Part shown: positions 1-64,000 of the stretch, in pieces
How the letters are laid out: every line of letters begins with the position of its first letter
Position numbering within the stretch: position 1 is the first letter of the stretch
Source: Deroplatys truncata
Taxonomy: Eukaryota > Arthropoda > Insecta > Mantodea > Mantidae
Length of the DNA stretch: 64,000 nucleotides
Reading direction: 5' to 3'
Assembly: GCA_030765065.1 (NCBI GenBank)
Contig: CM060990.1
Location: 461,612,321-461,676,320 of the forward strand
The notes under the pieces: generated by a model
What the model was told of the DNA's origin: nothing
Databases searched by the model: none
Seen by the model: only the letters and a program-made list of their open reading frames with translations
Made by a program: the position numbers and the translations under genes

Positions 1-1068
1 TGAAGTTACTTGTATTTTGTAAATTTTGCCAAGTCCGATATCATCCCTACTCCCCATATGTCACGTGATTATTTTGTTCGGTTTTTTAATCATGTGACTA
101 TCTCCTGTGTTCGTATTCGCCAGTTCGTATTCTTTACTTTCAATTTATTGGCTAAGATTTCAGCTCTCGTCAGCTTTCTCTTTCCCACGGTACTGGTTAC
201 AATTAGTTGAATTTATACTGTAGCACGCACGTATCTTTATGACTATAATCCTTTGCCCGGCACAAACATCATGCTTCTTCAGCTTTGAAAAGAAATAGCA
301 ACTTTGCGAGTCCTATTGTCCACAGACGTTTTAGTGGCTCTGTGTATGTATACATGCCGCCAGACCTTTTCCAGTCCCAAGAAAGGGATGGACAGGCGAC
401 TCGAGCCTCCTTTTCTCAAACAAGTTGCAATATTATGTATGAAGGATTTTCCTATCGAGTTACAGTATTAAATACAATATTTTACATCTTTATTAACATC
501 ATCGCGTAATTGCTATCACTTCAGCATATTCCGTCATTTATGTCATTACGGTATTACTTTATCTTTGTTTAATCTATATTCAATAAATCAATTACTGGGC
601 CGTGTTGAACCGTATCAAAGTATAAATTCCACAGAAGTTCGATATCGTATTTTATACGAAAAGCAGTTCTCGAAGTGGTCCTTTACACTATATTTAGTAC
701 AATGTCCGGTCGCGCGCGCGTGATGTCTCTCATCTACAAGATGTTTCAGGACCTCTGCAACAAACTCTGCGGAACGATAGATCTTGTAGAGGGAAACATT
801 TTTTGTCAAGCAACCACCATCTTCCGACGCATCGTTACGGAGTTATTCATCCCTGTTTGAAGCGTATCCGGTAAGATAGGTTTGAGAGGCACAGGCAGTA
901 CACTTTAACTCCGTCTGTTTAGAAATCGCTGAATCAAGTGACATCAGCTCTTTCTTGTCCCTACGTCTGGTTAGGCTTGGTAGGTCTGAGATGCACAGTC
1001 CAATTTAACTCGTGTTTGTGAAAAACAGGTCCACGCATACCACCTCCAGAAAGTACAGGGACTGGGAC
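1..1068. other. Unannotated spacer
   Basis: No convincing coding sequence, RNA gene or transposon end was seen here. The only feature of note is a pure alternating CG run at 711-720, unusual against the AT-rich background. The short open frames have no recognisable motifs. Confidence 0.5.
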
Positions 1069-1345
1069 CGAACGACTTCGCACCTCGTTCAGTTTGTCCA
1101 GTGGTTTCTGCAACGAAGTATCGTAGATCCATCATTTTCCGCCCAAGTCTTGTTTACCGATGAGGCCTGCTTCACACGAGATGGATACTCGACGGCAAGA
1201 ACAATCACATCTGCGATGTTGAGAGTCCTCATGCAGTATTCGTTAGACATCACCAACAAAAGTATTCCGTAAACATCTGGACTGGAATCGTTGGTGATAT
1301 CTGCTGGTACCTTTCGTTTTGCCACCCTGTTTGAGTTAACTATAA
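1069..1345 (+). pseudogene. Fragment of a DUF4817-type (Tc1/mariner-related) transposase
   Basis: The forward frame around 1069-1190 carries QFVQWFLQRS followed by VLFTDEACFTRDG. That block matches the catalytic-domain segment of insect transposases with a DUF4817 N-terminus, where the D of TDEA is a likely metal ligand. A frame change near 1230 is needed to continue into RHHQQKYSVNIWTGIVGD, the block that normally follows in this family; a stop comes soon after. Only about 90 codons of an expected several hundred survive, and no terminal repeats were identified. This is a dead scrap of a DNA transposon. The family is recognised from motifs by eye. Other Tc1/mariner relatives remain possible. 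Confidence 0.7.
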
Positions 1346-1667
1346 CTGGTTAGTCAATTTACTGTGGCTGAGAACTGATTCACAAATTTAGCCTGACACT
1401 ATACTTAAAAACAATTATATTGTCATTACGATCAGAACTGTGATTTTTTCCCTATGACCAAAACTTCGGATTTTAAATGGATTTATTTTAAAGGTTCATG
1501 ATGAAATAAGTAAAGTTTATTAATTATGCTAATTTCGCATTATGAAGGAAACTGCTCCCTTTTTATATTACCATTCTACCTTCCAGAACGGTGGTCAAGT
1601 GTATCATAAAGATTTCAAGTGTGTACAAACTTCGTAGTTGAAGTTTCCAGAAGAATGAAAGAAAGAA
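1346..1667. other. Unannotated AT-rich spacer
   Basis: AT-rich sequence between the transposase scrap and the hAT-like element. No gene or repeat boundary was recognised. Confidence 0.4.
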
Positions 1668-1675
1668 ACAATTTT

Positions 1676-1858
1676 TGGATGGATTTCGCGTTTATATGCC
1701 ATTTTGGTATATTGTTCGCATTTTGAGCCAATTTCGCATTTCATTGCATTTTCAAAACACATTAAAATGTGGTTTACAGGAAAAAATGAAAATACAAAAG
1801 CACAAGTGTTTATTAACATTTCGCGCAATTTCGCAATTGCGAAAAATCGCTATCCCTG
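1676..1858. mobile_element. Small non-autonomous hAT-like element with 8-bp target duplication
   Basis: The octamer ACAATTTT occurs at 1668-1675 and again at 1859-1866, exactly flanking a 183-bp segment. The right end, read inward on the minus strand, is CAGGGATAGCGATTTTTCGC, a plausible hAT-type terminus beginning CAGGG. The left end, TGGATGGATTTCGCG, aligns to it only with gaps and has lost the leading CA. The interior is rich in TTCGC/GCGAA words and has no coding capacity. Established knowledge: hAT transposons duplicate 8 bp. Inference: a decayed MITE. An AT-rich octamer could recur by chance. Confidence 0.45.
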
Positions 1859-1866
1859 ACAATTTT

Positions 1867-3793
1867 CTGTTATAGTAATATAGTTATTAGTGCTTTATAA
1901 TTAGTTAACTTTTGCTTTTTAACATTAGTTTTCCTAGAGGCTTCTCTGTAAAATTCCATCCAGTATTTCATATTTGATATATGTAAGAAAACACATCAAT
2001 AGGTTTTTGTTCATTTTGTGACGAGGTCAGGAAATGCTATTCTGGTTACACTAAGTTTAGCGTGGCTGCTCACCTGGCCTTCTGGTGTCTCTGGTTAGAA
2101 GTTCCCCGGCTCCTGTAAATTAAGCCTATTTCTATCAATTCTTGTCTCAGGAGTGGGTGAAGATAACAATATAACCTCGTGTCCAGTTATTAGCTGGACT
2201 TTATTCCAGATGTGAAAATAAAAATCCGCTAGCAAAGTTATTTCCCTTATTTACATGTTTGAACTTTTTCTATACCCTTAACTATTTCTCCCGATACCCC
2301 GCTACGTGTAGTAATTAATGGGAAGCTAACTCATTGTCGTCACAACGTGTGGTAGGTTCAGCGTCTCGCTGAGCACTTAGAAATCAAAACATGTGCTGCT
2401 TGGAAAAGTTTCCTTTTGTATATGAGAATGTCCTGACGCGCACATTCGCACCAAATTATTGTAGCAACTATTTTGATTGCTCCTTCATACAGCGTTTTAT
2501 TAGAGTTCAATCGCTCGTATTTCTTGTGTCACGCTTCAGATGGCATATTTCGGAACTCCGATGTATCTCTGTCTCTTTTGCTAGTCGGTCCCCTCTCTCA
2601 CCGCAAACTGTGGCTTTTTCCAATCCCTGTGCTACTACTGACCTATTGGGGAATTCCTTCATATATCTGTCCCTTCTCTCGCCAATCCCCTCTCTTTTAC
2701 AAGTTGTTATCTTTACCAACTCCCTGTGCTACTAAGGTCTACTTGCTAATTGCTTTAACTTGCTAGATCGCTTTTCCCGTCCAACGTTTCAGTTACAACG
2801 CCCCACACATAAGATTGCAATGTTTTATACTGCTTGCTATTTACAATATTATGTACAATATTGTTTCTCTTTCTTATTTATTTCCCTTTTTAATATACCT
2901 ATGTGTATATATATATTCTCTGCTATTCGTTTTCCTACTTTTAACATAGCTGTGATTATATTCTTTATATTCCTTTGTGCATATTAATTATGGGGTAGGT
3001 GTTCCCCTACAATTTACTTATATGATGCTGCCTGGTAAGAGTATTCAGTATTCCTCTGTGTAGCAGAAGGGAAGATAAGAGAAAATTCCATAACTTGTGC
3101 CACTGTGTGTATATAAATGAATAAATAATACATATGTTCTTCCGCAAGCTGCGTGAAGCATACATGTAAAGACAGTGGACTGGAATTCCGATCGGCACCT
3201 TAAAGTAACCCGACTGTCCTATGTTTGGTAATCAAGGTCGCTGTTTTATGTACTATCAGCAATTTCCATTCGCCTCTGTTGTGGGTACAACACTATTAGG
3301 TTAACTAATCGTCATTGCCTATTTGAGTACTGTGCTGGGATGAAATGGAAAAAATCCATAATCCGTCATGCGCGCGGTGCGCGCCACTGTCAAGAGTGGA
3401 CACATCTGAGGAATTCTGTTCTGCTCTTCACCGTGCCGACTCATACACCTGGTGGAGGTCCAGATTTATAGAGAATTGAGAAATAAAGGTATTTACTTGG
3501 TCTTTCGGTCATCATTTTTCGATGATACACCCGGCTCTACGCTGAACATTCAGAGCTTTTATCTTCAGTTCTCCACTATTCAAAATTTAGAGCCGCTGAG
3601 ATCTCCACAGTATCTCTTGCTCTTAGCTGTCGTTTCCGAAAGCCCCACTGCTCACCGTCCGTTTCTAGCTTGAAAAACCCGCTTCTTTCATTTTCGGATA
3701 TACGCTACACTATTTCTCTGAGACACATATCTTGCGCTCATCAGTCCTTGATGATACAAGACTAAAAATACCCTTAACTATCACTCTTAAGTT
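1867..3793. other. Unannotated spacer
   Basis: About 1.9 kb of AT-rich sequence. Open frames such as those at 2391-2766 overlap each other in several frames and carry no recognised motif. There is a short TA run near 2907-2917. I see no supported gene. Confidence 0.5.
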
Positions 3794-4030
3794 TGACTCC
3801 GCGGTAGCGTGTGAGCCTCTTATTTAGGAGGTCCTGGGGTCGATTCCCGTCGACGCCCACCCTGACTTGGGTTTTCGTGTTTTTTCCCTGGTCGGTAGGT
3901 GAATGCTGGGATAGTTTCTCATCCACCACGACTTCCTTTCCCTCATTTCCCTTTTATTCCGTTTCCTCCTTATTTTCAGGTATGCTTCTAGGCCTCTTGG
4001 TGTGTGGCGTGTCGGAGAAACGGTGTTAGT
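3794..4030 (+). mobile_element. SINE family B, 5' part (tRNA-like head)
   Basis: The segment starts with a tRNA-like head: a box A-like GCGGTAGCGTGTGAG, then a box B-like GGTCGATTCCCGTC near 3839-3852. The family B body follows, with words such as CCCTGGTCGGTAGGTGAATG and TGCTTCTAGGCCTCTTGGTG. The same order of words is found at 15551-16032, 24888-25425 and, on the minus strand, 22671-23248. Unlike the longest copies this one lacks the second half. The mariner at 4085 lies just downstream and may have interrupted or replaced its tail. It encodes nothing; the open frames over it are incidental. Confidence 0.7.
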
Positions 4031-4084
4031 TGTTTTTGTAAATGTGTGTACATTTAAATTTAGAGTACCTTCAAAGAAGATATA

Positions 4085-5366
4085 CGAGGGTGGATTAATA
4101 AGCCAGTGGCTTTTTAAAGAAAATAACAATTTGCTCCAAAAAAATCAATGTTATTTCTCAACATAGTCTCCTTTCAATTCAATTCACGTTATCCCATGTT
4201 TCTCCAATTTTTTTAACCCTTCCAAAATATGATTTTTCGAAGTGTGCAAAATAGAGGTTGTTTCTGCCATGATGTGCTCACTGGACGTGAATTTCTTCCC
4301 AGTGAACCAATTTTTCAGGTTTGCGAAGAGGAAGAAGTCGCTCGGAGCCAAATCTGGAGAATGTGGTGGGTAGGTAGCAGTTCGTAACCCAGTTCCACAA
4401 ATTTTGCGATGGCAATGGCTGACTTGTGTGCGGGTGCGTTATCCTAGTGGAAGAGAACCTTTTTCTTCACCAAATGGGGTCGTTTCTTTAACATTACCTT
4501 ATGAAACTCATCCAGCATTGCGGCATAATATGAACATGTGATCGTTTTACCCTTTTCCAGGTAGTGGATGTCTATCACCCCTTTGAATCCCAAAAGACGG
4601 CCTGCCATGATTTTTCCTGCCAACGGAATGGTTTTCGCTTTCTTTGGAGCAGGTTCGCCGAAGGAAATCCACTGCTTTGATTGTTGTTTGGTTTCAGGTT
4701 GATAGTAATGGATCCGAGTTTCACCAACCTTGATATAACGCCGCAAAAACTCATTTGGGTTGTGCTAGAACATGTTCAAACATCCCTGTGAAATTGTCAC
4801 ACGATTCCTCTTGTTCTCAACTGTGAGCAGTCACAGTACCCATCTTGCTGACAGCTTTCTCATACCCAAAACTTCATGCAGAATGTTATACACCCGCTCA
4901 CTCGAGATGTTTACGGTCTTGGCCATCTCACGGAATTTTACTCGGCGGTCTTCCAACACAATATCGTGAACTTTGTTCACCATTTCTTCTGTTGTAACCT
5001 CAACCGGCCGTCCTGTGCGCAACGCATCTTTTGTGTTCGAACGGCCACATCGAAATTCTGTGAACCACTTGTGAATCATACCATGTGATGGAGCAGAGTC
5101 ACAATAACACTTGTTTCTTCCGTTTCCTTCACCGTCTTACCACGGAAAAAGTAGTGCTTTATCAGAACACGAAATTCACTTTTCTCCATTTTCTACGAAG
5201 CAACACACGTCTGCTTATTTTAGACGCTCTCAACAACGTTCTAAGAAACAAATGACGTATTTCTGCGATTATCCTCAGAATAGATGTAAGACTTGGGTGC
5301 AAACAAGAAACCTGTGATTAGAAGGTTATCGCTCGTCAAAGTCATGGACTTATCAATCCGCCCTCG
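4085..5366 (-). mobile_element. Mariner-family DNA transposon, near full length
   Basis: The element is 1282 bp, about the usual size for mariner. It is bounded by inverted ends CGAGGGTGGATTAATAAG (left) and CGAGGGCGGATTGATAAG (right, read on the minus strand). TA dinucleotides flank it at 4083-4084 and 5367-5368, as expected for TA target duplication. It carries one transposase frame on the minus strand, now broken. The ends are still well matched, so the element is only moderately old and its ends could in principle still be recognised by a related transposase supplied elsewhere. Confidence 0.9.
4184..5189 (-). pseudogene. Mariner transposase, inactivated
   Basis: About 335 codons against a usual length near 345. 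The start is the ATG at 5187-5189, opening MEKSEFRVLIKHYF. An N-terminal helix-turn-helix region follows (HKWFTEFRCGRS, RPVEVTTEEMV), then the linker (ERVYNILHEVLGM), then the DDE core. The first catalytic position reads VGETRIHYY near 4715-4730; mariners have DET here, so the first Asp is Gly. The second is preceded by a TAG stop within an H-stop-DNAPAH block near 4443. The third, SPDLAPSDFFLF, is intact but in another frame. Further frame breaks occur near 5110 and between the N-terminal and central parts. The gene is dead by several independent lesions. Confidence 0.9.
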
Positions 5367-5480
5367 TAGCAATTATTAGTTACGAAGAAATCACGTAATA
5401 TCTTGAACAATAATATAAACCTATTCTGCATCTGCACTTACTTCTTTGTCGGATACTCAAATCATTACAGGTTTTACATT

Positions 5481-5711
5481 GTCGTTTGTCGTTCTCCGTG
5501 GTCTAGGGTACCATGCTAGCGTCTAGTTCCCGAGGTTGCGGCTTCAAACCCGACGGAGTACGATGGATTTTTTCGGGCGTAAAAATCCTTAGCATGGCTT
5601 CCTTCGGAAGGGAAGTAAAGCTGGGAAAAATTACCGGTCTTTCACGCCCAATATAGAATGTGACGCTAAGGACCACAGCAGTTAAAGAGCTTCCATAAAT
5701 AAAAAAACAAA
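5481..5711 (+). mobile_element. SINE family A, copy 1, with target duplication
   Basis: The tRNA-like head has a box A-like GTGGTCTAGGGTACCATGC and a box B-like GGTTGCGGCTTCAAACCC at about 5533-5550. A body containing GGCTTCCTTCGGAAGGGAAG follows, and the end is CCATAAATAAA plus an A-rich tail. AGGTTTTACATT at 5469-5480 and AGGTGTTACATT at 5712-5723 match at 11 of 12 positions and are a likely target duplication. Compared with copies at 43183 and 59244 it lacks about 60 bp in the middle. It is the only copy keeping a recognisable complete head. A minus-strand open frame over it is incidental. Confidence 0.8.
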
Positions 5712-5723
5712 AGGTGTTACATT

Positions 5724-7248
5724 TTCCCTGGTTTCGTGTTATTTTTAAATGTGCACGTGTCTTATTTAAGTGTGCCAATCTGTTGTAGGAATATTTTCTG
5801 TTGATTTCGGTACCATATCAAGCATTTCACGAACCCTGTTTTCTTTCATGAGCTTGCCTAGATTTTACTTTTCGTTCAAGTTGTGAACAAGCTCTCTGAG
5901 GTTTAGATAACAATGTAATGCCGATAGCGGTAAAACCCTTTCCCCTTGTTCTAAGCCTAACTGTTGCACCACGAAATTTATTTCTCTATTTTGTTTTAGA
6001 TATGATTAGTAGTTGTAACTTTGGTTTAAACGTGTGTTCAAGATTCTAAATATTGCGTTTTCTGTATATACTACTGAGGAGCTGCTGAATTAGATACCGA
6101 TGTTTATCTATGTACATCACAGCAAAGAAAACTCACGACTCGCTGTACGTTAGTGCAGTCCAACAATACTGCAATTGTCTGGCATGCGGCCGCCGAACGG
6201 TTACCCCACCACTCTCTTAAACTTTTCTCCAACTGTTATAACTGAGTCAGTTGTTAATATAGTTAAATAAGCGTAAAAATTAAAGGGTTGAACGAATTAT
6301 AATATTATGTTATATTTTTATGTTTTTCTTTCTTACATGGTTGAAAGATCATTTAAGATTTTATCGCAATGGAAATGATATTAGTGTATAACCTAAGAGA
6401 ATAGAAATACAGAATAAATGAGGAAGTTACGCTGAGTTGCACAATGGGCTCTAGTGTTATACTAATACGCCTTCTTCCATTGGAAGTCCATCCATCCACC
6501 CCCAATTATTATCGCTCACTCACCTATAGACCCGTGCGAACAGCAAGTGTTGCTCTCTAGCGGCAATACCGTGCATCTGCTTACGGGAGCCATGCGTAAT
6601 TTGTATGCGTTATTAAAGAACAAAAAGTATTTAGTTAATGTTGAAACTGGTGATTGTGAATAGTAACAATAATTGTTCTGTCCGGTGTAATTTTACATAC
6701 AAAAACTGTCCTGGAACGAAAATTTTCCGTTTCCAAGCAGAAAAGCAGCATGCAAATAGACTAAAAATTTGAATTATTGCCTTGAGGAAGAACACAATTG
6801 ATAGCCGTGGACACCAACAAAACATTCAGTTTGTAGTCGGGATTTCATTAATGGAACGTCTACGAGAGAGCCTGATAGCCCAGGTCATACACCAAGATAT
6901 ATGTGACCCCAGAGTCACACATGTTGTAGGTTGCAGTAGTACTACGATGAAGCACAAGAGAAGAAAAGTCTGACTGGGAATTCAATGCAGAATTTCCTTC
7001 TTGTTGGACAAGTGATGCAAGTACACGAACAGAATTTCCTTGTTTGAATTATTGTGATAATATGAACACATTGCTTTTTACCTTAAAAAGCAACTGACGC
7101 AGTTCAGATAAATCCGCAGTTACCTCGAATGGACAGACAGAATATGACAGACTGTTGTTTAAATTGTGATTGTGGTGTTCAAGTTAAGCTGACGGATTCT
7201 AATTAGTTTGATGCATACAGATCTATAAAAATTATGTAGAAAACACCT
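5724..7248. other. Unannotated spacer
   Basis: AT-rich, no recognised gene. The small forward frame at 6782-6973 is basic and ends in KHKRRKV, but nothing about it supports coding. Confidence 0.45.
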
Positions 7249-7503
7249 TTGCATAGTAGAAATCAGTTTTGCTTCAATTGCTATGGTTTTAACTGTCACA
7301 GAACAACTGTTTCCGCTAGTTTCAAATTTATTCTCTCCCATTTGTACGAAAAAACTACGGTGTGGATATTTTGGCCTGAAACATCTCCTATCCAGAAAAC
7401 TATACCCTATTCATTTAAAAAGCATTTTGAAAATTGCTCTTGTATCATAGACTGCAGTGAGGTTAATTGTGAGAGACATTCAAGTGTGCGACCCGCATTT
7501 TAA
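7249..7503 (+). pseudogene. Fragment of a DDE_Tnp_4 (Harbinger/HARBI1-like) transposase
   Basis: The forward frame reads a helix-turn-helix-like RTTVSASFKFILSHLYEK, then VWIFWPETSPIQKTIPYSF, then NCSCIIDCSEVNCERHSS before an early stop. The order 'WP...I..T.P..F...F..C..IIDC.E...ERPSS' is the conserved N-terminal part of the DDE_Tnp_4 domain, and the Asp of IIDC is the usual first catalytic residue. After ERHSS the expected Tyr-Lys-His-His-rich block is missing, so the copy is cut or shifted. It lies about 150 bp from the antisense SWIM fragment. No terminal repeats were found. Related insect THAP-containing transposases are an alternative source. Confidence 0.7.
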
Positions 7504-7652
7504 TGTTTTCTCCCTACAAAAATTATTCTTTTCACTTTGTTAAACTGCTCCGCTTATCAACTGTCTCAGGATCGAACTTGACATTATGGAAGTTTCATTT
7601 TCGCATTCTTCTTTTAGTATATGAGAGAAAACGCAATCTTTTTTTTATTTTT

Positions 7653-8215
7653 CTAAAAGCTCTTTCCTAGAAAAAAAGATTGTTTTTCATTTTCCGTCGA
7701 GTAAATCGCTCGCTTCAATGTTTTATCTTGAAACATTTCTTGAAGAGCTTCACCTTTTGAATAGAGGTTGTAAGAGAAACTTCTTGGGTTTTCCCATTGT
7801 TGTAGAATGGTTGTGTATCAGGAACCTCTTTCGCTATTAATGAAGGAGCACAATATAGCAATATGTTTACAACGTTCTGATAGGCCTGCTTCACATTCAC
7901 ATTTGGCTTTTATGATGTTTCTGTCAGAATCCATCTGAAAATAACGTTCATACACAAAATTACACATAATGCCATATGAGTAAAGCATATGCATAATTAT
8001 AAACCTAAATAACGCTCGCACACATGTTGTTAATTAAACATGATGCAACAATAGGAAATAAATAAGAAGAGATCTTACTTTGATTTTAACAGAGGTTGCT
8101 GATTGACATTTGTTTCCCGTAAACACTTCTCGGATATTTCTTCTCCCAATCTTTCTTTCGCGTCAAATATTTTTGACTAGTTTGAAGGTTTGTGCCTTTT
8201 TTCAAAGTGGAAGGT
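7653..8215 (-). pseudogene. Two-exon SWIM zinc-finger protein fragment, broken
   Basis: On the minus strand, exon 2 (7653-7934) begins after an acceptor ending TTATTTTCAG and encodes a SWIM-type finger, CECEAGLSERCKHIAILC: C-x-C, then C-x-H, the defining zinc ligands. An upstream segment ending at 8079 carries a donor AAA/GTAAGA and reads CQSATSVKIK straight into exon 2 in phase across a 144-bp intron (7935-8078). Upstream of that, WEKKYPRSVYGK is only reached with a one-base frame change. Exon 2 has an in-frame TGA at 7818-7820. The same frame then continues with QQWENPRSFSYNLYSKG, which looks coding. SWIM fingers bind nucleic acid or protein. Presence of an intron argues against a retrocopy. 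It could be a decayed host gene or transposon cargo. Confidence 0.55.
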
Positions 8216-9964
8216 TTAAAATATGATGAGTTCCGTTTTATTTCCCGAAACCCAACACATATTGCACTTCATCGTAAATTAGTTTCAGAAGCCATATCTC
8301 AGTTTTCGGCAGTGCCCGTCTAGAAGGAACGAATAAAAGTCACTAAAATGTACGCGGAATTGCACACAGATGCAGTACTCTCTCCCGGAAATACTTTTCC
8401 ACTCTTTCCGCTAGAGGCGTTTGTAGTCGAAATCGTTGCACTAGCACGAACCCTATACGCCGCGTCGTTCCGTTGTTGTGATTCATTTAATTGTTGAAAA
8501 TGAGAAAGCTGACTTACCTTCGGTATACCAGTTACGTGTTTCTAAGTCAGTACACATAATATTATGATACTGATTATTAAAATACATACTGCATTAGAAA
8601 TGGAATTATTCTAACTTTTGCAAGTTTATTTAACTCTTAGGAGAGTTATTTTTGTATTCGCAGGGAAATTTTAGCGTTTGAAAAAAGCAACTGAAGCCGA
8701 AATATTTACTTTAGCTTTGAATGGAAGAGAGTAAAAGGTTACTTATATAAAGCACTTAAAGTAAAATATATATTGGGTACATTAGCTTTTAACTGTGAGA
8801 TACAGAAACTAATAGGACAGGTTATGCTGTTTACCTATCCAAAAAGACAATAAAATATTTAAAGTAGCTGCTGTCCTATCACACTCTTCAATAACACATC
8901 CCCTAATGGCTCCGTATTTGAATTAGAATGCCAGGAAAATTACGAAAAAAATGATTTAAGAGGTATATATTCTTTTCCGTTCCAGCTGGTAAATAGAAAC
9001 AGTGACTTTTAAATAACCTATTTTATATTCCTTTCATTAACTCGTCAAAATAGGATTATAGAATAGCTAACCAAGTGTTGTTTACCTGTTAATAATAAAC
9101 ATAGCAAAATCAATGTACACCTTTTTTCTTCTTATTCCTATAGTATAAGACGGAATAGGAGAAAAGTATTCTTCTAGTAATTCATAATTAAATGAAATAG
9201 TGCATTAAATTGAATTTTAAAGCACATAAACAGGATAAGAGTTTGTTGAACCAACGTATATAGTAAAACAGCTGTTAAATAGAAATAATGTAAAACTTTT
9301 GTGTCTTTACTATCCTTCAGTTAAGGAAGAGAAGAGAAATACTGAATGCGAATTAAATTTGATACAGAGTAAAATGGATACAACACGTCAGATGAACATT
9401 TGTTAAGGAATATGAATAGATACGTTCTATTTGCGAATGTATTTCTTATTAATATATCACATTCTCACGAGGATGTGTGAAACGAAATGCGGCAGCTTTT
9501 TATTCCGATGCCCTGCTGACCATTCAGGTTGGGGAATTGCGGAAAATGTAAACATTCATATTGAATGGGCAGTTCAATGGCATTTAATAAAGCTACGCTA
9601 CACAGCTTGTGTCTCCTGCCATCAAAGGTTATTAACAAAACGTGTGTAGGATTGTGAATTCCCAGGTATTTCTTTAATGGAGCTCCCGTTATGGAGCAAT
9701 ACTACGTTTATATTGTGGTTGTAAGGTTAGAACTAGTGGTGCCAATATTCGCTATGCAGCAGTATCCACGAAAGTTTACTGTGAGTAAATGCGATTATTT
9801 TTTAATTTTATAGTGATACTAGCAGAACCCGAAACTCCGTTCTCGTTATTACGTTAACTGTGAGATTTTCTCCCCTTCTCTCCCCCTTTACATTGTCGAC
9901 AGTCTCCCTCTTTTTCCCCTAACACTTTCTCCCTCCCTATTCCCTCTCATAGTCACTAAACCTT

Positions 9965-9967
<3 letters not shown>
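8216..9967. other. Unannotated AT-rich spacer
   Basis: About 1.75 kb of AT-rich sequence. One short frame at 9431-9649 has no recognised motif. If the SWIM fragment had earlier exons they would lie here on the minus strand, but I could not identify any. Confidence 0.45.

Positions 9968-10008
<41 letters not shown>
9968..10008. repeat. (CT)n microsatellite
   Basis: Uninterrupted CT dinucleotide run of about 41 bp inside a wider pyrimidine-rich tract (about 9868-10070). Confidence 0.95.
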
Positions 10009-10013
<5 letters not shown>

Positions 10014-11121
10014 CTTTCCCATGCTCTTCCTATTCTGCTGCTTTCTCCACTTCTATCCCCCTATCTGTGTAACGTGCATGTTGTGTGATATTTGAAAACC
10101 GGCACTAATCTGTGGTTTTATGATGTTAATAAAACTTGAAGCATAAGTAAAAGGTTTAATACTGCACAAACGTGTGCTTACTATGTAATCGGATTAATGC
10201 TATTTCCCGCGGTAACTAGATTATATGCATTGATGTTGGTAAGGATAAATTGATATAACCCTTTAAACGTCCATCCTATCGAAATTTAGTAAACAACGAA
10301 ACTTGCCAGAAACATAATCCTTTAAAAATAAGCCATATATTTCGAATTTTGACTTCGTCGTCATTAGAACCTCCCTTTGGGGGAGAATAAATTAGATACC
10401 CTAGAGCCTATTCTCCAAGTGTAACCTAAGGTATGTTGTATATCAAGTTTCACAATATTCAGATAGGCCATTCGTTAGCGAAGAGGTAACATACAATCAC
10501 AAACATATTTAACATGCTATTTTTACCTCAGGGTATACCATTATACACGTTAACATTGATTAACTTCATTCGAAAATTACCAAAAACATTTCGGTTAAAA
10601 ATTGATTACCTATGGTAATAATCACGGAGCCAGTGTTTAATAATTTGTTATATTGCTTTACTCAAGTATGCATATTAAAAATATCAACACTGATAATCCC
10701 CCGTCGTACAGCATCAAAAAAGCACCAGCACTCTTTTTGGCGTGCTTCTTTAAGAATTATTACAGATCTTAGTACTTTCCAGGCTGAGAGTGTATTGTTT
10801 TCTATTTTAGAAATTATTATTATTATTACTATTATAATTATCATTTAGCCTCCTCAGCAAAGAGCCTTTATTGGCATCCACTGGATACCAAGCGACAGAA
10901 ACCCATCATTTTTGTTTTGTTTTTGTTTACATTTGTTGGAAACAGTAACATGCTTGATTTAAGTAATCCACCACAGTTGACATGCGTTCACTGTTTACCC
11001 ATGGAGTTGATGATTTGTAAAGCTGTCGGTCACACTACATCCAGGAAGTGCAGCTTTTCGGCCTTTCTTTTCGGTGTATTTTCCCATGAGTTTGGCTGCT
11101 TTTCCGTTTTTACATTTAACC
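10009..11121. other. Unannotated spacer with an ATT-rich stretch
   Basis: No gene recognised. An ATT/ATA-rich stretch lies at about 10812-10845 and explains the low-complexity frames on both strands there. Confidence 0.45.
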
Positions 11122-11258
11122 ACTGACACACACAGACACACACACACACACATATTTACACGGACACAAACACCCATGACAAGATGGGTCTCGAACCCGC
11201 GATACTCCACGCGACGGACCACCGAAGCCAAACGCTCTAGCGATCGTGGCCACGAGGA
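11122..11258 (-). mobile_element. SINE family D, minus-strand copy with TG-rich tail
   Basis: Read on the minus strand, it starts with the tRNA-like GGCCACGATCGCTAGAGCG, continues to a box B-like GCGGGTTCGAGACCC, then CATGGGTGTTTGTGTCCGTG and a TG-rich tail that appears as (CA)n on the plus strand at about 11126-11151. The same order (GATCGCTAGAGCG, GTGTTCGAGTCCC, ATGGGTGTTTGTGTG) occurs on the plus strand at 28637-28748. Two copies sharing head, body and tail support a SINE rather than a stray tRNA pseudogene. Confidence 0.7.
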
Positions 11259-13014
11259 CCGGCACCTTTGGTTTGCAAGACCTCCTCAGCTAGTACCTTC
11301 CTGACAGGCAAAGGGTTTGTTAACTGTCTACTAGGTGAGAATTTGTAATTATTGCTTTTAAACGGGCAGTTACAAGTATTAGCCCGTGTCGCCATCTAGA
11401 TGGAATGCGACCAACCGTGTCGAGATTAGAATGCCACCAATTAAGATTTATTGCCAGTTTAGAGTAATTCTTTTGATGATAGAGTCTGTCCTAGAATTAG
11501 CTAATCCATACTCTTCTTTTAGCGGTGAAGAGTTTCCGAAAAGGCGATTCAAAATATACGCCTCATTCCTACAAACTCTGAAGTAACTGCTCGTTTTTAA
11601 TAAAATAAATCAAGCACTAGCTTTTTCAAATTTCATTCAAGTGGACCAAAGCCTAAAGCCTCTGTTTGTGTTATAAGGCTCGTACTTATGGTTCATTTTT
11701 ATCTATCTGATTTTGCAGCACTCTCATAATTATTTAAGTAAGCACAGTTATAAAATGCATGTGATTGGTATTTATTTTTACATTATCTATCATTTATCTT
11801 GGTCGACAGAAAAAGTGTTGCTTTATGTGCAAAAATTCGGTACAAGGAGTTCAACACGTCTTGAGGTTCCCTGAAGCCAAAAAGGCGTTTTTAGACAGAA
11901 CGTTGATGTTTGCGTGTGTTTTGAAGTGTCTAAACGTCCCTTATAAACGTTGTCGTAAACGTTGAACGTTGTGTTCTATACACGTTTGTAGACGGAAATG
12001 AAATTATATTCGGATGAGCCCGGTGTTCATCAAGATGAGAGTTAACCGATATTTGCTTTATGAGAATACGGAAAAGGTCCCGAAAAAGCTTTATCCAAAC
12101 AACCCATCACAACTGGCATTCAACAACCCACCTTAACCGGCATACGAGTTTGAGCCCTCTTAGTTGACACGCACACATTGTACCCCACACCAAGCAGGGT
12201 GCACGTGTGGAAGGGGGCACAGCACAACTCAAAAATAATTTTTTGGAGAAAACAAGTTTCACACGTAGGTCACACAGCTGTTAAACATGCAAGGCTAAGA
12301 TTTGTCGATATTTTGTATTTTCCCAAAAATGGATCTATCAGTTTTAGTTAGCATATAATATGTTTTAAATATTTTCGTTTAATAATAATAAGAATAATAA
12401 TAATATGCATCAATTGTTTTTCAATAAATTTTTCAAGAAGCATTCTTACTCTGTTTTCAATAGCTGCGAAATCATTTGGAGATTCAGAAAAACTCAAAGA
12501 AGGAAAAGTTAGAGCCCTTAAAAGCAACAGTTTATATCAACAACATCAGACTTTTCATAAATATTATTTGTTGTATGTTTTATAGTTTATATGTTTATAA
12601 CGTGTTTGAAAACGTGTTGCTGCTTTTATCTTCCCATGAGCTTACTAATCACAAAATTCGACTTATGATCAGTTGAATGTCATTTATACACCTTGCGATT
12701 ATCCCATGCACATATTTGTATATTTGAAAACACTGCTGGTTAAACATTTACTGTGATTAACGTAGGATGGACAGAGGAACAAGTTTTTAAAAATAAATAA
12801 TAAGTATGTGGGTCAAAGGTGGATTGAAATGAGCAGAAAAGGTCGTGTGAATGTAACGCAACAGATTTTTTGCTTAGATTTAATGCACCCAAAGGAAACT
12901 GCTTTCATCATCTTCGTCAGTATTACGATTATAAGCAGTAATTATGCATTAGTAATGATACGATCGTATTTTTGTGTCTGTTTCACCCACTAAGCTTAAG
13001 TTCTGTTTAATTTA

Positions 13015-13017
<3 letters not shown>
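11259..13017. other. Unannotated spacer
   Basis: Mostly AT-rich, with an AAT-rich patch at about 12380-12405. A weak SINE-like segment may lie on the minus strand at about 12110-12235 (a box B-like GGGCTCAAACTCG), too poor to call. A THAP-like frame inside this stretch is listed separately. Confidence 0.4.
11765..11965 (+). pseudogene. Possible THAP-type zinc-finger fragment
   Basis: A short forward frame contains KKCCFMCKNSVQ followed by HVLRFPEAKKAF, resembling the start of a THAP DNA-binding domain (closely spaced cysteines, then an F-R-F-P block). The downstream Cys and His ligands and the conserved Trp are not clearly present, and the frame ends after 66 codons. THAP domains occur in host regulators and in P-element and some Harbinger-like transposases. 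Resemblance is limited to about 25 residues, so chance similarity is quite possible. Confidence 0.25.

Positions 13018-13090
<73 letters not shown>
13018..13090. repeat. (TTA)n microsatellite
   Basis: About 73 bp of uninterrupted TTA triplets. It produces a polytyrosine run in one frame, which is not evidence of coding. Confidence 0.97.
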
Positions 13091-13091
<1 letters not shown>

Positions 13092-14926
13092 AGTGTCTAA
13101 TATGTATGTTTTTGTGTTTCAGTTTCACGCATAAAACAGGATGTTGTTTACGTTGCTTGTTATTATTAACTAATGGTGTTTCATTCGTTCACATCCTGCT
13201 ATTAGGTTATGTGACCTGGAGTTTCACGCTTGTACTTCATGCCTTCTGTTGGCATCTGAGCTTGCCATAACCACTCTAAATCACCAGTAAATGCCCCATA
13301 TCCACTGAAGTTGAGCTAAATTGTTCTGGCGGTTACGAATCTGAAAGATATCAATTTGAGGTTGCGACTCTCATTCTCTTCCAGTCGGAGATAACGTTCG
13401 TTGTATGACGAAGTGGCAATGGACGAGTGCTATAATTCGACCACTTTGCTTCCACTACACTTTCTCTCGTTGCTCCTCTTTACTCCTCATCCTTACTGCA
13501 AGTCATGGCTTCGCTCCAAGTCGCAATGTCACAAAACGGACCTCATAAACAAACGACAAAACAATATTGGGCGGAAACGAGATCCAAGAGTGCGGGGGTT
13601 GCGAAGAGGAGTCGAATGAGCTATGGCATTGAGCATCCGAGTCGGGCGGGGATTGGGGAAATGTTCAAGTACTTCGTTCGCCTTGGCCAGGGGTGTGTAG
13701 GGCCAAGTGTTGATGCAGTTAGAATAATTAGCTCCTCGAAGAATTGGAGCAGAGAAAATTGTTTTCTGGGTTAAGTTCTTTTTTAATATCACAAAGTGTA
13801 AAGGACAACTACCATTTAAGCAATTAATATTTACATAAATCCACCTTTCTGTGAAATGTTTTGAAGTGAATCTGCTGACAGACACAAAATTAATTAACTT
13901 GTAGAATACTTACGATATTTTTAAAGTCAAGACTGATTTAGGTGGCTAAATTCATAATTCCAAATATGTTATAGTCCAATATTCATTCTTATTGCAACAT
14001 GGGTGTCCATTGAATATCTTAAAGGTGGCATTCTTTAGACTTTATATTTCCATTGCTTTTGTTATTTGTGCTCGTATTTTCGTATTTCTAATTGAATCTA
14101 TTCGGGTGATTATCACCCGTGATCTTAAACAGTTAATATGTGCAGTCTCCAAACTTGAGTTTTCTTTACTTTTCAACATTCACGTTTCGCGAGTGCAATT
14201 CCACAGTGGTTTGTATACAGTGCTATGAAGCCGTTGTTTTGTACCTGTTTTCCTATTTATATGTTTTTACTTTCTCCACTACGTATAGCAAGTACGGAAG
14301 TATTGTGTTTCACCCAAAAATTCGATGTCGAGATTTCACCGAAAATATGTTTCGAGGTCCCCTAAACCCCCCAAAAAATATTTTTAGAAAATGGTCGGTG
14401 CGTGCGTGTGCGTATGTGTGTGTGTGTCTCTGCCTGTCTGTGTGTGTCTGTGAACAGCGTAACTCAAAAACAAAAGTCGGTTAAAATTCCAACTTTGTTT
14501 TTAAGTTTAGTATTTTCCAAGGATGCGACATGAAGATTTTCATGAAAATCCTTCAACCTCAAATTACCCTTTACATGGAAAATTTTACGAAAGCTTGGAT
14601 TTTCTCAAAAATGACTCAAAGGACTTTTATTAAAATACCATGTTTAAGAATATTTTCATGACAAATGAAATGTATATCTTAAATTTCATGGAAATAGCCT
14701 CTGAGGTCCTGTTCATTCTGAATGACTTTTGCAAAACTGGTAAACCGAAAGAGATAGACAAAATCTTAAAACAAAAAAACATGTAGATTTCGTTAAAGCA
14801 CACAATTTATGTCAAATACATTTTTGTGTGCCGTTAATCGTTTCTGAAATATTTCGTGTTATTAGTTTGCATTTTAAAATACTTACACTTTTCTCAAATA
14901 GGAAGTCGTCTTTATTTTTATTTCTT
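13091..14926. other. Spacer with a probable unnamed interspersed repeat
   Basis: No gene. A segment at about 14315-14790 has the style of a dispersed repeat: CCACCGAAAATATG-like text, a short C-run, a TG/TC-rich stretch at 14400-14455 and then 'GTAACTCAAAAAC' type text. It could not be assigned to a family. Open frames at 13401-13885 on both strands carry no motifs. Confidence 0.35.
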
Positions 14927-14954
14927 CTTCCTTCCTTCCTTCCTTCCTTCCTCC

Positions 14955-15018
<64 letters not shown>
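14927..15018. repeat. (TTCC)n/(TTTC)n microsatellite
   Basis: About 92 bp in two phases, TTCC units then TTTC units. The repeat produces long Phe/Leu/Ser frames on the plus strand and Lys/Glu/Arg frames on the minus strand; these are artefacts. Confidence 0.97.
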
Positions 15019-15497
15019 TCTTGACCATGCAAAGAGAACAGAATTTCAAAGCTATCATATAGCAACCCGCTCTTAAAAAGATCTGACTATCGCGCACTCC
15101 CTTAATCTCGTTGCACCTACCAGGAAATGTGCAGTAAGACAATTTCTGCAAATATTTATCTCGATTAACATGTAGTAGACAGAACAAAAGGCGTTTATAT
15201 GACTAGTTTGTACAAGAGTGAGTAGAGAAAGTAATGTGAGTGCAGCATATCGGATTCTTTTTATGGTGTATTCGATTTACTGAATATTTCAATGCTTTCT
15301 TTTAAGACTTTGAATCCTAAATGAATATTGAAGGTGATAAATGCCTAATGTGTTAAAAAAATGCGTCCACCTATTAAAATTTTAATTGGTTTCCTCCCGT
15401 AGCTATAGGTTTTATGTTTCCTTTACTGAACATCTTCAAATTGGTATACTGTCTATCTCATTTAATGTTGTAACTGTACATGGGATCCTTTATTACG
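15019..15497. other. Unannotated spacer
   Basis: About 480 bp with no recognised feature. Confidence 0.4.

Positions 15498-15550
<53 letters not shown>
15498..15550. repeat. (ATT)n microsatellite
   Basis: About 53 bp of ATT triplets directly abutting the head of the family B SINE at 15551. Confidence 0.95.
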
Positions 15551-15551
<1 letters not shown>

Positions 15552-16032
15552 CCAAGCGAAGTGCCTCCGCGGTAACCTGTGACGCTGAAATTTGGAAGGT
15601 ACCGGGCTTGATTCCCGTCAATCGCCTACTCTGACCTGTTTTTGGTGGTTTTCTCTGGTCGACTGGCGAATGCTGGGGTCTCATCTAATACGACTTCTAT
15701 CATTTCTATTTTATTCCATTTCCCTCTCATGTGTCAGGTGTGCTTCTAGGCTTCGTGGCGTGTGGCAATGCTGGACAGATGCCGCGGATTCTTGCCCAAA
15801 GGAAAGAGTATTCCCCGTGGACACTTGAGGGCTGCTGGGTTCATCGCCCTTTCTGGGCAGGCCCAAATAGTAGGAGGGTCTTCGAGCAAGGAACTGTTAG
15901 AGACTTCCGCGCGTCTCTGTAGCCTGTCTACCTGCAGGTTCCTTCACTTCACCCCTTCCTTCTGGGGGGTGGTAACCGCAATGGATCTCTCGTTGGTCGC
16001 AGTATGCCTCCCTTGTAGGTATACCCTATACC
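15551..16032 (+). mobile_element. SINE family B, longer copy
   Basis: The head has a box A-like CCGCGGTAACCTGTGACG and a box B-like GGCTTGATTCCCGTC at about 15605-15618. The shared body follows (CTCTGGTCGACTGGCGAATG, GTGTGCTTCTAGGCTTCGTG). A second half contains CCCCTTCCTTCTGGGG, matching CCCCTTCCTTCTAGGGG in the 24888 copy. The 3' end is interrupted near 16032 by a hAT-like insertion. The first half is closest to the 3794 copy. Three open frames run through it but none agrees between copies. Confidence 0.7.
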
Positions 16033-16707
16033 CAGGACCAGGTATTTTGGTGATCATTTTTAAGAAAAATTCGTGAAAAATACATAAAATGTGGTATTTA
16101 TAGCTTAAAATATGGTAGAAATTTCGTAGTAATTTTTAATGTCATGGCAATAGCTCTCATTGTCGCAACTGTGGCGTGATGTTTTTGAAATTCGCCTGGA
16201 GACGAGCTTTCGGTCGTTGTTATCGTTTGTTGATTACGTGCTAATGGTCGCATTTCCGTCAGTTTATTCATGTTGTTAGTTTCCAAGTCAATTATTTTTC
16301 CGCTGCAGCAATTATTTCAAGAACTTCAAAATGAAAGTATTTCTAATGAAATGTTACAAAAACTCAGGAAAACCCTGCCAGCTGTCATGGATGGCCCTGC
16401 AGCTCATAAAATAGAATAATAACATAGTCTAAATTTTTATGTTAATGTACCTTTCCAAATGGTTTCTCATTCCTTTACAGCCAATATCTTCAAAACGAAT
16501 ACATGTTTTAAAAATAGAACTTTTTTTTCGTTTTTATCGTAAAAATAAAGATTTTCGCATAAACGATCAACCTTCGCGAAAATTCGCGACAAAATTAAAG
16601 CCATAAATCGGTCATATTTGTCATAAATAGTGCATGTACTTCTTACTGAATCTCTCCCTTATGCTTTGCATTTATCGTTAATAACAAAAAAAAAAAAAAC
16701 AACCCTG
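16033..16707. mobile_element. Putative non-autonomous hAT-like element inside the SINE tail
   Basis: CCTATACC at 16025-16032 and CCTATACA at 16708-16715 (7 of 8 identical) bracket a 675-bp segment that begins CAGGACC and ends, read inward from the right, CAGGGTTG. CAGG-type ends with an 8-bp duplication fit hAT, but the terminal repeat is short and imperfect. Inside are GCGAA/TTCGC words like those of the 1676-1858 element, and no convincing coding. The alternative is a chance octamer in a decayed SINE 3' region. Confidence 0.35.
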
Positions 16708-16722
16708 CCTATACACCATACA

Positions 16723-16750
16723 TATTATTATTATTATTATTATTATTATT
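16723..16750. repeat. (ATT)n microsatellite
   Basis: About 28 bp of ATT triplets just beyond the hAT-like insertion. It may be the displaced tail of the family B SINE. Confidence 0.9.
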
Positions 16751-17190
16751 TGGTTGTTTGAAGGTAGAATGGTATCTATGTTTATCAAATAATGATGGCG
16801 ATAGGGGACATCCTTCTTACATACTTTATTAGTGTATGAAATTGTATTATAAATAACTGTCAGTTTTTTGTTATAGAGTACTTTGAGTTGTTTAGTGGTA
16901 GAGGTATAAAGCTACAAAGGAAAATAGAAAGAACCTTATCTTAAAATATGGGTGAAACATCTATGTTGTTTGGAGCTTAAGGGATAGAGAGCACTTAGAA
17001 ATCTGCTGAGACAAGGCTTTCGCAAATTTGCACCTCTCACAATACAAAACACGAGCTTCCCCTCACGTCATCTCAACTCTTACCTACAAAGTGTTCAATT
17101 TTCCTCTTGCCTCTACTCAGCTTTCAACAGTATAGTCTTAGAAGTATAAAGGTATGGTCCTAAGGCTCGGCAAGAGTTAAAGTTTCCTCG
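16751..17190. other. Unannotated spacer
   Basis: About 440 bp without a recognised feature, leading into the long inverted repeat. Confidence 0.4.
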
Positions 17191-17730
17191 TAAGGTAAAA
17201 TTTGTAAACAAATGGACACTCATTACAGGCAAGACGAATAGTAGGGAAGAAAAGACAGAGCTGACGCAACAATTTTGGCCAATATGGCCACCATGCCCAA
17301 TCTAAATTTGAGAGAGGAGGAGTTAGATGTATGGGGAATGATTCGAGATTGCTGCCGGTGGTTTGTATTCAGGATTGATGATGTAAGAACCTTGCTATGT
17401 CTAGATGGGTTGATGATGGATAGTCCATGATTATGTAATCTAAGGAAGGAGAGCAGAGAGGAGGTGGGGTTTTAGTATGTGAGAGACGTAGGATAGTATA
17501 AGACAGTGTTCATTTACTAGTTCAGATAAATGTAACCTTAAGAATACATGCTAGTCTGGGCAGGAACATTAGCTGGTATAGCCGGTCACAAAAATCGCAG
17601 AATGGTTTGCAGTATTTGACAGAGATGGTGTAACAGGTAGGATGGCGAGATAGCATGATGCGCAACCTCACCTGATATACTGACAATGTAGTTAACCTCT
17701 CATTATTAACGTGTATTTCTTAAATAACCA
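17191..17730 (+). repeat. Left arm of a long imperfect inverted repeat
   Basis: The left arm is collinear with the reverse complement of 17785-18345. Strong matching blocks are GATTATGTAATCTAAGGA at about 17430-17447 with its partner at about 18090-18107, GACAGAGATGGTGTAA at about 17618-17633 with its partner at about 17875-17890, and CTCATTATTAA near the loop with its partner near 17808. By eye about two thirds of positions agree, with small indels. The symmetric centre computed from several block pairs falls consistently near 17755-17770. The outer limit is uncertain by some tens of bases. Neither arm has a sustained open frame. It may be a foldback transposon, a hairpin-RNA locus or a chance inverted duplication. 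Confidence 0.75.
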
Positions 17731-17784
17731 ATAACGGAAAAGTAAAATAAACGAGGTTTTATACACGACGACGTAAAATACATC

Positions 17785-18345
17785 AAGTTATTTACGTAAT
17801 GCATATTAATAATGACAGGTTAATTGCACTATCAGTCGGTTAGGTCCCAATCCGCCTATACATATCAAACCCTTTACATCATCTCTGTCAGACATTGCAG
17901 ACCAAACTGCGATGCTTATGATCGGCTATACCTCCTAACGTTTTTGTCCAGTAAGTATCGCATGAATACATAAGACTCATCTCGTAAGTGAGGTTAGATC
18001 TGATCTGGACTGGTAAATGAACTCTACCTTATACTCTTACTTCTACCGCACACTAATCCCACCTCCTATCAGCTTTCTCCGCTCTCCGTCCTTGGATTAC
18101 ATAATCAGAGAGTATTCATCATCATCCCTTATAGACATAAGAAGCCTCTTACATAATGAAATCCGAAACCAAATGACCGACAGATACCTTGGGTCATCAT
18201 CTATCCATCGACCTCCTCTCACACATCCCTCGATTGCGCACGGCGGCCATCTTGCCCAAAATGGTGTGGGCCAGCTATGTGTCTTCTTCCCTACCCAAGC
18301 CTTTTTGGCCCTACCCATTTCTCTAATAAACACTTACCGTTAATA
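17785..18345 (-). repeat. Right arm of a long imperfect inverted repeat
   Basis: Partner of the left arm. Read on the minus strand from 18345 it gives GTAGGGAAGAAGAC, TTTTGGGCAAGATGGCC, GATTATGTAATCCAAGGA, TTCATTTACCAGTCCAGAT and GGTATAGCC in the same order as the left arm. A loop of about 54 bp (17731-17784) separates the arms. Divergence between arms implies the structure is old, or that the two arms were never identical. Open frames at 18017-18343 on both strands do not resemble a known protein. Confidence 0.75.
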
Positions 18346-19158
18346 TCCGTTTATAAAATAACACTCAACCTCGAACTTGTATTTACTTTTAAACAACCTG
18401 TAGGTACAAATGTATTAGTAACCAGAAACACTTGGCATTGGATTGAGTGTATTAAATGAAAATATTTGAGAATACCTAATAAAGTCAAGGAATCCCCCAA
18501 TTGTGACGTTGCGAGAGAGGAAAAAACTTAGATGTATTTAGCTAAAATTGAAAAGGAAAGGAAGATAGACAAATTGATTTGTTTTCCGCATAAGGAAATT
18601 TGCTCTGGATAGAAGAAGTATGCTGGCAGTTTTAACTGAAACTATATTACAATATGTTTTATTTTTTAAACAGTGCAAGGCACATTTAGCAGGGTGACTA
18701 AGCTTAAAAATGTTTCTTACTGATCATGGTTATGCATATTTTCAAACACAGAAATGTAAGGATAGTAATTCGGCATATCCTTTAAGTTCTTGGGGGACTG
18801 TTAAGGTTTATGAATCCTGTAAGCCACTAACACTGAAATTTTCACTACGGAACTCGTTCCACAATTTTTCCCCATCAATATGGAAATTATTATATAAGCA
18901 CGGATGAAACACAGGAATATCTTATTCCTGCTCACCTTCCTTGGAACTAGAAAAACGAAGATCACCATAATGATCATTTTACCCACTGCGTCTTTATAAA
19001 ACCAAACGCTTAAGGGATTATACTGACGAAACTGTAGCTGGCAATAACAAAATCAAGACTTAAAACAGCGCTTTTTATATACAACGGACAAAAGCTGTAA
19101 GACATTCTAGTAGTTGGCTATGTTGTAAGATATGCAATACTTACCTTATATTAAGAAA
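18346..19158. other. Unannotated AT-rich spacer
   Basis: About 800 bp, no recognised feature. Confidence 0.4.
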
Positions 19159-19166
19159 GTCTAAAT

Positions 19167-19322
19167 CAGAGGTGTCGAAAACGTGACTCGCGAGGCATTT
19201 TGACTCGCAGACGCACGTTCCCTCTCTGCAACAGTTCGTTTGATTTTCACATGCTGTTGAGTTACGCCGTGCGTGTTGCATATTTACTGACTCGCGGAAG
19301 GAAATCATTTTCGCCACCCTTG
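19167..19322. mobile_element. hAT-type MITE with perfect 8-bp target duplication
   Basis: A 156-bp segment is exactly flanked by GTCTAAAT (19159-19166 and 19323-19330). The ends are inverted repeats: CAGAGGTGTCGAAAA on the left and, read inward on the minus strand, CAAGGGTGGCGAAAA on the right, with 12 of 15 positions identical. Further inside, both ends have a GACTCGCG word near the inner edge of the repeat. There is no coding capacity. The CAG start, the GTGG/CGAAAA ends and the 8-bp duplication all fit hAT. The perfect duplication suggests a younger insertion than the other hAT-like pieces here. Confidence 0.85.
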
Positions 19323-19330
19323 GTCTAAAT

Positions 19331-20449
19331 CAATAAAGTCGGTAGATCTGAAGGAAACTTACTCATATGCTATAAGCGCATTAAATATTTCCTTACTGAC
19401 AAGTTTGATATAGTCAGCGCTACAGCAGACAGGAAATAAAGGAATTCGCCACTTTATTACACCTTCCCTTATTCACTGCAGGATATTTAAATAAAAGTAA
19501 CTTGTGCTAAGTGTTCGAGAACATAAAATAACTGCATTGGAAGTAAAACACAGATTAACTGATGTTTATAACAATTTTGGGTAAACCTGCAAATGTTAGA
19601 AAGCTATATGCAATAATTTTTTTAACAAGAAATATTTTCCCAAATTTACATCCGGTGCTGTTTTTTCTATGGGGGAGGCTAAAGCAGCCTGCACTATGCT
19701 CTGGTCTGCTATCACTTTCAGGTTCAATTCAAGAACAAGAAATCCACAGATACGATTTGGATAGCACACCTAGTGAATCTGGACCGGTAAGGACGCGACA
19801 TGGTGAGCTAGATTTGTCGTCAGAACGTCGAGTCAAGCAGCCAGGCATTTCATTATCTCAATCATTTTGGTGGCTGGAGATGTTTATGACTTTCTTTTTT
19901 ATTTAAACGTTTACAAGCGTTTCGCTGTTAGACTAGTGTTAATATTGCAATGCCATTTCCATCCCGATGGACATTCGTCTTTGTCTGGTTTTGTACAAGC
20001 TACATAGCCCTAAGGACATTGTCTCGCTTGAGATGCACTCTAAGAATGACTACAATCTCGTCAAAACAATCACTCTCTTTATTCTATTGACTTTGCTAAC
20101 AAAACAAGCTAGTGTGTTTTCCGTTATCTAGATGTTCACAGATGTCATACCTACAGAGATTTCTAACGTGTTTAATGTCTGGGGTGAATTTCTTCTTCTG
20201 AATGCTTCCACAGCCGCATAGCTCTTCATTAGTCCCATTAGTTTAAACCAGTAATGGCGAGAGGTGACCTGATTGTTACAGCGCTATATGCTCGTCTATT
20301 CAAATATTCATATCCAGTTCAAATATTCTAAACACCCCAGATATGAATTGCTTTAAAGTAACGGAAATCTTCAATTTCGTGTTGGTGGTGGTGGCGCTGA
20401 CAGCGGCGGTGATTCTGGTGGTACAAGGACACTTATCTTCTCTTTCCTT
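19331..20449. other. Unannotated spacer
   Basis: About 1.1 kb. A forward frame of 114 codons at 19562-19906 carries no recognised motif. A GGTGGTGGTGGC patch lies near 20382-20393. Confidence 0.4.
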
Positions 20450-21500
20450 TATTTTCCTCTGCTTCAAACTTATTAACAGTTTCTCTTATTTGGTGTTCTC
20501 ATTTCGTCTATACCGTTTTCCAGTTGAGCATCCCTTTTAGTGAATCCTTTGGCAATCAGTTTCTTCTCGTTCTGAGTTTCAGCCCATTATCTCTTTCCTC
20601 CTGAACAACTTGACCACTGTTCTTTCTTTGCTTATTTTTTCTAAAACAACTTCATTAATTATTTTCCTGACCATTCCTGGAGCTCTTCTCCTGCCCTTTC
20701 TCATTTAAGATGCGCCCAATCGTTTATCTCACTATGTTGCAACCTTCATATTCCAGTACTATATAGCACAATCAATCACAAAAAGCACTTCGATAACCTC
20801 TTCCTTGCTTCTTTCTACAAGAGTAATTTTTTTTCTATTAAAAGCTTCATTTGCAAATGTTATCCTCTGTTTTACTTCTTGACAACAGCTCATTTTACTA
20901 CTGTTGGTGCATTACAGGCTTATAAGGCTGTTTACTTGCTCTAGTACAACGTTTTGAATCCGCTTGAGAGCCAATCTGTTCGTTTTATGTTTTGTTGTGT
21001 TTTGTACATTTATCTTCATCAACTCTAACAATTGACATTAACATTGCAACATAATTAGCAAATATTAAACATTTTTTCTTCTTCCTCCTCACACTACCCT
21101 TCCTCCCTTGCTGTGAAAAAAGGTTCTTCACCGTATTCCCCAAGTAGATATTGAACAGTGTGCGCGATAGTGGATATCCCTGTCGTACGAGTATCCCTAT
21201 TCTACTTCTCTCTGATATATCGTCTCCTAACCTGACTAATTAACTGTTTCGTATAGATATACTTAGGAGGTTTCTATCTCTCGAAATCACAGTTTTCTTC
21301 AGAATATCCACTAGTTTCTTGCAAACATTTTGCAACTGCCCTTTTGACATCCACAGATGTCCGTACTTGTTTCTTGCTCTTTGTGTTAACAACGTTCGCT
21401 GATTGTTTGCAGGAGTCCATTTGCAACTTGGTTTCGTTCTGTTTTTTTCAAATGAATTGTTCTCCTGATTCCTGATTAAGTGTTCTAAGCAAACCACCAC
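20450..21500 (-). pseudogene. Non-LTR retrotransposon (LINE) reverse transcriptase remnant, antisense
   Basis: Read on the minus strand, the segment gives ILKKTVISRDRNLLS (about 21305-21260), then VRQGYPLSRTLFNIYLGN (about 21190-21135). The latter is the RQGCPLSPTLFN block of LINE reverse transcriptase. Downstream in frames interrupted by many stops are EARKRLSKCF and LYSTGI, resembling the post-RT region. The expected Y/F-A-D-D catalytic box is not recognisable. The remnant runs 3'-wards to about 20450. It is too decayed for a clade assignment and differs from the LINE at 31290. The plus-strand frames over it are incidental. Confidence 0.65.
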
Positions 21501-21534
21501 TGCCACCGCCACCGCCGCCTCCACCACCACCACC

Positions 21535-21566
<32 letters not shown>
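21495..21566. repeat. CCACCG-rich tract followed by (AAT)n
   Basis: An imperfect CCACCGCC/CCACCACC tract at about 21495-21534 runs directly into about 32 bp of AAT triplets. On the minus strand it produces Leu and Val/Ala runs that should not be read as protein. Confidence 0.9.
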
Positions 21567-21569
<3 letters not shown>

Positions 21570-22659
21570 TGATGGATGATCCTTTGCGTTTCAATACTTT
21601 TCACTTTTTTCCTAATGAGAACAACTTGTTTGTATTTTGCCATTTTGCGTTTAATTGGTTTCTTAGTCGTTAAGTGGTATTCATTAGCCCCTCTGTAAAA
21701 TCAGAGCCGTTCCTTATTAGCAGCTTTGGGGAAACGTGTCCAAAAGGGAGTGGTTTTAATCAAAGCATTGAGTCCCTTTTTTCTCGCCGGTCGATAAAGC
21801 AACATAAACATTGGCTCTAGTCTTTCCTGATTCAGCTTATCTTCTCGGCCCTTGTTTATATTTATCCTACCTACAGCGCTTACAAACACATTCCCTCCCT
21901 CTGTTCGCCTGTCTGTCTCCCGAACTTTCTCTTGATGCATAGGCGCGCGCGCGTGTCGCTGTTTATGTTAGAGTATTGGCTCAAAGAGGATATTAACGAT
22001 TCCGTAGAATGCTGGTTTAGGAAACAAAGGTTAATGGTCTAATTTATTACTCCTGGTGTTGTTCGTCGTTGCCTAGAGGTGTTTTCGATTTTTGAAAGTA
22101 GCGTAGTGGGAATAACAGCAAACCTTATTACTGCCGTTCTACTTTATGTAACCACTAATCTGTGTGTGTGCGTGCATGCGCGCGCGTGATTTTATGCTTC
22201 CTTTCCTTCTGTATGCAAAATTCTAAATATGATTTTCACTACAGCTAAGGCATGCGCTATTAACCGGGTATAATTTATGCGCCTTTGCTAAACAGGGGAC
22301 GAAAATGATAAACTATTTGGTTTCTGCATGCGCTGAGAACTGTGGAAGAAAGAGTATTCTATAAAAGTTTTAATAATTATTAATTAAATTTGTCGTCCGT
22401 CGAGTACTTATAGTTATTAGTCTGTTATTACCAATAATTTTTGGGATGTGAATAATCCAAACCTGGGTTAAAGTCAATAAACAAAGTGCGAGTTTTTAAA
22501 ACTGAAGCTTAAAAGATTTCAGAATTATAAACTTGAGATAAACTCAATCAATACAGATGATAGAACAGAAAGAAACTGACGTGGAGGTACCGAACCTGAG
22601 TATCTGGTAGGTACTGATGGTCCCTAGTAGTCGGAATCGCTTCAAATGGAGTTCCTCTC
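21567..22659. other. Unannotated spacer
   Basis: About 1.1 kb, no gene. Alternating purine-pyrimidine runs occur at about 21943-21955 (GCGCGCGCGCGTGT) and 22161-22189 (TG/CG mixture). Confidence 0.45.
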
Positions 22660-22670
22660 CGAAGTGTAGA

Positions 22671-23248
22671 GCTAGGAATGATCAGATGGAGAGGCCTCCA
22701 GTAACTTGAGCATAGCACCACAGGTAGGCCATAGTGGACTCTAGTGCTTCCAAAGTGGACCCTGGGAGGAAGGGTTGAAGGGAGACCCGAATGCCGACCG
22801 AAAGACGATTTTCGCTAGTAAGGACGGGATCCCTAACGATTCCAACATGACACCAATCCTGACGCTGGCAAGCCTTGCCTTGCCACCCGCAACCTGGAGG
22901 TCCCGAGAATATATGAGACACTCCTGGGATGTAAGGGCCTCCAGCAGTTTCGTCAAGCACCAGAAGAAATGTTTTCATAGTGCATCTTCCACCGTTTTGC
23001 CGCAACATACCAACCGCCGTCGCCTAATCCTACAACCTTGAAAGAGATGAGGTGAAACAGATGAAAGAAAATGATGGACAGAAAATTCGTGGTAGAAGGT
23101 GAACCATCCCAGCATTTGCTTGCGACCGAGGAAATCACGAAAAAAAAAAAAAAAAAAAAACACGAAGTAGCCCGCTCGACTGGAATCGAAGCCGGAACCT
23201 CCCAAATGCGGGCCTCACACGTTTCAGCGAAAACATCTCGCTCGGTTT
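22671..23248 (-). mobile_element. SINE family B, full-length minus-strand copy
   Basis: Flanked by CGAAGTGTAGA (22660-22670) and CGAAGTGTGGA (23249-23259), 10 of 11 identical, a likely target duplication. On the minus strand it begins ACCGAGCGAGATG, has a box B-like GGCTTCGATTCCAGTC, and then tracks the 24888 copy through GGATGGTTCACCTTCTACC, CATGTTGGAATCGTTAGGG and TTACTGGAGGCC to the end. At 578 bp it is long for a SINE; I cannot exclude that it is the tail of a longer element. A run of 21 A at 23140-23160 is an expansion of an internal T-run of the family. Open frames over it are not conserved in the partner copy. Confidence 0.8.
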
Positions 23249-23259
23249 CGAAGTGTGGA

Positions 23260-24876
23260 AGTTTCCACTTTTCGGAGCCGGCACTTCCATCGAATTTCGT
23301 TCTATAGCTTTTATTTTACTCCTTCGAAATTACTTCCAATTCCTCGCTTCCATAGCATCAAAACATCAACTGCAACCATGGCCAAGTGAAGCGCAACATG
23401 TGTCTTGGTAAGAGGTCACCATATTGTTTAAACTTGGCGAATGAAAGATGAAATACGTTACGCGTAAATGGAAAAATAATAATAATAAAAAAATTATGCA
23501 TTAGTTTTCCGCGCTTGTGACTTAATTAGCTGATATTGTGATTGTATTTCACAGAAATAGTAACGAATAGTGTTAGTAAAGAGTATCAATGAGCACTGAC
23601 TAGGCTAATCGTTGTCTATATTTCTGCGCTTATTAAATAATTTATTTTCATTAATGCAACTTAGTTTATGTGTCATTTGTGTAAATTTTAAGGTTAAATG
23701 TACGTCATATTGAATAATACCACAAATGCAATGAACGTTTCGGTTACATACGACGTTAAGTAGGTATACATAAGGTTGGCGTTCCAAAAATAAGCAAAAA
23801 CTGCAATGTTTTCGGATGTAATCCATTAACATCCGCATTTTCTTGCGCTAGCCTATGTAACATTAGAGAATAACAACTCAGTATTTATTACCTCATAGCA
23901 TATGTTCTAAAAGTAATAGATACGGAGTTTTAAAAATAAAATGTCGAAATAAATTACTTAAAAAGTTCATACAAAAAAATCATGATCCAGTTACGGTTTT
24001 GCTCTTATAGCCTAAACGTGACATTTAAATTGGGGTGAGCAGATGTCTGCAACTAGAGTGCGTAACTATAAAACATAATTTCCTTAAATCTTTTCATAGA
24101 TTTTTTATAATTTTAAAATGCTACTCGTGATGTAATTATTGTTTATTTTCTTTCACATCTTCAGTATATCTTCTTTGAAGTTGAGTGGAGAGACCTAGAG
24201 CCATTTAGAAGTGCAATAATTTAATATGTGATTCCTTTTTAGAAAATTATAAGGGTTAAATAATTTTTTATTTTCTAAGGAACTTTAATTTTAGCCAAAA
24301 TTTAATCGTTTATTGTAAAAAAACTATATTAGAGAAATAATATATAAAATTTAAAAGTAAACCTTTCAAATGTTCATAATATGCTGAATTTCACACACGT
24401 TTTACGCTTCTAAAATTATTTTCTAGGAAAGTTTTTCAATTAAATTGGTTAAAATTTGTGGAAATTAGCAATTTCAATACCGAGTACTCTTAATTAATCC
24501 ATACACTGTTTATTTGATGTATCCCAAGTTGAGTTGAAACTGTCGCAACAATCTCAACATAGACATTACAACGTTGTGCCTTCGGCGGTTCACTTCTGAT
24601 CAGATTGCTGTATCATAAAAGAATGGAGAATCTATTTGCAGTAACGATTCCGAAAATATATGTTACATATCACTAAAAACCCAAGTGTAGGTTTATTTCA
24701 AATTGGTTATTCATTAAACATTCAAGAGTGTCGCCACTGCCAAAGAATCTTGGAGAAATAGGTTCCCAGTCTCTGGCTTCTCAGTGAATCAAGGCAGCAT
24801 CACTTTGTTGTTGTCCTTTACCTAGGCCTCAAGCAAATGTGAGCGTGTCTCCGAAAAACCACAAATCCATCATTTA
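23260..24876. other. Spacer between the two inverted family B SINEs
   Basis: About 1.6 kb of AT-rich sequence with no recognised gene or repeat. It would form the loop if the flanking inverted SINEs paired in a transcript. Confidence 0.45.
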
Positions 24877-24887
24877 TCTGGCAAACT

Positions 24888-25425
24888 GAGCGAGATGGCT
24901 CTGCGGTAACACGCGAGGGTTGCTTTTCGGAGGTTGCAGTTCGATTTCCATCGGTTTGGCCACTCTGACCATGGTTTTTTTGTGATTTCCCCGGGTCAGT
25001 AGGCGGATGCTGGGGTGGTTCCCCTTCTACCACGAATTTACTTTCCATTATTCCCTGTTCCCAGGGCAGTTTATGTGTTACGGTAGGACGGTGGAATTTG
25101 CGCAATGGAAAGATTTCTCCCGTGCGTTTTGTGTGACTACCGGGGTCCTCTTCCTTCCTGGAAGTTCCCGTCTACTCCGGGTATCCCCAGGTTGCGTGTG
25201 ACTAAGGCAGGGCTAGCCGGCATCAGGGTTGGTAGCATGTTGGAATCGTTAGGGAGTCCGTCCTTGCTAGCGCATATCGTCGTCTTATCAGTTCGCTCTC
25301 TTCGGGTCTCCCCTTCCTTCTAGGGGTCACGTTGGAAGCACAAAGGGCCCATTATGGTCTACGTGCGGTGCTGTGCTCCAGTTACTGGAAGCCCCTGCAT
25401 CTGTTTACTTCTAAATTCTAACATG
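24888..25425 (+). mobile_element. SINE family B, full-length plus-strand copy
   Basis: Flanked by TCTGGCAAACT (24877-24887) and TCTGGCAAGCT (25426-25436), 10 of 11 identical. The head starts GAGCGAGATGGCTCTGCGG, with a box B-like GGTTGCAGTTCGATTTCC at about 24944-24961. The body and 3' half follow the minus-strand copy closely, ending TTACTGGAAGCCCCTGCATC. It gives the best plus-strand reference for this family in the window. No shared open frame is kept between copies. Confidence 0.8.
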
Positions 25426-25436
25426 TCTGGCAAGCT

Positions 25437-28431
25437 AATGAAATAGTTTCTCAGAAATCATCTTAAAATCGCTAACTATTTGTTTGAAACAAATATAAGT
25501 AAATAAACTCAGTATCTGAAGATTAATACTAAAGCCGTTAAAAGTTCTATATATTCTAACTGACATGTATCATGGATTACTAATACATATTTTCATAAAC
25601 TTCGTTCTCTTTTCAAGAAATTTAATTAATTATAAGGTGGTATGGGAAATGTGAAAAATCGTAAAACATATAATTATTTGTAACATCATTTGTAACATAT
25701 GTGAGGCGTCTACTTTCATACTGGACAAGTCCATCTCCCTAGCTGTTGAGAAAACACTGAAAATGATTCCGACACAAACATTATAGTATATAATGCCAAT
25801 CTTCTGTCATGCGATTTAATAGGATCATGTCCGGTTTTGTTCCTTAATAGCACTTTGAATGAAATCTTTTGGTTTCATATTTATACAATTAAGTGATTAT
25901 TGACTTCTGCCCGTTTTAATGTCCAACTGCGCTGTAGTTAAATTTTAAGGTTATTTTTCCCAGATGTGATATTTTATACATTTTACTACCTTTAAGACCA
26001 ATAATTTCGGTAGGTTTTCGAATAATTGGTTGATTTTTTTGTTTACTGAAAGCTGTAAACATACTGCAATACTGGCAGGAAAAGTTTGTAGCTTTCGGTT
26101 TAAGGATTTCAAAAGCTCAATTAGTCCCTTTGTATATAATTTGTTCATTAATTTCCAAGTTTGTTTCTTCTCACATTTTTGCTAATATTTACGTTAAATA
26201 TTTTCCTATCAGACCTAGTCACATTAAAGAGGATCCGAAAGAAAACGAATCATGGCTTTATGATTATTTATATGAAACCTAAAATTACGTAACTCGAAAC
26301 ATGCAAAATTATTAATTAATGTATCCTTACAGCCTTTGCAAAGAGTGGAATCATATATTTTCTACGTCAAACCATCCGTTGGGTACTAAACATGTGTGAC
26401 AAAAATGTTAAAGTATCAGTGTAGCCTATACTAGACCTGAATTCTCTCTGGCCATATTTGCATATCAATTACATTTCATAACATAAAACAGCTGAGCGTA
26501 TCGCAAAGTATGCGTAACACTATAAGAAGAGTAAGAACAGAACTATAATGCCACTATTACGCAAACTTTCAGTTTCGCTTGTTTGGTTGTGGAATAGTTC
26601 GACAGTTGGTCTATATAATACTATTCTTAAATGTTTTACGTAGGATTTCTAGCAGCGAAAAATTAATGCTGCATTTGTGATCGTAAATGGTTATCCCGAT
26701 TAAAGAAGTCGGAATAAAATACTGATAGCCTTCACATCATCAACTTTGAGTTCAGACTGTCAACACAATATAAAAAAGTGACTATGAATGTATTAAATGT
26801 GGGAATATCCAATAAATGGAAGGAAAATGTTCTTGCAGGTGTCACGTGCTTGCCATAGTAAAGTTTCGGATCTAAGTTAACGTTCTTTTTGCTTTAGGAA
26901 GAATATTTAAAAAGAGATGTAACATCATAAAGTCCCGATTCCTTAAATTAGCAGGGGAGAATAAGCTTGACATCTCGGAGAATAAATTTGCTGGAAGCAT
27001 TTTAAAGGGAAGGAGGTCAAGAGAATCTTGGTCTAAACCACAAATCGAAATTGGTGCATGAAACGTTTATAGCTGTGGTGAAAACTCAAAAGAGCAGGGG
27101 CAGGATCCATGTCTTCCAATACCTGTTAATATTTTCGCTGTATTGGCCACTTGTCCCCTTTGCGCCCAATCACTCGTACAAAGAGGGGGAGGAAGTAACT
27201 TCCAATTTCCGAACATGGTCCTATCCCAATGGTGCAGGACTTTTTTTTTAGGCCTATCACTCCAAACTTGGTAGAGCGCGACCATCATTTTCTTTCTCAT
27301 CCCCAATCTGGGAGAGTTTAGGGAGGAAAGAGGGGGAAGAGGAGGAAAAATGGAATGGAATCAGTTGTATTGTGCCACTCAGGTCTCTAAGCGGAAATGT
27401 GTAATTCCAACATTCCGATGAAAATTACAGGAAGCATTGATTTCCATTCCCTAGACTTTGATATTGAAACTGAGACCAAAGCTGTGACAGCCGCTTTCAC
27501 ATGTTGGAATCGCAATTCCAAGAACAAACAAAAGTAATCCTTCATCCCTCTACGCGAGTGTATACACACCAGAGAAAAGGGGGAGGCGCAACTGAGTCCT
27601 GGAACAGTAAGAGAATTTTTTTTCCATACAATCTCTTATATAGTTTTCCTGCTGGAGGCGTTACAGTAACCAAACACACGTTCCACATTACCTACAACAC
27701 ATACGTCATTCCTGGATCCTAGCGGCGTAAGCCGTAATAACTCGTTACGTACAGTCAATAGCAATCAAACAGGATGACAGGAATGCTGTAGTTGGAAGAG
27801 ATTTCTTTTTCCAACCATCTGCTCGTGAGATGACGTAGCTCGACTGTCATTGGTTAGATTGCCATTTGAATTCGTGCCCATTGTTCGTAATTAGAATTGG
27901 AGGCACATGAAGCAGCTCTTTGAGCTTTCCTCAGGTACATTTGTTTCTCTTACTGTCTTCCTACCGTCTGTGATTTCTCTCCCCTTTCTTATTTTACAAG
28001 GAAGTTCACTAACCATTTATGATAAAAGTTTTATATTAAGTTAGCTAAAAACTGTATTGGTAGTTTACTGTCCAAATTTTCCAATGCTGGGATATGGCAC
28101 AGTTGCACACAAGAGGGACAGTAATCTATCTGTACAAGGCTTGGGTACGATGTAAGACAAATTTTTATTTTCAGAATTTATTTTGTTTTGCTTTTCATCT
28201 GTTATTAGGAGGAGGAAGAATGTACAATCAAAAATTATTATTACTGTTATTGTTTTATTTGCAGCAATTGAGAACACAAACTGTCATATTGATATAGCCC
28301 CCTTAACTTCAAAGGTCATATTGGGGCCTTTTACCGGTAAGCAATTATTACTCTTTGAACTGTAGATTTTTGCATTGATTTTAGTAATTTTGTTTATGAT
28401 ACTCACAATCATACTTCCAGACTCTGCAGAG
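25437..28431. other. Unannotated AT-rich spacer
   Basis: About 3 kb. Short frames near 27051-27306, 27387-27722 and 28065-28365 overlap in several frames and show no motif. No transposon end was recognised. It may hold repeats too old to see by eye. Confidence 0.45.
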
Positions 28432-28532
28432 GGCAGGGAATGATCCTAGTTGAAGCAAAACTCCCCCGCCCCAGACGGAAATCGAACCCAGAACCTCTGC
28501 ATTGAGAAGCCAGAAAGCTGATTACTCGACTG
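28432..28532 (-). mobile_element. tRNA-like SINE head, minus strand
   Basis: Read on the minus strand the segment has CCTCTGCAGTCGAGTAATC, a short anticodon-arm-like part, and a box B-like GGTTCTGGGTTCGATTTCC, ending in a G-rich stretch. That is the layout of a tRNA-derived SINE head or tRNA pseudogene. No second copy was found in the window, so the family is not defined. Confidence 0.45.
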
Positions 28533-28636
28533 CAGAGGCTGTTTTCATGAATTTATATGCGGTAATGTCTGTGCTTGTGCTTTACTTATTGCTTCTGATA
28601 TTGATTGTTAGTAACGTTTAACAACTCATTTGCTAT

Positions 28637-28748
28637 TGTTGCCGTGATCGCTAGAGCGTATAGTTCTGGCGCCCCGCCCAGCTGAGGGTCGCGTGTTCGA
28701 GTCCCGCCATGAGAATGGGTGTTTGTGTGTGTATGTGTGTTGTGTAAT
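28637..28748 (+). mobile_element. SINE family D, plus-strand copy
   Basis: GCCGTGATCGCTAGAGCG (box A region), then GTCGCGTGTTCGAGTCCC (box B region), then ATGGGTGTTTGTGTG and a TG-rich tail. This is the partner of the minus-strand copy at 11122-11258, with the same head, junction and tail. Confidence 0.7.
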
Positions 28749-29756
28749 GCGGTAACGAGAAAACAGTAAAAACACAGTACCATAAACTGGGTAAAACAAG
28801 GGAACTTTAAAAAAAATGCTACAAAAATGTATGTTATACGGTATGCTTATACCAGAGTGGGATCATTTCGCCCGTAGGGAGGTCTGATGCAGGAAGCCAT
28901 AGCCTCGTGAAATTCTTAGGAACCTGTTGAGGAGCTACTTGGTGGAGAAGCAGCGGCTCGGGTCTCGCAAACCACTACTAAGCTGCCAGGGTAGATGGAG
29001 CCATTTCTGCACTCTGCCCATGATGTCCTGGATGGAGAACCGTAGTTGATGCAGCGGCTGTGCGGAGGCACTTTTGCGCTACGGAAGTAACTGGATTTGC
29101 TTACAAAGCTCGTTTTCAAAATTCTTTAATACAAAGTGTCTTCAACATATTTTTGCTCTTGGTAAATAATCATAACTTTAATAACATTGATAAATACTTT
29201 TTCTATAATGAAAATTAGATATGATCACAAATTTAAAATAATAATATTCTTCATGATATCTCTCCGGCTACCAATAGGGCACATTTTGCTGCGTATAAAC
29301 GGATGTTTTATGATTATCTATTTTACAATAAAGTAATTGAAAATCATAGGAAATTATTTACTCTGCCTATTAGATTGATACAGCGCGAGCATGAGGAGGA
29401 CTGTGCATCATCTCTCGTTCAAGCTGCTGCTGCTGCTTGCGTGGGAAAAGCAAAATACATAACTCATAGATCCCTTTTTAAATTGTTGCAATTTAAAACG
29501 GGAGATATGCAAGATGAAGTTTTAGTAGTGCTGTAATAAGCATTTTGCACTTAGGTAAAAGTGGCAATTAAAATCGATTTATCACATTTGGTGAACCTGC
29601 CTTGTTAGCGTAACAGTGGTTCTCCAGCAAATTGTGTGATCTTAGTATGCGGACTACAAAATTGTCGCCAGTGTATGGCGCTTCGAGGGGCTTAAAATTG
29701 TGCCTGAGCAGGCAAATCCACCTCACAAGACCCAATCCGCTTGAAACAGCTTCCCT
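28749..29756. other. Unannotated spacer
   Basis: About 1 kb. A forward frame at 29303-29536 has an alanine run from GCTGCTGCTGCTGC and no known domain. Confidence 0.4.
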
Positions 29757-29885
29757 CTCGCTTCCAAATCCATCTCCATAGTGTGGGAATAGGCTTTCTG
29801 CTTTTTATTCCGGAGGGCCCATGTTCGAATCTCAGTTGGCGAGAAGCCTATATACAGTTTCCCTTATCCAGGGTGGAAAATGTTT
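29757..29885 (+). mobile_element. Possible tRNA-derived SINE fragment
   Basis: GTGTGGGAATAGGCTTTCTGC is followed by a box B-like GGGCCCATGTTCGAATCTC near 29815-29833, then CCTATATACAG and CCCTTATCCAGGG. Spacing of the two blocks fits an RNA polymerase III head. A single copy, so family status is unproven. Confidence 0.35.
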
Positions 29886-31289
29886 GATATGCATGGATTC
29901 CGGATTCATCTGGTAATTTATTTGTCTTATTTCTTTCCACTTATCTGTAGATCTGAGTTATCAGACTTTAGAGAGAAATAAGAGAAGCAAAGAACGCTCC
30001 CTACCCAACCCAATGCTAGACAGAGGTTATCTTTCTCTTGCACAGAAAGGAAGCTTCACAGTCTATTGGAACCTTCCCCATCAATCCCGATTTAATTTTG
30101 AGTGAAACTGAGTTTTTAAACCAAACGGCATATAATGAATATTTGCCCTTAGAAAGTTGCATTACCGGATCAGTTGGTTAAACCACTGGAAAGTATTGGC
30201 CAGAATTTGAATGTTGGGGGTTACCAAGTTTGATTACTTGCTTCGGTTCTACCAAGTCTGTGGTAAAGGATGCGGTGATCCTACATAAAGTAAACGGTGA
30301 CTGGCATGCGTGGATGTTGTTGAGACTTTGGTATCAATGTGATGGAACAAATGTTTTGTGTTCATATTAAAGTATGTACGATTTTGCTTTATTTTTGTAT
30401 TTTATTTATTTCAAGCTACTTTAATATAAATATATTTGAGTAAACCACTACAATGTGTGGCAATAAAACTAAATAACTGTGAAAGCTAAACATTTCTTGT
30501 AGCCGTTTTAATATCTGCAATGATCTGTAAATAGGTCCACTCGGACAATAGATCCACTCTTTTGAAAATAGTGCTTGAATTTTGAGGTTAGGTGTATCTA
30601 CCGTCGAAATGAGCTTTAAGGACGATATATATTGAATATTGAAATATTTTTCTAATGAAAATACTGGCTGGTTAGTCTCCGGAAATGAAGGAATACAATG
30701 TATCTGTTATCTTATCAAATGAAACAACGTTAATCTGTGGTATGTAAGGAGGTCTTGGAGATGGGTGTAATTCTTCAAAGGGGTAACATATGGAAAATTC
30801 TGGATCAAAATGAGAGAAATATCACGTAGTGACTTCAAAAGATCAAGCTACACAGGGCATGCTTACAAAAATCTCTGAAGCGGGCACCCGACGTTGGTGA
30901 TGGGTCCAGCCTATTCCTTTATTGCTCCTAACGCTCCCACTCCGATCGAGGAGTAGTTTCAAGGAAGTAGTTCGGGTTTCACTGCAAGGAAGAAGTTTCT
31001 TCCTTTTGTGGAAGTCATTCCTTTGGAAATACTTCCAGTTTTTCACTCCGGAATGTACCCAGACCGACATCCTCCATCCTAAATCTCACTCCTACTTCAA
31101 GCATGGAGAAGTTGTAATGTCATTTGCAGTAAAGAAAACGATAACCAACGGGACGCCACAATGTGGGTGGATGTAACACTTTTAGTTTAATAACAGTGGG
31201 TTGGTAAACCGAATTGTTATTATTCTATTAAATTCATTTTCAAGGAGTATAGAGTATTCTGGTAATAAATAAACTTAAATATACTCGCA
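29886..31289. other. Unannotated spacer
   Basis: About 1.4 kb. A near-palindrome AAGGAAGAAGTTTCTTCCTT lies at about 30984-31003. No gene recognised. The 5' limit of the LINE downstream is uncertain by tens of bases. Confidence 0.4.
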
Positions 31290-34217
31290 ACCTCTCCGAA
31301 CTGTTTTATAAATTGGAAATCATAAACGGCAAGTATGGGTTAGATAAGGTAGGGGAATTAACTTTTAATAATAGTAATGGAGGAAGTGTCATAGATTATG
31401 TAATTTGTTCACAGGAATTAATACCATTAATAGAGGACTTCCAAATTGTAAATAGAGTCGAATCACACCACTCGCCCATCTTACTGGCTTTAAATAGATG
31501 CTCAAACAATGTAGGGGAAACAAATGAAAAAATTGCTTTGTCATCTATGTCGAGATATCGATGTAACCCAGAGGGAAGCGAGGAATTTCCTGCCGTTTTG
31601 CATGATCGGACATGTAAAACTAAAGTGGGGGAAAGAAACGGGGAACATGTTATTAAAACAATAACAAACAATTTACAAATAGCTGGTAGAAGCATGAGAA
31701 TTAGAAATAACAAAAGAATCTCGAATGCTTCAGCCTGATACAATGGTAAATGTAAAGAAGCGAAGAAAAAAGATGAAATAGCACTTAAGGTGTATAGAAG
31801 TGAAGGTACTGAGAAAAAGCGCCATTCATAGGCCCAAATTAGAAAGCAGTATAAAGATATATTAGTAAGTGTATAGGCGGAATGGCAAAACAAAATGGCG
31901 GCGGATTTAAGAATAGCGACAGAACGGAGAGATTCGATATACATGTTGAAGGTAGTTGAGAAAATTAAAGTACGAAGACGGGATTACGTAAACATCAAAT
32001 CAGAAACATGGCTAGCGTTTTTTAGTAGTGTGTACGCTGAAGTTGGTGGGGAAGAGTGGGAGGGACCTCGGATGTCTTTCGCTGAACTGTGCTTAAATCC
32101 CACAGTACCAATTCTAGATGAGGAAATAACTGACGGTGAAATTGCTCGGGCAGTAAAAAGCCTAAAGAATCACAAAGCACCGGGTATTGAAGGAATTCCG
32201 AGCGAATTTGTTAAATGTTCCATAGAAGTTCCTAAAATATTAGATCTCCTGCGGGAGGCCTTTAACAAATTATTTAACGGAGAGAAGTATCCTGAAGCTT
32301 GGACAACAGCAATTATTCAGCCAATATTCAAGGCCAATGTTACCACTCAGCAACCAGAAAATTATAGCGGAATTGCACTGTTATCTATACTGGGTAAGAT
32401 ATATTGCAAAATTATCTATGGCCGGTTAAGGGGCTGGGTCAAAGAGTTCGATATAATTTCTAAGTTTCAGGCGGGTTTCAGGGAAGGGTTCTCTACTGCA
32501 GACATTATTTTCGTATTAAAACACTAATTTATTCAAATTTGAATAGAAAGAGGGTGCTTTATTGTGCATTTGTTGATTAAAAATGGCTTTTGATAGCGTG
32601 CAGAGGAATGCCCTTTGTGCAGAGAGTTCATCACAAAGGACTCTCTGGTAAAATGATGAAAGCTCTGATGCAAATTTACAACAGTGTGAATTTCAGCATC
32701 AAAATAGACCAAAATGCAATAACTGAATCTAAATCGGCCAGTAGAGGAGTTCGTCAAGGAAGTATTTTATCGTCCCTGTTGTTCAATTTATTCATAGACT
32801 ATATAGCAGACGTGTTAATAGCAGAGGAAACGAATGCCCCAAAAGTAGACGATGTCTGCATCTCTGTGTACTTATACGCGAATGATATGACAATTTTGTC
32901 AGTGACGATATAAGGCTTACAGAAAGGTATTAATAGGTTGGAAGAACGTTGTAAACAATGGGGTTTGGTCGTTAACATTAATAAAACGAAAACAATGGCA
33001 TTCAAAAATGGCTATGTGTATGGCAGGGATGAAAAATGGTATTACAAGGGGCTAGAACTACAAAACGTTAAACATTTCTCCTATTTAGGAGTAATGTTTA
33101 ATATGAGAGGAAAATGGAACAAACATCTATCAGTAACTAACTACAAAGCACGAGGGCAGTTAAATGAATTATTACGTACCCTCTCGCTAACCGGATGTAC
33201 CTGTAGACATAATAGAAAACATGTATAACTCTATGATAAGACCGATTTTGTTAATCGGAAGTGAAATCTGGGGATGGGAAAGAGCAGAGCATGTAAATAA
33301 AACGCAGGTAGCATTTTGGAAAAGAGTTCTTGGAGTTTCACAAGGCACATCAAATTCGGGGGTATTGAGGGAGGTGGGATGTTGTGAAGATACAATACAC
33401 TGTAAAATAACAGTAGTGAAGTACTGGTTGAGGCTGATGCAGGGGGATAACTCCACACTACGATCAAAATGTTATAAACACCAGCGAGAAAACCTGTCTC
33501 CTAAGTTTTGGGCAGGTGATTTGGAAAGGGGTTTGAGGAGAATAGGAATGGGGTCAGTATGGCAAAGAGCTGAAACAAATGACAAAAACATACGGAAAGG
33601 TGTCAAAAAAGACTAAGAGACAAACCAACAGGAAATAGATCGGATTGTAAAATTAAACCTTCTCTAAGTCTAGCAAATGAAATAAAATTGAATTCGGGTA
33701 AAGAGGCATATATACTTAACTTAGGAAGAAAGGAAAGATCAGGAATGCTATGGTTTAGACTGGGGGGCTGGAGGGCACAGAAAATGACTGACGATTCTGG
33801 CAAGAGAATCTGCCCATTCTCTGATTTGGATTAGGACTGGGTACATATTTTGGCGGAATGCGCTCAGTGGGAGAACTAGCGAACAATTAAATTCAAAGAA
33901 AAATTATTAAGTCCGTCAAGAAAGAGATTGGCATGTTGGGATCTACTGGCTGACCAGAGGAACTGGTAAAACATGGGAAATTTCTTGGCTAAAGTGCGCA
34001 AGCTAGTTCAAATTTGTTCAGTTAGTCAAAAGTAATTTATCTCTATTTTCCTTTTTCTTGTTCTTTTTTGTTTTGTTTTCTTTTTCTGTTGTTTATTTTG
34101 TCACCATACCTTGTATCTTAAATATGCATGTACGGTCAATGACCCATGCACTAAATACTTGTGTAATAACTTCAATAATTTGAAACCAATAAAGATACCT
34201 TATCCATCCATCCATCC
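31290..34217 (+). pseudogene. 5'-truncated non-LTR retrotransposon (LINE) ORF2
   Basis: The forward protein begins at the end of an AP-type endonuclease: NSNGGSVIDYVICS, then VESHHSPI where SDHSPI is expected. Stops interrupt the linker near 31737 and 31830-31875. Reverse transcriptase follows: KNHKAPGIEGIPSEF, ENYSGIALLSILGKIY, FQAGFREGFSTAD, a frame change near 32530, AFDSVQRNAL, RGVRQGSILSSLLFN, and YAND at 32873-32884 where YADD is catalytic. WGLVVNINKTKTMAF and the C-terminal region (frame change near 33195) end with CPFSDLD and HILAEC, a zinc-knuckle-like tail. The element closes with AATAAAG and CCATCCATCC tail repeats at about 34188-34217. It is likely of the CR1/L2/Jockey group; exact clade not determined. 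Dead. Confidence 0.85.
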
Positions 34218-34920
34218 GTCTAACTGTCTATCTGTCTGCTTTACTTCAAAATGGAAAATATTGGGTGTTTAATAAAAAAGAATAGCATATTCGAAATATT
34301 TGATTTTATATACTCTTCTGAATCACAAGCTTTCGGGATAAAATTTAGTGGCTTTTAGATAGCTTAGTAGGCAAATTAGAAGGTAGTATACAAACTGCAT
34401 GAAAAAGTAAAAATTAGCAAACATAGAATCAGGGAAATTACAAAAATAGTTTGTCATTTAATAATACTTATGTTGATGGTTTATCCTTCGTGACGGATAT
34501 CAAACAACGAAACGGATAAGGAAAATGCGCAATGTAAAGTACCATTAATTAACAGAAGATATGCTGATACAATTGGAAACGGCGAAACTGGAAGTAACAT
34601 TCATCAGCTGATTTTAAATGAGTTTGTGTGATGGGCGGTGAATGATTAAATATGGTTGTATCTGTGCAGCGCTCACTATGTAGCCTTGGTGTGCTTACTA
34701 GTTATTTTACAGTTTCACATTAACAAGCGAAATACATATTTTCAAGTAGGTTATTATATCATGCGGTCCACACAAGCCGTCCTTAGTTGAAATTAGTTTA
34801 TACCTTACAGCTCGGATGCCAAACGTTTTGCCTAAGCAGAACTGCAAAGGGGACTCCATGCCGAGAGAGAGGAGACCGCTAAACCAATGCTTGAAAACGA
34901 ACACTTTAACTGCTATTACT
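34218..34920. other. Unannotated spacer
   Basis: About 700 bp downstream of the LINE tail with no recognised feature. Confidence 0.4.
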
Positions 34921-34981
34921 GGTCCCAGAGCTCATTCGGTAGAGAAAATGAGGCGTTCCGGGTTCAATTCCCGGCTGGGAT
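34921..34981 (+). repeat. tRNA-like sequence lacking a normal anticodon arm
   Basis: GGTCCCA at the start pairs with TGGGATC at the end as a 7-bp acceptor stem (one G-T pair). A D-arm-like GAGCTCATTCGGTAGAG follows, and the T-arm is a perfect CCGGG-TTCAATT-CCCGG. The total is only 61 nt, with the anticodon-arm region shortened, so it should not decode. It may be a tRNA pseudogene or the head of a SINE whose body is not recognisable here. Confidence 0.6.
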
Positions 34982-36571
34982 CCAGAAAGTTGTCTTGAAA
35001 CTAAAAACTATTACGGTATGCCAAGAGCCTAGTGTTTAAATGTGAGAGTTCCTATATGTATGTGTGTAGGGGGGGGGGGTGTTGTCGGTTATTTAGTAAG
35101 CAATTTGCTCATTAACAAGAATTCAGGATTGCCGCTTGACGCAAACCTGAGCATACGTGTTAAGTCATTTAGTCCCATGACAGTTAATCTACCATCAGTA
35201 CAATCATATGGCACCGATTGGTGTCGCAACGTTAACAAGATTAAACAGAATTCTATTTTTATTATATTTATGTACCTTTACGGTGCGTTAGAATTAAATT
35301 ATTTCTATTACTGCATTATTCATAATAAGCATGTGCAAAAACATACCTACCTTGGTGGACGAATCGAAATTTCAGAACACAGCCTTAGAGCCTCAGCTGC
35401 ATTTTGGTGCGTCTCCGCACAGATCGTAACTACATCCGTGTGTTCGTTATTGGTGAGTGTTACCTTTTTGTCTGAATGACCTGGCTCGAACTGCGTGCAG
35501 GCAACCATGCGACGCTTATCAGTACGAAACTACCACGTAAAAACTTCCAGACAGCAGCACTACCTCAGTGACCTTTTGCTTTGTACCTGCATTGTCCCTT
35601 TGAACAGCAGTGATGCGGCAACTTATTTTGCACCGGGAAACATAAAACTGCAAAACACGGCTTGTTTGGGCCATCTGATATATAATTTGCGCTGCTCGCG
35701 GAAAGAACTTATTGATTAACTTAAAGGATAAATCACGTAGTCAACATCGAAGATTGCTTTAAGGAATTCAAATGCAATATTTGCCATACAGAGCTGTTGC
35801 AATACTCCCTTATTAATTATTACTGCTATATGCTGGAAGTAGGCTTCCTTATAAGTTGTATAAGTAAAACCCATGGGTTTTTGTCATAATTCAGCTTAGG
35901 TAATTAGAGTTCTGGATATCCATTCAGCACTACACCGCAGTTAACTAGCTAAAAAAGTTACTAAAAATTCCCCAAAATTGTCGGTAAATTTTCACATAAT
36001 ATAGAAACACATTAAGCCTGCGTTGGGTGAGACGCTTAATATAGGAAAGTTAAAGCTTTACGGCGGACAATTTTTGGAACGAACGTTTTCTCTTATCCCC
36101 AGTTTCATTTGAGAATGATTTTAAGTACCTCGGAAGTTTCTTTCCATAGCTATAAATGTGTTTTACTGCTAAAATTTGACATGGTTCAATTGCAAGAGTA
36201 CTCTCAAATTAAGCATTCTGTAGCTGGCTATTAAAGACGGACAAACTGTTCTAAATTATAAACTTTCGCTAAAGTGTCACACACTTCCACGTTCTATTCC
36301 GTTCCGTAACTATAATCCGCCTTAAAAAGATGATGTCGCTTTTCCAAATTCTGGAATCTCTCCCATTGTTATAATTTTCCCTGAACCTGGTTGGTTAGTC
36401 CATAATATTCATCGTTAGAGACCCTGGTGTGAATAAGGTACTCACGAAATCTTAAGAGGAACTAGGACTGATTTATTAATTTCAATAGTTTTGAAGTTAT
36501 TAGGTCAAACCTTTATACATTGTTTCATATGAATAAGACAAATTAGATGCAAAATTTCATTTGCATATAAT
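34982..36571. other. Unannotated spacer
   Basis: About 1.6 kb. A G-run of 11 lies at about 35069-35079. The 145-codon forward frame at 35042-35479 begins in that low-complexity sequence and shows no domain. Confidence 0.4.
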
Positions 36572-36583
36572 GATTACTTTCCA

Positions 36584-36937
36584 GTTAGACCGCTCGCCTC
36601 TCACCAAGGCGACCCGAGTTCGATCCCAGAGACCCGTATGTGAGATTTGTGGTGGACAAAGCGGCGTATGGGCGGGTTTTCTCCGGGTTCTCCGGTTTCC
36701 CCCGCCATTCAATCCACCAACTGCTCCATCATCACCTTTCCTTTCATCCATTTCATCATCATTTCACATCATCTCTTCCTCGCTGTCATACCAGGAATTG
36801 GGCTGCTCATCCATCCTGCATATTCTATCCGATCCAACGTGTCTGCTCCTCAAAAGGTCTCTGACACCAGCACCCGCTTAGAAGTCCTGGGGGTGTAAGT
36901 TCTACATAGAGGAGGATAAACAGAGAAAGAAGAAGAA
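36584..36937 (+). mobile_element. SINE family C with perfect 12-bp target duplication
   Basis: GATTACTTTCCA at 36572-36583 is repeated exactly at 36938-36949. Between them is a 354-bp unit: a tRNA-like head with box B-like CCGAGTTCGATCCC, then GGGCGGGTTTTCTCCGGG and TTCTCCGGTTTCCCCCGCC, a pyrimidine-rich CATCATTTC stretch, CATCCTGCATATTC, GGGGGTGTAAGTTC and an AAGAAGAAG tail. The CTCCGG...CTCCGGTTTCCCCC block resembles conserved central domains seen in SINEs of distant animals, but that is from memory and unchecked. The three overlapping forward frames are incidental. Confidence 0.85.
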
Positions 36938-36949
36938 GATTACTTTCCA

Positions 36950-37386
36950 AGACAATAAATGCTTTATAAACATTTTGTATAAAACATTGGTGACATTTTG
37001 AAGATTCCTTGCAACGCAAAAACTGAAGTAAAGGTATAAATGATTTTTCCCTTATTTTTTAAGTTTGAAAGAATACCTACGCTAGTTAGTGAATTTTCGA
37101 TAATTAATTTACTTATTTGGATATTACTTCTTGTATATTTTGGATTTATTGAGCCAATTGTGGCTCTTTTTTCACCGAGTGGCTGTATTGCAGAGATGGC
37201 CGTAGTTCTTTTATGTACCTGCAATCCTGAACTACAATTTTCGGCCCCTGCTTGTTATTATGCCGGCAGCCTGCTTAGCACCAGAAGTCGGCTGCACAGG
37301 TTTCTACAGCGCTCGCCAGGTTGTGTCCTCTCCGCCAGTATAGGTAGGGCTTATGCTGTCTCCACGTCTTCGTCATATGATCTTCC
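36950..37386. other. Possible degraded 5' LTR region of the gypsy element
   Basis: The 200-230 bp before the primer-binding site are less AT-rich than the surroundings (GCCGGCAGCCTGC, CAGCGCTCGCC, TCCTCTCCGCCAG) and could be part of a 5' LTR. No clear TG...CA boundaries or second LTR copy were found, so this is suggestive only. Confidence 0.3.
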
Positions 37387-37402
37387 TGGTGACCCCCGAG
37401 TG
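37387..37402 (+). other. Probable tRNA-Trp primer-binding site
   Basis: TGGTGACCCCCGAGTG is close to TGGTGACCCCGACGTG, the complement of the 3' end of insect tRNA-Trp (from memory), with one extra C and a small shift. It lies about 500 bp before gag, where minus-strand priming is expected. Confidence 0.6.
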
Positions 37403-37900
37403 ATGCGTGTTGAGGAAGAAGTGTTGTGACAGTTTGTTCTCGACGGCCAGCGAAGAAGGACTTTTATTGAGCTTTGTGTCTGGGAACTTTCTGCTCCACA
37501 CTTTTCGGCCTTGTCTAAATTATGCATAACATATACTTTTGGCGTAAGTAAAATTTTAAATTCTTGTAGTGTGTGGAGCGGCATTTAAAAACTCATGGAA
37601 GCGAGTTTATATCATATTATCGCGTGATTAATTTCATTTCAAAATGGCAAATGTTGTGTGAGAAGGACGAATTGAAATGCAATGTGTTTCGATTGTAATA
37701 TATCTCTGTTTCTACATTTAAGTGTTAATATATTCAGTACTTTTGGGGCTGTACGGATTGTTATTTTTATTTAAAGCTGCTTTAAATCCTTGTTCATTTC
37801 CTTTAGCCTTTGGTAGTGCAAACAGTTATTACTCTGGGGAAGTGCTTTATTCCCAATGCATTCTATAATGGGCCCGGCATTTTACTTTTCTAGTTTTTTT

Positions 37901-37961
37901 TAAGTAATTGTGACATTCTATGCATCGACTACTTCTAAATCGGCCTTGCAAGAACGTTACA
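37901..37961 (+). repeat. 61-bp direct repeat, gag-start copy
   Basis: TAAGTAATTGTGACATTC to GAACGTTACA, preceded by a T-run. It matches 40075-40135 at 59 of 61 positions by eye. This copy lies at its native place in the leader/gag junction. Confidence 0.9.
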
Positions 37962-38760
37962 AAAATGTTAACAGAGCGTCGCCTGTGCCGTTAGCCCCAT
38001 TTAACTTTCAACCATTGAAAATAGATGACCCAGCACAGAAATTACTTCCGGCTAAACCACTTTTGGTGAACACTCCAATTCAAGCGTTGGAATTTTTGGA
38101 TCTTTCTCTTCGCCTTTATGATTCTTCAGCAGAAATATTTTCTACTTTTGTGGATTTTTATAAGTTATTATTAACTATTTTGGAAGGCAAAATTGTACAC
38201 TTAGTACAAACGGCATTATAGTCGGAGTTTAGTATTGAGGTTTTTCATGACTCAGATTTACATTTTTTCTTTCCGCCTCGGATACTTTCTTCGTTTTTGA
38301 CTTCATATTACTATGGCATACAAGCACCACAGGAAACTTTGCCTTTGTTGATCGAGTTCGTAAATATTCCAGTATATTTCGCGTTCCAGATTCGGAACTT
38401 CAAATCTGTGAACTTATTCTTTCGGGGTTAAATGATCCTACACGACTTCAATGTACTTTCGTTTCGCGACCAACATCATTCGCTGACCTTCATCAGATGA
38501 TTAACTTGGTACAACAAGTTCAGAGTACAACTTATTCTCCTAATAGCTCAGTTAAATCTACACAGGCGAACACTACTGACTTTCAGACTTTGTCTCCGGC
38601 TTCTACAAATTCTAGTAATAATTCTAGTAATTTTCCGCGATCTACAGTTTCACGTTGCGCATTTTGTCAAAAATTTGGACATACTATTGCCAATTGTTTT
38701 CGGCGTAAACGTCTGAATCAAAATAGGGAATTTCGTCCATCGCGACTATTACCTCGACAA
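37910..38760 (+). pseudogene. Gypsy gag, broken
   Basis: The forward gag-like reading starts around ASTTSKSALQERYKNVN, has a stop at about 38219-38221, and resumes in other frames with VPDSELQICELILSGLN and RPTSFADLHQMINLV. It ends with a CCHC knuckle CAFCQKFGHTIANC at 38656-38697 (C-x2-C-x4-H-x4-C), the RNA-binding nucleocapsid motif. A basic, Arg-rich tail follows. At least two lesions. No alternative start with better support was found. Confidence 0.75.
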
Positions 38761-38779
38761 TCCGTTCCTACGAGATTAT

Positions 38780-40062
38780 CTTCTATTACCGGTGTGCCCT
38801 TTGTTTCTCTGCCAGTGATTTTAGTTCTTTGCGGTTCACAAACGGTATCCGCTTTATTAGATTCTGGCAGTGATTTAAATTTGGTAAATTTAAAAATTTT
38901 GAATACGTTACCATGTTCATTAAAGCGTTCCCTTCAACCTCAACAAGCTTCAGCTATTGCTGTATCAGGAACACCAGTACAAATTATCGGAACAGTTAAA
39001 TTGCATATTAAAATGCACAATTTCTCTTGGTACGTACATTTTTCTGTGGTCCCTCAATTGACTTATTTTTTTAATTTTGGGTAAACCTTTCATGCGTCAT
39101 GCGCAAATATTGCTCGATTACTCTAATTTTACCATTACCTTTGCCTTCTGCCCGCATCATTTTTCAAAATTTTCGTTGGGATCCCGAACCCTTGCGTCTC
39201 TACATTCTACCGATGGAATATTGGCTTCTTTGGGAATTAATTTGTTGCATTTATCCAACAACGTGTATTAGTAGATTATACTGATGTTTTGACGGATAGG
39301 ATATGGCTTGTACGTGACTTTAATTATCAAATTCAATTATTGGATAACACTCCGGTCCGTAGTCCACCATTTAAGCTTTCACCTCCTAGAATGAATCTTC
39401 TCCGAGACTTAGTTGATCGCATGTTACAGGCTGGAATTATAGAACCATCTGACAGTTCCTACGCCAGTCCATGTTTTCTTGTGCAAAAGCTAACAACGAA
39501 ATGCGTTTAGTAGTGGACTATCGTCGCTTGAATAAGCATATAGTTTTGGATTCTATGCCTCTACCTCAATTACATGATGCAGCTCATCATTTTAAGAATG
39601 ATAATGCTTTCGCGATCTTAGATTTAAATGAGGCATACTACCAAATTCCGTTGGATCCTTCTGCGCGACCTCTTACGGTCTTCATTACCCCGTGGAATTT
39701 ATATCACTTTTGTAGGATCCCTTTTGGGATATCAACTGGTGCGCAGGTCCTTTCCCGTTTGTTGGACCGTATATTTCATAAATTTAAATTTCGTTTTGTT
39801 TTCAATTACCTTGACGATTTAGTAATCTATTCTCCGGACTATACTACTCACTTACAGCATCTTCATTTAGTTTTCGATGCTCTTCGTCAAGCTGATCTTA
39901 CCGTTCGCCCTTCAAAGGTCACATTTGCTGTGTCCCAGATATCTTTTCTCGGACATTTAATTTCACCTGCTAGAATATCTATAGATACATCTCGGACGCT
40001 AGCCATCCGTAATTATCCAGTACCTCGCACCCAGAAACAACGGCTTCATTTCTTGGGATGGT
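38780..40062 (+). pseudogene. Gypsy protease and reverse transcriptase, broken and truncated
   Basis: Protease: ALLDSGSDLNLVN with the catalytic D-S-G at about 38860-38868. Frame changes near 39070, 39285 and 39490 separate the linker from RT. RT: VRSPPFKLSPPRMN, MLQAGIIEPSDSSYASP, VVDYRRLNKHIV, LDLNEAYYQIPLDPSAR and YLDDLVIYSP. The catalytic YLDD at 39807-39818 is intact. FLGHLISPARI and a terminal FLGWF follow. RNase H and integrase are missing. The RT block is the best-preserved coding stretch of this element. Confidence 0.85.
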
Positions 40063-40074
40063 TTCTTTTTTTAT

Positions 40075-40135
40075 TAAGTAATTGTGACATTCTATGCTTC
40101 GACTACTTCTAAATCGGCCTTGCATGAACGTTACA
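40075..40135 (+). repeat. 61-bp direct repeat, copy at the broken 3' end of RT
   Basis: Near-identical to 37901-37961 and preceded by a similar T-rich run (TTTTTTTATT versus TTTTTTTT). Beyond 40135 the similarity stops and AT-rich sequence follows. Two differences are an A/T at position 24 and an A/T in TTGCAAGAACG versus TTGCATGAACG. Confidence 0.9.
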
Positions 40136-42810
40136 TTATTTAAAAAAATATATACATTTTATTTTTAAAAACAGTTGCATTAATTAAAAAACATAACTAA
40201 TTTTGTGAGGATACTTGTGAAGATTAACCTTATATATTTTTATTGAAATTAGATCACAATTGATTTGCAAGGAACCATTAACATTTTGAAAGCCGTATAC
40301 ACGAGAAAAGCGAAAAATAATAGCATCAATTGCCGACTATGGTTTTTACTCTCAGAGCCCTTTAAAGCTTCAATATGTGACCATTTCAGTGCCCAAGAGC
40401 ACGCAGCCTAATGACCTGTATTTACTTCCAAAGCCTTTTATCTGACTTTGACTTTTCTTAGGCTTTTGCGTATTAAAAATGTTCCATCCGATGTCGCCCG
40501 TAACCAAACTTGTTGAAATTTGAGACACTTGTTGAAACTCAGAGAGAATCAACTTAAAAACCGGCATGTTGTTATACTAAATTTTTAAATTGCTCAATAT
40601 ATAATTGATTCGCCCGCTCAGGATAAATTGTTACAAAAATTGCATTTAAAGCTTTAATTATTTTTTTATGAAACAACCAGAAGAGCGAAACAATTTTTAT
40701 ATGCCAGTTTTGGGTATTACTATTTAAATAATGTGGTAGTATTTTTATTTCTTTTAAATTACGGTTTCTGTATCGTGTGTAATACCGGATTAACTTGACT
40801 AATAAAAGTAAAATAATATTTTTTCTAAAAAGCTATTATCTATATGTACATGAAATTGAACACACTTATAGTTGTGGTAGGGCTGTATGTGATAAAATGT
40901 TGAAAACCTTTAGATAAAAGCTGGAAGATTAAACATTTCATTTAGGTACCCTAACACTCTCCCGAAAAGTTTACTTTTTTGTGTTACGACCTTTCCCAAT
41001 ATTCTGGGTCGTGACATGTAGTTGAAGGGGTCGGTGAGCATCATAAAGATAAGAAGAAAGAATAGAAAGGAAAACAAATACCGTTATTGGAGGAAGGGAA
41101 TTATCGAAAAATCAGATTACAAATTTTTTCCCTTGGTGGATTACCCCTGACGTTTGGAAAAGATAAGAGCTGAACGTGGTTTATTCACTGGAAATATGTT
41201 ACGATAACCACATAATGACAGCATATGATTTCATAAGGGTGTGGCCTGAGTGGAGGAAGTTTCAAGAGTAGGAACAAACATTTTAGCACAAGGTAGTTGA
41301 AGTGGGATTGCGATGCGTGCCACCTGCAGGAATTTCCTTGAGAACAATTGTATGGCAGTGGCAAACACGGTACGTTGGAGAGGACAAGCGAAAAGACGAT
41401 GAGGGACGGAGAGAGAAGAGAATAAGGTCTGGTTATCTCCGAGCATGCGAGTGACACGCTGGACCCGCATCCTCAAGGTCTTGCTGAGAGTATAGCTTGC
41501 TGATAAGTGACGAGTGAGGGGAGCGTCTTGATACCTAGAGAACATCACAGACAGCTTAGGACGAGCACTTGAAGGAAAACGACGCGCTGGTCCTTTGAGG
41601 TAACGCGTGTGTGTGTAAGAAAGAGAAGGGAATACAAGTGGGCCGGTAGTATGACCAGATGTTATCTCCTTCAAGTAGTATTTCTGTGGTCCAGAGACAA
41701 AGCTCTGCTCCGTCATTATTCAGAGCGGGGAAGGACCGTGGTTGAATGGTGGCTCTTAGCTACCCTGCTTATCACACAACTTCTAAAGACTTAAGGGATC
41801 GCCGGATAGTCATTAACATTAGCTACAGGCAGCTTTCACTTCCAATTGTGGACTCACAACGAGCAATGTTCAAGTTGCAAGCTATAAAACAGGCGAAGAT
41901 GACAATGCCATCGATATCACGTACTAAAGAGAGACATTCACGAAATAATTATGACCAAAAGGACGACAAATATCCAAATTTGATTTTCTTTAATACTTGA
42001 AATATTCTTAAGGAAAGATTAAAAGTCCTGTTAGATTTGTTAAATTCATTATCCATTTTCTCAGAGAAACCGTTTAAGATATCAGACTGAAATTTTTACG
42101 GGTTGTAGACGTATATCTTCTAAGTTCATTGGTCTGCCTATATACAATAAACGTGTGTATTAAGGGATATAAGATTTTTTCTCAATTATACCGTCTTTGA
42201 TTAAAGTGCATAAGAAATTATTAGTATATATATTTTTTTATAAAATAAGCGAACGTGTTATTAACGCCAAAGTAGATCCAAAACAGGACTTAGAGGTTGT
42301 TTAGCCAGCTTCATTAGTTTATGAGAAACCGGATCATTTATATGGAAAATGTAATTTACAGAAAAAATCTGTTCAAGGCAAAAAATGGGGAAAACAAACT
42401 CATATGTATTTGCAAAGAAAGAATGCACATGGCTTGAGCACATAGAAGCTTCCACAATAATTAACGGAAGTACCAATTTTTAAAACAAAACTTCCCCTAA
42501 AAGATGAGTTAGTTTGTCTCTCTACTCCAAAGTGTATAGAATGATTGTTCTCTGTGGCGTGTCGCAGAATTCACAGCACAAAATAGTAGATGCAGTGCCA
42601 TTTTTAAAATATATTTGAAGTAAAAGTATTGTGCATACAGTAATAAAACATTTATCAAATTAGAGATGCGATTCCAATTTATAAGACTGAATAAACAACT
42701 TAAAATGACCTTTGGCAATTTTCGTCAATTTGTCTCCCCTTAATTTTGGTGTGCGGGTGTTTAAATTCCGTCAAGTAATAATTTAAATAACGACGTGCGG
42801 TTATATATAA
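40136..42810. other. Unannotated spacer with one longer unexplained frame
   Basis: About 2.7 kb. The only longer frame is minus-strand 41231-41716 (161 codons), Ser/Thr/Pro-rich with no recognised domain. Overlapping frames on the other strand suggest chance. The rest is AT-rich. Confidence 0.4.
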
Positions 42811-42822
42811 TACACACACGCG

Positions 42823-42871
<49 letters not shown>
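42811..42871. repeat. Compound (CA)n-(CG)n-(CA)n-(TA)n microsatellite
   Basis: About 61 bp of alternating purine-pyrimidine: CA, then a CG core at about 42819-42830, CA again, then TA. It is entirely Z-DNA-compatible in sequence. The minus-strand frame here gives Cys-Val repeats that are artefacts. Confidence 0.95.
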
Positions 42872-43182
42872 TAAGTAGTAGTTCCGTCAATCCAAGAAGT
42901 ATAAGGCATGAGAAAAAAACATTAATTTTACTTAGATATACAGAGTGAACACCTACCCTGTTTGCGTACGTACAGCCAAAATACATAGTATAGCTGCAAA
43001 GCTCCATAGCCGAGCGGGGTAAAATAGGAAGTGCGCATTGTGCATTATATACCAGCTTTTTTTTTAGCATAGCTGTTTTTTTTCTGCGTTTCTATTGCTT
43101 TCTGCTTTCCCGGTTGTATGTACACTTTGTTTGTTTGCTTGCTCGCTCACGCGTACGCACACTTAAAAACATACAAACACCC
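42872..43182. other. Unannotated spacer
   Basis: About 310 bp with no recognised feature apart from short T runs. Confidence 0.4.
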
Positions 43183-43415
43183 TACGGAAGCGAGTCACGA
43201 ACCCCAATCCCTAAGCCAGATTCGGGCGCAAAGATCCATAGCATGGCTTCCTTCGGAAGGGAAGTAAAGCCGGTGGTCCAGTGCCGTAGATTTACAGCAC
43301 GTAAAAGAATCTCAAGCCTGATAAAGAGGCCTCTGAGCAAACTTTCCAGTCTTTCACGCCCAATATTGAATAAGACACTAAGGACCATAGCAGTTAAAGA
43401 GCGTCCATAAATAAA
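43183..43415 (+). mobile_element. SINE family A, copy 2
   Basis: The head is eroded, starting around a box B remnant (GTCACGAACCCC). The body contains the invariant GGCTTCCTTCGGAAGGGAAG at about 43243-43262, then GTAGATTTACAGCACG, GATAAAGAGGCCTCTGAGC, TCTTTCACGCCCAATATTG and an end CCATAAATAAAACTCA. It retains the central ~60 bp that copy 1 lacks. Frames on both strands are incidental. Confidence 0.8.
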
Positions 43416-44507
43416 ACTCAATTTATTTTTTTTACCTAAGCCAGTTACTTCAGCGAGAGCCGGCTGGTCCCCTGCCCCTAGGTGCCTAGGTGTTTTTTTA
43501 AAGTTATGCAACATGAGAAACAGAAAATGTACTTTTGATACGGCTTCCTCGTCCGCTCTACAGCTCATTTAGAAGACGTTGAATCACACTCAGTACAAAA
43601 ACTCTTTAGGTGACAAGAGAGTTTAGAGCGAGATCCAACACAAAAACATAGTTCCTTCTACTACAGTTACAACAGTTTTCTATGCGATTTTATAAACGTT
43701 TATTATACAGCACACTTTGCTACCCACCTTCGAAATCACCCATCATCTATCACATGGATCAAATGTCAAAATCAGCCTACAAAATGGCGTATCTAAACAA
43801 CTGGAGAAGCCATAGACTACACCCAGTTTGGAGACACGCCTATCCTCAAAATAGATGCTGTAAAGTGATACCACAGAGACATTAAATTAATCTTGAAATT
43901 CTGTCACGAATTACGCCTCGTAGGTTTGATATAGCATAGATATTAGTTTGTGCTATTTGATTAATGAATTTAAAGCGTCTAACAAGGCATACAGTCGTCT
44001 TAAAAGGGTGCATATTACCACCAAAGTTTGGAAGTAGAAACAGCAGTTCGCCTAGTGTAAAGCTTGATTAGTATTATTTAAAAGAGGCTGAAATTACAGG
44101 CAGCAACTATTTGAGTGGTAATAATCACCATACTTAGTAATGAAGTATCGTCGTGGTTTCAATACTTACATAGTATCAGCTTAATATTTTTCCTCCTTTT
44201 ATTTGTTGCTTTGGACTTCGGTTTGAAAATTGTTACTAGTGCACCGGATATATTACACTATATTAATAATTATCTAATTATAATTAGTGGTTGGTCGAAA
44301 TCTTCTGCCTGGTTGATAAAGGATTTAAACTGAATAAATAAAATAAATAATAAATAAATTGACACAAACAGGTTAGAATAATCGAACTTAAAATTCACAA
44401 CAATAGTTTTATACCCGTAATCTAATCGCCAACAAGAAACCAGAAACTGTTCTACAAAACAATTTTGTACAATCCGGCTTTTACATACACGCGAGCGCAC
44501 ATACGTC
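43416..44507. other. Unannotated spacer
   Basis: About 1.1 kb, no recognised gene. A short AAAT-rich run lies at about 44333-44361. Confidence 0.4.
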
Positions 44508-45110
44508 TGTGCGTATGTATGTGTGTATATGCATATGTACGTATGTGGTATGTGTATGTATGTGTGTATATATGTATGTATGTTTGTGTGTATATATATG
44601 TATGTGTGTATGTATGTGTATATATGTATGTATGTATATATGTGTATGTATATGTGTATATATGTATGTATATATGCATGTGTGTATGCATGTGTGTATG
44701 TATGTGTGTACATATGTGTGTATGTATGTGTGTATATATGCATGTTTGTATATACCTATGTATGCGTGTGTGTATGTATTTATGTATGCATTTATGTATG
44801 TATGTGTGTATATATATCTATGTATGTGTGTATATATGTGTGTATGTATGTGTGTATGTATGTGTGTATATATATGCATGTGTGTATATATGTATGTATG
44901 TGTGTATGTATTTATGTATGCATTTATGTATGTGTGTATATATGTGTTTATATATATATCTATGTATGTATGTATGTATATATGTATGTATGTGTGTATG
45001 TATTCATGTATGTATTATGTATTTATGTATGTGTGTATATATATCTATGTATGTGTGTAAGTATGTACGTATGCCTGTATGTATGTATGTATGTATGTAT
45101 GTATGTATGC
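44508..45110. repeat. Long (TATG/TGTA)n microsatellite of about 600 bp
   Basis: Nearly continuous 4-bp TATG/TGTG/TATA units with scattered variants (CATG, TATTTATG, GTGTGTA). All six frames stay open over much of it, giving Cys-Val-Tyr-Met repeats on the plus strand and His-Thr-Ile-Tyr on the minus strand. This is expected of a 4-bp repeat without stops and is not coding. The last ~45 bp are the purest TATG run. Confidence 0.97.
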
Positions 45111-46199
45111 TAATATTAAGTGAACGTTTAGAATCTGTGTTTTAATAAATTAGTACTGCATTTGAACCAGGTTTTTGTTTAGTGGGCATCTAACGCCAAA
45201 CCTATGATTAGAAATTAGCTTCTTTTCTTGAGATTAAAATGGATCAAGTTGCAGTACTGATGGAGTACAAACGTAGTTTGAAATAAATAACGTAAAAAAA
45301 CAAGGGATTCCAAATTGATGCCATTTCAAGGAACATGGATTTCCCAGTATGAAACAAAACATTAATATTTTGACTACAGCGCTTTCCACCAGCATCACAC
45401 TTAATTAAAAAAAACAATGGTATTATCAACAAGTGCCTGCATATGCAGCCAAAGCGTGTTTAGCTTTAGAAAGCTGTTTTAAGGTAGAGATTAAGAAGTT
45501 TTTGTACTCCGAGTAGCAACTCTTCAAATAGTGTTTCATAAATTTCAGCATCTTGGCATACTAGTGGACATAGCAAGAAAGTGTGTTCCATTCAGCGCTT
45601 TAGATTTATGTTTAGAACGCATGTATGAAAAAAAAAACCTTTATAAACCTAAGTTTAACTAAAGAAGCTTTCATATACGAAGACCGGCAGTTACAACCGT
45701 AAAGCTTACTATAAATATTCGGTCAATCATATTTAATTATGCTGTTGAGTTCGTGCAATACGTTTGTCTCCAACTTACGCGCTTTAGAGTGTCCTTTTTG
45801 TTGTTATAGTTAAGGCTCCCAATTTGTTATGTTTGTTTGTTTTTTGTATTCTACATTACACACAGAAGATGACAACGGATGTGACTTTCTTAAGGCGGGT
45901 TAAATGAGCAGTAATTATAATTGCTAACGCATATGCTTTGTTGCAAACAATGCTTAACGCAATCGCGCTGGAATGGTTGAATGTTACTGGTGAGTCAGAG
46001 AAATGTAGGGGGCATACAGCTATCTCTTTTTTCCTGCGCGTAATCGGTCTTATAAAAGACAATTCCTATGAAGACCAAGAACAAATTATTAGAACTGCTG
46101 ATTCATAACAACGACACTAATGACGAAGACGAGGAGGATGCGGTATTAACTGTGCCTTGAGAGAGCAAATGTGCCGGTTTCCGTTATCCTGTTCGTTCA
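45111..46199. other. Unannotated spacer
   Basis: About 1.1 kb, no recognised feature. Confidence 0.4.
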
Positions 46200-46300
46200 A
46201 GCGTTTCGCTTTGGTGTTTCGTGGCTTAGTGGACTGTGTTTTCGAGCCCTGTCAAGACCTTTTGTGTGCGTGTGTGTTTGTGTCCTAACCACTGCACACC
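46200..46300 (+). mobile_element. Possible truncated SINE family D fragment
   Basis: TTTCGTGGCTTAGTGGACTG, then a box B-like GTTTTCGAGCCCTG, then TGTGTGTTTGTGTCC. These follow the order of family D at 11122 and 28637 but with many differences. Weak support. Confidence 0.3.
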
Positions 46301-46370
46301 AAAAAATAAATAAATATAAGGAAATCAGCTATTTTCAGATAGATCGTCCATTTCAGCTATCCAAAAAACA

Positions 46371-46389
46371 AACAAACAAACAAACAAAC
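46371..46389. repeat. (CAAA)n microsatellite
   Basis: A short run of five CAAA units, often found at SINE or LINE 3' ends; it might be the tail of the possible family D fragment upstream. Confidence 0.8.
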
Positions 46390-48286
46390 GGCCTTTAAAA
46401 ATAATTGTCTGTGCTCCCCACAAACGTTAGGTGTCCATGGGTCTCCGAAAGAATTTACATACCTACCCTCAAATCTGTTATCTATAGAGTTTTGAAATTT
46501 TAATTTCTTTTCACTGATTCTCACCTCCGTCCTCATCTGGGGCCGAGTTGAGATTCTCACAAATAAACTGTAGTGGTGAAAATACTTAAGCTCTGTGAAT
46601 TATCCTGAACATCAATTTGAAATTTTTCCAAACATACAGAGCACTGCCGATACCTGCAAACCTGTTTTGTAACTTCACAGGATCCATCTTAATGAATTTT
46701 CGGATTTCGCCAGAATCCATTGCACCCAGTGCTTTCTTGATAATAAACTCAAAATTTGCATGCATCAGCAAGTGTCTCTGAGCCATCCAGCATTTAACCA
46801 TTTTAGTTTCTTCTTAAAAAGCTGCTGTAGGACAAATCGACACCATCTGTTTAAAAACCTTTTTACAAGATCTTTCTTGAACCTGTGGCAAACTTATTTT
46901 TATTTGGACAAGGAATTATTATAAAAGTATTCCTCAACACATTACGATACCTCATACAATTGGCAAATTTGGTAGTCTTTCGAGGAAGCTCCCCTACGGA
47001 TTTTGTAACTATAGCTTTCTTTTTACTGAAATACTCAGAGGGAAGAGTGTTCTTCCTTCCTTTTTTTCTTTCTTTCGTTCTTACTTTCTTTCATTCTTTC
47101 TTTCTTTCTTGTATCCTTTTACAACGCTACCAAGAAGTCTTATAGTCAAAACATTGAATTTTAAAGCTGCTTCTAATTTGGTGTGACCCAACTTCCAGGA
47201 ATTCCAGTTTCTTCCTCACTTCCCCTTTCCAGTTCATATTGTTTTATTAACTAATTTCCTAGGAGCCGGTGAGTCTACAGCGATTTTGGACAATGCCTTC
47301 ATATGAGTACGCCTTAGTTTTGCTTTTAACTGCTTATTTTCAATGGTTTTGTCAGCATATTTACGGTTTTATTTTTGATAGTTTCCTTCGATTATTATTC
47401 TCTCTTATTTTCTTTGGTATATCGTGTCTATTAAGTGCTTGTGGAAAGCAAAATCCCTTAAAAGTTAAAATTAATTTTATATTTGTGTCTTTTCTTATTA
47501 TTTTGATTGAAATAACAAAGATTAATCAGGATTATGGGTTTTGTTAAAATAAATCATGAACACTATCAGAAGATAACAACTTTTCACTTCCATCTCTATA
47601 AAAATGGGGACGGAGTGGGACGGTGGTGAGAGAGCGCGGAGGTGAGAATTGCAGGTAAATTTTTCTTTGTGCCTTTTCCTTTGGAAACACATTTCAGCTT
47701 GGTTACGCCATTTCTTTCCCGCCAAACACTGATGTTAGGAAAAAAATGTTTCAAATTCACATTAAGATTTCTTACCAAGAGGCAAACTAAAACGGAGTTG
47801 ATAATGTAGGATCGAACAGAACACGATAATGTTAAAAGGTTGCAGAAGATTCATAATTATTCAGGAATTAATGAAATCAAAGGCAATACTCTATCTTACC
47901 TTCCTGATAAGTCTTTGCCATTCAGTCGCAGACTACAAGCTGCACTCTCCTGGCGGCAAGAGAAAGAGATATTTCTTGGGACTGAGGTGAGAGAAAAAGA
48001 AGCACCAAGAAAAAACAAACATCCCTTCTCTGTTGCAGGGACAGAAAAATATTGTTAATATAGAACATTATACTCTATATATTTCTACTCGTGATAAGCT
48101 TATCGCAACACGAATCATTAAAACAAAATACCTGATCACAAGTGCTTAACTATTGTCACTCTGAGTGGAACCAAGCGATGAAGCGTGAGATTTATGCATA
48201 TTTTGGGTACATAAAAATTAGAGTGATAAAAACAATTAAGTTTTCATTGGTTGATAACGTAAAGAAGCGTTAGAGATTTATTTTTA
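46390..48286. other. Unannotated spacer
   Basis: About 1.9 kb. A minus-strand frame at 46586-46801 (71 codons) and a hydrophobic forward frame at 47269-47547 show no recognised motif. A TTTC microsatellite inside this stretch is listed separately. Confidence 0.4.
47050..47110. repeat. Imperfect (TTTC)n microsatellite
   Basis: About 60 bp of TTTC/TTCC units with interruptions. It gives a Phe/Ser-rich frame that is an artefact. Confidence 0.85.
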
Positions 48287-49027
48287 CAAGGGTTATTCGC
48301 AATCTATGGTAACAAATTTAAGACCCCCTTGCCTTATGAAAAACCACGCCTCCACCAGTAGTGATGTTCTGTCTGGCAGCCCTTAGCTTGAGCTATCAAT
48401 CTGCAGCACAGCTTCCACTGGACCAAACTGCTACGAAATACAGGGATGTCCAGCTTATTCCATTCCTCCTGGCAGCTTTCCAGAGGCCATCCAAAGTTCG
48501 CGGCCGTCTGCTTCCAAGAGCTCTCTTCAGTAACCCAAATGTACAAAACTCCATCAGTGATGCATCAGATGACTTAACACGGATGTCGCTGAAAGGTATA
48601 GTATGTATTCCCATTTCTCTCTCAATGTTCTCCAAAAATTTGTAGATTGAAGCAGACGTATGGCTTGATGCCTCATCCTGATGCAACCAGACTTTATTTA
48701 CACCTGCACCACAGAGAGCAGGGATTTCTAATGGAAAATTGGTATCAGGACGTTAGTCTGATAATATGCCGAGAGTTGATTTTCACATTTGTATGTACAC
48801 GACGTATGGTTAATTTACTATTGTAACTGTACCTTACTATTACCATGAAACCATTGGGGAAAGTTTCTTTAGTTTCCTTATACCAACCTTCAATTTACAC
48901 GAGTTAACACCATTGCCAATGGACAATAAGTTCCAAAGGAAAGGCCGCCTTTATTTTAGAAATTTATTTGTACAACGCTTAGTTTTGGAGATACTGTACA
49001 GACTCAACTTAAATGGTCCACCCTGCA
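48287..49027 (-). mobile_element. Tc1/mariner-type element, internally shortened
   Basis: The right end, read on the minus strand from 49027, is TGCAGGGTGGACCATTTAAG, with TA at 49028-49029. The left end is a weaker CAAGGGT after TA at 48285-48286. The unit is about 741 bp and carries the C-terminal half of a transposase on the minus strand. The N-terminal half is absent, so it is a deletion derivative. The right end is convincing; the left end is tentative. Confidence 0.6.
48330..48720 (-). pseudogene. C-terminal half of a Tc1/mariner-type transposase
   Basis: On the minus strand: NKVWLHQDEASSHTSA, where the D of HQD is the likely second catalytic residue, then EREMGIHTIPFSDIR, then SSDASLMEFCTFGLLKRAL in the position of the usual SPDLNPIDF-type block. 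The third acidic residue is therefore represented by the E of MEF or the D of SDAS; this cannot be settled by eye. A frame change near 48470 leads into EEWNKLDIPVFRSSLVQW and KGCQTEHHYWW, a typical C-terminus, then a stop. No N-terminal DNA-binding domain is present. Confidence 0.75.
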
Positions 49028-49029
49028 TA

Positions 49030-52000
49030 ACTGAACAGTGAGCATCCCTGGTTTATGTATTGACTTCAGGTGGCCTCACGAGCATTGTTCTCCCTTGCTG
49101 CTTGAAAGCACATTAAGAAAACGCGAAGGTTTATACGACTGCCTTCTCTACATAAACTGTTAACTACACGAAACTGTTTCGGGAACGCAACCGTGGCGGA
49201 ATGAAATTGTAATAAGAAATAGCAATTGTATTTACAGTGACGATCTGCCGTTGCGTTCTTCACCACGTTCCGTTGCATGTTGCATTCTTGACTGTGGGCT
49301 CATCAGCCCTAACGAGCGGCGATACAATCAGTTATATGCGTGCAGTTGCCGTTGCTGCTATCGTACTCCTGGCTCCTGCCGTGCGTTAAGCGTTGGGAGA
49401 AAAAATGAATAAGGACTCCATAAGCAGCGATATTATTTTTCAATCCCATCTTTATTCTAGATCGTCCGAAGCTGGTTTCCAGATCTTTTCAACAAATATA
49501 AGAGTTTAGAAGAAGTACCAAAGAAAAGCCTACGTAAACCTAGGGTCAGTTGGGGTTTTTGTGATACACCCAAAAATTGAGCCTAAAGTGGCATATTAAA
49601 CACTAGTTACTTAGTATATTGCGAAAAAGTTATAAAAATTCATACTTATAGGAAACTTACGTACAAAGAAGTAATTTCAAGTAAAAGAATCTGTTAACCC
49701 CTTATTTAGATATGACATTCATACCCGCAACGTCTCGAACATCGTCCAATCACCCACGTTGTAAACGTTGTTTATCTCATTATAAGCTTGTAAGGTTGCG
49801 ATTTTATCGGAAAACATCAGCTCGTTGCTGAACCGTGACACTATCAGTATGTAGTGATTAATAGACTACGTCATCGAATCTCATCTTTAATAAATTCTGG
49901 AGAAAGTACGACATCCTACTATCTTAATATCCACATCAGTTCAACCCACTTCAATTTTCATTACCGAAAACCAGCAAATTCCTTTAACTTTCAACTTTGA
50001 AAATTTTGGTTTTAATGGATTCACATTCAAAGATTGTCATTTACAAATAAATTACATTCCTGAAAAAAATATGTTTATTGTGCTCTGATTTAGGTTATCT
50101 TAATTTTATGATAAACTATATTCTCACTCCTGCTATTGATAGTATTGGTTAGTATCCTCAACACATTCCATTATTAATTAATTTAGTATGCCGTGATCTG
50201 ACAATTGTCACAATGGATTTGGATTTTGAGCAACTCATGCAAGAAGCTAGGTAATTATTATTTGTACAATCTGTAACATTTTATTCATGGAACAGCCTTA
50301 ATAATTTCCATTCGACGTTACGAGTTTCATCAGATAAATTCACAACCTCTAGTGGGATTACCTATGATAAAAAAACTTTTCCTTTTTACTTGCATAAATT
50401 TTAATTAATTCTAATAACAAAAAAAAGCTTTTTATTCAACACAAATTTGTGCTTTCCAGACTTTCAAACTTAAGAGATTCAAAGAGGCTATTGCAATCCA
50501 TAGTTCGGGAATAAATTGCTACATTTTATAGTAACCAATATGCAACTGTTTTTCTGTTTGCTGACATAAAATTTGTGGTATGGAAGTAAACTACCACAGT
50601 ATTAAAATGGAGGTTCATAAATATAATGCGACAAGAGACACCTGTTCACAAAAACATTTGTGTAAAGTTAAACAGATAAAACACTCAAATTAATTAAGAA
50701 CTAACAAGTTTACCTACACATGTCCTGATTTTATTGCAGTAAATCAACAGGTTTAAGACAATGTTATCCCGAAATACACTTAATCTTAAACCGATGTATG
50801 TAGTGATAATCTTTATTTATTTATCCTTTTTTGTAATTTCAAATTTGAAAAAGAAAGTTAGAAGTTGACAATAAACCTCTTCGTATTTCCGCCTTAGCAG
50901 CAATGTACCTTATATAACCTAATTTATTTTAATGTGCTTTTCGGGAGTATTAGTAGTGAGGAAATCATTCCCCATAGTTCTGGCATTGGCCAAAATAGAT
51001 AAATAAATACATAATAAATAAAGGAAGTATTCGTAGTTTACCACAGTGGTCCCAACATCCTTCTACTGTAAATAGTTATTAATATATTGAGGCTTATCGC
51101 GTTTCCCCCATTGTGGTACATAGGGATTTAACTTTTTTTATTAGGGTGCTAACTTATAATATTTTGAGTTACAAAACTTAATAAACGAATTAAAATGTAT
51201 GATTCATTGTTTACATTTGTGTTTGTACCAGTGGCGGCTGCTGTATAAGAGCAGAAGAGCACGTGAACACCCTAACTTTTACACCTTGCGGATTTATTGT
51301 TTATTTTTTTCTTTCAGTGCTATTAAACGTGAGGTATATGTAGTATTTTAAAATCTACGGCGTTTAAATCTACCACGCTACTCCTCTAAACCCGATGAAA
51401 CTTGGCCACAGGAATACTAGCACATCTTGACTTGTGCACGTTTTAATGAGATTTTGCGTAGGCGCAACTGTTATGACGTAATTACCTTATGGGTCAAATA
51501 TATACGGTGCGTGCACACTTGAAGACGTGCACTAGCGCGGAAGAAGATCGCACTACAATTTTACGCCAATACCACTAGGTGGTAGCACACTACGGCATGT
51601 GAGGTGGCGGGCACGTGCAAACTTCTCCCGCTTTCTCCAAGCCATATATACTCTCCATGCAATTTAATTTACACATTACTTCGCTCTTGTCCTATGACGC
51701 TGTGCTTAATCATGTACGAATTAACAAACATCATCCACAAAACAACACTTTATTTCATCAGACAAATTATACATTATTATTATTATTATTATTATTATTG
51801 TTGTTGTTGTTGTTGGGAGCGGCTACAGTTGTATCAGTTTGTTTATAACCATAACTATCATGCAACAAATGCTATTTAACATTTTCAGGCTATCTGAATC
51901 TAAATGTTGTGAACACCTATGATGTATATTCAAGAACCGCTACTGATATGCATTTAATAGATTTACACTCATGTTTAAAAATTAGGTTTTTGTATCATAT

Positions 52001-52176
52001 TAGCTTGAGATGTCACTATAACTGTTAGAGTAAGGGCTACTTTGCATCCGTTTTCGAAGAAGGTTGTCGGTGTCTAAATATTTCTCAAACTACTGTTATG
52101 AAAAAAAAATCTTTTGCTCATTTTTAATACAAATTTTCTCTCAATTCATAAATACAATTTCTGTTTCCATTAATAG
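49030..52176. other. Unannotated spacer
   Basis: About 3.1 kb with no convincing gene. A 70-codon minus-strand frame at 49066-49278 has no known motif. An ATT/GTT microsatellite inside this stretch is listed separately. Confidence 0.45.
51772..51814. repeat. (ATT)n-(GTT)n microsatellite
   Basis: ATT triplets changing to TTG triplets at about 51799, giving Tyr/Leu and Cys runs in the forward frames. Confidence 0.95.
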
Positions 52177-52181
52177 CTACA

Positions 52182-52287
52182 AACACAGGGACAAGTCAAA
52201 CCACAGCCTGGTATAACAGTCATGTAGCTCTGTATGATTTTATGCCTTCCGCGCGGGTGCAGCCCTCCAAGTGGTGGACAAGAAGGT
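52182..52287 (+). other. Weak candidate coding exon
   Basis: A pyrimidine-rich stretch ending TTCCATTAATAG precedes it, and it ends at a strong donor AAGAAG/GTAAGTGT. One frame is open throughout, about 35 codons, with ALYDFMPSARVQPSKWWTRR near the end. There is no homology that I can recognise and no neighbouring exons were found. Good splice signals arise often by chance in DNA of this length. Confidence 0.2.
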
Positions 52288-52994
52288 AAGTGTATTTGCT
52301 CACATTTCATGTGAGATTTGAGTTGAAGCAGGTAGGTGTCAGCAGGAGATCACTTCACTATAACTTCGCTGAGGTATGAAAATGCGTGTAGTGTTACCAA
52401 TAAAAATAAGACGCCATGTTTACCGTTTTTTTGGGACTTCCTTAAAGTCCAGAGAGAGAAGCACACAACAGAGGCTCATGTGTTAATTCTCTCAAAGCTG
52501 GCTGGAATGACGAAGACATAATGGTTATCCAACTTGCGAAGATTCTGATTTAACATTTTATCAGTTTTACAGGAGACATGTTAACTCTATTCGCGGAGGT
52601 GGGCGAAAGTCTCGTGCTTTAAGTGTGTGCATAATGAGTAATGAAAGTCAAATATACCTACCAAGAGCGGATATACGAAAAAATTAAAAATCACTTTTCC
52701 TCACGTTTAAGTAAATTACCTTTATGGGATGCTTTAAGTTTAATCCGTTTATATCGAAAGTTTCGCAGATTTACACTTTTGCGCGTATACACGCATCACT
52801 TTATTTACGTTTGTCTAAAGTACGCGCTCATTTTCAGGAAGACGTTTGGGGAGGGAAGCTATTCCATGTTAACTCCGGCTTTACCAAGAATTTTTTGTAG
52901 CATTACCACGGTTGCATAAAACATCCCGAACAAATAAAAAGTGAAATAAATAATTTATACATGATACAAAATATGATTTATAAATCTAAGCATA

Positions 52995-53027
<33 letters not shown>

Positions 53028-56000
53028 ATTACTTCCGTCATTCTTTTGAAATATTTTTTCAAATTCAATTAAAGATTCTTAGAAACTTTTATTTTGTTCA
53101 TTAACAAATTTAACTAAAAAAACTATATTTTTTGTTGAAAAACCCATTCAGTAAGCTTATATATTATTTCACAAATGCAAAACAATTTTTCTCCGCAATT
53201 CAACAAATGAATCGAAAAACTTCATGTTCTCGTCATCATTTCCAATGCGAGATGCCCGAGGGCAAACAACTTTATTAACATATTCATTGTTGCTTTCTTC
53301 CTACAACTCTGCAGGTAAATCAGCTTGAAATGATTTCATAAATTCGACTTATCTAAGAAAATTACTAATATCAATTAAACGACTCATACTGTATCTCTGA
53401 ATAACGCTTGTTTTGGGTAAACCCAAATATAAAGCTACACTCTTTTAGGTATCAACTTCAAGTATGTCCATAACTCATATAGTAATCAATTTGTGTGATT
53501 ATCAATGAACCAGGAGCATTAAAAATGGAAAAAAATAATTAAATACATTCTTGAGTCTATATCTGGTTTGAAATTTAGGTGAAATTAATTATTGTGTCGA
53601 GGAGTATTTTTGCCCAACGTTCGTAAAGCTAAGGTTAATGTTGATGTATTTCTGGTGTTTGCCATTTAAGGAGTCTAAATACACACTCAGAAACACTAAA
53701 ATGAAAATCTGCAACCAAGAGGACCCCATGGTAATTATTTCATGATACTTGCGATGCCTAATCAACCGAAATCTTTTCGGTATCTTTATTTTTCATATGA
53801 TTTATGTATAAACTCTTATGATCTACTAGCGGCAGTTTACACCACTTGCCAGAGGCGCTACATTCCTACGAGCTGTTCAAACGGATGCATTTTCCTCCCA
53901 TTACAACTTTCTGTTATACTACATTGTAGTCATACTATAGTGCTCCTCTGTAACAACTTTCTAGAGAAACAGCCAGTGTGCGTAAGGGTAAAGGAGCTCA
54001 AACAAATCTACTCTATCTGTGATTTACGTTACTCTAGATGCTCTGAAATTGATTGTTGCGGCAGTATGATCTTCATCAGAGTCGTAATCACTGCCTATAG
54101 CTACCAGCATCACAGCAACCGCCCCCGTCACCTCCAACCAAATCCAATTCTCTCTTTTTAACCACTATCAGAAAAATAGCCTGCGTTAGTAAAAGAGGGC
54201 GAACCAGGGAAAAAAAATGTGCGGGAGAGAAAATCAGCTGAAATCCGTCGGTTTGCGGAAGTGAGAGCTAACTCCTCCCCACTACCAAGCAGCAGCACCC
54301 ACAAGATTCCAAGAAGGTGCTCACTTCCACTTGAGTGGCGCTGAATGCCCCTCTAACTGCCGAATGCTGGTGAGGCTCCAATGGAGAATGAACGATGGAA
54401 ATCATCACGGCATAATGACATTAAACTCATTAAATCAAAATGCAGAGAAGCTTTTTAGCAGCTTTTTAAGCTTGACTGCCTTCCTGAGTAGTTTGGTGGG
54501 ATATGAGAAGAGAAAAGGGAGAAGGGGATTTAGGGTTTGGAGGGGATTTTGATGGAAGTAAGAAGAGCAAGAAGGAGATGGAAAGTCTCTTAAGAAAGAA
54601 CGAAGGAGGAAGAGAGATAGATGGAAAGTGAAAGAGAGGGATGGTTATATGAGAGAATGTGCGAGGGGTGAAGCGGTATCTGGAGGTGGTAAGTAAAGAA
54701 AGAGGCCCAATTTCTAAATTACGGTTTTCGTTGCAGAGGTTAGGTTATGTGAAATTGAGACATTCTTTTATAGCGGATTTGCCGATTTTTATAATGCTAG
54801 CAAAATGATGTGGAGTGATCTCGAGACTGACATGTCGAAGCCAGTCAACGAGATTGGCACGAGGGGACGCTGCAAATCCCTGCACTCTACCCCTCTCAAC
54901 GAAGTCTATAAAGATGTGATGGCTTGTGGTATTAATTAAACTATCACTTATATTCAAATAGTATAACTCAGCACAAGTGGCGCTGATGGAATGGGAGAGG
55001 GGATCTTGGGATTCAGCAGCTGAGGTGCGGGTAGGGATGGAGTGTCAATGACCTGGAAGAAAATGAAAGAAGGAACACGCAGCTATCTCATCAGCATCGC
55101 GATAGAAACAAATGAAAACGAGCTCGGCGTACTTCAGTAACCCAGGAAAGCACAGATTGTATTATGATTAGCAGGTTTACAAACGCTTGCTTCTCAATAA
55201 TATAACTAACCAGGGTGAATTAAATAGGGGTAGGACATTCAGGAAAAGCTAACTTTTCAGAGTCTTTGAGATGTGACACAATTCTTTGAATGTCTCGCTG
55301 CCATGGAAACGGAGACACTTTGCATACGCTTCCTTGCTAGATAGTTTACCCTATTTATATACCATCGAGTTATAATCACACATGATATACTTAAAATTTT
55401 CGCTGGGCGCACTATTTTCTTGTGGTTCTAAGCAGTTTAAATTGTATTTTGAAGACTTGAAGGTAGCTTCAGATTTATTCGTAAGTAAACACATCAGTTA
55501 GCAGTAAGTAATATTTTTCATCATACAGAAGTTACTTCGTTCATGTCTTATGAAATGAATACAAATTGTATAGTTTTGGAATTCTACATAGTAGACTAAA
55601 TTTAGTATTACAGTAAACCTCTCTGACCATTATAATTGTCGTAAAATTGTAATGGCACATTTACGAGTATTATAATCATTACTCTGATACAACTTACGGT
55701 AATAAAGTACATTTAAGGCTATGGACAGCTTAAAAGAAACTGAATGCAATTTTCGCACAATTAGACTTTGAAGTTTCCAAATACCTTAATTTTCGTGGCA
55801 CGCTACATACTACAACTCCGAAAGCTCACTACATAATTATGACAACACCGAAAACACAATTATTTGCAGCTCCAACCTTATCTTGATCTCACAGCTTAGA
55901 TATTATGGCGGAGGATGTGAGTTTCAGTAGATAATGGCAGTTGCAACTTGCACCGAGGCCAGCCTGCATGACAGAACACCGGGTTCTGAAGCTATGAAAG

Positions 56001-56237
56001 CTTCCGCAATTCGGCAGCAGGTACTAAGAAATTACCTTAACGTATGGAGAGCAGAACGCAGTACTAGAGAAGCAGCTAGATTTTAACAAATGAAATTTTC
56101 TAGCAGAGGATCTCTAGGTCCTGAAAACTTTTGTGAATTCAATATAGTGTGGTTCGTTACTCCTAGAGAGAAGACCGCAAACACCAACCAAATATTCTTG
56201 ATACTGAAAAATATATTCGGCAACTGAAACAGTGATA
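52288..56237. other. Unannotated spacer
   Basis: About 3.9 kb. Frames at 52641-52919, 53742-54161 and 54745-54957 carry no recognised domain. A purine-rich stretch lies at about 54505-54640. An ATT microsatellite inside is listed separately. Confidence 0.45.
52996..53026. repeat. (ATT)n microsatellite
   Basis: About 31 bp of ATT triplets in AT-rich spacer. Confidence 0.9.
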
Positions 56238-56968
56238 TGAGGCGTGCTTTTTAAGTAAGTACCATTTTAATATTTTGCCGCTGCAGCGCTGCAATCGCGA
56301 TTTTGAGCCTGAGCGATCATTTACCCCGTTCATTAGGAAGCCAGACACAGCTGTGAGCGATTATCACTTTGTGTTTTCCTGTTATTAGAAAATGTTTCAA
56401 AATATTAAAAACAATTAAAAAAAAGAGTTTTATTTATGGACGCTCTTTACCTGCTGCGGTGAATGATCCTCCGACTGTGAAGTCAGAACAATGATTCGTT
56501 TTTTTAATGCGAGAAATATTACGCCAGCAGTAATATTTCAGCGCCAATTGTGTGAGGTTTATGGGGAAACAATAATGGGTGACAATGCCTGGCCACACAC
56601 ATAGCCAAATAAACTCAAAATATGATCGCATGATTTGATTAGGAACAATTCGATCACCCTCCCTACAGTCCGGATTTGGCACCAAGCGATTTTCATCTGT
56701 TTCTTCATCTGAAGAAATTCCTTAGTGGAAAACATTTAAACGACAATGATGTTGTGAAACAGGAAGTGCAAACTTGGCTTTAATCACAGCAGGCATCATT
56801 CTTTGACGAAGATATACAAAAACTGGTTTCCAGTTATGACAAGTGCCTGATAGCGGCGGTGAGTACGTGGAGAATTAGTATAAGGTAAGAAAGGATAATA
56901 AAGTATTTGGAAAATAATGTGTTATTTTTAAAGAAAAGTATCGGTACTTATTTTAAAAACACACCTCG
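56238..56968 (+). mobile_element. Mariner-family element with internal deletion
   Basis: The left end TGAGGCGTGCTTTTTAAGTA and the right end (minus strand) CGAGGTGTGTTTTTAAAATA are inverted repeats, flanked by TA at 56236-56237 and 56969-56970. AGTACC follows in both ends. The unit is 731 bp, about half the usual size. Its end sequence differs from that of the 4085 mariner, so two mariner subfamilies are represented. The interior is a deletion derivative of the transposase frame. Confidence 0.85.
56477..56890 (+). pseudogene. Mariner transposase fused across an internal deletion
   Basis: The N-terminal helix-turn-helix is present as CEVRTMIRFFNARNITPA and RQLCEVYGETIM (about 56477-56575). 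The frame then jumps directly to GDNAWPHT, which corresponds to the second catalytic motif (HDNARPHT), so the central part including the first catalytic residue is deleted. Frame changes and a stop follow, then HPPYSPDLAPSDFHLF with the third catalytic Asp, and LKKFLSGKHLNDNDVV with a stop before SQQASFFDEDI. Non-functional. Confidence 0.85.
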
Positions 56969-56970
56969 TA

Positions 56971-58699
56971 TATAAAAGCGACTAGTTGGATAGCTGAAGT
57001 TCCTAGCCAAGTGATGTTACAAACACACGATAATTACGATTCAAACAATGTCTTTAACATTATGAAGGTTTACGGTGTTTCCAGAATACTAAGCTTGAAT
57101 TAATAATAGGATTAGTCAGTGTCTGCTACATCAAGAATTCATGTGTTGGAAACTAATGGTATTGGAAGTATGTCATATGAGACGTGGTATATTTAATTTT
57201 CACAACAAATGAGAATATGCAAATGTAAAGACTGGTGCATTTTCCGGCAAAATATGGGTTAATATGAAACATGAACATTCCTTTTTGTTTTACAGCTTGC
57301 GTTTTGCGTAATTTTTCATCTAATAAAATTATGTATTAGTATTACAAACAAACATAACACCTAAACAAAACACACTCATTTCCAAGTAAGAGCGGTAACT
57401 GTCTTAGACCTGTGATTAGGTACCTGAAAACGATGTTTGCTTTGCTCATAGATGACCTCCACATCTTGCCTGTCGCACCAAACAATACGGCACATGCTTT
57501 AGTGGCATTACTGCCAAATATTGCATTGTAAATTTGTTTGTGGTAGGATGCTTAAAAATGGAATGTCGAAAACTACTGTTCATGGTTTAAAGCTGAATAT
57601 CTCTAAGCCTTCTACCCCATATATGCAAAATAAGTCTGCGGAGTATTAGTAAAAATATATTATGATGGGTTTTTATAGCTTGTCAGAATTCTATGCCCAA
57701 AGACCAGCATTCTATGCGCTGCAAGCGACTGTGATGAAATAATCACAGGGTTCGTTCTGTCCGGGAATGCTGTGCTAAACCCAATATGTGTGTAAACATG
57801 CGACATGTAAATAGGGCAGACTCAGTGCACATGGCTACAGAATTATTAAAAATCCTCCGATCTCAAATTAATTGAAACTTTTATCATGCATTAAATTATA
57901 TGCTTATAAGAACTTCGTAAACGCAGCTTGCCACACGTGGCAAATGTGTTACTTTGCTGAGAGTGGAACTCACAATCCTCAGCTAATTAAGAGCTTGTAG
58001 TGATCACATTTTTTCATGAAAATGTAAAAATGGACGACTGAAAAATGGAGGTTCGGACACACACATACAAAGTGAAGATGATATAAAAGCCATTGTTTTA
58101 AAGTGAAGTATATGCGGCACATAACAACAATTTAAAGACTTTAATGATTAAAGGATTCTAAATATTTTATTAGTAGCGCTGTAGGAAACCCAAGCTGGGA
58201 AAAAATGGAGCTCACGCAACAAGCATACTGTATCTGAACCTTGAGAATCGCTTAAATGAACCTTAATCAAGCGTAAAAGAGATGGCAGCTGCTCGTTAGA
58301 CTGTGAAAATCAAAAATGGATGAGTCACCACATATTTTATTGAAATCTAAAGCAGTCTGAAAACAAACAAGTGTCACATCCAAGTGTCACGAAATGCAGA
58401 AACAAAGGAGGCTAAAAGAATACGGAAAACTGCACACATTATAATTTATTGTCCGCATGATTATGGCTTTGTGAGACTCTTAGGCCTCACAGAATACCCT
58501 GTCGTGTGAGCCCTAAGATCTAAATAATTCTTCACATCTATTTTTCCTGGTTGACACACAATACTTGCCTTCATACTTAAAGCTTTTGTAGTTTACTTCT
58601 TGCAAAGTAATTAATTTTGCACTTCCACTGCTTTCAATTAAAGTGGTGCTTACAGGATGACGTGTTTCCTTCTGCATCATAGAGTTCCAGATGATTCTT
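56971..58699. other. Unannotated spacer
   Basis: About 1.7 kb, no recognised gene or repeat. Confidence 0.4.
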
Positions 58700-58970
58700 C
58701 TATGTTTTCTTCTGTGGCGCGACAACCCACTATCGTAACCCTGCCTCCTTAATCAAGCTTCTCTCCATTTTTCTCTAACTTGCACTGTCCTTCACATTTG
58801 CCTTGAGCCAAGTATCTTCTTTGAAGATTTTTCTCAATTGCATCTTTCCTCCTTCTTCCTTGTTGCTTACACATCTCTTACCAGGTGTAATTCAGTATGA
58901 AATGTTCGTTGGGACAGATGCATTTCCCATTTGTTGGGTATGACCAGCTCAATGTAATCTTCTTAATCAC
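58700..58970 (-). pseudogene. Possible LINE C-terminal remnant, antisense
   Basis: Read on the minus strand the segment gives KDAIEKNLQRRYLAQGKC, then QCKLEKNGEKL, in the style of the last part of LINE ORF2 proteins ('W...I.KDL......A..R..W...'). It has stops and no RT motif. The resemblance is short, and chance similarity cannot be excluded. Confidence 0.35.
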
Positions 58971-59243
58971 AATTAAATTTTGCTGGTTCTTTGTAGAGCT
59001 TGTATAGCTTATTGTGCACGTTTTGGTTTTTTTACGAGTCTCACTTCCTGTTTTTTAAATTTACAATCAACTTGGCATAGACCTAATTATTATTTTTTAT
59101 GTTATGTTTTAATAACCCCGATGCACATTTTGGTTATGAGTATTGCTAGTAGTAAGAAATATGTTTTGTTAGCTAAGTTTAAGCTTTTAATTTCAAGTTA
59201 ATCTGTGCATTTCTGTGCAATTTAGACTTAGAGTTATACGAAT
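58971..59243. other. Unannotated spacer
   Basis: Short AT-rich stretch between the possible LINE tail and a SINE. Confidence 0.4.
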
Positions 59244-59473
59244 GCGGGTTAAAACCCGGCGGAGGGCCATGGATTTTTTCGGGCGCAAAACTACTTAGCA
59301 TGGCTTCCTTCGGAAGGGAAGTAAAGCCGATGTTCGCGTGACGTGGATTTACGGCACGTAAAAGAACCTCAAACGTGATAAAGAGGCCTCTGAGCAAAAT
59401 CACTGTTCTTTCACGCCCAACATAGAATGGGACGCTAAGGACCACAGCAGTTAAACAGAGTCCATTAATAAAA
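59244..59473 (+). mobile_element. SINE family A, copy 3
   Basis: The head is truncated to the box B region, GCGGGTTAAAACCCGGCGG. The body has GATTTTTTCGGGCGCAAAAC, the invariant GGCTTCCTTCGGAAGGGAAG at about 59301-59320, GTGGATTTACGGCACG, GATAAAGAGGCCTCTGAGC, TCTTTCACGCCCAACATAG and an end CCATTAATAAAACTCAC. It is closest in layout to copy 2. Confidence 0.8.
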
Positions 59474-60402
59474 CTCACTTTAATTTTCAACTTCCGTTTC
59501 TTATCTATCTATTTTTATTCTTCTAGTTTGTATTTTTTGTGTTCACACGACTGTATAAGGGATTGGGCCTGCAAATTCGGCAGCTTTTAATACTCTTTGT
59601 GTGATATCTATTCAGATATATAAATTGCTCTTTAAGTTTTATTGATTATTGACTATGAAAGGATCAATCTGGTATTTAAGTAGTAAAGTATTTTATGCGT
59701 TTTTATAGTATCTTTTTTGATCTGGTGGCTTTGTTCAACCATGACTTGCAGCTTATAAGCGGGCACGCGAAATTTGCTCATCTTGTAGTTTGAAAGTTAT
59801 TGCCATAGTAAGTCTAAGTATTCTATAAAAGGTGGTTACACGAAATTTAGAGATTTTACTTCCTATATGTGCAACATTTTATATCATTCAATTCAAAACT
59901 TAGGAAGTATACATTAAGTAAATAAAGAAGTGGGTCGAAAAATAGAGGTGCTTTAAGAGCACCCTATAAAATTTAACATTCCTGTGCTTCTCCGTATTTC
60001 GACTCGGAATAACATGCCCAGATAGGTTAATCTAATCTTACAAACCTCTTAGGAACTGACCGATTAAAAGGTATTTCTATCTTTTATAAGATGCCTGATT
60101 CAATTTCTCGTGTGTGCGAGTGCTTTTATTTTTTTAATAAATTACAGTAGATTGCTTCAGAGCACTAGGACTAATGTCACCACTCAAATCTTTTGGGCTT
60201 TTATTATGCTTCACGTTACATTATTTAACTAGAAGTTATGTAGAATTTGTCTTCCTCAAAAATAAATAAGAAATGACGCAAAAGAAAAAGAAGCGCACTT
60301 AATATTTTGTCCATTTTTCAAAATCACGTTGTATTTCAATTGGCATCAATTCTTCTTTACTAACACTCCTTTATTGTGAGAGGAACGATGCTGCTCCGCA
60401 GC
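59474..60402. other. Unannotated AT-rich spacer
   Basis: About 930 bp, no recognised feature. Confidence 0.4.

Positions 60403-60455
<53 letters not shown>
60403..60455. repeat. (TA)n microsatellite
   Basis: About 53 bp of uninterrupted TA, able to extrude as a cruciform. Confidence 0.97.
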
Positions 60456-60456
<1 letters not shown>

Positions 60457-63400
60457 GTGTTACTTTACTTCATTGGTAACCTTTACATTGTTTTAATCTG
60501 AGAAATAACTGTGGTATCATGCATGTGTCTCACTTGTAATGTTAATAAAAATAAGGTATTTAGTTCCTCCTCCCGAGGCGTGATCAATTTCTTAGAATAT
60601 TTTACGATGGCACTCCTAATAGCGTAGATTTCAACATTGAAGAGACCGGTATCATCTTTACTATACTCTTGACATCTGAGCATGCGCAGTGTCCCATACC
60701 TGGAAACTAAATCTGAAGCAGCCCATTGCTTTCTTCTTTCATTTTACTAGTCCATTTTAAATATTTTCTTATCGAGTGTGTGGATGTGATATTTGAAGAT
60801 TATAATTTTAGAACTTCGTTTGCATTGATGCCCACAGCTTTTTGTCTGCCTACAAAATTGGGCTTTTTATATTAATATTATTTCCTCTTCATTTTTGTTT
60901 GGCATTTCCTACATCATTTGCACATTGGTTTCCTTTACATTTTCTCGCTTTTACCTGTAATAATCATCAGCTGACTGTAAAAGAGATATGCGCTAGACAA
61001 GCTGAATAATCCACTCAAAGCATTCTCCAATATACCAGGGGAAAAGGTCAACTTTTCCATGTCTAATGGGAAAGAGTTTAACAAGTTTATTTATCTGCTA
61101 TCGGGAATAAGGAATAGTATTGTGTCTAATGTTAGAAAATATCGTGGGATTCCGTAGTGCAAATATTTCAACTTTCTAAAAGGTGTGGAACATTAATATT
61201 TACCCCCAAGTCCCACAAATCTTATGTTTCGTATTTTATATTTATATTAACCGAAGGGGAAAAAACTGGCCACGGTAGTTAAAGGTACAATGAGCTACCC
61301 TGGCTATGCTACTATTCGATCTTACTCTATAATTAATTAAGGTTTTGAAACATATGAGCCAAATTAATTATCGCTTTCTATGCCTTGTCTGGATATTAGG
61401 GCTACTGACGTGGGAAATTTATGTGGCTGAGAAGACATGTTAAAAGATTTAATTATAGCCATTTTGCAATTATTTCGAAAACGGGAAAGCTTCAATGTTC
61501 ATACCTATGTTGCTCGACTTTTACAGTGATCCGAATTAGATTCTTCCTGATCAGGCCAACATGCTCTTCTTTAGATCGTTGTTATTATTATTTAGTTCAA
61601 AAGAAAATAATAAAAATGTTATTTGAAATGTTTGTTTTAAAATAATATTTGTTTTAAACATAAATAGCATAAAATCTTCGAAACACTGTACATTTTGGGG
61701 TAATTTTAGTTGTTTGGCTTTTAGGAATGTAAATGAAAATTTTCAGAAGAACTGGATGAAAACTCCGTCATGTGAGGCATTTTGTGAGGCGGAAGTCCGG
61801 AAAAGGAATTGGCAAAAGACTAATTTTAAAATAAAAATGTTTTTAAATCAGATTGTTACCTTACTGCATATCAGGTACGCGTCCGCAATATCAAAAAATA
61901 AATTAGTTTGAAAATCACAGTTTTTGAATATTTTTTGGACGCTTAATCCAAATTCTGTTTAGAAAGCCAAAGACAAAGCAAGGTATATTTTTAAGACACA
62001 CATAGAAGAAAAGTGACCGAAGTCCTTAAAGTGGTAACTCTTTTATTTGCTTATAGTTGTGTATGTGCCTTCCAGTTGCGTGATCTGTCCTTATTTAGCA
62101 TTGATGTATTTGGCAGTGGCATTATAGAAGTCGCGGAACACGAGATAAAATGATCTTTTAGAATACCAAGAGGTTTGGTCGGTTTATATTTGAGATTTGA
62201 AAGTGTTCCTTGCTATGCAATTCTTGACCACTTCGCTCTACAATTTTAAGAGGAATACTGAAATACACAAAGAAAATATCTTGAGGTTTAATGATTGTAA
62301 AGTTCATATTCATCAGTATATTTATTAGCAGGGCCCGGAATCTGATGACGCCGTCTTTTAATAGTTGTATCACAAGCATTGCTTACGTGGATCCCAGATT
62401 ATGAAAATGCATATTTATTAGGCATTTGTTTAGAGATTTTATGCCATTTTCTATTTTTAGGGTATTTCTTTCAATTTTACGTTTTCTTTTGAAATTTTCT
62501 TGCCCTTTGCGCTTTTATTTAGCCATTTTCTTGCATCTACATTGAGTATATAAAGATCTTTATATAACTGACGTCTTACATAAGAATACATTTTCAGACA
62601 TAAAACATCTCACTATTCAACTAAAAAGTAAGAGTAACTTTGTATATACTCACGTTCTTGGAAAAAAAAGTTCTAATTTTTATGTAATAGTTATTCTGAA
62701 AAGTGTTGCTTGTAGGTGAAGTGGTGGCCGTTGTCAAGGGAGCAGGTATAATTACTCTTTTGAATTCCTGTCCCATACTAGGGATGATAGAGGTCAGTTT
62801 TCCATTTTTTGCGTTAATGAGTACCTATATATAGTCAGGCTGCTATTGTCCTTATCCTTATGCCATGTCATAAGTTGTGTAGTCCTCTTCATTCCCAAAG
62901 AATTTTGTATAATCTTAGAACTCAAAAGAGTTATTGATGTTAGTATTGTAAGACCTGTTTAAAAAAAATTTTGTTTCTTTTCTTTTCAGGTACTTCAAAC
63001 AAGAACATGGAACAAATTTACTTCTAACTAACTTTCTAAATTAACCCATTCTTATGCCTACTTTTTTTACTTGTACAGCAGTTATATCCATGTATAAATG
63101 AATTTATAGCTTTGTATACAATAATTTTAATTAATTAAACAAATCTGCGTTTTAGGTTATTTTTTGTAATTATTATCATTTTTTAAATTTTTAGTCATTT
63201 TATAGGTTCGTTTCAAAATTTGTAAGTCTAAAAAATCCGAGCCTCACTAACCTCCATTAAAATACGCCAGGCGAATCACTCGCCCCTAGCAGGTACATTA
63301 GGCATTATGTAATTATAATTAGTCTTTATTTCAAATTTTTGGCTCAGGTGATAAACTATTAAATGGGGAAAAAAGCAATGGTTTGTTATGGCAAGTGATT

Positions 63401-63940
63401 TGAAGCGGTATTATTCTAGTTTATCTCCTTAGGTGACAATCCATTCGACCATGTGAACGCATCACAAGAAGCTCAAAGCGGATTATTTGTATATTATCCT
63501 GCTTTCGGATCTTAAGCCATCCTATTCCTTTTAATGCCTTCTGCGGTTTATTTGCATTTGTAAAATATTTAATAACATATGCTGGTTAGGTTCATAAACT
63601 AATAACCACCTTACAAGACAATTGTAGATGTTTCTTTTTCCTTTCTTTTCTTTTTTCCACAAATATTCTCAGGTAAGGCAATGCTGCGGTTTGCATAGTT
63701 AGCGAAACATAGGGGCAGAGGATTCAACTGTTATATTTACACTAATACCGTTTTGATTTCTTGACCTTGTGGAGCATATTTAATATGTTGTCAAAACAAT
63801 AAATTAAATAATTACATTTAGAACCACTTAGGACCTTGCAATGACAATTTGTACTAAGGTTAGCATTCGCAGGGCTGTGTGCAATTTACAACGCATATAA
63901 TTCATTGTATTAGAGACTACTTACTTAAGATATTGCTAAG
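60456..63940. other. Unannotated AT-rich spacer
   Basis: About 3.5 kb. Frames at 60483-60683, 61714-61911 and 62158-62379 are short and lack recognised domains. No transposon ends were recognised. Confidence 0.45.
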
Positions 63941-63983
63941 AACACACACAGACACACACACACACATACACAAACACACACAG
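63941..63983. repeat. (CA)n microsatellite
   Basis: Imperfect CA run with GACA and TACA/CAAA interruptions close to the window end. Confidence 0.93.
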
Positions 63984-64000
63984 GCGATTGCACACATCGC

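Follow-up and report, generated by a model that had tools for sequence, protein, structure and literature searches.

An old, decayed palindrome in the genome of the mantis Deroplatys truncata, most likely left by a mobile element or a local inverted duplication

Two long inverted arms around a short spacer make up a palindrome of about 1,050 bases (positions 17241-18294, centre near 17758) in a stretch of 64,000 nucleotides of the Deroplatys truncata genome, hereafter the window (Table 1). The inverted repeat is real, but it is old and decayed. Its most likely origin is a mobile element or an inverted duplication in place, and no present function is supported. We put at about one half the probability that it is what is left of a dead, non-autonomous DNA transposon, palindromic and foldback-like; the choice between this reading and local duplication depends mostly on prior expectation.

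Table 1. Segments of the palindrome in window coordinates
Feature	Position	Strand	Description
Left arm	17241..17728	+	488 bp; aligned locally to the right arm's reverse complement
Spacer (loop)	17729..17786	.	58 bp, GC 31%; between the aligned arms
Right arm	17787..18294	-	508 bp; local alignment with the left arm

In the local alignment of the arms, 361 of the 473 ungapped columns are identical (76%); the 112 mismatches comprise 54 transitions and 58 transversions, and the alignment contains 13 gap runs. A sequence-only reading of this DNA had proposed self-alignment as a check, and the inverted match is strong: BLASTN aligns the whole palindrome with itself at E = 1.25e-90 (67% over 1111 columns, gaps counted), and the arms score 396, whereas 500 dinucleotide shuffles of 17191-18345 average 28.3 and peak at 50, and the two halves of 1950-base stretches taken every 1000 bases elsewhere in the window reach 69 at most. 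The two collinear inverted arms described in that reading are borne out, with the matching blocks in the same order in both, but their supported length is about 490-510 bp, not 540-560 bp. Likewise, the interval 17191..18345 originally assigned to the repeat holds for its core but not for the outer 50 bp or so on each side, where similarity is at the chance level.

The ends of the palindrome appear well defined. The outermost 50 alignment columns are 84% identical. Outside them, 17191-17240 paired with 18295-18345 scores 53, a value matched by 14% of 2000 random pairs, and the 110 bp flanking each side score 81, matched by 32% of 2000 random pairs, so that both are at chance. An element with defined ends should show this combination; a local inverted duplication would end just as sharply. 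A longer element spanning 17191-18345 was considered and rejected, its outer parts being no better than chance.

Target duplications at the edges, another check suggested by the sequence-only reading, were not found within 5 bp of the palindrome. A wider edge scan yielded one 10-bp pair with 2 mismatches, random places averaging 6.4 such matches, and three exact 7-bp pairs around the edges (for example, ACACTCA at 17216 and 18361), which is approximately the number estimated for chance. This edge test is weak, given that an 8-bp duplication would survive intact at 76% identity in an estimated one case in nine, and the loss of any target duplication is expected because the arms are so decayed. 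Mutator-type target site duplications are 8-10 bp long according to the relevant part of PMC4079207, and excerpts of PMC5225508 describe 8-9-bp duplications for 14 mosquito Mutator-like (MULE) families, with terminal inverted repeats (TIRs) longer than 100 bp in 12 of the 14.

Folding, too, agrees with what had been read from the letters, namely, a single long, bulged duplex with a small loop. The plus strand (1054 nt) is predicted to form one long stem of 391 pairs at -483 kcal/mol, compared with a mean of -268 (sd 8) for 40 dinucleotide shuffles (z = -26); 17191-18190 folded alone gives z = -38 (20 shuffles), and the fold energy of the minus strand is -469.7. Uninterrupted helices include three of 19-20 pairs on the plus strand and none longer than 13 pairs on the minus strand. 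When the transitions were assigned randomly to either arm, a run of 20 was reached in 43% of 20000 draws, and at least three runs of at least 15 in 26% of 20000 draws. A longest helix as short as that of the minus strand would arise by chance with a probability of 0.028 in a given strand and 0.056 in one or the other, and a between-strand difference this large with one of 0.17. The helices carry no clear strand signal.

The predicted plus-strand stem, with its three long helices and the lack of comparable ones on the minus strand, is what speaks for a functional hairpin-RNA locus, the transcript of which would be diced into siRNAs. In a duplex under selection, G-U pairs should be a commoner outcome of the differences than A-C mismatches. 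Here, the transition differences leave G-U in 26 cases and A-C in 28 (p = 0.89), without any G-U excess; with a G-U preference of 0.70, a count of 26 or lower out of 54 would have a probability of 0.0006, and with a preference of 0.65, one of 0.008. When the 112 mismatches were exchanged randomly between the arms, the fold energy averaged -474 (sd 13; 120 draws), and 27% of the draws matched or exceeded the stability of the actual hairpin. The near-equality of G-U and A-C and an energy inside this swap null imply that the arms diverged like two neutral copies, and there is no sign that the hairpin shape is kept by selection. Both tests address long-term constraint, not present-day transcription. 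A decayed inverted repeat can accordingly yield a very strong folding z-score by itself, and two simple nulls, G-U versus A-C and arm-swapped differences, separate a decayed repeat from a conserved RNA hairpin.

The comparison with known hairpin-RNA (hpRNA) loci of Drosophila (PMC10317233, in the excerpts considered) goes both ways: inverted arms, a short loop and a predicted long duplex are shared, but the arms here are at 76% identity, show no sign of pairing constraint and would form a putative hairpin with no indicated target gene, the 108-residue frame at 18017-18340 in the right arm being without a homologue. In the same excerpts, hpRNAs are all evolutionarily young, and the targets of the youngest respond most, in contrast to the strongly decayed repeat here. 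We consider a functional hairpin-RNA locus quite improbable, and the suggestion of an siRNA source made in the sequence-only reading gained no support, the stability of the fold being that of neutral reassortment. We would give very little credence to the variant in which an old locus is still transcribed from the plus strand and diced from its few helices of 19-20 pairs; were it true, an siRNA source could survive over tens of millions of years although perfect duplex remained only in patches.

The extent of decay allows a rough estimate of age. The Kimura two-parameter (K2P) distance between the arms is 0.286, and neutral rates are approximately 2-5e-9 per site per year; assuming such a rate and change in both arms, the divergence would correspond to some 30-70 million years. 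Runs of identical columns reach a length of 13 at most. In shuffles that drop gaps, the longest run averages 19 and reaches 13 in 98% of cases; in shuffles that keep gaps, it averages 17.6 and is as short as 13 in 12%. We draw nothing about an even spacing of mismatches from these run lengths. CpG counts, all small, are 9 in the left arm (observed/expected 0.49) and 18 in the right arm (0.82), and the spacer is CpG-rich, with 5 CpG (3.58).

The content of the palindrome gives no hint of a gene. Mismatches show no clear codon-phase bias (42/158, 37/158 and 33/157), and of the arms' frames, those searched were right-arm ones: two that overlap this arm match no Pfam family. With no clear codon-phase bias, no Pfam family for these two frames and no homologue for the one queried, a coding origin of the arms is not supported. 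A known RNA family was also rejected, the 64-kb window containing zero Rfam matches at gathering thresholds, and no tRNA was detected in the window under bacterial settings. Neither a transposase frame nor a recognised terminal motif was found, and Tandem Repeats Finder reported no tandem array at a score of at least 50 in 16751-21534. A second copy of the arms or the spacer is absent from the 64-kb window (best E-values: arms, 0.29; spacer, 0.063). A 19-base arm pattern had 0 matches in the viral_contigs collection, where such a genome is not expected.

The reading that we favour is that of an element consisting of little more than a pair of long terminal inverted repeats separated by a short spacer. 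A transposase acting in trans would have inserted it, and its arms would thereafter have diverged neutrally to their present identity. What the analysis shows is the palindrome itself, the fall of similarity to chance beyond its edges, the absence of a coding signal and neutral-looking decay; past mobility is inferred. Long arms around a spacer of this size, the neutral-like differences (in pairing, fold energy and codon phase alike) and the presence, 4.4 kb away, of another long and decayed inverted pair (its middle 1.57 kb long) all favour a transposon, and the retroelement-like frames nearby, with an RVT_1 match at 39453-40109, indicate that the region holds mobile elements. Against it stand the lack of another copy in the 64-kb window, of a target duplication at the edges, of a tandem array in the arms, and of a transposase frame or recognised terminal motif. 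The foldback idea of the sequence-only reading is still a leading candidate.

Among known elements, Tetris and DAIBAM of Drosophila virilis (PMC4079207), Galileo (PMC3573991) and Muta1, a Mutator-like element of Aedes aegypti (PMC5225508), resemble the palindrome in having long terminal inverted repeats that enclose hardly any coding sequence or none, and in being able to fold into a single duplex. As in foldback and long-TIR elements, the long TIRs here form most of the element. Galileo and Tetris carry tandem repeats inside their arms, a feature not found in every foldback-like element and missing here; the palindrome also differs from foldback-type transposons in that no target duplication was found and no family is shown.

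The same structure could have arisen if some 500 bp of ordinary sequence had been copied, inverted, alongside its source (template switching in replication is one possible way) and both copies had then decayed neutrally. Consistent with such a local inverted duplication, within the window the arms match each other only, the edges lack a target duplication, the decay is neutral, and neither arm, taken singly, has terminal repeats at its ends (scores 16 and 18, without a null for comparison). No result contradicts it, although the absence of copies is weak evidence, the window being only 64 kb; we regard it as a possible, if tentative, alternative. Two independent copies of a dispersed repeat, inserted by chance in opposite orientation 58 bp apart, seem unlikely to us. 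The start and end points of the unit are the same in both arms, as they would be for two full-length copies, and dispersed repeats do occur in the window, but no third copy of the unit is present in these 64 kb, an arm has no terminal repeats, and two full-length insertions would have had to land next to each other. If the palindrome is a neutral fossil, its importance beyond annotation is small.

The second inverted repeat of the window pairs 22673-23277 with 24849-25413 (arms of 605 and 565 bp), with 409 matches and 137 mismatches (75% of ungapped columns identical), 44 G-U and 37 A-C; a narrow scan found no target duplication. Kinship of its arms with those of the first was rejected, with 8 scores of 23-28 against a median of 27 at 300 random places. 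With two long, decayed inverted pairs in 64 kb, this window alone holds more than one example of the shape. A dispersed repeat occurs in one orientation at 43221-43430, 59278-59487 and 5537-5704 (copies 85-89% alike). Broken retroelement-like frames span 31253-33613 and 38251-40109, the RVT_1 match lying above the Pfam cutoff, and a 68-bp direct repeat (37894-37961 and 40068-40135; 96% alike) flanks the frames at 38251-40109. An HTH_32 match at 4834-5136 is weak and below the Pfam cutoff. Simple repeats in the window are AT-rich, and at 44513-45109, a 600-bp degenerate array of the GTAT tetranucleotide leaves long open frames on both strands.
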